Source of the DNA: Candidatus Hydrogenedentota bacterium | Lineage (GTDB): Bacteria; Hydrogenedentota; Hydrogenedentia; Hydrogenedentales; JAJRTN01 | Reading direction: 5' to 3' | Length of the DNA: 32,345 nucleotides | NCBI GenBank assembly: GCA_024278275.1 | Contig: JAJRTN010000185.1 | Coordinates: 1-32,345, forward strand | In this document: positions 1 through 32,345 of the stretch, in pieces | Layout of the letters: each line of letters begins with the position of its first letter | Numbering within the stretch: position 1 is the first letter of the stretch | The notes under the pieces: model-generated | Databases searched by the model: none | The model's input: the letters and a program-made list of their open reading frames with translations, nothing else | What the model was told of the DNA's origin: nothing | Translations under genes and position numbers: made by a program

Positions 1-743
1 AGCGCTTTACCCAGCCGACCCGCGTTCTCCGTGCCCGCCTTCCGAAGCGAGTCCAGGGTTCCATCGAGTTCCTTCTCATTCGATGCCTCGCCGAAGACGG
101 TCAGCGTATGTCCCTCGAAGGCGCCTTCCGCGCCGCGAACACCCGGCGCCAGAACGAGATTCTTTCCCGCCAGACGGGCCAGGCGAAACAGGGCGGCCGC
201 CTCTTCTTTCTCGGCGAGGAGCGCCTCCGGCGGTCCCACGGCTTCCAGGCGAAGCCGAACCTGGTCCCCCGACCGTGCCAGCAGCAATTGGCCCGCCTTC
301 GAAAGCAGCCCGCTTCCCCTGCCCCGCTCGTCGCTTTCCGTTTCTTTACACGCGCGAACACCGCGCAGGGAACGTAAGAAGGAAACGGCCCCGCCTTTGC
401 CCGCGCCTGGCTTCGCTTGTTCCGGTTCCCTTTTCTTGTCGGGCAGGCGCACCGTAAGGGTATGCAGGCCGCGGGCGATGGTGAAGCGTTTCAGTTCTTC
501 CTCGTGCCTGGGCGCGGGGAGGATGGCCTTTGTCGCACGCAGCCATTCGAGTTCCCCCACGACCTCCGCCAGTTCCCTGGGGTCGTGTTTTCCCGACAAC
601 AGGTGGTAGATGCGGTTCGCCGGGGTGTGGGGATAATGGTCCAGCACGTCCCATGAGATGGGGTCGCACTCGAAACAGAAGCACGTCTCCGTGTCGATGA
701 CATAGCGTTTGCCATCGTGGGTATAGCGGTGGAGGCGTTCCAT
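1..743 (-). CDS. Peptide-maturase-like protein (SPASM/radical SAM type N-terminus), cut by window edge
   Basis: The reading frame stays open from ATG at 743 to the window edge, giving 247 visible residues. The ATG overlaps the permease stop as TGATG. Residues 1-90 resemble the N-terminal segment of SPASM-type radical SAM peptide maturases: a short beta hairpin (YVIDTETCFCFEC), then SWDVLDHY, then a charged helix ending ELEWLRATKAIL. Residues 92-100 (GLHTLTVRL) sit where such enzymes normally lead into the CX3CX2C iron-sulfur motif. Here the sequence continues PDKKREPEQ, with no such motif. The only visible cysteines are at 21, 23, 26 and 132. Either the domain is degenerate or the cluster motif lies beyond the edge. 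As the last visible gene of the peptide operon it could be a modifying enzyme or a non-catalytic partner. Family assignment is by eye and moderate. Confidence 0.5.
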   Translation of the reverse strand, partial: MERLHRYTHDGKRYVIDTETCFCFECDPISWDVLDHYPHTPANRIYHLLSGKHDPRELAEVVGELEWLRATKAILPAPRHEEELKRFTIARGLHTLTVRLPDKKREPEQAKPGAGKGGAVSFLRSLRGVRACKETESDERGRGSGLLSKAGQLLLARSGDQVRLRLEAVGPPEALLAEKEEAAALFRLARLAGKNLVLAPGVRGAEGAFEGHTLTVFGEASNEKELDGTLDSLRKAGTENAGRLGKA

Positions 744-1585
744 CAATAGGCCCCCAGGGTGCCCCGCGCCCGGCTCCAGTTCTCCATGTACCGGAAGCAG
801 GCCACGCCGATGCTCGTCCAAACGATGCAACTCAGCACCAGGTAGAAGAAAGAAGGATGTTGCAGGAGCGGCAGCACCGTGCCATCGGACAGCAAATGAT
901 CCTTGATGAGCACATGCTTCAGGCAAATCGCCGCATCGGTGATGGGAAGGGCGTGCATTAAGGAACGCACCACGGCACCCTGGTGGAGGATGTCTTCGTT
1001 GGCGTAGATGGCGAGCCCGAAAAGCGCCATGCGAATGAGCACGGCCACCTGTCCGACCTGCTTGAAAACCAGCACCAACCCACCCATCATAAAGCCAAAA
1101 CCCAGGAGGTTGATGAAGGTCAGGGTCAAGAGGAGCAACACTTCGCCGGGGTAGAAGTGAAGCGTTTCCCCAAAGGTGAGCGACACCATGTACACCATGA
1201 AAGCCGACGAGGCGATAGTCATGGTGGCGCTCACGATGGACCGGGCCAGGAAGTTGGTGATAAGACCGTGGGGACTCATGCAAAGCTGTTCCAGGATACC
1301 CGTGCGCGCCATCCCCTGGAGGCCTTGGGTGAACATGCCCACCACGCCGAAAGCGAACATGCCGATGATGAATCCGAGGACGAAATTGGTGGCCGCCGCC
1401 GCATCCTCGAAGTTTCGGCTCATGGCCTGCTCCACCTGGTCCGAGCTGGCCATGAAACCCAGGACCAGCACCACCAGCATGCCATAACCGATGAACAGCC
1501 CGGTGATCGTGCGGAACCAGTACCGGCGCATGATAATCCACGACCGGACGATTTCCGCTTTCATCACCAAGAAAAAACCAAACAT
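743..1585 (-). CDS. ABC-2 type transporter permease
   Basis: Hydrophobic protein of about 280 residues with roughly six membrane segments, for example RTITGLFIGYGMLVVLVLGF near the N-terminus, FVLGFIIGMFAFGVVGMF, a long segment around LLLLTLTFINLLGFGFMMGG and a C-terminal YLVLSCIVWTSIGVACF. This is the usual size and layout of ABC-2 export permeases, and the ATPase gene lies immediately upstream. A GTG directly abuts the ATPase stop at 1597, but the ATG at 1585 has a GGAG about 8 bases before it and is preferred. The stop overlaps the downstream maturase-like start by one base. In this operon the likely role is peptide export or self-protection, which is inference from context. Confidence 0.85.
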   Translation of the reverse strand: MFGFFLVMKAEIVRSWIIMRRYWFRTITGLFIGYGMLVVLVLGFMASSDQVEQAMSRNFEDAAAATNFVLGFIIGMFAFGVVGMFTQGLQGMARTGILEQLCMSPHGLITNFLARSIVSATMTIASSAFMVYMVSLTFGETLHFYPGEVLLLLTLTFINLLGFGFMMGGLVLVFKQVGQVAVLIRMALFGLAIYANEDILHQGAVVRSLMHALPITDAAICLKHVLIKDHLLSDGTVLPLLQHPSFFYLVLSCIVWTSIGVACFRYMENWSRARGTLGAY

Positions 1586-1597
1586 GCCATACTCCAC

Positions 1598-2617
1598 TCA
1601 GATCGTACTGGATGTCAGTTGGAGGAACACCGTTTCCAGGTTCTGTTGACGCTGGTCGATGCCGCGCAGGAGCACGCCTTCCTCGCGCAGGAGACCCACC
1701 ACGCCGTAGAGGGCGGCGGACCGGGCCTCCATGCCCGCGTCGAGGCGAACGATCAGCATGGGGCCGTCGGCGCTCAACTCGTTGCTCGCCTCCATCACGC
1801 CCGGCAGGTCCCGCACCGGGTCAAGACTCGGCAGGCGGTCCACGCGGAAGATGAAGGTACGGTCGGAGAAAAGTTCCAGCAGCTCCGATGTCTTCTTGCA
1901 GGCCACCAGCCGGCCCTTGTCGATGATGCCGATGCGGTCGCACAGTTCCTGCGCCACGTGCATGTCGTGGGTGGTCACCACCACCGACTTGCCGAGATCC
2001 CGCGTCATCTCGATGATCTTGTCCTTGATGGCGCGGCTGCTCTGCACGTCCAGGCCCGTGGTCGGCTCGTCGAGAAGGAGCACCTTGGGATCGGCGATGA
2101 GAGCGATACAGATGGCCAGCTTCTGTTTCTGGCCCCGTGAAAGCAGGCGGACCTGGACGTTTTTCTTGTCTTTCAGACCGATGAAATCGAGCAACTCGTG
2201 GGCGCGCCGTTTAAGCACCCGGCCCGTCACGTTCTTGAGGTTGCCGTAGTAGGCCAGGTTTTCCAGCGGCGTGAGCGGCCAGATGGTGGTGCGCGTGCCT
2301 TCGAGCACCACGCCCAGACGGCGCAACACCTGCTTGCGCTGCCGTTCCACGCTCAGCCCATCGACGCGCACCTCGCCCCGGTCGGGCCGCACCAGGCCGG
2401 AGATCATCTTCACCGTGGTGGTTTTGCCGGCGCCGTTGGGTCCCAGGAGTCCGAAGATCTCACCCGGCCGAACGGCAAAACTGACCGCCTGCGCCGCGTG
2501 GACCCGTTGCTTGCGGTACAGCCGGCGCCGCTGCGTGTCCTCGTCCACCTTGAAAAAATGGTGCAATCGGAATGTCTTTTGGACACCGTCGAGTTCTACC
2601 AGGAATTCCCCGCTCAT
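1598..2617 (-). CDS. ABC transporter ATP-binding protein
   Basis: 339-residue ABC ATPase. Walker A GPNGAGKT is at 59-66, the signature LSRGQKQK at 159-166, Walker B with D-loop VLLLDEPTTGLD at 179-190 and the switch histidine in TTHD at 215-218. About 100 residues follow the nucleotide-binding domain, as in exporters of the NatA/DrrA kind where a C-terminal extension contacts the permease. An insertion of about 20 charged residues (DEDTQRRRLYRKQR) sits between the first strand and Walker A. The ATG overlaps the protease stop as ATGA, and the permease follows directly, so the two should form one transporter. The substrate is not shown; the tandem small peptides of the same operon are the obvious candidates. 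Confidence 0.93.
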   Translation of the reverse strand: MSGEFLVELDGVQKTFRLHHFFKVDEDTQRRRLYRKQRVHAAQAVSFAVRPGEIFGLLGPNGAGKTTTVKMISGLVRPDRGEVRVDGLSVERQRKQVLRRLGVVLEGTRTTIWPLTPLENLAYYGNLKNVTGRVLKRRAHELLDFIGLKDKKNVQVRLLSRGQKQKLAICIALIADPKVLLLDEPTTGLDVQSSRAIKDKIIEMTRDLGKSVVVTTHDMHVAQELCDRIGIIDKGRLVACKKTSELLELFSDRTFIFRVDRLPSLDPVRDLPGVMEASNELSADGPMLIVRLDAGMEARSAALYGVVGLLREEGVLLRGIDQRQQNLETVFLQLTSSTI

Positions 2618-3324
2618 GAGTGCTCCGAGGATGGATGGCCATAGGCCGATTCAATGGCCGCCAATGCCTGCGCTTCGTTACCCAATTCCCGGACCTTGTC
2701 CAGGAATTCGATAAACACAATTTCGAGATTGCGCATGGTGTGTATCACGACCACCAGGCTCAGGCTGTGCGTCCAATGATACAGGATGCCCAGCAGGAGG
2801 GAAAACGCCGCGAATTCCACGCTGTCCCAAAAAGCGTTGCGGAAAAAGTGGCCGTGGGTCACGCAGAACACCGCGGCCACCACCAGGATCGCGAGAACGG
2901 GGCGTCCCCATTGCGCCGCCAACAGGGGTTGCGCCGCCGCCCGGTAGATCACCTCCTCCGCAATGCTCACCGCCAGGAAACGGAAGATGAGCTGCGGGCT
3001 TTCGGTCAGGAAGCGGCCCAGGGCGGGGAAATCGAGGAAATGGCCGAGGGCATCGCGCAACCCCCGGTGAACCGCCGAAAGGGACAAAAGGAATATCACG
3101 TGCCCCGCCACCAGGCCGGCGCCGATACTGACGGGGGAAACAAGGTCGCGGTTGAGCGCCCCGTCCTGAACCGCGAGGTAACAGGCCACCACGAACAGGG
3201 GGGTCTGCAAGACGTAGTCGAGGGGATGGCTCCCTTTCCGGGGTGCGGTATCCCGGGCGCGCAGATTAGCCGCGACGGCGTGGAGGGCATAAGCGGCCAG
3301 CAAGAGCAGAAAGAGAATGCTCAC
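2614..3324 (-). CDS. CPBP family intramembrane metalloprotease
   Basis: 236-residue membrane protein with the CPBP (Abi/CAAX-protease-like) motifs: EEVIYR at 123-128 (EExxxR), a second motif with His157 in THGHFF, and HTMRN at 195-199. Hydrophobic segments occur at 1-18, 42-52, 64-82, 111-122, 143-157 and 171-195. Members are intramembrane proteases. In bacteriocin clusters they often act in immunity or leader removal, and either role would fit here as inference. The start is GTG, overlapping the upstream GNAT stop as GTGA, and the stop overlaps the ABC ATPase start as ATGA, so translation is probably coupled. The motif residues look intact. Confidence 0.85.
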   Translation of the reverse strand: MSILFLLLLAAYALHAVAANLRARDTAPRKGSHPLDYVLQTPLFVVACYLAVQDGALNRDLVSPVSIGAGLVAGHVIFLLSLSAVHRGLRDALGHFLDFPALGRFLTESPQLIFRFLAVSIAEEVIYRAAAQPLLAAQWGRPVLAILVVAAVFCVTHGHFFRNAFWDSVEFAAFSLLLGILYHWTHSLSLVVVIHTMRNLEIVFIEFLDKVRELGNEAQALAAIESAYGHPSSEHS

Positions 3325-3944
3325 GGGGAAGACTCCGCGCCCGCCAGGCCCGCGATCATGGCTTGCAGACGCACCCCTTCCGCCGCGCGGGTGTAACGTT
3401 CGCGGAGCGCTTCAAACTCGCTTCGCAGGAGACCGTAACCGTAGACATCGTGGAGTTTGCCGTCACGGACAACGTGATCCCGCAACGTCAGTTCGCGCCG
3501 TGCGCCGGTTTTCTCGAAAATGCGCCATGACGGCGTGTTAAAGGCATAGATGAAGGCCGAAACGCGGTGGAGATTCAACTCGTCAAAGCAATACTCCAAC
3601 GCCCGGTACACCGATATGGCCGCCACCATGCCGCTCCGGTGCTTCTCGTCGCCCAGGTAGAGATCCAGGGAACAGCTCCGGTTGCGCCAACTGATACTTT
3701 GCAGCGACAGCATGCCGATGGGCCCCGATTCCTTCGAGTCGATGAGGAGGTATATACCGCCCGGCATGGTATGGCCCGCGGCGCGACCCAGCATTCCCAC
3801 GATCTGATCACGAATTTGCCGGGGCGAACGGGCGGGGTCGCCATAGAGGAAATGCTGGAAATCGGGGTGCTCCATCCAGGCCACGACCGTATCCAGGTCG
3901 TCACGTTCGGCCCGCCGCAAAAAGGTATCCGTTGAAAATCCCAC
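3321..3944 (-). CDS. GNAT family N-acetyltransferase (RimJ/RimL-like)
   Basis: 207 residues with the RimJ/RimL-type GNAT fold order. The N-terminus FLRRAERDDLDTVVAWMEHP is followed by GPIGMLSLQSISWRNRSCSL (beta 3-4), then LYLGDEKHRSGMVAAISVY, where the acetyl-CoA loop and helix lie. The C-terminal part NLHRVSAFIYAFNTPSWRIF, then EKTGARRELTLRDHVVRDGK, is the usual end of this subfamily. The acetyl-CoA loop is not a perfect Q/RxxGxG/A, so the call is by overall pattern. It follows another GNAT by 3 bases and its stop overlaps the CPBP start. Two adjacent acetyltransferases in a peptide-export operon could acylate the peptides or detoxify them for the producer; neither is shown. Confidence 0.8.
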   Translation of the reverse strand: MGFSTDTFLRRAERDDLDTVVAWMEHPDFQHFLYGDPARSPRQIRDQIVGMLGRAAGHTMPGGIYLLIDSKESGPIGMLSLQSISWRNRSCSLDLYLGDEKHRSGMVAAISVYRALEYCFDELNLHRVSAFIYAFNTPSWRIFEKTGARRELTLRDHVVRDGKLHDVYGYGLLRSEFEALRERYTRAAEGVRLQAMIAGLAGAESSP

Positions 3945-3947
3945 GCC

Positions 3948-4520
3948 TTACTCCGGTCGCCTCGGTGCCTGCACGCCCTCGCCCGGCCGCGCAAAACGGG
4001 TCAGGGTCTCCATATCGTACCAACGTCCCGCCGTGAAAAGCACCTGCCGCTGCACACCGTCACTCTCGAAGCCGTGGGCCGTCAAGGCGTCTCGAAGGCT
4101 CTCCTCGCCCTCAAGACAGTGACCCAGGATTTTCCGAAGTCCCATCCGTCCGTAACCCCGCGCCAGGATAAACGCCAAAGCTTCAGCGGCCAGCGGACTC
4201 CCAAAGGCGGCATCATCGTCCAGGAGGAAAACCAGGTCGGCAAAACCCGCCTCCTGGTTGGCGCCCCGCAGGCTGCAAAAGCCGCGCACCACGCCCGTCA
4301 GGTCTTCAATGGTGTAAAAGCTGCCCTGCAAACCGTCCTTGCGGGCCAGCAGTTCCTCCAACTCTGCCGCGGTAGGCAACAGGGGCTCGCGGTGCTGATC
4401 CAGCAAGGCGGCCCGGGGGCGCCTGGCCTGGTAGAACCGGTGGAGAAAGGGCGCGTCGTCGGGTTCCGCGCCGCGTATGAAGGCATGATTACCCGCGATC
4501 ACGTTGGGTTCCCACGGCAA
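3948..4520 (-). CDS. GNAT family N-acetyltransferase, divergent
   Basis: About 190 residues with a GNAT-like pattern: HAFIRGAEPDDAPFLHRFYQ near the start, FYTIEDLTGVVRGFCSLRGA, AGFADLVFLLDDDAAFGSPL, AEALAFILARGYGRMGLRKI and the C-terminal segment AHGFESDGVQRQVLFTAGRW. The start is uncertain. The frame runs open back to the stop of the fifth small peptide without any ATG, so initiation must be at TTG 4520 or the GTG at 4502, neither with a strong ribosome site. The 93 bases between peptide 5 and this gene otherwise hold nothing recognisable. Sequence similarity to the next GNAT is low, so this is probably a pair of distinct enzymes rather than a recent duplication. Confidence 0.72.
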   Translation of the reverse strand: MPWEPNVIAGNHAFIRGAEPDDAPFLHRFYQARRPRAALLDQHREPLLPTAAELEELLARKDGLQGSFYTIEDLTGVVRGFCSLRGANQEAGFADLVFLLDDDAAFGSPLAAEALAFILARGYGRMGLRKILGHCLEGEESLRDALTAHGFESDGVQRQVLFTAGRWYDMETLTRFARPGEGVQAPRRPE

Positions 4521-4613
4521 ACGCCACGCCGAGCCGTGGCCGGATGAAAAACAGAACGCCGGACCTTGCGCCCATGGCTCAAACCCCGGCCGGCGATCAT
4601 GATACGGCGGGTC

Positions 4614-4733
4614 CTACAGATTGAGTTCCGCCTTTTTGTCCTGGAAAAACTGGCCGAAGGCGCGACTGAGCGCTCCCCGGAAATCAGACAGGGCACTGGC
4701 CCGAACCGGTGTGATGGGTCGAATGTGTTTCAT
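4614..4733 (-). CDS. Small peptide 5 of tandem precursor family (39 aa)
   Basis: Starts MKHIRPITPVRASAL, preceded by AAGGAA about 9 bases before ATG. The first 14 residues align without gaps to the other four peptides (Met1, His3, Ile4, Pro6, Ile7, Thr8, Ala14). From residue 14 it is closely related to peptide 4: AL[ST]D[FL], an amphipathic stretch with ALSRAFGQFF, then a DKK/AKK motif near the C-terminus. Both are 39 residues. This suggests a recent duplication with diversified C-termini. No Cys, and a single Ser-rich position, so lanthionine-type chemistry is unlikely. Proposed role: precursor with a shared leader and variable core, inferred from the exporter, protease and maturase-like genes downstream. 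Confidence 0.7.
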   Translation of the reverse strand: MKHIRPITPVRASALSDFRGALSRAFGQFFQDKKAELNL

Positions 4734-4845
4734 GGAAATTCCTTGCTTTCCCGCCATGCGTTCCACGCCCGCCCTGGCGTGACAACATGCGCTCCACGCC
4801 CAAGCGGCCATACCGAAGACGGTTCATGGCCAGGCTTTGGTGATG

Positions 4846-4965
4846 TCAGACGCCGAAGCTGTTCTTCTTGGCAAACCGGAAATCGAGCCAGGCACGCCAC
4901 ACGGCATCCCAAAGATCAGTCAGGGCATCGGCGCGAGCGACGGTCAGGGGTTTAATGTGCTTCAT
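4846..4965 (-). CDS. Small peptide 4 of tandem precursor family (39 aa)
   Basis: Starts MKHIKPLTVARADAL with AAGGAG about 10 bases before ATG. It shares the 14-residue N-terminal pattern and continues as a Trp-rich amphipathic segment (LWDAVWRAWLDFRF) followed by AKKNSFGV. Three Trp in nine residues are striking for modification or membrane action. 112 bases separate it from peptide 5. That gap holds a direct repeat GGCGTGGA[GA]CGCATG (minus strand) but no further convincing member. Closest relative is peptide 5, position by position after Ala14. Confidence 0.7.
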   Translation of the reverse strand: MKHIKPLTVARADALTDLWDAVWRAWLDFRFAKKNSFGV

Positions 4966-5032
4966 TCGGTGAACTCCTTGTGGTGTCTCGCAAAACATGC
5001 AACGACCGGCACATTGGCCGCGCCGGTCCATC

Positions 5033-5197
5033 CTACCCCGAGTCCGTACCCGTATCCGGCACGGGGTTGTTATCGGCCTTGTGCTGGAACAAGGGGATGC
5101 TCACACTGATGATGTCGCTGATAAAGGACAGTTTGACATCCGGGGGGATACTGGCCGCCCTGTCCGGACACCGGGTGATGCAATGCAAGCGCTTCAT
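5033..5197 (-). CDS. Small peptide 3 of tandem precursor family (54 aa)
   Basis: Starts MKRLHCITRCPDRAA with AGGAG about 10 bases upstream. The N-terminal pattern matches the family (Leu4, Ile7, Thr8, Pro11, Ala14). The C-terminal half has DVKLSFISDIISVSIPLF, then a polar Asn/Asp/Pro-rich tail. It pairs with peptide 2: both are 54 residues and share VKL[CS]F[LI] and I[LI]xxxxI[LP]. Two cysteines (6 and 10) fall inside the conserved leader part rather than the variable region. Confidence 0.65.
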   Translation of the reverse strand: MKRLHCITRCPDRAASIPPDVKLSFISDIISVSIPLFQHKADNNPVPDTGTDSG

Positions 5198-5228
5198 GAA
5201 GCGTAACTCCTGTAATGGCGACACCCCG

Positions 5229-5393
5229 TCAAACCGTGGTATCCGGATTTTTAGAACTATCGAGAGGCAGTATGAAATTGGTCAGGATCTGGATCAAAAA
5301 GCAGAGCTTCACCTGCAAATCACTCTGAAAATTATCGCAGATGCCCGTCTGCGCTTTCATGGGGGTCCTGGAAACGGTGTTCAAATGCTTCAT
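5229..5393 (-). CDS. Small peptide 2 of tandem precursor family (54 aa)
   Basis: Starts MKHLNTVSRTPMKAQ. Two consecutive ATGs occur (5396 and 5393); the second aligns with the family and lies 9 bases after an AGGGG ribosome site. The C-terminal part LQVKLCFLIQILTNFILPL is strongly hydrophobic and followed by a polar SSKNPDTTV tail. It is similar to peptide 3 in length and in the VKLxF block. The stop is 31 bases before the start of peptide 3. Local base composition is visibly richer in A and T than in the downstream enzyme genes. Confidence 0.65.
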   Translation of the reverse strand: MKHLNTVSRTPMKAQTGICDNFQSDLQVKLCFLIQILTNFILPLDSSKNPDTTV

Positions 5394-5448
5394 CATGTCA
5401 TTCCCCTGAAGGCCCTTCAAGCGATTGACGAAGGGCTGTTGTTTCAAG

Positions 5449-5595
5449 TCACGCGGAGGTGCCGCCCGCGTTGTCCTTGGCAAGCAAAGCGCTGCCGATC
5501 ACACCCAGGATGCTGGCGATCACGGAAAGGATCTGGCCGATAGAGGCATCCTGCGCAACCGCGGGTTTGCGTGAAATCGGTTTCAGATACATCAT
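5449..5595 (-). CDS. Small peptide 1 of tandem precursor family (48 aa)
   Basis: First gene after the promoter at 5655-5683. Two ATGs in a row (5595 and 5592) follow a GAGAGG ribosome site. The first gives the better family alignment, MMYLKPISRKPAVAQ, with Leu4, Pro6, Ile7, Ser8, Pro11 and Ala14. The rest is a membrane-like segment, IGQILSVIASILGVIGSALL, with small residues spaced in the GxxxA/GxxxG manner, and ends AKDNAGGTSA. It could be an exported membrane-active peptide or a modified precursor. Being promoter-proximal it should be the most transcribed member. Confidence 0.68.
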   Translation of the reverse strand: MMYLKPISRKPAVAQDASIGQILSVIASILGVIGSALLAKDNAGGTSA

Positions 5596-5654
5596 AACCC
5601 TCTCTTCCGTAACGGTTTTTGGCCCTTCGCCAGAACCCCCCAAGGGGCTTCTGG

Positions 5655-5683
5655 AGTATATCACCCGCTTCCAAATCAGTCAA
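5655..5683 (-). promoter_or_regulatory. Sigma-70-type promoter of the peptide operon
   Basis: On the minus strand TTGACT (5683-5678) and TATACT (5660-5655) are separated by exactly 17 bases, each with five of six consensus positions. Transcription would start near 5648, about 50 bases before peptide 1. No comparable promoter was noticed between the peptides, so one transcript could cover the whole operon. Confidence 0.7.
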
Positions 5684-5835
5684 ACAGGCCGAAGAAGGGA
5701 TATTCGTAGGGCCGGCCTACTTACTATACGCTTTCCCGGGAGCCCCGTTACCCGGCGGGCAAACGAAGCCCCTGACCCATATATCACGTAAACTAACGCA
5801 AGAGTTCCCTTCCGGGGTGACAAAAGCGGTTATTC

Positions 5836-5862
5836 GGGAGAAGCGTACCTCCCGCTTCTCCC
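5836..5862 (-). terminator. Hairpin after the GH9 gene
   Basis: GGGAGAAGCG (5836-5845) and CGCTTCTCCC (5853-5862) form a perfect 10-bp stem with a 7-base loop. It lies about 30 bases past the GH9 stop and upstream of the peptide-operon promoter, so it would insulate the two. Only a short T run follows on the minus strand, so efficiency is uncertain. Confidence 0.55.
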
Positions 5863-5890
5863 CATCCCTTGTGTCCGCCTGGTGTATGGC

Positions 5891-8800
5891 TCAAGGAGCG
5901 ACGCCCCTTTTCTCCCGCGCCCGGCGCAGATTGGCCAGGGCGTTGAGATAGGCCGTGTTGTGGGGCAGCCACACCTCGTTGGGCTCGAAGTCCGGAATGT
6001 CGAGACCACGCAGGTCAAGGTAGGGGCGGTCGTCTTTCACACCCCGCCAGGTCACGCCGTTCACAACGCTCCCCGGCACGGCACCGCGCGGCACGCCCGC
6101 GAAGGTGTAGCGGTGGTGGTAGGTGGGCAGGAAAGCGCTTCCACACCCCTCCACGAGACTGAGGTCGAAGGGGTTGTTGCCCAATTCCCAGTTGAATTGG
6201 TCGTAAACGAAGGCAAGATACTTCGGGTCCGGCGCATACTGGTAGGCCATGGCCACCGTGTTGGCCCCGTAGAGCAGATCGCGGCTCGTACCGACGTGCC
6301 AGCCGCCCTGCCCCTCGGGCGTGCCGAAGAAATTGGGCCGCGCCGCCGTGCCGCCCATGGGCATGACACCAAAAGGATTCGTGCTTCGCACCAGTATCCC
6401 GTCGGCCCTGGCCACCAGCGCGTCGCGCAACTCCGCCGCGTGATCCTCGCCGAAGAGGCTGTCGTAAAGACGGATCGAATCGGCCACGTCCGGGTCGGGG
6501 CCCGGAAACAGCTCCCTGGCGAGGGCCGCGTATCGCTCTTCGCCCGTCGCCACGAAAAGATCGACCGCCGCCGAAAACGAAAGCGGCCCGCGCCGGTCGT
6601 TTTTCAGCGCCCACTGCATCGCCCGGTCCGCCGCGGCGATCCACGGGGCCTTGTCATCCACGAAACGCGCGATGCGCGCCATGGCCGCCAGGTGGTTGGA
6701 CGAATCCCGGCCCGTGTCCTCCGGCCCGTCCAGGGGGCGTTCATCGCCGGTGCCCGGAATGTTGTCCGTCTCCAGTTCGGGCGGTCCCCAGAAACCGTAG
6801 CCCGAGGTGATGCCGCCGAAGGCCGAACCGTCCGGCGCGATCATCCGGCGCGAATGGTCGCCGCCCCACAGGATTTCGTCGAGAAAATCGCTCCGCCCGT
6901 TTCCGTCCTCGTCCTGCCCATCGAAGGCCGCTTTGGCGATGCTGTAGGCCCGCGCCAGGCCCTGCACATAGGGCGCATTGTGATAGGTGTTGTAATCCCC
7001 CGCGTCGTGCCAGCCGCCCCACAGTTTATACTGTCGTTTCCCGTCGGCGCTGCGTGCGTCGTCAAGATGGCATGCGTCGTGGAAACCGGGAATCGCCATA
7101 CCGCAACGCTGGTAGTAAAAGAAGCGGTACGCCATGCGCGAGGTTTTTCGCCAAAGCAGGTTCTTCCCGACCTCAAAGGGCCACGACAGCGCCGTACGAC
7201 CGTCCAGCGTGATACGCGCACGATACCGGCCGGGCGTGTCAAACGCGGAGAAGTCGCCCCGCCAGTATTCATGGCCCCAATCGTTGCCGTAGGCACCCGT
7301 CATCCGGCCCGCATACACCAGGGGTGCGGCGAACACATTCCTGCCGTCTTCACTAACGATCTCGAAGGTCGCGGTTTCGGCCTTGAAATTGCTCTGCGCG
7401 GTGAAGCGTTTCGGCGCGCCCACGTCGTAGCCCACCTGGTTGATTAACGGCTTGAGCTCGCGCCGTCGCGCGAAGGTGCCCGTCACCCGCGCATCATCCC
7501 ACCAGGCCGTCTTTTCCCCACCCGCCACGCAGAGCAGCCGCAGCCAACGCGCGCCCCGCAGCGGCCGCGCGCCCTGGAGAACATGGTTTGCCCAGCCGTC
7601 GGGGTCCGGGGCCACGGCTTGGAGCACATCCTCCCGAAGCACGCCCGTCAGCCCCTCCCAGCGCAGGAGGGCCGTGCCGGTTCCTGGACCGCGGAAGGCG
7701 ATGGCGGCCTCCACGAAGCGCAGTTCGGGCGTCACCTCCATGGGCGTCGTGGCCAGGGCGAAACCGTCCGTCGCCCCCGACACCCGCAACGAGGACACGC
7801 CGCTCCGTTTCACTTCACTATCCAGCACCCACTCGCCGGTCCCCGTCCCGGTGGGCGCCCAGCCACGGGGCTGCTGTCGGCGCGCGCCCTGGAAAGGCTT
7901 ATGCTCTGCTCCGCCCGGAGCCACCTTGCCGTTTTCAAAGCCGCCGTGGGCAAAGAGCGGCAGACGTTCGACAATCGTGTCGTTCGCCGTGACGGCCCCG
8001 AAGGACGCACCCGATTGCGCCGCGTCATGACGCCGGCTCGGCCAGGGCATCCGGGCGGGATCATACCGGCCGCCAAGGGTCAGGCAACGAAGGATCTTAT
8101 CACTGCCGCCAAAGAGGATGTCGGTCTTGCCGTCCCCATCCACGTCGGTGATGGTGGCCGCGTACATCAACCGCAAATCGACCTTGAAACGCCACTCCAG
8201 CAGCCCGGCCGCGTCCAGGCAGTACAGGTAATGATCACCCCCCGCCACCAGCACCTCGATCGCGCCATCGCCGTCCACGTCTCCCAGCGACGGGGCCGCG
8301 TGGGTGCGCTTGCCGATGGGAAACACCCACCGCGTCTCGCCGTCGCTCGTCAGGCAATACACATACCCGAGGGCATCGGCCACCACGATTTCCGCCACGC
8401 CGTCCTGGTCCAGGTCGCCCACGGAAAGGCACGAAGCGGGGTACACGTCCGCCCCGCCCACGGTGGCTGCGCGCCAGACCCGCGCCCCCGTCCGCGCGTC
8501 AAAGCGGTGGACCGCGTTGTCGGCGGCGGACTGGCAATACAACTCGGGCGCGCCGTCCCCGTCGGCGTCCGCGATGACCACCGACGTCTTGAAGCTGTCG
8601 CCGCTCTGGAAGCGCCAGCGGAGGGTGCCGTCGCCATTGACGCACAAGGGGCCGGACATGGACGCCGCGAAAAGCTCCGGACGCCCATCCCCATCCACGT
8701 CCGCGGCCGCCATGGGGGCCACGATGTGCAAACCGCCCGCCGCCTCGGACGCGTCATAACGCCAAAGCAACGCACCTTGAGCATCCAGGGCGACAATACC

Positions 8801-9265
8801 CTCGTGCTCCGTGCCCGCCACGACTTCGTCGGCGCCGTCACCGTTCAGGTCGCACCACAGCACGCCCCCCCACTCGATACCACCGATTTGCTTCCGCCAC
8901 AGCGCCGTGCCGCTTTCCGCGTCCACGCAGGCCAGCCACCCGTCGCCGTTGCCCACCGCCAGCGTGCCCTTACCCGGGCGCGCGGTGAAGCTCAGGGCTG
9001 CCGACGACGTGAGGCGTTTCGACCAGTGGCCGTCATAAACCCACAACAACCGTCCCCGCGCATCGAGACAACGCAGCCGCCGTACCTCGCTGTCGCTCAA
9101 GATGGTTTCCCGTCCCGGCGGCGGCGCCACGTCCGCCACCAGGGGCGGCGCATAGAGATTCCCCTGGGCCTTGTAGGCCCACACGATATCGGGCTCCGCC
9201 CCCGCGACGGCCAGGGCTGCCGTGCCCGCCAGGAAAAACACCCCCATCAGCATCGTTCTGGTCAT
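5891..9265 (-). CDS. Secreted GH9-family glycoside hydrolase with N-terminal FG-GAP/PQQ-like beta-propeller
   Basis: 1124 residues. A signal peptide (about 1-23, ending AVAGA) is followed by a propeller to about residue 430, with repeated DxDxDG calcium-loop units such as DVDGDGRPEL, DADGDGAPEL, DLDQDGVAEI, DVDGDGAIEV and DVDGDGKTDI. A beta-sandwich, probably carbohydrate-binding, spans about 430-615. Next comes the Ig-like domain typical of GH9 (LINQVGYDVGAPKRF, about 620-715), then the GH9 catalytic domain. GGWHDAGDY carries the expected catalytic Asp pair (Asp754 and Asp757), and the C-terminal NEVWLPHNTAYLNALA carries the likely acid Glu1097. GH9 enzymes are mostly endoglucanases, with some glucosaminidases; the substrate here is unknown. 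The ATG has AAGGAG about 10 bases upstream. Most GH9 enzymes carry a cellulose module or dockerin instead of a propeller, so this architecture is unusual. Confidence 0.88.
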   Translation of the reverse strand: MTRTMLMGVFFLAGTAALAVAGAEPDIVWAYKAQGNLYAPPLVADVAPPPGRETILSDSEVRRLRCLDARGRLLWVYDGHWSKRLTSSAALSFTARPGKGTLAVGNGDGWLACVDAESGTALWRKQIGGIEWGGVLWCDLNGDGADEVVAGTEHEGIVALDAQGALLWRYDASEAAGGLHIVAPMAAADVDGDGRPELFAASMSGPLCVNGDGTLRWRFQSGDSFKTSVVIADADGDGAPELYCQSAADNAVHRFDARTGARVWRAATVGGADVYPASCLSVGDLDQDGVAEIVVADALGYVYCLTSDGETRWVFPIGKRTHAAPSLGDVDGDGAIEVLVAGGDHYLYCLDAAGLLEWRFKVDLRLMYAATITDVDGDGKTDILFGGSDKILRCLTLGGRYDPARMPWPSRRHDAAQSGASFGAVTANDTIVERLPLFAHGGFENGKVAPGGAEHKPFQGARRQQPRGWAPTGTGTGEWVLDSEVKRSGVSSLRVSGATDGFALATTPMEVTPELRFVEAAIAFRGPGTGTALLRWEGLTGVLREDVLQAVAPDPDGWANHVLQGARPLRGARWLRLLCVAGGEKTAWWDDARVTGTFARRRELKPLINQVGYDVGAPKRFTAQSNFKAETATFEIVSEDGRNVFAAPLVYAGRMTGAYGNDWGHEYWRGDFSAFDTPGRYRARITLDGRTALSWPFEVGKNLLWRKTSRMAYRFFYYQRCGMAIPGFHDACHLDDARSADGKRQYKLWGGWHDAGDYNTYHNAPYVQGLARAYSIAKAAFDGQDEDGNGRSDFLDEILWGGDHSRRMIAPDGSAFGGITSGYGFWGPPELETDNIPGTGDERPLDGPEDTGRDSSNHLAAMARIARFVDDKAPWIAAADRAMQWALKNDRRGPLSFSAAVDLFVATGEERYAALARELFPGPDPDVADSIRLYDSLFGEDHAAELRDALVARADGILVRSTNPFGVMPMGGTAARPNFFGTPEGQGGWHVGTSRDLLYGANTVAMAYQYAPDPKYLAFVYDQFNWELGNNPFDLSLVEGCGSAFLPTYHHRYTFAGVPRGAVPGSVVNGVTWRGVKDDRPYLDLRGLDIPDFEPNEVWLPHNTAYLNALANLRRAREKRGVAP

Positions 9266-9764
9266 ACCCGTCGCGCTCCTTCCATTCGAACGGAGCTCAG
9301 CATACCGCCGTCCCCACGCACGGTTCCAATGCCGTCATGCCCCATAGATGTTTTCCCGTTTGGGGTCATGGCATGGAAAGAGACACGTTTTCCTTTGTCC
9401 CCCTGATGAGCGAAGACACACCTCCATCATGGCTTTCCTTGTTAATATGATGCGCCCGGCCCCAACGGTCACGCGAAGATTTAGTAAAACCTGGAAGGAC
9501 AGATTACCGGTTTAGTTGGTTTTTCCCGCCTTTTCAAGTGGGCTGTCCGCCATGAGTCGTGGGATGCGAATCGGGGTCCCGGGCTTTCCTCACCATGTGA
9601 TGTGCCTGGGAATCGCCGGGCGGATCTTTTCGAAACGAATGGCGGTCGACGGGCCTATTGCCTGATATCGAACCATATCCACCTGGCGGCCGAACCGCGT
9701 ACCGGGAAAGCGCCGGCCTTGCGCGACGCCCACACGGTCTATGTTCTCCTTGTTCTGAAACCGT
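9266..9764. other. Non-coding stretch upstream of the GH9 gene
   Basis: About 500 bases between the GH9 start and the terminator of the PEP-CTERM gene. I see no convincing coding frame. A loose inverted repeat lies around 9330-9374 (ATGCCGTCATGCCCC and GGGGTCATGGCAT). The GH9 promoter should lie here, but no clear -35/-10 pair stands out. Confidence 0.4.
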
Positions 9765-9805
9765 AAAAAAACGAGACCCGCCGGTCCGGCGGGCCTCGTT
9801 TTTTT
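9765..9805. terminator. Strong bidirectional intrinsic terminator
   Basis: A-run (9765-9771), CGAG, then CCCGCC and GGCGGG around a GGTCC loop, CTCG, then a T-run (9799-9805). The stem has one A/C mismatch. It is flanked by A7 and T7, so it can terminate in both directions. It lies 17 bases past the PEP-CTERM gene stop. Confidence 0.9.
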
Positions 9806-9821
9806 CCTCGAAACGGATAAC

Positions 9822-10721
9822 CTACGCGGTTTGGAAGCGGCGCCGCACCAAGGTCAATCCACCAAGCCCCAGCCCCATGAGCGTCATTGTGGCGGGTTCG
9901 GGAACCACGGGCTGCGGGTTGAAGGGATCGCCTGCGCGCGCCCAAGCGCCGGTTTCGTAACCAACGCCACTGACACCAACACGCAGTTCATACGTCAATT
10001 CGACGGATTCGCCCGCGCCCAGAACACCCAGGCTTACCGTATCACTCACGTCACCAAAGTTATAGGCAATTTCGTTCCCGTCATCGGTACGGGTATAGGC
10101 AAGGGCTGTTCCCGTTTGTGTGAAGGATTCACTACCCTCTCCTCCGACCAGTACCGCCCCCGACCGCCAAAGCTCTCCCCCCGTATTCGTGGAAATGACG
10201 ATCTCATAGAAGGCCGTCATGGCTCCGGGGTCCGTGTCGTAAACCCAGGCATAATCCCATATCCCCAAAGATACACCCGTGATGAGGAACGTAAAATCGT
10301 AGGCTTGGGCCGAACCGGAAGTATTCGCGAAACTGTCCGTCCAAATGACTTCGGCGTCAAAATCCGAAAAACTGCCGACGGCATCAAGGTACCATGCCCG
10401 GGCCGCAAGCCTTCCCGTGTCATCGGCCGACGCGGTGGCCTCGCCCACGATGCTGCCGCCTCCACCGCCCCCGATGGCGCTGGCAGTCGGTAAAAAACCA
10501 CCGCCGTCGGGGTACTGTACGTGGGAATACACGTAACCTGACACATCCGTATCAGGATCCGAAGCGGAATGGTTCGCCGGATTCGCAGGATAATCGTCCG
10601 CGCTATCCCAAACCTCATACTGTGCATTCGAGTCCATGGTCAGTGCGACCGCCGATAATTGGAAAGCAATCAACGCCACCACGAGCATCCCCGCCCATCC
10701 TGTCCGCTCCAAAATCCTCAT
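9822..10721 (-). CDS. PEP-CTERM sorting-domain surface protein
   Basis: 299 residues from the ATG at 10721, chosen because AAGGAGA precedes it and a signal peptide follows (MRILERTGWAGML then VVALIAFQLSAVA). The body is Gly/Ser/Asp-rich and beta-like with Gly repeats (GGGGGS), as in extracellular secreted proteins. The C-terminus has VPEP at 273-276, a hydrophobic stretch TMTLMGLGLGGLTLV and RRR, which is the PEP-CTERM signal recognised by exosortase. No exosortase is in the window, so it must be encoded elsewhere. The function of the body is not recognisable; it may be an exopolysaccharide-matrix protein. A strong terminator follows. Confidence 0.88.
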   Translation of the reverse strand: MRILERTGWAGMLVVALIAFQLSAVALTMDSNAQYEVWDSADDYPANPANHSASDPDTDVSGYVYSHVQYPDGGGFLPTASAIGGGGGGSIVGEATASADDTGRLAARAWYLDAVGSFSDFDAEVIWTDSFANTSGSAQAYDFTFLITGVSLGIWDYAWVYDTDPGAMTAFYEIVISTNTGGELWRSGAVLVGGEGSESFTQTGTALAYTRTDDGNEIAYNFGDVSDTVSLGVLGAGESVELTYELRVGVSGVGYETGAWARAGDPFNPQPVVPEPATMTLMGLGLGGLTLVRRRFQTA

Positions 10722-11087
10722 GACAAACAATCTCCTTTCCGAAATCGTTGCCGCCGCGACGCTTAACAACACGTATCGATTACAGGCTCCCTCTGTCACA
10801 CACAAGGCAAATCAGCTTAATGACAGCATATCACATGCCAATTTATATTACGTGTTGTAAACCATTTTATAATCATGTTTTAAAATATCTTTATCATAAT
10901 TGGCATGTTTGTCATTACTTCGACAAAGAAACATTTTCTTGCCAATCCTGAATAACTTATGCCGTTCGAGGTGTCAACATATGCCGGTACTGGAGTTTAG
11001 ATGGAGGAAACACACAGGGTGCTGAACCAACTGGGAAATGGGGGAACCGACACGGACGTCGATGCAATCGGACATCCCAAGGCCTCT
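10722..11087. promoter_or_regulatory. AT-rich upstream region of the PEP-CTERM gene with an 11-bp inverted repeat
   Basis: About 10800-10980 is much richer in A and T than its surroundings. ACATGCCAATT (10833-10843) and AATTGGCATGT (10898-10908) are perfect inverted copies 54 bases apart, a candidate regulator site. No single -35/-10 pair is convincing. No gene is visible in the rest. Confidence 0.45.
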
Positions 11088-13685
11088 CTATTTCCGCTTC
11101 GCCTCGCCCCTAAACAGGGTCTCCCGCTTCAGGATGCGGGTGGTGTTGGGGTCGAGGCCGAGGTGGGCCATGATGTCGCGGGGCTTGGCAAGACGGTTCT
11201 CGTGCATCCGGGTAACGAAATGTATTTCGACACGGCCCTCGTCATCCACATCGCGCAGGGCGAGTTCGGCGATCATGGGGCGAATGTCGACCTGGATAAT
11301 TTCGCGGTGGCTGCCGCGCTTCTTCTTGCGACTATGCTTGCGGTTGGCCTTGGCTTTGCGGTCGGCCAACACGACGTCTTCCGCAAGCAACACGTCGATA
11401 CGCTCTTGGGCGGTTTCCGCGGACAGGTCCCCGTACAGCGAATAGACGAAGCCTTCCACGAGCCCCATGAGCGCGGGGGCGCGAAGGGACACTTCAATGG
11501 CGTCGAAAACGCGGAAATCGAGGGGCAAGGTGGCGGCGAGACGGTCAAAGAGTTCCACCGGCGGCACCACCTTGGTCAGCACCACGTCCATGTGATCCCC
11601 CACGCTTTCCTCGCCCACGGGCACGGCGGTGGAAAAGGCGACGCGCGGCTGGGCGTGAAAACCCTGGGTGTAGGCGATGGGCGCCTTGGCACGGCGCAGG
11701 GCGCGAATCCACAGGTTCTTGAGCTCGAGATGGCCGAGGAATCGGGCTTCCCCCAGGCGACCGATACGAAACTGGATGCGCTGCGCCGGCGGCGGGTGCT
11801 CCACGGTCTTCTCGGGCACACCGTCCCACGTGGCCTCTTCCTGGCGGCGGCCCCGGCGGCTGCGCTTGAGCATGGCGCCGCAGAGCCTGGGTTCCACGTC
11901 GATCACACCGCAACGATGGCACTTGTCCGCCCGGCAATCCGGAGCATGTTCCAGCGCGCGCGCCCGTTCCCAGTCCTCCTGGAGCCATTGCTTTGGAATC
12001 ATTACGTCAATGTGGTCCCACGGCAGGCGTTCGTGAACATCCCGCTCGCGGAATTGGACCGCCACGTCGAAACCGGTTGCCTCGATGGCCTTCTCCCAGT
12101 GCGCGATATCGACGTGTTCGTCCCACGATTCCAGGCGCGCGCCATCGCGCCAGGCTGCTTCGATGAGGTCGGCCGCACGCCGGTCAGCCCGGCTCAACAG
12201 GCCCTCGATGAAGGAAGTATGGGCATTGTGGCGACCAAACCTGATACCGCGCTCGCGGCGGAATTGATCCGACAGCAGGGCCTGTCTACGCCGGGTTTCC
12301 TCGATATCGATCTGCGGCGCCCATTGGAAGGGCGTGAAGGGCTTGGGCACGAAGGTGGAAACACCGGTCCGCACCATGGCGCCCGGGCGGATCTTACGCC
12401 CCATCTTGAGCGTCCGGATGCACAGGTCGGCAATGGCCAGCACATCCTCGTCGCGTTCCGTGGGCAGGCCGATCATGAAGTAGGTCTTCACGCTGGTCCA
12501 GCCGCGCCGGAAAGCCTCGGTGGCCATGGTGAGCAGCTCTTCATCGGGGATAAACTTGTTGATCACCGCGCGCAGGCGGGGCGTGGCGGCTTCGGGCGCG
12601 AAGGTCAGGCCGCTGCGGCGCACATCCGACACCATGTCCGCCATTTCGACCGCGAAGGAATCGAGCCGAAGCGACGGCAGGGAGACGGACACGTTGTCGG
12701 TCTTGGCGCGTTGGGCCGCCTGTTTGACCAGGGTGCGGGGTCGCGAAAAATCACAGGTGGACAAGGACACGAGGGTAACCGCCTCCAGACCCGTATTATC
12801 GAGTGTCTCCGCCATGAGGCGGTCCACTTCTTCCAGGGAGCGTTCGCGCACGGGGCGCGTCACCATGCCGGCCTGACAGAAGCGGCAACCCTGGGTGCAA
12901 CCGCGAAGCACCTCCAGGCCGACACCGTCGTGGACCAGCTCGGTGAAGGGAACGATATACTTTGTCGGGTATTTTGCGGCGTCCAAATCACGCACGAGGC
13001 GTTTAACGATCTTCGGCGCGTCTTCTTCCGGGAGGATTTGACCATCGGCCATGGTCTCGAAGGGATATAGGGCGGGAACGTAGAAACCGTCGATGGCCGC
13101 GATGGCCTCCAGCTTTTCCCGCCTGGGTGCGTTTTTCAATGGGCGCAACACCCGCACGAGATCCACCACCGCCTCCTCGCCGTCACCGATGAGGAAGGCA
13201 TCCATGAACGGTGCGAGGGGCTCGGGATTAAACACCGCCGGCCCGCCCGCAATGACCAGGGGATCCGTGTCGGCCCGCTGCTCACTGCGCACGGCCAGGC
13301 CCGCGAGATCCAGGGCGTTCAGGATGTTGGTGAAGGTCAGCTCCGACTGGAGGGTAAAACCAATAACATCCGCCTTCGACAAGGGATCCTTCGACTCGTA
13401 CAGGAAGAGCGGCAGGTTCCGTTCCCGAAGCAGGGCCTCCAGGTCGGGCGCTGGACTATACCCGCGCTCCGCCCAGACGCCGTCCATGTCATTCAGGATG
13501 GCGTAGAGGATGTGCAGCCCGAGATTGCCCAATCCCAATTCGTAAAGGTCGGGAAAGAACAGGCAGAAGCGAAAATCCACCTCGTCGGGATTCTTGTGAA
13601 CCGTGTTCAGTTCGTTCCCCAGGTAGCGCGACGACTTCTCGACACGCGGCAGGATTTCCTGTTCTATGATCGAACGCAGATTCAT
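11088..13685 (-). CDS. Radical SAM protein fused to DUF2344 (TIGR03960/TIGR03936 type)
   Basis: 865 residues. The N-terminal 250 residues resemble the cobalamin-binding-like domain that precedes radical SAM in this family (FFPDLYELGLGNLGLHILYA and, later, VIAGGPAVFNPEPLAPF). The radical SAM core follows, with RGCTQGCRFCQAG giving CX3CX2C at Cys263, Cys267 and Cys270. A later Cys-containing stretch (CRADKCHRCGVID) may bind metal. From about residue 620 the DUF2344 domain begins (QRIQFRIGRLGEARFLGHLE, then GFHAQPRVAFSTAVPVGEES) and ends FRGEAKRK. The two parts are separate adjacent genes in many bacteria and fused in others. The reaction is unknown; proximity to RNase G or ribosomal protein genes in other genomes hints at RNA or translation. 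No such neighbour is here. Confidence 0.9.
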   Translation of the reverse strand: MNLRSIIEQEILPRVEKSSRYLGNELNTVHKNPDEVDFRFCLFFPDLYELGLGNLGLHILYAILNDMDGVWAERGYSPAPDLEALLRERNLPLFLYESKDPLSKADVIGFTLQSELTFTNILNALDLAGLAVRSEQRADTDPLVIAGGPAVFNPEPLAPFMDAFLIGDGEEAVVDLVRVLRPLKNAPRREKLEAIAAIDGFYVPALYPFETMADGQILPEEDAPKIVKRLVRDLDAAKYPTKYIVPFTELVHDGVGLEVLRGCTQGCRFCQAGMVTRPVRERSLEEVDRLMAETLDNTGLEAVTLVSLSTCDFSRPRTLVKQAAQRAKTDNVSVSLPSLRLDSFAVEMADMVSDVRRSGLTFAPEAATPRLRAVINKFIPDEELLTMATEAFRRGWTSVKTYFMIGLPTERDEDVLAIADLCIRTLKMGRKIRPGAMVRTGVSTFVPKPFTPFQWAPQIDIEETRRRQALLSDQFRRERGIRFGRHNAHTSFIEGLLSRADRRAADLIEAAWRDGARLESWDEHVDIAHWEKAIEATGFDVAVQFRERDVHERLPWDHIDVMIPKQWLQEDWERARALEHAPDCRADKCHRCGVIDVEPRLCGAMLKRSRRGRRQEEATWDGVPEKTVEHPPPAQRIQFRIGRLGEARFLGHLELKNLWIRALRRAKAPIAYTQGFHAQPRVAFSTAVPVGEESVGDHMDVVLTKVVPPVELFDRLAATLPLDFRVFDAIEVSLRAPALMGLVEGFVYSLYGDLSAETAQERIDVLLAEDVVLADRKAKANRKHSRKKKRGSHREIIQVDIRPMIAELALRDVDDEGRVEIHFVTRMHENRLAKPRDIMAHLGLDPNTTRILKRETLFRGEAKRK

Positions 13686-13944
13686 TTAAAGTGTGCTTTC
13701 GGTGGCCCACATACTCGCGGGCGGCAGGTTTCGCGGATGGGCGGTGCCCGGATCCTGCCGGATCCACAACCCCGGTTCGGGCCGAGTACGGCCCACAGAG
13801 GGCGGCTGTGCCACATTTTTGTGCAAACTCTCAAACGGCTCTTGGCGCATTAATGCCCTTCTTCCAAATGCGGGCTACTTTGCTTTCTTATGTGGCACAG
13901 CCGCCCTCGGCTGTGGAGGCCGCCCCAAAATGCCCCCATGGGTC
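13686..13944. repeat. Dispersed repeat pair in inverted orientation
   Basis: GAGGGCGGCTGTGCCACA (13798-13815) and TGTGGCACAGCCGCCCTC (13891-13908) are perfect inverted copies. The segment 13774-13815 is nearly identical, in reverse complement, to 21339-21380. The arm at 13884-13908 also shares the preceding TTTCTTA with that copy. These are REP-like mobile or amplified palindromic elements, not coding. Confidence 0.8.
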
Positions 13945-15039
13945 TTATTGATCCAGCACGGAGAGAGGAATCTGCCAGACGCGCACCCGCTGACGCCGCC
14001 AGGTGTAGCTGATGACCACGCCGTTCGTGGTTTGGGCGATACAGGGATAGGAGTATTCCTGCTCCTTGTCGGCGTCGTCCTCCAGGTGGGCGATGGTGCG
14101 CCACGTGACGCCGTTGTCGCTGGAAAGGGCCAGGTCCAGCGGTGTTCGGGCGGCCCAGTTCCCTTCGACGGGGTTGTAGACCAGCAGGAGCCGTCCGTCA
14201 TCCAGTTTCTGCACGTCAATGCCACTGTTGTTGTTGGGCAGGGAGGTCTTGTAGAGGGTGCTCCACGTGCGGCCATCGTCCTCGGAATCGGTGCGCCAGA
14301 TGTGGCCGGCCGTGGTTCGAAGCAGGGCATGGACCTTGCCCGGGGCCGATTCCCAGAAGGTAGGCTGGATGGCGCCCTTTCCCTTAAGCAGCTTTCGGTC
14401 GATGGGAAAATCGGGGGTTCGGTTCCACGTTTTGCCCCAGTCTTCCGAGCGGTCGGCATAGGGCTCCCACGTGCCAATCTCCGTGGACGCCGGGGCCAGC
14501 CAGGCGCCGCTCTCAAGAATGATAGGCTGGTTCCGCACGGGACCACGCCCCCCCTTGTCACCGGGCACCAATTCCGTGGGCTTACTCCAGGTAGCACCGT
14601 TATCGCCGCTGCTCATCCACCAGGTCTGCCAGTAACGAATCTGCGGGCCTACCTTGAAGAAGAGGTGAATGGCATCCGTCTCGTCGCGAAAGAGCACGGG
14701 GTTCCAATGGGCGGATTCGTTGATCTTGGCGAGGCGCTCCGGCGCGGCCCACGCGCCGTTGGCACAGGTGGACCCCCATATACCCACATCGGGGTTCTTC
14801 TCCTCGGTGCCCGCGAACCAGGCGGCAATGAGGTTGCCATTGGCCGCCTGGACGACGGTGGAAGCGTGGCATTGCCGGAAAGGCCGGTCGTCCCCGAAGA
14901 CGAAATCCGCCCTTCCCCCGGCCTCCTGAATCCGTTGTTCAAAGCCCTCGGGTGACATAATGGTGGCTTCCTCCTTCCCTTCCGCTTGGCTGACTGCGGT
15001 GAGGCTCAGCAGAATACAGGCGCATAGGCGCAGGTGCAT
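13945..15039 (-). CDS. Secreted sialidase-like (BNR/Asp-box) protein
   Basis: 364 residues with a signal peptide (MHLRLCACILLSLTAVSQA). Four Asp-boxes are seen: SSGDNGATW (143-151), SEDWGKTW (198-205), SEDDGRTW (252-259) and SSDNGVTW (306-313), spaced like blades of the six-bladed sialidase propeller. It corresponds to the COG4692/BNR_2 group, predicted neuraminidase-like proteins. Classical sialidases need an Arg triad; RPFRQCHAS near the N-terminus (51-59) could provide the first, but I cannot assign all three. True substrate may be another acidic or neutral sugar. GAGGA precedes the ATG. It is divergent from the oxidoreductase gene, with 264 bases between. Confidence 0.85.
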   Translation of the reverse strand: MHLRLCACILLSLTAVSQAEGKEEATIMSPEGFEQRIQEAGGRADFVFGDDRPFRQCHASTVVQAANGNLIAAWFAGTEEKNPDVGIWGSTCANGAWAAPERLAKINESAHWNPVLFRDETDAIHLFFKVGPQIRYWQTWWMSSGDNGATWSKPTELVPGDKGGRGPVRNQPIILESGAWLAPASTEIGTWEPYADRSEDWGKTWNRTPDFPIDRKLLKGKGAIQPTFWESAPGKVHALLRTTAGHIWRTDSEDDGRTWSTLYKTSLPNNNSGIDVQKLDDGRLLLVYNPVEGNWAARTPLDLALSSDNGVTWRTIAHLEDDADKEQEYSYPCIAQTTNGVVISYTWRRQRVRVWQIPLSVLDQ

Positions 15040-15303
15040 GATACGATCCTCGACGCTCGGCTCGCTTGATGGTAACTTTGACCCGAATCCATGTTTCCGG
15101 CAAAGCAGACGCGTAAGCTGTCGCAGCCGTTGATGATACCAGATTGGCCCGGGTCATGTCCGTTTTCGATTGAACATGCGTGCCCCATTAACATGGCAAC
15201 ATAACAGCGGACATGGACCATCCGGCTTTACGTATCCTGTTGATCCCCGGCCGGTCCCGACGTATCATCCATTTCGGGTTCGAACCGCGGGAGTACTTAA
15301 ATC
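15040..15303. promoter_or_regulatory. Divergent intergenic region with inverted repeat CATGTCCG/CGGACATG
   Basis: Lies between the sialidase-like and oxidoreductase genes, transcribed away from each other. CATGTCCG (15155-15162) and CGGACATG (15208-15215) are perfect inverted copies, with further CATG repeats between them. This is a possible shared operator; there is no direct evidence. Confidence 0.35.
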
Positions 15304-16521
15304 ATGTCCGCAACATCAGACCGGCGCGCTTTTCTCGGACAGATGGGCCTGGGGGCAGGGCTCGTGGCGGGTGGCTGTCAAGCCACCGCCCGGGGCTACC
15401 CCGCCAACGAAACCATCCACCTCGGCTGCATCGGAACAGGAGGGCGGTGCCGTCAGCTCATGGCAACGCTCAAGGACTTGCCCGGCGTCCGGATAGTGGC
15501 GGTCTGCGATGTGTGGGATGATAATCTGGCACGGGGCAAGGAGCTTGCCGCGCCCAGGGCCAGGGCTACAAAGAATTACGAGGCGCTACTCGCCGACAAA
15601 AGCATTGATGCCGTGATCATCGGGACGCCCGATCACCTGCATGTGCCCATCGCCGTAGATGCCTGCACCGCCGGAAAGGATGTGTACGTCGAGAAGCCGC
15701 TGACGCACGACCGGGCCGAAGGCCGGGCCGTTATCGACGCGAAGAACCGGCACGACCGCATCGTGCAAGTGGGCATGCAACAACGCAGCATGCCCCATCT
15801 CATCGAAGCGCGAAGAATCATCGCCTCGGGGGAACTCGGCGAAATCCGGAAAGTTCACCTGACGTGGAACCGTAACGTGGAACGCACGCCCAAACCTACC
15901 TACAACATTCATCCGGACAGCGTCGATTGGCGTCGTTTCCTGGGGAAAGCGAAGGACCAGCCCTTCGACGAATACCGCTTCCGCAACTGGCGTTGGTTCT
16001 GGGATTTCGGCGGGGGCATTTTCACCGATCTCATGGTCCACTACGTTGATGTGGCCCACTGGTTTCTCGGCCTTGACCACCCGGAGACCGCGGCCAGCAT
16101 CGGAAGTTTCTTCACCAAGAAGGACGCATGGGAGACGCCGGACACGGTGCAGACCCTCCTTCAATACAATAGCCCGGAAACACAGGTCCATTTCGAGGGC
16201 ACTTTCTGCAACGCCCGGTACCGGGCCAAGATGGAGTATATGGGTTCGGAAGCCACGCTCTACTGCGACCGGGGCCGCTACGAGGTGCTCCCCGAGCCCG
16301 GTAAGCAGGTCAAGCAACGAAAGCGCGTTTTGGGATCCGGACCACGCGGGCTGGATTTCTACGACGTACCCAACGGTGAACTGCTCCACCTGGGCAACTG
16401 GCTGGAATGCGTGCGCACGCGCAATCGACCCAATGCACCGGTCGAGGTGGGCGTAACCGCGGCCGGGGCGGCACATCTGGCCAATGCCGCGTTACGCGAA
16501 GACGGGGTGGCGCGTTGGTGA
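15304..16521 (+). CDS. Gfo/Idh/MocA family oxidoreductase with Tat signal
   Basis: 405 residues. The N-terminus has a twin-arginine signal (DRRAFLGQMGLGAGLVAGGC); the final GGC could also be read as a weak lipobox. The Rossmann motif GCIGTGGR is at 41-48, an acidic residue follows in VCDVWD, and the family EKP motif is Glu130-Lys131-Pro132 (VYVEKPLTHDR). The second half has the usual Gfo/Idh/MocA C-terminal sheet, with FRNWRWFWDFGGGIFTDLMV and HYVDVAHWFLG providing the substrate-site His and Asp. These enzymes oxidise or reduce sugars and inositols with NAD(P). Periplasmic Tat-exported members are abundant in PVC-type bacteria. A role in processing sugars released by the neighbouring secreted hydrolases is inferred. 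GGGAG precedes the ATG. Confidence 0.92.
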   Translation: MSATSDRRAFLGQMGLGAGLVAGGCQATARGYPANETIHLGCIGTGGRCRQLMATLKDLPGVRIVAVCDVWDDNLARGKELAAPRARATKNYEALLADKSIDAVIIGTPDHLHVPIAVDACTAGKDVYVEKPLTHDRAEGRAVIDAKNRHDRIVQVGMQQRSMPHLIEARRIIASGELGEIRKVHLTWNRNVERTPKPTYNIHPDSVDWRRFLGKAKDQPFDEYRFRNWRWFWDFGGGIFTDLMVHYVDVAHWFLGLDHPETAASIGSFFTKKDAWETPDTVQTLLQYNSPETQVHFEGTFCNARYRAKMEYMGSEATLYCDRGRYEVLPEPGKQVKQRKRVLGSGPRGLDFYDVPNGELLHLGNWLECVRTRNRPNAPVEVGVTAAGAAHLANAALREDGVARW

Positions 16522-16598
16522 AAGGGCGAAGGTAACCGTTCAGACGGCCGCCCGGCCCGCCGTAGCCGCACTCCGGATTCATTATAATAATAACCATG

Positions 16599-16628
16599 TT
16601 GACAATATTGCCGGGTTGCGTATACCAT
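16599..16628 (+). promoter_or_regulatory. Promoter of the cold-shock gene with long leader
   Basis: A perfect -35 TTGACA (16599-16604) precedes TATACC (16621-16626, 16-base spacer) or TACCAT (16623-16628, 18-base spacer). The transcript would have a leader of roughly 90 bases before the GTG start at 16726, a length seen in cold-regulated csp genes. Confidence 0.6.
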
Positions 16629-16725
16629 AATAAATGTGTAAATTACGAAAAGGTTGGGGCGTATGGTTTATGTGCCGAAACGCGGTGGTTTCGGTGCGGC
16701 CTGCTCGTAGCGAGGGATTGCAGTT

Positions 16726-16986
16726 GTGTCCGAGGTATCGCATACCCCATCAAACTCAGGCAAGGTAAAGTGGTTCAGTGACCAGAAGGGCTATGGCTTC
16801 ATTGCCCGGGATGATGACGCCGACGTGTTCGTGCATCACACCTCCATCGTAATGGAGGGATTCCGTACCCTGAAACAGGGGGAGGATGTGACCTACGAAC
16901 TGCTCGAGGGCGCCAAAGGTCCCCAGGCGGTGAACGTTACGCCCTTGTCTGCTAACCCATCATCGGACGGCTCCGGGAACGAGTGA
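16726..16986 (+). CDS. Cold-shock protein (CspA family)
   Basis: 86 residues from a GTG start that has GAGGG about 9 bases upstream. The cold-shock domain has KVKWFSDQKGYGFIARDD (RNP1 is KGYGFI) and VFVHHTSI (RNP2), then the conserved EGFRTLKQGEDVTYELLEGA and GPQAVNVTPL. It carries a 12-residue N-terminal extension and a polar tail (SANPSSDGSGNE), so it is somewhat longer than the usual 65-70 residues. It should bind single-stranded RNA or DNA in the cytoplasm as a chaperone or antiterminator. A GCCGCG/CGCGGC stem (16996-17019) lies just after the stop but lacks a T-run. Confidence 0.95.
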   Translation: MSEVSHTPSNSGKVKWFSDQKGYGFIARDDDADVFVHHTSIVMEGFRTLKQGEDVTYELLEGAKGPQAVNVTPLSANPSSDGSGNE

Positions 16987-17083
16987 ACCCAGGATGCCGC
17001 GCTTGACCTGTTACGCGGCGCCGTGAGAGCATGGGTGGCGTGTTCCCCGGGCGCGGCATGGTGCCGTGTGAGAGAGGGTTGCC

Positions 17084-19819
17084 TTGCCCATCCTGTTCAC
17101 CGTCTGTCTGTTGCTCTGTTCCGCCACGGCGGACCGTGTTTCCCCGGCACGGGCGTCCGTCATGTCGGCGGTTTTGCTTGCCGCCCCGGTCAATGCCACG
17201 TGGGCGGCGAACACGGCCGCCCAATGGCGGGAGAAGGGATTCAGGGGCTTTCTCTTCCAGGGGCTGCGTGAAGGGCTTGCGCCACCCGGGATCCCGGTCG
17301 CCGAGGCGAATCGGCTCCTGTTGGAAATACGCGCGGCCCAGGCACGGCTTGGGGAGGCCGGACTGGACCGAAACTTCCTGCGTCTGCCTCTGACGCCCGA
17401 CGCGCCCTATTTCGCGGACGGAAAATGGGCGCGCCGGGGCATCGAATCCATCCGGGAAGCCGCCCGGTTTTGCCGTGAATCGGGGCTGCGGGGCATCGTG
17501 CTCGACACCCGGCCCGACAGCCTCATGTTCCGGTATCGCTGGGACGGCTATCGTCTTGATGAAACACCGCCGAAAACGCTCCGGGAGGGCGCGCGACGAT
17601 TCGGCCGGCAGGCCGTCCGCGCCTGCCTGCGTGCCTATCCGGAAGGCGAGATCCTCCTAATCGTCGATCCCTTGCCGTCGGCCGCCCCCCTGTGGCATGC
17701 CCTGTTTCAAGGCATGCTGGAAGGCCCCGGGGCGGCGGCGGATGTGTCGATCCAGGTGCTTGTCGGCGCGTCGGCGGGCATACTCGATACGCCCGGTCAT
17801 GAGGTGGACGCACTGAACCGGGTGACGGCGCGATTGACCGCCCGCTGTACACCCGAACAGCGCCGCGTGTGGGAACGGCAGGGGGCGCTCTGCCTGGGAC
17901 TCGAACCGATTCGCTACCGTCAAGGTCTGCCGGTACCGGCCTATGCCATCGAGTATTTCCGCGCACGCCTGTGCATGGCCAAGGCCGTCTCCGGGGCTTA
18001 CGCATGGATCAACGCGCCCGACGGAGGCTGGTGGGAGATCATGCCCGACGAGGTGGACGCATACGGCCGCCTGGCACAGGGCGGGGCCGCCGCGGTGTTG
18101 CCCACGCCACCGTTGCCACCCCGGCACAAGGACTATGTGGTGCGCACGCCGGTGGACGATTTCCTCCGTGTCGGCCCGGGCGGGCTGGGGAAGCGCCCGG
18201 ATGGATTCATCTTGCGCGATGATTACGGCGCCGCACTGCTGCTGCCCCGCGGTGTTCCGGAGGGATTTGAGATGCCCATGCACGGCGGCACGCTGCCCGT
18301 GACCAACCTCTACATCGGAACCCGTCACGAAATCGAACCGAAGGAGGGCATGGCCGTCGTGCCGCCCATCAAGGGACCATTGCTGTTGGAACGTCTGCCC
18401 ATCGCCAGGTACGCACTCCCCGCCTGCCCGTGGATGAACATTTCCAAGGCGTTAACCGCCGGGGAACGACGGGGAGAAATCGAGTTTGGCGTCGAAAACC
18501 GCACGGGCGATACGCTACGGGGCAAGCTCGAAGCCTTCGGGGCGGAAGGCTACAGCGTGGGCGCCGCCGGCTTCCCCGTCCGATTGGAACCAGACGAGAC
18601 CGCGGTCTACCGGCGTGCCGTGCAAGGTATTTTCCGGGAGGGCGACAGGCCGGTCTTTCGCCTGGTGCTGCGCCTTGACGGTGGAGGAAGCGCGGCACGC
18701 GACTTCACCATGCCCGTGCGGCCCGCCGAAGCATGGATGCAGTTCCTCGACACATCCGCCAGGGTGGCCCCGGCGGCGCTGCTCCGGCGTCAGGGAACAT
18801 TGGAAGGTGTTGCGGCCGTGGGCGGAGACGGGGGGCTGTGGTTGCTGAACGCCCGGGGCGTGGTCGTCCGAACCCTTCTTGATGACCTGGTGGTGACACA
18901 TGTCCTGGCGGGCCTGAACGCCGGCGGCGCGCCCCGCGTGGCCGCTTTCGGGACGCGGGGAAACATGATGGTCTTGGACGCGCAGGGTGAAATACAGTGG
19001 CGCCGAGACCTGAACCACGAAAGTGCCCCGGAAACCGGTCTCGTGGTGAAATCTTCCCCCGGCAGGGCGGACACGGCGGTGACGGTCTTCCCGGACGGTT
19101 CCATCGAGGCCACGCCGCTCGATGGCGGCCGCGGCTGGCGCCGCGAGATGGGGGGCACGGTCGCCAACCCGACGTGGCTCGGCGATGCCCTGGTGGTGTC
19201 CGTGCAGGGGGCGAAAGGGCAAAGCCTGGTCTGCCTGGACCAAGGCGGAAGCCTCCGATGGGAGCGCGAATTGCCTTCTGCCCCGTCCTGTCCGCCCATC
19301 CTGTTGAACAAAAGCCCCCGCCCGGTGCTGGCCGTGGCGCTTGCCGACGGCACGCTCTCCCGCCATGATCCGGCCACCGGTGAATGGCTGGACGCCACCG
19401 GCACAGCGTGCGCCCGACCCCGCGCACTGGCTCCGCTGCCGGAAAGCGATGGAATGCTGCTCCTGCTGACGGACGACCGTGTCATGGCCACCACGCCCGA
19501 AGGAACGGTTCAATGGTCCGCCGATGCATGGGCGCCCCGTCTTACCGGCGCCTTCCATGGCGAAGGAATGGTCATCGCCGACGGATTTGGCGCGCTTCAC
19601 CTCGCCCGGCGCGACGGTCTTTTCCCGTGGACCAACGCGCCCCCCCACGGCCGACTCACCTGCGCCCCTGTTTCGCTGCCCGTCAGACGCGGCGAGGCCC
19701 CGCGTTTTCTCATGACCTTCAGCGACGCATCCCTTCGACTCATTACACCGCAACCCTTCGCCATTCCCCATGAATCGCACGGACCATTCCGGGAGCGGTC
19801 CCGCCCGGGCACGCCATAA
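17084..19819 (+). CDS. Large secreted protein: TIM-barrel-like N-terminus plus PQQ-like propeller, unknown function
   Basis: 911 residues. The TTG start is supported by GAGAGGG just upstream and by a signal peptide (MPILFTVCLLLCSATA). Residues 35-340 look like a glycoside-hydrolase-type barrel: FRGFLFQGL, LRGIVLDTRPDSLMFRYRWD, GEILLIVDPLPSAAPLWHAL and SGAYAWINAPDGGWWEIMPD, with several Asp and Glu at strand ends. A beta-rich middle (about 430-545) is followed by a C-terminal PQQ-like propeller (about 560-890) with repeating units such as GDGGLWLLNARG, GNMMVLDAQGEIQWRRDL and SLVCLDQGGSLRWEREL. The propeller type recalls the one in the GH9 protein. The enzyme family is not recognised. It is convergent with the GH43-like gene, with 139 bases between. 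Confidence 0.75.
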   Translation: MPILFTVCLLLCSATADRVSPARASVMSAVLLAAPVNATWAANTAAQWREKGFRGFLFQGLREGLAPPGIPVAEANRLLLEIRAAQARLGEAGLDRNFLRLPLTPDAPYFADGKWARRGIESIREAARFCRESGLRGIVLDTRPDSLMFRYRWDGYRLDETPPKTLREGARRFGRQAVRACLRAYPEGEILLIVDPLPSAAPLWHALFQGMLEGPGAAADVSIQVLVGASAGILDTPGHEVDALNRVTARLTARCTPEQRRVWERQGALCLGLEPIRYRQGLPVPAYAIEYFRARLCMAKAVSGAYAWINAPDGGWWEIMPDEVDAYGRLAQGGAAAVLPTPPLPPRHKDYVVRTPVDDFLRVGPGGLGKRPDGFILRDDYGAALLLPRGVPEGFEMPMHGGTLPVTNLYIGTRHEIEPKEGMAVVPPIKGPLLLERLPIARYALPACPWMNISKALTAGERRGEIEFGVENRTGDTLRGKLEAFGAEGYSVGAAGFPVRLEPDETAVYRRAVQGIFREGDRPVFRLVLRLDGGGSAARDFTMPVRPAEAWMQFLDTSARVAPAALLRRQGTLEGVAAVGGDGGLWLLNARGVVVRTLLDDLVVTHVLAGLNAGGAPRVAAFGTRGNMMVLDAQGEIQWRRDLNHESAPETGLVVKSSPGRADTAVTVFPDGSIEATPLDGGRGWRREMGGTVANPTWLGDALVVSVQGAKGQSLVCLDQGGSLRWERELPSAPSCPPILLNKSPRPVLAVALADGTLSRHDPATGEWLDATGTACARPRALAPLPESDGMLLLLTDDRVMATTPEGTVQWSADAWAPRLTGAFHGEGMVIADGFGALHLARRDGLFPWTNAPPHGRLTCAPVSLPVRRGEAPRFLMTFSDASLRLITPQPFAIPHESHGPFRERSRPGTP

Positions 19820-19958
19820 GGCAGGGAGGACCGTTCTCGATGATGAGCTTCCGTTGGCCCCCTGGAAGGGGCGACCAGGTCATGGTTGCGTTCGGAATGA
19901 CAGGCGGGCGCACGGAAAAACCAGGCAACTACCCCCGGTTCCTGGTCTTGAAAACGCC

Positions 19959-21155
19959 TCACCCGGGCGAGGGTTTGAATTCAACGGGGCCGGCGGCGTT
20001 CTTGCAGAGCGCCCGAAGACGGTCCAGTCGCTCCGATGTCGCTTTCCAACGTTTCAGGCGAATACGTTCGTAGCGGTAGTCACCGGGGACCTGGGCGCCA
20101 TAGTCCACATAGATCCAGGTCGTGCCATCCCTGGTTTCCACATAGGCTTCCGGTACCTGGTTGGCCTGCACATCCGCGTCAGCATGCATGTAGCCCGCCA
20201 TCTTCCAATCAAGACCATTAAGGGAAACGGCCCACGTGGTCTTACGCCCCGCCCATCCCGGGTCGGGGTGTCCTCCCGGGTCGCCGAAAGCGAAATACAC
20301 GTCATCCACTTTCACCACATCGGGGTTGGGAAACTCGACGATGCAGGGATTATCCATGCCGCGAACTACTTTCCAATCCATCTGCCGGATGAAATCGCCC
20401 CGGTTTTCGGCATAAAGCATGGTGAAATGCTTTCCGTCAAAGGCGTCGAACCAGGCCTTCCAACGGCCGTCCTCGTACATCAGCGAAGGACGGTGATACA
20501 AGCCCGAAGGGTGCAGATACCCCCCGGGGTTCTTGGGCGACTGACCGATGTTGGGCTTGTATACCAGTACGGGCGCCCGGGTCTTTACCCAGTTCAAACC
20601 ATCCTTGGACACCGCGCCCATGATACAACTGATGTCCGAGTCCGTGTCCTTCGCCTGCCCGTAGGCGATACCATCCGCGTTGTGTCCCGTGGCACTGTAG
20701 ATCATGTAGTACGTACCGTTGCGGCGCACCACGGAAGGATCGCCATTGTGCCAGTTATCGAAATTCGTATCCCCGCCCGAAATGACCGGCTCCCACCGTG
20801 CCGCCTCCATCTTCCCGTCCCAAACCGCTTTTCCACCGGCGATGCCGCAATACACTTCCCACGGTCCCGCGAGCCTGGGCGCCCGCGCCGCGAAAATGGC
20901 GTCGCAACCGGGGTAGCCCTCGTTGCACATGGTGGTGGCCCAGCCGAAAAACCAGCCTTTATAGGGGTAGGCATCATCTTCCGCTTCATGGACGATATGC
21001 AGATTGTACATATTGTGGAAACCATGGAGCAGATCGTCCCCCACCGCTTCCCATTCCGCCGTTTTATCGACGTAGCGTCCGTAGGCCTCTTCCGCCGCGT
21101 GGCAGGCGAAGGACGCGGCAAGAAGCGTCAAGGTCATCGTGATCAAGCGGTTCAT
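19959..21155 (-). CDS. Secreted GH43-like five-bladed beta-propeller protein
   Basis: 398 residues with a signal peptide (MNRLITMTLTLLAASFACHA). The sequence has blade-like units: NMYNLHIVHEAEDDAYPYKG, WFFGWATTMCNEGYPGCDAI, NGDPSVVRRNGTYYMIYSAT, HRPSLMYEDGRWKAWFDAFD and ADVQANQVPEAYVETRDGTT. DPSVV and VPEAYVE resemble the Asp and Glu motifs of GH43/GH32-type hydrolases (D-P-x-V and P-E). The active-site assignment is not secure, so activity could be on arabinose, xylose or another sugar, or absent. AAGGA precedes the ATG. Confidence 0.75.
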   Translation of the reverse strand: MNRLITMTLTLLAASFACHAAEEAYGRYVDKTAEWEAVGDDLLHGFHNMYNLHIVHEAEDDAYPYKGWFFGWATTMCNEGYPGCDAIFAARAPRLAGPWEVYCGIAGGKAVWDGKMEAARWEPVISGGDTNFDNWHNGDPSVVRRNGTYYMIYSATGHNADGIAYGQAKDTDSDISCIMGAVSKDGLNWVKTRAPVLVYKPNIGQSPKNPGGYLHPSGLYHRPSLMYEDGRWKAWFDAFDGKHFTMLYAENRGDFIRQMDWKVVRGMDNPCIVEFPNPDVVKVDDVYFAFGDPGGHPDPGWAGRKTTWAVSLNGLDWKMAGYMHADADVQANQVPEAYVETRDGTTWIYVDYGAQVPGDYRYERIRLKRWKATSERLDRLRALCKNAAGPVEFKPSPG

Positions 21156-21708
21156 AGGGGGATTCCTTATTTTTTACCACGGACATTAATACTCCTTTTG
21201 TCCGTGTTTTCTGTGTTTTCCGTGGTTCTATTCTTCATCTGATTATTCTTTCGATAGCCGCTTTGGGATAATGCCCGAAGTTCACCAGCAATCCAAGTTT
21301 CAAAAGCTGTTTCGGCGTCAAGGTTTCAGGTTTTCTTATGTGGCACAGCCGCCCTCTGTGGGCCGTACTCGGCCCGGACCAGGGGCTGTGGGCCGATAGG
21401 CCCCATTCCGCCGACTAAAAAAAGCAGTTGCGCCCGTATCGCGGAGGATTCTGCTCGTTCTATCTCGGTAACCCTTCACGCCATTTATGAACCGTCACGA
21501 TCTTCGGCGTTCTTCGGTTTTGGCTTGGCCGGGTTGGGGGGAGCGTGAACGGCTACCTGTCTCGCTATACAGCCTGAAACCTTGACGACGAAACAGCCTC
21601 CCTTGGTAAGGGGCCATGGTGGCCAAGGCCTACCCTGCGTACTACCCGCCACGCCCTGCGTGGGAACGGGAGAATCTGCGTTCATCTGCGCAATCTGCGG
21701 ACACGTTA
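21156..21708. repeat. Repeat-rich intergenic region with relic coding fragments
   Basis: Contains a third copy of the TGTGGCACAGCCGCCCTC repeat (21339-21380). It also has an inverted pair, GCTGTTTCGGCGTCAAGGTT... (21306-21330) and its reverse complement at 21573-21597, with 24 of 25 bases matching. The minus-strand string ATTGCGCAGATGAACGCAGA (about 21680-21705) is of a kind often seen beside GxxExxY genes. No intact gene. Confidence 0.7.
21235..21333 (-). pseudogene. C-terminal fragment of a GxxExxY (PDDEXK_3) protein
   Basis: Translates as KPETLTPKQLLKLGLLVNFG then HYPKAAIERIIR and a stop. The block LKLGLLVNFG...IERII matches the C-terminal end of GxxExxY family proteins, small PD-(D/E)XK-like proteins. 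The frame is cut on its upstream side exactly where the dispersed repeat TTTCTTATGTGGCACAGCC begins, so only about 32 residues survive. A second, shorter piece (PETLTTKQ) lies inverted at 21573-21597. Confidence 0.6.
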
Positions 21709-22836
21709 TCATCCTAACCCGGTCAAGGCGTGGTCGAAGTCTTTCCAGACCGGATCGTAGCCGGCGGCGCGGATGGCGGCGGCGACTTCCTCGGTGACGC
21801 GGCCATCCTCGATCTCGAATTGTTCGAGGGTTTCCTCGCCGCGCGTGGCGTAGCCGCCGGGGCGCGTGCTTGATTCTGCGCTCATGGCGGTGATTCCCAG
21901 GGGGATCAGACGGTCTCGAAAGACCGGGGCTTCGCGGGTGGACAGGTTGAACCCCGCCTCGGGGAGAAACAAGCGCAGGGCGAGCACGATCTGCACCAGG
22001 TCGGCGTCACGCACCAGGTCGCGCACCGTAAAGCGTTCGGGCACGTGGCGCAACCGCGGAAACGACACGGAGAGCGCACTCTGCCAGCAATGCTTCTGCA
22101 GGTGACGCGCATGAAGCGCGAGCCACAGGACGTCGATACGCCAATTAAACAGGCCCAGCAAGACGCCCATCCCCAGGCGGCGCACGCCCGCCCGCCCGGC
22201 CCGCTCCAGCGCGTCGAGCCGGTAGTCGTAGTTCGCCTTTTGTCCCAGGAGATGCACCTGCCGGTAGGTTTCGCGGTCGAAGGTTTCCATGTAAAGCGTG
22301 ACCCCTTCAAGACCATGGTCACACAGCAAACGGTAGTCCGTCTCGTCCAGGGCGTAGATTTCCACCGACACCCCCGAAAAATACTCCCGGGCAATGGCGA
22401 CGGCGTCGGCAATGTGCCGGGGTTTCACGGCACGCGGCGCTTCACCGGTCAGGAGCAGCACGTTGTCGAAGCCCTTGGCCGCCAAGGCGGCGCATTCCCG
22501 GCGAATCTCATCGGGCTTGAGGGTCACCCGGCGTTCCCTGCTGCCCGACCGCACGGCGAAACCGCAATACACGCAGTCGGCCGCGCAGAGGTTGGAAATG
22601 TAGATGGGGGCGTACATGCCGATGGTGCGCCCGAAATGCCATCGTGTGAGGCGCTGTGCCTCGTGGGCCATGGGCTCCAGGTAGGGCCGCGCCACGGGCG
22701 ACAGCAACGCGGCGAGATCTTCGATGCGACGGTCCCGACGCTCCAGGGCGGCCTCGACCCGTGCCGGAGTGACCTCCCCATAAAGCGCCTCCAGCCGTTC
22801 CCGCGGCCAGGCGTCCAAGATATCGCGAAAGCTCAT
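21709..22836 (-). CDS. thiH: 2-iminoacetate synthase ThiH
   Basis: 375 residues of the radical SAM tyrosine lyase that makes dehydroglycine for the thiazole ring of thiamine. The iron-sulfur motif [10 protein letters not shown] gives Cys84, Cys88 and Cys91. Other family features are [11 protein letters not shown] before the cluster, [61 protein letters not shown] and the C-terminal [13 protein letters not shown]. Length is typical. The ATG overlaps the thiG stop as ATGA. Using ThiH rather than the glycine oxidase ThiO fits an anaerobic or facultative lifestyle. No thiS, thiF or thiE is seen nearby. Confidence 0.95.
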
Positions 22837-23639
22837 GGAGCCGTGTCCTCTCCCAGGAAGCCGGTGAGGGGCGAGCTGGCCGCCGCCGCGGCGCGTTCGG
22901 GACCGAGCCCCGCCCGGTAGGCCAGGCGTCCGGCCTGGGCGGCCATGGCGAAGGCGCGGCCCATGGCCGCGTGGTCCCGCGCATCGGCGAGGGCCGTGTT
23001 GACCAGCACCGCGTCGGCCCCCATCTCCATGGCCTCCGCCACGTGGGACGGGGCGCCCAGGCCGGCGTCCACCACCACGGGGACATTGGCCTGTTCAATA
23101 ATGATGGCGATCATTTCGCGGGTTTTCACGCCCCGGTTGCTGCCGATGGGCGCGCCCAGGGGCATGACCGTGGCCGTGCCCGCTTCCTCCAGGTGTTTCG
23201 CCAACATGGGATCGGCCTGGATATAGGGAAGCACCACGAAGCCTTCCCTCACCAGGATCTCCGCGGCCTTCAGCGTTTCCAGCGGATCGGGCAGGAGGTA
23301 ACGCGGTTCGGGCGTCAGTTCCAGCTTCACCCACGGTTCGAGTCCCGCGGCGCGGGCCAGCCTGGCCAGCCGGACGGCTTCATCCGCCGTGCGGGCGCCG
23401 CTGGTGTTGGGCAGGATGAGCTGTTTCTCCGGATCAATGGCCGACATGATACTGTCGCCCCCGTCCTTGCCGAGATCGACCCGGCGCAGGGCCACGGTGA
23501 CAATTTGCGACCCCGAGGCCGCGATGGTATCGCGCAGCGACGCGGCGGAAGGAAACTTGCCCGTACCGATGAAAAGGCGGGAGTTGAAGCTGCGTCCCGC
23601 GATCACCAGCGGGTCGTCATCGTTCGTAAGAAAGTCCAT
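22833..23639 (-). CDS. thiG: Thiazole synthase ThiG
   Basis: 268 residues. GTGKFPS near the N-terminus, [20 protein letters not shown], the catalytic Schiff-base lysine Lys105 in WVKLEL (equivalent to Lys96 of Bacillus subtilis ThiG), [28 protein letters not shown] and [20 protein letters not shown] are all classic ThiG blocks. It condenses deoxyxylulose phosphate, dehydroglycine and ThiS thiocarboxylate. The chosen ATG aligns with known N-termini; an upstream in-frame ATG at 23738 would add 33 unrelated residues. The ribosome site is weak. A hairpin CTGGC...GCCAG lies about 30 bases upstream on the minus strand, but no TPP riboswitch consensus is visible. Confidence 0.95.
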
Positions 23640-24641
23640 TGGGGATAATTCCAACCGGGTTTGGAAGCTGGCGGACCGCAAGGGTTGCCAGGAACCATCA
23701 CGGTGGCCGGGGACGGCCCCCCCGTCATGGCACACCACGCGGTTCTGGTTAAAGGTAACACGAATCCTAGCACATTACTTCCATAAACTTCAGCAGCGGC
23801 ATTGCCAAAATGAGTCCCTTGGCAATGAACCTAAAAAAGGCAGTTAAATTGCAGGATTGGTCGTAAGTCATTGCCGAAAAGTGCTTTACATGCGTCAGTG
23901 CATTCACCTCCTGGGGGCGTGGATTTCAACGGCCGCGCCGTTGATAACCGTCGATATACGTCCATGCCGCATGGCGAAATAAAACGAGTAGAAGCCTCCG
24001 CGATAAGGGTGCAACGGCCCTTTCCAGGTTCAACCACGAAATACACAAAATACACGAAATCAGTGGACCTTGGCCCACCATAACCTTCTCCCATGGCAAG
24101 ACGGTATCGCCTCAAACACATAGGCTTGGTGGGTCAAGACCCACCCTTCCCCGCCTTCGCGGAAAAACGTAGAAGCGGCTTCCAGCCGCTTTGAAGAGGC
24201 TGGAAGCCTCTTCTACTTTGCTCCGGAACCACGGTTCTCCGCGAAGGTGATTCCGGCTATGTCGGGTTAGGTTCAAGCGGCCGAAGCCCACCTCCGTCCC
24301 GTGGCGGCCATGCCGCTTCGTCCCGTAAGGGACGGTTGACAGTAGCCCAGCACTTCAGTGCTGGGAAAACCATATCCCCAGTCCCGTAGACGATTGAACC
24401 TGTGCCCGAGCCTGGCTCCTTAGTGCATGGAAGACTTTCAATCGTCCCTTATAGTTGACACGTTGGTTATCCACAGGCGATAAGGACGCAACGGCCTTTC
24501 TTGGCAATGAAGTTTTATACCAATCGTCACGAAAAGGGGTTTGCATTTCCCTGCCGTCATTCCCGCGCACGCGGGAATCCACGGGGAAGGGCGTTTCGCC
24601 CGAACGCCATTTGCGTAACGGCGCGGCAGTGTGACAAAGTT
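23640..24641. repeat. Kilobase of palindromic and dispersed repeats without genes
   Basis: A minus-strand GCTAGGAT (near 23769-23777) could be a weak extended -10 for thiG. Then come unrelated palindromes. TCAACGGC/GCCGTTGA is near 23926-23944, and GGTGGGTC/GACCCACC is at 24128-24145. A 19-bp stem with one mismatch is at 24169-24216, nested inside CCTTCGCGGA/TCCGCGAAGG (24154-24163 and 24238-24247). CCCAGCACT/AGTGCTGGG is near 24347-24366, and ATTCCCGCG/CGCGGGAAT at 24559-24578. The last two are of well-known REP-like types. The GCGATAAGGxxGCAACGGCC motif appears at about 24000 and at 24477-24496. Confidence 0.7.
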
Positions 24642-24670
24642 CCCGGGGGACTGGTGTTAACCCCCGGGAG
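24642..24670 (+). promoter_or_regulatory. Hairpin covering the ribosome site of the creatininase-family gene
   Basis: CCCGGGGG (24642-24649) and CCCCCGGG (24661-24668) form a perfect 8-bp GC stem with an 11-base loop. The Shine-Dalgarno GGGAG (24666-24670) is largely inside the stem, and ATG follows 8 bases later. This could limit translation unless the stem is opened. Confidence 0.5.
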
Positions 24671-24678
24671 ATCGCATC

Positions 24679-25542
24679 ATGGAAGTCCGGTTTGAATACC
24701 TCATGCCCCGCGAGGTGGAATCCGCCATGGCGGCGTGTCCCACGCTGTTCCTTCCCTTGGGCACCATCGAGTGGCACGGCCAGCAGAACGTGGTGGGACT
24801 GGATGCCGTAAAGGCGCACGAGTTGTGCATCCGCGCCGCGCGGGCGGGGGGCGGTATCGTTTTTCCGCCCCTTTATGGCGGCGTGGGGGGACTCGATGAA
24901 CCGCATACTTTCGTGATGGATCCCGAGGTTTGCCTGGAATCGCGGCTTTTACGCCCGTGGCTGGACCAGCTCTTGCGCGAGGCGGCCCGGCAGGGCTTCA
25001 AGGCGGTGATCGTGGTCACCGGTCATTATGGCGCGGCCCAGCAGATCGCCGTGCGCGAGGCGGCGGTGCGCATGTCGAAGGTCCTGAACATTCCCATCCT
25101 GGGCACGCCGGAGTACTTCCTCGCCCTGGACGAACAGTACCACGGTGATCATGCGGCGGCTTTCGAGACGTCCATCATGATGCACCTCTTTCCCGATAAA
25201 GTGGACCTCGACCGCCTGGAAGGTTCCCCGCCTTACCAGGGGATCGGCGGCCTGGACCCCAAGGAACATGCCTCGGCGGAAATGGGAAAACGCTTCTGCG
25301 ACGCCATTGTCGGGCGTCTGGCGGGCTTGGCGAAAGCCATGCCCGCGTGGGATCCGGAAACGTGCCGCCGCTTCCGGAACGCGGAGGAAGCTCTTATCAA
25401 TCGCCAGCTTGTCCTGGCGGGGAAGCGGGGCACGGCCTGGGAAGGCTGGCGCAACATCCGGGACGGCGCTTTTGACCCCTACCCGGCGCTCCTGGCGGAA
25501 GGGCGGTTCGAGGAAATCATCGCCTTGACCGAGGGACTGTAG
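24679..25542 (+). CDS. Creatininase-family amidohydrolase
   Basis: 287 residues. The metal site is intact: Glu31 and His33 in LGTIEWHG, Asp42 in VVGLDAVKAHE, His116 in VVTGHYG, and HGDHAAAFETS with Glu163. Family members open cyclic amides or hydrolyse amides: creatinine amidohydrolase, the FAPy deformylase ArfB and the mycofactocin protease MftE. The function here cannot be chosen from sequence alone. The SpoU methyltransferase gene follows after 5 bases, so the two probably share a transcript, with no obvious pathway link. Confidence 0.88.
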   Translation: MEVRFEYLMPREVESAMAACPTLFLPLGTIEWHGQQNVVGLDAVKAHELCIRAARAGGGIVFPPLYGGVGGLDEPHTFVMDPEVCLESRLLRPWLDQLLREAARQGFKAVIVVTGHYGAAQQIAVREAAVRMSKVLNIPILGTPEYFLALDEQYHGDHAAAFETSIMMHLFPDKVDLDRLEGSPPYQGIGGLDPKEHASAEMGKRFCDAIVGRLAGLAKAMPAWDPETCRRFRNAEEALINRQLVLAGKRGTAWEGWRNIRDGAFDPYPALLAEGRFEEIIALTEGL

Positions 25543-25547
25543 GCCCC

Positions 25548-26072
25548 ATGACCGACCGTGAGCCGCATTACCGGGCCGTGCCGCCGGAGGAACTGCCCGA
25601 TATTGATCGCCATCCCGTCCACGTGGTACTGGACAATATCCGCAGCGCCTATAACGTGGGGTCTATTTTTCGGACCTCGGACGCGGGGGCCGCGGCCCAT
25701 ATCCACCTGTGCGGCATGTCGGCGCACCCGCCCCATCCCAAGCTGGAAAAGACCGCCCTGGGCGCTTTCGAGTACGTGCCGTGGACCTACCATGAGCGGA
25801 CCAAGGACTGTTTCGCGGCGCTCCGGGCGCGGGACATCCCCATTGTGGCCGTCGAGGTGTCGGAAGGGGCGGTGGATTACACGGCCTTCGACTGGCCCCG
25901 ACCGGTGGCCGTTGTGTTCGGCAACGAAGTAAACGGAATCCACGAACGGAATCTGCGTCGCTGTGACGCGGTGGTCAAGATACCCATGTACGGGTTCAAA
26001 AACAGCATGAACGTGGCCACGGCCTTCGGTGTACTCCTCTATGGCATCCTGGACCGCTGGCATGCCTCCTGA
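25548..26072 (+). CDS. SpoU/TrmH-family RNA methyltransferase
   Basis: 174 residues of SPOUT fold. Motif 1 has Asn30 and Arg42 in DNIRSAYNVGSIFRTSDA, motif 2 is VFGNEVNGI (about 123-131), and motif 3 is IPMYGFKNSMNVATAFGVLL (145-164), which forms the knot and SAM site. It should methylate a ribose 2'-OH in tRNA or rRNA. It lacks the N-terminal substrate-binding domain of RlmB-type enzymes, so it is closer to TrmH or TrmL in size. The start is 5 bases after the creatininase-family stop. Confidence 0.92.
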   Translation: MTDREPHYRAVPPEELPDIDRHPVHVVLDNIRSAYNVGSIFRTSDAGAAAHIHLCGMSAHPPHPKLEKTALGAFEYVPWTYHERTKDCFAALRARDIPIVAVEVSEGAVDYTAFDWPRPVAVVFGNEVNGIHERNLRRCDAVVKIPMYGFKNSMNVATAFGVLLYGILDRWHAS

Positions 26073-26201
26073 ACGGGATCGCCTTTCTCCCTGTTCGTCG
26101 CGCCTTCCACGCGGCGGAAGATACCATCGCGGGTTGGCAATAGGCGCGGTCCGTCGCGTATATTTCAAGCCTGATAATTCGGCACAAGAAAGGGAAACGC
26201 C

Positions 26202-27134
26202 ATGCGAATAGGTTTTTTGTCGGGCCACAATCCCGAGCGCATTGCCTTCATGAAGAAATGGGGATTCGGCAGCGTGGAACTGCTCACGGGCTATTTCGAC
26301 CGTGCCCCCGATTTCATGCCCGGGAATCCCGGCTGGGAAGCGAAGGCGGACGCCGTGAAGGCCGATTTTGACGCCGCGGACATTCGTATCTCCTGCATCG
26401 GCGCGTTCTACCTGAACCACCTCGACCCCACCATCGAAGCAGACGCGGCGGTCCAGGTGCAAAACGCCATCCTCCTCGCGGAACATCTGGGGGTCGGCGC
26501 GGTGGCGGGTTTTGCCGGCCGCGTCACGGGAAAACCCCTGGAAGACAGCCTGCCGAAATTCGCGGAAGTCTGGGGGGAGCATGCCCGCTTCGCCGAGGAT
26601 CACGGGGTGCGCATCGCCTTCGAGTGTTGCCCCATGGGGCGGTACCATACGCCCATGTTCGGCATCAACTGCATCTGCACGCCCGCCATGAGCGAGGCCT
26701 GCTTCAACGCGGTGGACTCCGAAGCCTTGGGCCTCGAATGGGACCCCAGTCATCTTGTTCCCCAGGGCGTGGACCCGTGCGAGAACATCCGTCAATTCGC
26801 GTCGCGGATCTACCACGTTCACGCCAAGGGCGCGAGGATGTACCCCCATAACGTGGCGCGTTATGGCCTCCTGCACCACGGCTCATGCGAGCATTGCATG
26901 CCGGGCTTCGGCGACGAGGACTGGGGCCAGATCATCAAGGAACTGCGCCGCGCCGGGTACCACGGCGACCTCAACATCGAGGGCTGGCACGATGCCGTGT
27001 GGCGCGACCAGCAAGACACACCGCCCGAGGACGTGGCGCAACAGGCGCGCCCGCCCATGGCGCCGAACCTGGAGGACGCCGGACTGATCATCGCCCTGAA
27101 CCACCTGAAACAGTTCTGCCCGGAGGGATTCTGA
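26202..27134 (+). CDS. Sugar phosphate isomerase/epimerase (AP endonuclease 2-like TIM barrel)
   Basis: 310 residues. The barrel has the metal ligands expected for the family: Glu141 in IAFECCP, Asp181 and His184 in EWDPSH, His207 in IYHVHAKG, and Glu260 in LNIEGWHD. The N-terminus MRIGFLSGHN and the GFGSVELLTG strand also fit. These enzymes isomerise or epimerise sugars and inositol derivatives and often work with Gfo/Idh/MocA oxidoreductases, one of which lies 10 kb away. AAAGGGAA precedes the ATG. A possible promoter TTGGCA/TATATT at about 26134-26164 has a long 19-base spacer. Confidence 0.9.
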   Translation: MRIGFLSGHNPERIAFMKKWGFGSVELLTGYFDRAPDFMPGNPGWEAKADAVKADFDAADIRISCIGAFYLNHLDPTIEADAAVQVQNAILLAEHLGVGAVAGFAGRVTGKPLEDSLPKFAEVWGEHARFAEDHGVRIAFECCPMGRYHTPMFGINCICTPAMSEACFNAVDSEALGLEWDPSHLVPQGVDPCENIRQFASRIYHVHAKGARMYPHNVARYGLLHHGSCEHCMPGFGDEDWGQIIKELRRAGYHGDLNIEGWHDAVWRDQQDTPPEDVAQQARPPMAPNLEDAGLIIALNHLKQFCPEGF

Positions 27135-27245
27135 GCCTTCGCCGGCGTAAATGCCTCCCATTCGTAATTGAGAACGTGTGGCCCTTCACGAACCTGTGGC
27201 AATGCCAATCATCGAGCATGGTGCCCCCCGATCTAAGCGAGAAGC

Positions 27246-27698
27246 ATGATGGATAACGAGAACATCCGGGCTCACCATCGGAAACGCGTACTCATCCTGG
27301 CCGTTGTGCTCGTTGTCGTGGCGACGGTTATCGTGTACCGGTACATTCCTTCCGCCGCACGGAGAGCGCTTCCGGAATCTGCCCGGGAGGTTCAGGAGTT
27401 CTACGACACCGCTTTTGGCGGCGACTACGTTCGCTGTATCAAGGCCAAGCTCCCGGAAGCCGATTTTCCGGTATACGCCCGAAACCTTGGCCTCAGGCGA
27501 AGCTTCATTTCCTCGGAGCACGAAGGCAGGGGACGTCGTTTCGTCAACATACAAGTATCTTGGGCGCCGGCTTGGTGGGATCCTCCTCGAGGCGAACCCG
27601 GCATTGACTGGTACTACGATCAGGATCCCAATGTCCCGGTCAACGAGGATCTCACCTGGTCCAACGGCTATGTATACTACTTGGCCTTTTCATGGTAA
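27246..27698 (+). CDS. Small single-pass membrane protein, unknown function
   Basis: About 150 residues. The basic start (MMDNENIRAHHRKR) is followed by one membrane helix (VLILAVVLVVVATVIVYRYI, about 15-34), so an N-terminal anchor with an outside domain is likely. The domain contains FYDTAFGGDYVRCIKAKLPE and, near the end, GIDWYYDQDP and SNGYVYYLAF, which look like a compact beta-rich fold. Two ATGs in a row allow either start; the ribosome site is weak. No family is recognised. The adjacent genes give no clue. Confidence 0.6.
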   Translation: MMDNENIRAHHRKRVLILAVVLVVVATVIVYRYIPSAARRALPESAREVQEFYDTAFGGDYVRCIKAKLPEADFPVYARNLGLRRSFISSEHEGRGRRFVNIQVSWAPAWWDPPRGEPGIDWYYDQDPNVPVNEDLTWSNGYVYYLAFSW

Positions 27699-27791
27699 CG
27701 GGGCTACGGGGCTCATCCGCACATTCAGCGGACCCTTGCCTTAACGCAGTCCCCCCTTGCCTGTTGGTTGCGCGAACCGCCGTATTGGGGG

Positions 27792-28136
27792 TCAATCCGT
27801 TCCTGTCGACCGGTCATCCCCCCATTGGTCCTCCTCACGCAACTGGAGCAGATAGGGTCGCAGTAGTCTCTCGGAACGCATGAGTAAAAGAATGTACACA
27901 TCCCCTTTTTCGAGGCGGTAGAATATCCGACAAGGCGCGACGACGACCTCGCGATAGCGTGTGTGTGGCAACTCGGGCGGCCGCTTTCCAGATTTTGGAT
28001 GAGCCTCAAGTCGCTCGACCCGGTCGAACACTTTCTGGACGAACCGCGATGCCGCCAGGGCATTATCAAGCGCGATGTACTCGGCGATCTCATCCACATC
28101 AGCCAACGCGGGCTCCGTCCAGATCAGACGAGCCAT
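27792..28136 (-). CDS. RelE/ParE-family toxin
   Basis: 114 residues. The pattern LIWTEPALADVDEIAEYIAL, SRFVQKVFDRVERLEAHPKSG, YREVVVAPCRIFYRLEKGDV and YILLLMRSER is typical of ParE/RelE toxins: two helices, then a sheet with conserved Arg at 62, 70 and 74. The length is normal, with an extra tail (EEDQWGDDRSTGTD). Its start overlaps the antitoxin stop by 13 bases, so expression should be coupled. ParE members poison gyrase and RelE members cut mRNA on the ribosome; sequence alone does not decide. Confidence 0.88.
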   Translation of the reverse strand: MARLIWTEPALADVDEIAEYIALDNALAASRFVQKVFDRVERLEAHPKSGKRPPELPHTRYREVVVAPCRIFYRLEKGDVYILLLMRSERLLRPYLLQLREEDQWGDDRSTGTD

Positions 28137-28381
28137 TTCTTCATTTTCTCTCTGGCTTCGGCGTGCGAGAATGTGCGGCCCTCGAATATCGCGCGTTCCC
28201 CCCGGGCAATACCCTCAAGAATCTGTATCCTGTGCTGTGTCAGCTCATAGGATTCCACATCAACCAAGTAGGCCGCCGGCTTGCCATGCTCCGTAATCAA
28301 AACAGGCTCCCCGGAATCACGCAGTTCGGACAGGAGCCGCGTCGCTTGTCTTTTCAAGGTTGTTACCAGTTCGGTCTTCAT
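28124..28381 (-). CDS. Phd/YefM-family antitoxin
   Basis: 85 residues. MKTELVTTLKRQATRLLSEL and SGEPVLITEHGKPAAYLVDV are the canonical Phd/YefM DNA-binding half. The C-terminal FEGRTFSHAEAREKMKKWLV is the toxin-binding helix. The ATG at 28381 was chosen on family alignment; longer frames reach into a dispersed repeat. The promoter at 28388-28416 places the transcription start at or near this ATG, which would make the mRNA leaderless. The toxin gene overlaps its end. Confidence 0.9.
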   Translation of the reverse strand: MKTELVTTLKRQATRLLSELRDSGEPVLITEHGKPAAYLVDVESYELTQHRIQILEGIARGERAIFEGRTFSHAEAREKMKKWLV

Positions 28382-28387
28382 AAATAA

Positions 28388-28416
28388 ATGATACCCTAGT
28401 GATACTTTGTCGTCAA
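28388..28416 (-). promoter_or_regulatory. Toxin-antitoxin promoter with TGATAC operator repeats
   Basis: On the minus strand TTGACG (28416-28411) and TATCAT (28393-28388) are 17 bases apart. Two direct copies of TGATAC (28389-28394 and 28400-28405) are 11 bases apart and overlap the -10 and spacer, a likely autorepression site. Only six bases separate the -10 from the antitoxin ATG. Confidence 0.65.
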
Positions 28417-28429
28417 GCCACCTTGAGCA

Positions 28430-28556
28430 AAAAAGACAGCTAAATCGCAGGATTGGTCGTAAGTCATTGCTGCATGGCAAAATGGAACGGGCAGGATCCT
28501 CCGCGATAAGGACGCAACGGCCCTTTTCAGGTTTAGCCACGAAATACCCGAAATCA
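28430..28556. repeat. Dispersed repeat, second copy
   Basis: 28430-28470 matches 23834-23874 at about 38 of 41 bases. 28467-28556 matches 23963-24062 including CCTCCGCGATAAGG and CAACGGCCC. In the first copy the two halves are separated by about 90 extra bases; here they are continuous. It lies directly upstream of the toxin-antitoxin promoter. Confidence 0.75.
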
Positions 28557-28599
28557 GGGGCTATCGCTGGACTCCACCACCATTTCCCTGTGTCTCGAC

Positions 28600-28838
28600 C
28601 TCTTTTCCTGGCCAGGTTCAAGGGCGACGTAAAGGCCCAGGTCCTCCTGTCCAACCTGGCCTCCATGCTGCGTCTTAACCTCTTCACCTATCGGGACTTG
28701 CGCGAATGGCTCGACGCCCCCTTCAAAACGTCACCCATCGAGCCCGCCCCACAACAATTGGAATTACCCTTGCCCGGTCTTGGACAGGCCCCTAACCGGG
28801 CAACAGGAAAACGGGAGACCTGGTCCCAAAAAAGGTGA
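28600..28838 (+). pseudogene. Fragment resembling the C-terminus of a transposase
   Basis: A plus-strand frame encodes FLARFKGDVKAQVLLSNLAS, then MLRLNLFTYRDLREWLDAPF, then a polar tail with LELPLPGLGQ. The helical block with KAQVLLSNLASMLRL resembles the last helix of some DDE transposases, but no catalytic residues or terminal repeats are seen. The frame's upstream part runs into the dispersed repeat, so this is a remnant at best. It could also be a piece of some other gene. Confidence 0.35.
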
Positions 28839-29097
28839 TTTCGGAAGGAAAGAACCCTATTCTATGCGGGTCGAAGCGTCACGGCGATTCTGTCTTGGAC
28901 AGCAGTAAGAGACATTTGTGAAATTGAAGAGTTTTTTTTTGCAAGTCATCCGGTGTGTTGTGGTCGCGTTGAAAATCGCCTTATCGCACATGACACCCCA
29001 AGGAGAACGCCCGGCCCATAATGCTCAACTATTCGGCGAGGGATGGACATCCCCCTGACACGGCCTGGCCGGAACCAAGAGGCCGTCCTTGCAAGGG
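28839..29097. other. Non-coding stretch
   Basis: Contains a T-run (about 28932-28941), a small palindrome GGGATG-GA-CATCCC (near 29040-29054) and CCTTGCAAGG. No convincing gene or attC site is seen. Confidence 0.4.
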
Positions 29098-29134
29098 AGT
29101 AAATATCCCCGGACTTTGCCGGGGGATAGTTACT
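29098..29134 (-). terminator. Long hairpin at the end of the 229-residue gene
   Basis: AGTAAATATCCCCGG (29098-29112) pairs with CCGGGGGATAGTTACT (29119-29134), with one mismatch and one bulge. It overlaps the gene's stop codon. There is no long T-run, but ATATTTACT follows the GC part on the minus strand. It could also be a decayed attC site. Confidence 0.45.
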
Positions 29135-29822
29135 AACCTACTGGCTCAGCATCCGGATCGATGCCGTGTTCTCCGAGAATGGCGCGTAAATCGGCCTTCC
29201 GATCTTCGAGGTCGGCCAGGCGCGCCGAGTTGTCGTCGCAGCGGCGGATATCCTGCACCAACCTGAGCAGCTTCTCGCGCAGGTTGTCGCGCGATTCCGC
29301 AGTTGCTTGCCCGTTGCCCGCCCTGATCGCCCGGTCCATGCTGCGATACATCGCCCAGCAAACGATGATCCTTTCCGCCTCGCCGAAAGCCGGATCGTCA
29401 AGGCGCTCGATCACTTCCTTCAGCGGGACTTCCCCCAGCAATCGTTCGAGGATATTGCCCGGGGCCGGAGGCTCGGGATCGCCCCGCCGCTCTTCCCGGA
29501 CCCGTTCGAGCCATTCCCGCGTGCCCTGATCGGTGTCGGGAAAGAGCGACACCGGCTTCAGCAGGCCAAGATAGCCCAACGGCGTCCCCTCCACGATATC
29601 GATATATTCGAGCGTGTCCCTCAACCAGAGAAGCCAGCGCGTTTTTCCATAACCCGCTTCCGAGTCGTCCACATCCACGATCCACCCGATCTTCTTCAGC
29701 CCATCCACGACGCCCTCTTGCAGCGCGAGCGCCTCAATCCGATCCGCCTCCTCCCACGCCCACACCGAATGCTCCCGAGAAACCAGCCGACCGTGCAGAA
29801 CATAAAGATGATAACCGCTCAT
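29133..29822 (-). CDS. Hypothetical protein in a probable integron cassette (229 aa)
   Basis: Starts MSGYHLYVLHGRLVSREHSV with AGGAG 7 bases upstream; the longer frame to 29888 would begin inside the attC site and is rejected. Contents are mostly helical and highly charged: RIEALALQEGVVDGLKKIGW, IVDVDDSEAGYGKTRWLLWL, REWLERVREERRGDPEPPAP and a C-terminal coiled-coil-like region (LREKLLRLVQDIRR, then LADLEDRKADLRAILGEHG). No signal, membrane helix or catalytic motif is recognised. It starts 50 bases after the attC R' box, the usual cassette position, so it would rely on an upstream promoter. Confidence 0.7.
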   Translation of the reverse strand: MSGYHLYVLHGRLVSREHSVWAWEEADRIEALALQEGVVDGLKKIGWIVDVDDSEAGYGKTRWLLWLRDTLEYIDIVEGTPLGYLGLLKPVSLFPDTDQGTREWLERVREERRGDPEPPAPGNILERLLGEVPLKEVIERLDDPAFGEAERIIVCWAMYRSMDRAIRAGNGQATAESRDNLREKLLRLVQDIRRCDDNSARLADLEDRKADLRAILGEHGIDPDAEPVG

Positions 29823-29866
29823 AGTGCGCTCCTGTTCCTTCCGAAAGCTTAGATTGGGTGTTTGCT

Positions 29867-29944
29867 GCTTAACGTCGAGCGTGGCCATCGTTTCACCCGG
29901 CGTCCGCGCCGGGCGAGACGTAGTGGTCCACGCTCTGGTTAGAC
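29867..29944 (-). other. Integron attC recombination site
   Basis: On the minus strand the R'' box GTCTAAC (29944-29938) fits RYYYAAC, and the R' box GTTAAGC (29873-29867) fits GTTRRRY. Between them arms GAGCGTGG and CCACGCTC pair. Inside, a second stem CCCGGCG/CGCCGGG (29896-29902 and 29907-29913) extends as CGTTTC/GAGACG with wobble. The 78-bp length is in the normal attC range. The downstream gene begins 50 bases later and the upstream gene ends 5 bases earlier, as in cassettes. Confidence 0.85.
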
Positions 29945-29948
29945 CATT

Positions 29949-31043
29949 TCATTTCCCCGATTTTCTTCTGTTATCTTCCTTGCACAGCATCTGGCAGTTG
30001 GCCGCGTTGGTTTTTCCGCCCTCGTGCCACGGCTTGACGTGATCGCCTTCCATCTCTTCAAACGCAAACTTCTTCTTGCACTTCACGCAGACTCCATTTT
30101 GCCTCTCGTATGCTGTTCTTTTCATGTTCAGCGTGAATGCTCGAATGTTGAGATGTCTTTCTTCCCCGTCCAGTACATAGGGATAGATTCCGGACTTCTT
30201 CGTGACATCATCATCCATCATCAGCTCAGCAACGTGCTTCTCCAGCTTGTCCGTATCAAACTCTTTGTCCTTGAACTGATTGTAGAGAGCCCCCCAATCC
30301 ACTCCCTTCATCTCTCGCCGATGCTCCGGGAAGGTCGCCTTAACCCAAGCGATGACCTGCTGGAAATACGCCCAAAGTGGCGTTGCACTCTCATCCTGCT
30401 GATGTTTCGACATGTACTCTTCGATCGTGCCCGCCGACGTTGCGCCCGCGTGCCATTTGATCGCCGTTTCCAGATATTCCTGCCGGATCGCAGTGCCTTT
30501 GAGATAGTCGCTCGCCAGTCCATACGCTGGGCAACCCGTCTTGCTGAAATAGCGTTTGGCATCGGCAGTCCATGGGCCAGCATACACCGCGTTGCGCAAT
30601 TCCTGATTGGTGTGTTCCTCGCCAGCGATGTTGATGGTTTTGAACCAGTCCAACTTTTCGCTGTCAGTCCCGGAGCAGAAATAGACCATCAGCTTGTAAT
30701 CGAGAATCTGTTTCTGCTGGTCGTCTTGCAGGTTGTGGAACGCCAGCCCGGTGATGGAGAAGTCCCCGTTGACGTATTGGCACATTGAAAGCGTGCGCTG
30801 TTGTCCATCGATCACTTCGTAATCGCCGTCATTGCGCACTGCCCAGTACATTACGTTCAGCGGGAAGTCCTTGCGAACGCTATCAATGACCGCATCCCGC
30901 TGCTTGTCCTTGTAGATGAATTCCCGCTGGTACGGCGGACGAATGTCGAGCTTTCCGCCATAGGCAACGACTCCTTGTTCCGCGTTGTCGAGGAAGCCCT
31001 CAGTTAGCTTCTCGATGGTGATTTCTTTGAGTTCGATCTTCAT
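29949..31043 (-). CDS. DUF262-HNH nuclease
   Basis: 364 residues. The N-terminal DUF262 domain (ParB-like fold) has RPPYQREFIY at 35-44 and IDGQQR at 78-83, the putative nucleotide-binding motif. The C-terminal HNH domain has CVKC (Cys319, Cys322), GDHVKPWHEGG (Asp334-His335, His340), and Asn349 with Cys354 in NCQMLCKEDN. This combination occurs in modification-dependent or defence nucleases of the GmrSD type and in other phage-defence systems. It starts the base after the methyltransferase stop (TAG then ATG), so the two are coupled and probably form a restriction-modification pair. The base composition is poorer in G and C than that of the window's other genes, fitting acquisition by transfer. 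Confidence 0.88.
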   Translation of the reverse strand: MKIELKEITIEKLTEGFLDNAEQGVVAYGGKLDIRPPYQREFIYKDKQRDAVIDSVRKDFPLNVMYWAVRNDGDYEVIDGQQRTLSMCQYVNGDFSITGLAFHNLQDDQQKQILDYKLMVYFCSGTDSEKLDWFKTINIAGEEHTNQELRNAVYAGPWTADAKRYFSKTGCPAYGLASDYLKGTAIRQEYLETAIKWHAGATSAGTIEEYMSKHQQDESATPLWAYFQQVIAWVKATFPEHRREMKGVDWGALYNQFKDKEFDTDKLEKHVAELMMDDDVTKKSGIYPYVLDGEERHLNIRAFTLNMKRTAYERQNGVCVKCKKKFAFEEMEGDHVKPWHEGGKTNAANCQMLCKEDNRRKSGK

Positions 31044-32054
31044 CTACTTCGCTCTCTTTCGGATTAGAATCCGTGCGTAGCACCGCTTTCCCTTCACGTA
31101 GCCGCGGTCGGTCTTCCCCGTCCAACTCCGCTTGATCAACTCGGGTAGCAAGCCCTGTTTCACTTCGTAATCCGAACCAATTATCTCAAACTGTTCGGGA
31201 TTGTGGTATGCAAGGAAGGTTACAGGCACTCCCATGACGCCATCGTAATCACCCGGTATATCCTTGTATCGTGACACCTCAATCGCGTTGTAGTTGTCGT
31301 AATGTGGATATTCCTTCGGGCCATACTCCCTTACGGTAATCAACTCCTCGTGACGCTTTTGGATATCTAGGTTGGTGAACCAACAAGCGTTTCCGAAGCT
31401 GCGCCAATTCGTTCCGTCCTCGCCTCTCCAACTTCTCACCGCTCGCATTTCGTAATGATCCGGGACGACGAAGGCGACGGCATGAGTGTAGCCCAGCCAC
31501 ATCTTGTTTTCCTTGATCAACCCGAAAATCTCCTTGTAGGTGATCGCGTTCTGATTCCCGATGATGAGGAACTTCTTCTTGTATTTCACCAACTGCTCGA
31601 CGTACTCCCGAAACAACGAGAACGGTGGATTGGTAACGACGATGTCCGCTTGCTTGAGCAGCTTGACGCATTCCTCACTGCGAAAATCGCCGTCGCCTTT
31701 TAACTTGTGAATGCCGATTTCGTCCGGGTCAGGGACGCGGTTATCGTTCTTGTCGCCGTCGTATTCGAGGTAGATTCCACTCTCCGCCGTGTGCTGGCTG
31801 AACAGATCGGCATCGCAGTTCTTGTAGCAGGTGGTAATCAGCTTTTTTAGCTTCAGCTTCTCGAAGTTGTGCGAGAAGTAATGAAAGAAATTGCTGACCT
31901 TGGGATCATCGCAGTTGCACAGGACGGTCTTGTTCTTGAAATGCTTCGTGTAATGCCGTAGCTCCTTCTCGATATCGGAAAGCTGCGTGTAAAACTCATC
32001 CTGTTTCGTCGCCTTCGCGGCGTGCAGACTTCGATTCAACGGCTTCTTCGTCAT
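31044..32054 (-). CDS. EcoRI-type adenine-specific DNA methyltransferase
   Basis: 336 residues. The N-terminal FYTQLSDIEKELRHYTKHFK and KTVLCNCDDPKVSNFFHYFS are hallmarks of the EcoRI methyltransferase family (PF13651), where the CNCDDP segment is the SAM-binding motif. The adenine-methyltransferase motif is NPPF at 142-145 (IVVTNPPFSLFREYV). Other family blocks are FLIIGNQNAITYKEIFGLIK, WFTNLDIQKRHEEL and DGVMGVPVTFLAYHNPEQFE. It should methylate adenine N6 in a short palindromic site. EcoRI itself is paired with a PD-(D/E)XK nuclease; here the neighbour is a DUF262-HNH protein. AAGGGAAG precedes the ATG. No promoter is seen between the cassette end and this start. Confidence 0.9.
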   Translation of the reverse strand: MTKKPLNRSLHAAKATKQDEFYTQLSDIEKELRHYTKHFKNKTVLCNCDDPKVSNFFHYFSHNFEKLKLKKLITTCYKNCDADLFSQHTAESGIYLEYDGDKNDNRVPDPDEIGIHKLKGDGDFRSEECVKLLKQADIVVTNPPFSLFREYVEQLVKYKKKFLIIGNQNAITYKEIFGLIKENKMWLGYTHAVAFVVPDHYEMRAVRSWRGEDGTNWRSFGNACWFTNLDIQKRHEELITVREYGPKEYPHYDNYNAIEVSRYKDIPGDYDGVMGVPVTFLAYHNPEQFEIIGSDYEVKQGLLPELIKRSWTGKTDRGYVKGKRCYARILIRKRAK

Positions 32055-32101
32055 CTCCGCGCTTCCCTTGTTCTAGAGGATCTCTTGGTCTAACAATGGT
32101 C

Positions 32102-32239
32102 ATATGGTTTCTGCATAACATCTTTGGACTGCGGAAGCGCGGCATAGCACCCCGTAGTCCCAAACGGCATAAGCTTTGTGGATGCCGGCGCTCAAGCCAT
32201 CTGCAAGACTTGGGAAGGGGATATGGTTTCAGCATAACA
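32102..32239. repeat. Direct repeat pair ATATGGTTTC[TA]GCATAACA
   Basis: Copies at 32102-32120 and 32221-32239 match at 18 of 19 bases, 119 bases apart. The DNA between them is rich in GCGGCAT-like strings and has no gene. They flank the upstream side of the cassette. Confidence 0.65.
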
Positions 32240-32281
32240 GACCGGCGTTTCTTCTCCACAAATCGTCCACGGGGCTTTTCT

Positions 32282-32311
32282 CGTTCCCACGGTCTGCAGA
32301 CCGTGGGAACG
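32282..32311. repeat. Perfect 30-bp palindrome (REP-like)
   Basis: CGTTCCCACGGTCTG is followed immediately by its exact reverse complement. A GC-rich palindrome of this type is usually dispersed in many copies in a genome; only one full copy is seen here. Confidence 0.75.
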
Positions 32312-32345
32312 CGTCGATAGGCCAAAAGGCAATTCCTACAGCACG

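Follow-up and report, generated by a model that had tools for sequence, protein, structure and literature searches.

Five small open reading frames lie one after another on the minus strand of a contig from Candidatus Hydrogenedentota. They occupy positions 4614-5595 and are 39-54 codons long each. The window analyzed here is the whole of that contig (G000:C158), 32,345 nucleotides in all. Are such short frames genes at all, do they belong to a peptide maturation pathway, and does anything modify their products? The initial annotation read them as precursors of ribosomally made modified peptides (RiPPs). On balance we favor the view that they encode the precursors for a peptide export system that is RiPP-like and leader-directed. 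This work defines a small-protein family, so far unnamed, of an uncultured phylum and links it with a conserved operon. Such a system would escape gene callers that drop frames of fewer than 60 codons, as well as genome miners who look for active radical-SAM motifs.

Evidence that the small frames are genes

The five frames fall into four subfamilies:

5449..5595, minus strand: peptide 1, subfamily A, 48 aa; leader, then a hydrophobic helix-like core, GQIL..VIA.IL.VIG.AL.AKD
5229..5393, minus strand: peptide 2, subfamily B, 54 aa; leader, then IC...SD.Q..LCF...L..F.LP
5033..5197, minus strand: peptide 3, subfamily C, 54 aa; leader, then PP[DE]VKL[ST]F...IPLF..K..NP
4846..4965, minus strand: peptide 4, subfamily D, 39 aa; leader, then ADALTDLWDAVWRAWLDFRFAKKN, an aromatic amphipathic core
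4614..4733, minus strand: peptide 5, second copy of subfamily D, 39 aa

All five begin, without gaps, with the pattern M..[IL]..[ILV][ST]..[PR]..A. The window has 1027 ATGs on its two strands and exactly five of them, those of peptides 1-5, start a frame that fits this strict pattern; in 60 dinucleotide-matched simulations the mean was 0.05 and the maximum 1. Five consecutive minus-strand frames with a common 14-residue start are present as originally described. A looser form of the pattern was found 88 times in 44.8 kb lying immediately upstream of the conserved cassette described below (36 loci, the window included) and 11 times in 619 kb of other sequence. An SD-like 4-mer precedes 78 of 85 of these looser-pattern frames, compared with 19% of all ATGs.

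The codon statistics tell us whether the frames are read. Among the listed pairs that are at least 60% identical and allow an estimate of dS, peptide dN/dS lies between about 0.07 and 0.24, and in subfamily D the nucleotide changes at codon positions 1, 2 and 3 number 603, 499 and 1487; the identity threshold somewhat biases both measures. The excess at third positions together with the low dN/dS indicates that the small frames are translated and under constraint. Chance frames are ruled out by the leader enrichment, the SD sites and these statistics taken together.

Four conserved cores

Each of subfamilies A-D is conserved across the phylum, and they recur in one order, A-B-C-D. Peptides 4 and 5 represent the same type in two copies. 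Homologous small frames in related genomes, on which the initial annotation had staked its reading, thus do recur. No NCBIfam model matches any of peptides 1-5 and no Pfam model matches peptides 4 and 5, so it is fair to speak of a new precursor family. Cysteine is scarce: the precursors have four at most and usually none to two, with two invariant in the subfamily B alignment and almost always none in D.

The C-termini had been described as completely different between sub-groups and as the variable cores that are a hallmark of RiPPs. The sub-groups are indeed distinct. They do not vary freely, since they form four phylum-conserved subfamilies with peptides 4 and 5 of the same type, and the hallmark itself does not hold because the cores within each subfamily are conserved phylum-wide. 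From the alignments, this conservation points to a fixed multi-peptide set more than to a natural product that diversifies.

The cassette downstream of the peptides

The peptides are followed by a conserved run of genes:

3948..4520, minus strand: GNAT2, GNAT fold with an unrecognizable P-loop (Pfam PF13302, E 1e-5); start codon uncertain
3321..3944, minus strand: GNAT1, SpeG/RimL-like GNAT fold (Pfam PF13302, E 1.2e-18)
2614..3324, minus strand: CPBP (Rce1-like) intramembrane protease (PF02517, E 4e-13)
1598..2617, minus strand: ABC ATPase, DrrA/NatA-like (PF00005, E 6.5e-31)
743..1597, minus strand: ABC-2 type permease (weak match to PF12698), kept in the cassette
3..743, minus strand: N-terminal 247 aa of a fusion of RRE, pseudo-radical-SAM, SPASM remnant and GNAT, cut by the contig end

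The order GNAT2-GNAT1-CPBP-ATPase-permease recurs in the fetched loci of relatives; the exceptions are loci where a contig or fetched stretch ends or one gene went undetected. A second GNAT1-like copy occurs in three loci. Neighboring cassette genes in the window either overlap by a few bases or lie a few bases apart, an arrangement seen in translationally coupled operons. An exporter and a protease had been claimed beside the peptides, and both are there, as an ABC ATPase/permease pair and the CPBP protein.

The ATPase has a close orthologue (at least 61% identity) in 36 of the 40 genomes of the same order. It gave only ABC_tran and generic AAA matches, and a C39 peptidase domain was not found in the exporter. 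We considered a phage-defence system and rejected it, since the only PADLOC hits were to generic ATPase motifs in the ABC protein. In the CPBP protein the motifs EExxxR, FxxxH and HxxR are invariant (E123, E124, R128, F153, H157, H195 and R198) and, by analogy, it is likely the leader peptidase of these peptides.

GNAT1 has a SpeG-like fold, is 52-75% identical across the phylum and keeps 40 invariant alignment columns. The canonical acyl-CoA P-loop, Q/R-x-x-G-x-G/A, is absent from GNAT2 and from GNAT3, the C-terminal domain of the fusion, and its glycines are mostly replaced in GNAT1. Judged from these motifs, acyl-CoA use by the three GNAT domains is doubtful.

A maturase relative without the radical-SAM motif

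The frame directly after the permease runs off the window. The initial annotation missed this gene because the window ends inside it. The remainder is on contig G000:C23 (L136:4554-3250), which shares an overlap with our contig. Full-length relatives consist of an RRE region, a barrel, a SPASM-like part and the C-terminal GNAT. NCBIfam returned the SCIFF, QhpD (TIGR03906) and Nif11 maturase models, all well below their cut-offs. A profile of 19 fusion sequences matches the structure of CteB over residues 4-433 (E 8e-44), covering RRE, barrel and SPASM part, and its C-terminus matches RimL-type GNATs. The AlphaFold model (mean pLDDT 81) is also nearest to CteB (Foldseek TM 0.71 on target). The closest solved relative is therefore a ranthipeptide maturase.

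The RRE region can be aligned with that of CteB and is present in 19 of 19 sequences. The radical-SAM motif CX3CX2C is absent from all 19; at the position of CNLRCKYC in CteB there is no conserved Cys. The AuxI ligands are lost as well, YPC having become YPS and CSGGC having become CGGGx. Four Cys of the SPASM part are invariant (C385, C388, C394 and C417 of the locus L045 protein), spaced CX2CX5CX22C. In AhbD proteins without the full SPASM motif, CX2CX5CX20-38C is what remains (PMC10452713). We infer from the sequences that AuxII is the only Fe-S site the fusion retains. Three RRE cysteines without a counterpart in CteB (Cys 19, 21 and 24, CxC..C) are invariant or nearly so. The window's own protein shows the same pattern of retention and loss as its relatives.

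A maturase-like gene had been claimed beside the peptides. The RRE-bearing fusion, with a RiPP maturase as its nearest solved relative, is encoded there, but its radical-SAM motif is lost. The claim that the products are modified is unsupported, given the missing CX3CX2C and the want of a canonical P-loop in three GNAT domains. The peptide-handling proteins derive from modifying enzymes and, judged by their motifs, seem no longer to have the catalytic parts. The fusion is a natural case of a RiPP maturase without its catalytic cluster that is still under selection with its predicted leader-binding domain, and it lets the roles of such domains beyond catalysis be probed.

No active radical-SAM partner is conserved upstream of the locus. 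A few genomes do have intact radical-SAM/SPASM genes (CNLACRYCYG; L130:4454-7149, L132:3560-6210 and L133:4491-6011), and these adjoin a Cys/Asp-repeat protein rather than the leaders studied here. The repeat protein, about 400 aa and rich in Cys and Asp, lies directly beside the maturase in L130 and L132, and a similar one is found in L131. This is a candidate for a separate large-substrate radical-SAM system.

Occurrence and descent

The fusion is found in 62 of 68 genomes of the phylum and in 36 of the 38 of good quality. Peptide D is found in 54 of the 68 and peptide B in 33, with family f5 nearly lacking B, so the peptide set is not fixed everywhere. Peptide D never occurs without the fusion (p = 3e-5, kinship ignored); eight genomes have the fusion with no peptide D detected. 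Among 318 genomes outside the phylum neither peptide D nor a full-length fusion was found, the weak fusion matches there covering the SPASM part only, and a scan of genome contigs beyond the phylum likewise gave partial SPASM matches and no full-length fusion. The 51 named loci are nearly all from Candidatus Hydrogenedentota; the one labelled Nitrospiraceae and the two labelled 'uncultured bacterium' are probably assemblies from this phylum too, mislabelled or unassigned. Such near-universal presence is more suggestive of a core trait than of an optional weapon.

In the tree of three cassette proteins, five of the seven testable families are clades (f3, f4, f7, f9 and f10). The other two, f5 and f11, are not because f4 falls within f5 and f1 within f11. 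The tree fits mostly vertical descent. In several genera of family f10 the peptide array has moved from the cassette to a place beside a different gene, its order kept; in those genera the functional link between array and cassette is based on their co-occurrence.

Comparison with known systems

Two general features of a RiPP system are present: ribosomal precursors with a conserved N-terminal leader and a distinct core, and an RRE encoded with them (19 of 19 sequences) for which leader binding is predicted. The CPBP protein with its intact residues and the ABC pair may be the protease and exporter of these peptides. We call the system RiPP-like, yet it lacks a defining feature of every specific RiPP class against which it was tested.

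CteB and the SCIFF peptides (TIGR03974; PDB 5wgg, 5why) give the best sequence and fold match, sharing the RRE, a partial TIM barrel and the SPASM layout. A ranthipeptide maturase has CX3CX2C, whereas the fusion lacks it in the 19 aligned sequences, has lost the AuxI ligands and has in addition a C-terminal GNAT and the RRE CxC..C. SCIFF precursors carry six Cys in a short core, unlike ours. The sporulation killing factor operon skfABCEFGH also resembles our locus, with a small precursor, an RRE-bearing radical-SAM-family protein, the putative protease SkfC and the export pair SkfE/F (PMC8172795). However, SkfB is an active radical-SAM enzyme with a Twitch domain, there is one precursor rather than four types, and there are no GNATs (PMC8172795). 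The combination of an active radical-SAM sactisynthase with a core Cys, which marks SKF-type sactipeptides, is not found here.

In the selidamides and other GNAT-acylated RiPPs (nostolysamide NpuN, goadvionins), GNAT-fold proteins are encoded beside leader-bearing precursors, as they are here (PMC13060382). NpuN, in contrast, has a recognizable P-loop in one GNAT domain, and the members of this group described are lanthipeptides or bear Nif11 or NHLP leaders (PMC13060382); neither leader was found by NCBIfam in peptides 1-5 or by Pfam in peptides 4 and 5. AhbD of non-methanogenic archaea has also lost the other SPASM ligands and kept only CX2CX5CX20-38C, but it retains CX3CX2C and belongs to the haem synthases (PMC10452713). 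The GG leader and C39-peptidase ABC exporter of class II bacteriocins are missing; our leader ends in Ala. No published account of the system was found in the literature searched, which reached few subscription journals. As far as these searches reach, the peptide system is real, conserved and undescribed.

What the system may do

In CteB, a known RRE protein, the bound leader takes the form of a strand (PMC6231123). The leader shared by our peptides, MKHIKxIS..P..A, would by analogy bind in the same way to the fusion's RRE domain, with the hydrophobic residues 4 and 7 as likely contacts. The fusion and the two stand-alone GNAT-fold proteins would then handle, or perhaps modify, the precursor. 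CPBP may cut near the invariant Ala14, and the ABC pair would export the cores, in outline following the plan of the skf operon. Because the four core types are passed on together in a set order (A-B-C-D), they probably act jointly, as a multi-peptide product that is secreted or associated with the envelope.

Since the maturation enzymes seem catalytically degenerate, there may be no modification step. We tentatively propose a pseudoenzyme pathway, near-universal in the phylum, in which an RRE-bearing radical-SAM protein without its SAM cluster but with one Fe-S site, and three GNAT domains no longer able to bind acyl-CoA, would serve as leader-binding chaperones, delivering a fixed set of four peptide types to CPBP and the ABC exporter. 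We would put this particular proposal at rather less than an even chance.

One alternative to our favored view is an acylated, lipopeptide-like RiPP. An active GNAT would acylate the conserved C-terminal core Lys or the new N-terminus, as in selidamides and goadvionins. There is something to be said for this: one operon holds three GNAT domains, subfamilies A, B and D keep the Lys always or almost always, GNAT1 is strongly conserved with its SpeG-like fold, and the GNATs of known RiPPs acylate Lys or Orn side chains or N-termini (PMC13060382). We nevertheless think it unlikely, as the P-loop is absent from GNAT2 and GNAT3 and mostly lost from GNAT1, and the peptides match no Nif11 or NHLP leader. 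GNAT-acylated RiPPs with a pseudo-radical-SAM fusion are not known to us.

Two other ideas seem still less probable. The peptides could be an unmodified multi-peptide bacteriocin or surfactant-like set, with the GNAT-fold and pseudo-radical-SAM proteins as chaperones or immunity factors. Hydrophobic and amphipathic cores agree with this, as do an ABC-2 exporter, a CPBP protein and an operon without a clearly active modifying enzyme. It would be unusual, though, for antagonistic peptides to be near-universal in a phylum, mostly vertically inherited and so strongly conserved in their cores; nor is there a visible double-glycine leader, and no C39 peptidase domain turned up in the exporter. The other idea, in our opinion equally improbable, is that the product is a protein assembly: in a periplasmic or envelope complex the peptides would serve as small subunits, and their export would resemble that of the quinohemoprotein amine dehydrogenase gamma subunit. 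Four co-inherited, ordered and conserved types would suit such a complex, and the fusion does match the QhpD model TIGR03906, if well below cut-off; against this, no partner enzyme gene is conserved beside the array, and the sole recurrent upstream genes resemble glutamate synthase subunits.

Other genes near the locus

The glutamate synthase-like subunit genes lie upstream of the cassette in about 10 genomes (L013, L015, L016, L017, L018, L022, L028, L034, L039 and L041). The upstream gene of the window is different. Adjoining the peptide array on the minus strand (5891-9265) is a protein of 1124 aa with beta-propeller/FG-GAP repeats and a glycosyl hydrolase family 9 domain. Another minus-strand gene (9822-10805) encodes a protein whose C-terminus, VPEPATMTLMGLGLGGLTLVRRRFQTA, resembles a PEP-CTERM sorting signal. 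On contig G000:C23, convergent to the remainder of the fusion gene, L136:2-3193 encodes a large protein that by reading has three carrier-like repeats (DLGIDSIKRVEIL) and a ketoreductase-like region, and so looks like a PUFA-type synthase. Near the far end of the window (29949-32054, minus strand), two adjacent genes read as an HNH-type nuclease-like protein and an adenine-specific methyltransferase-like protein are a possible restriction-modification pair.
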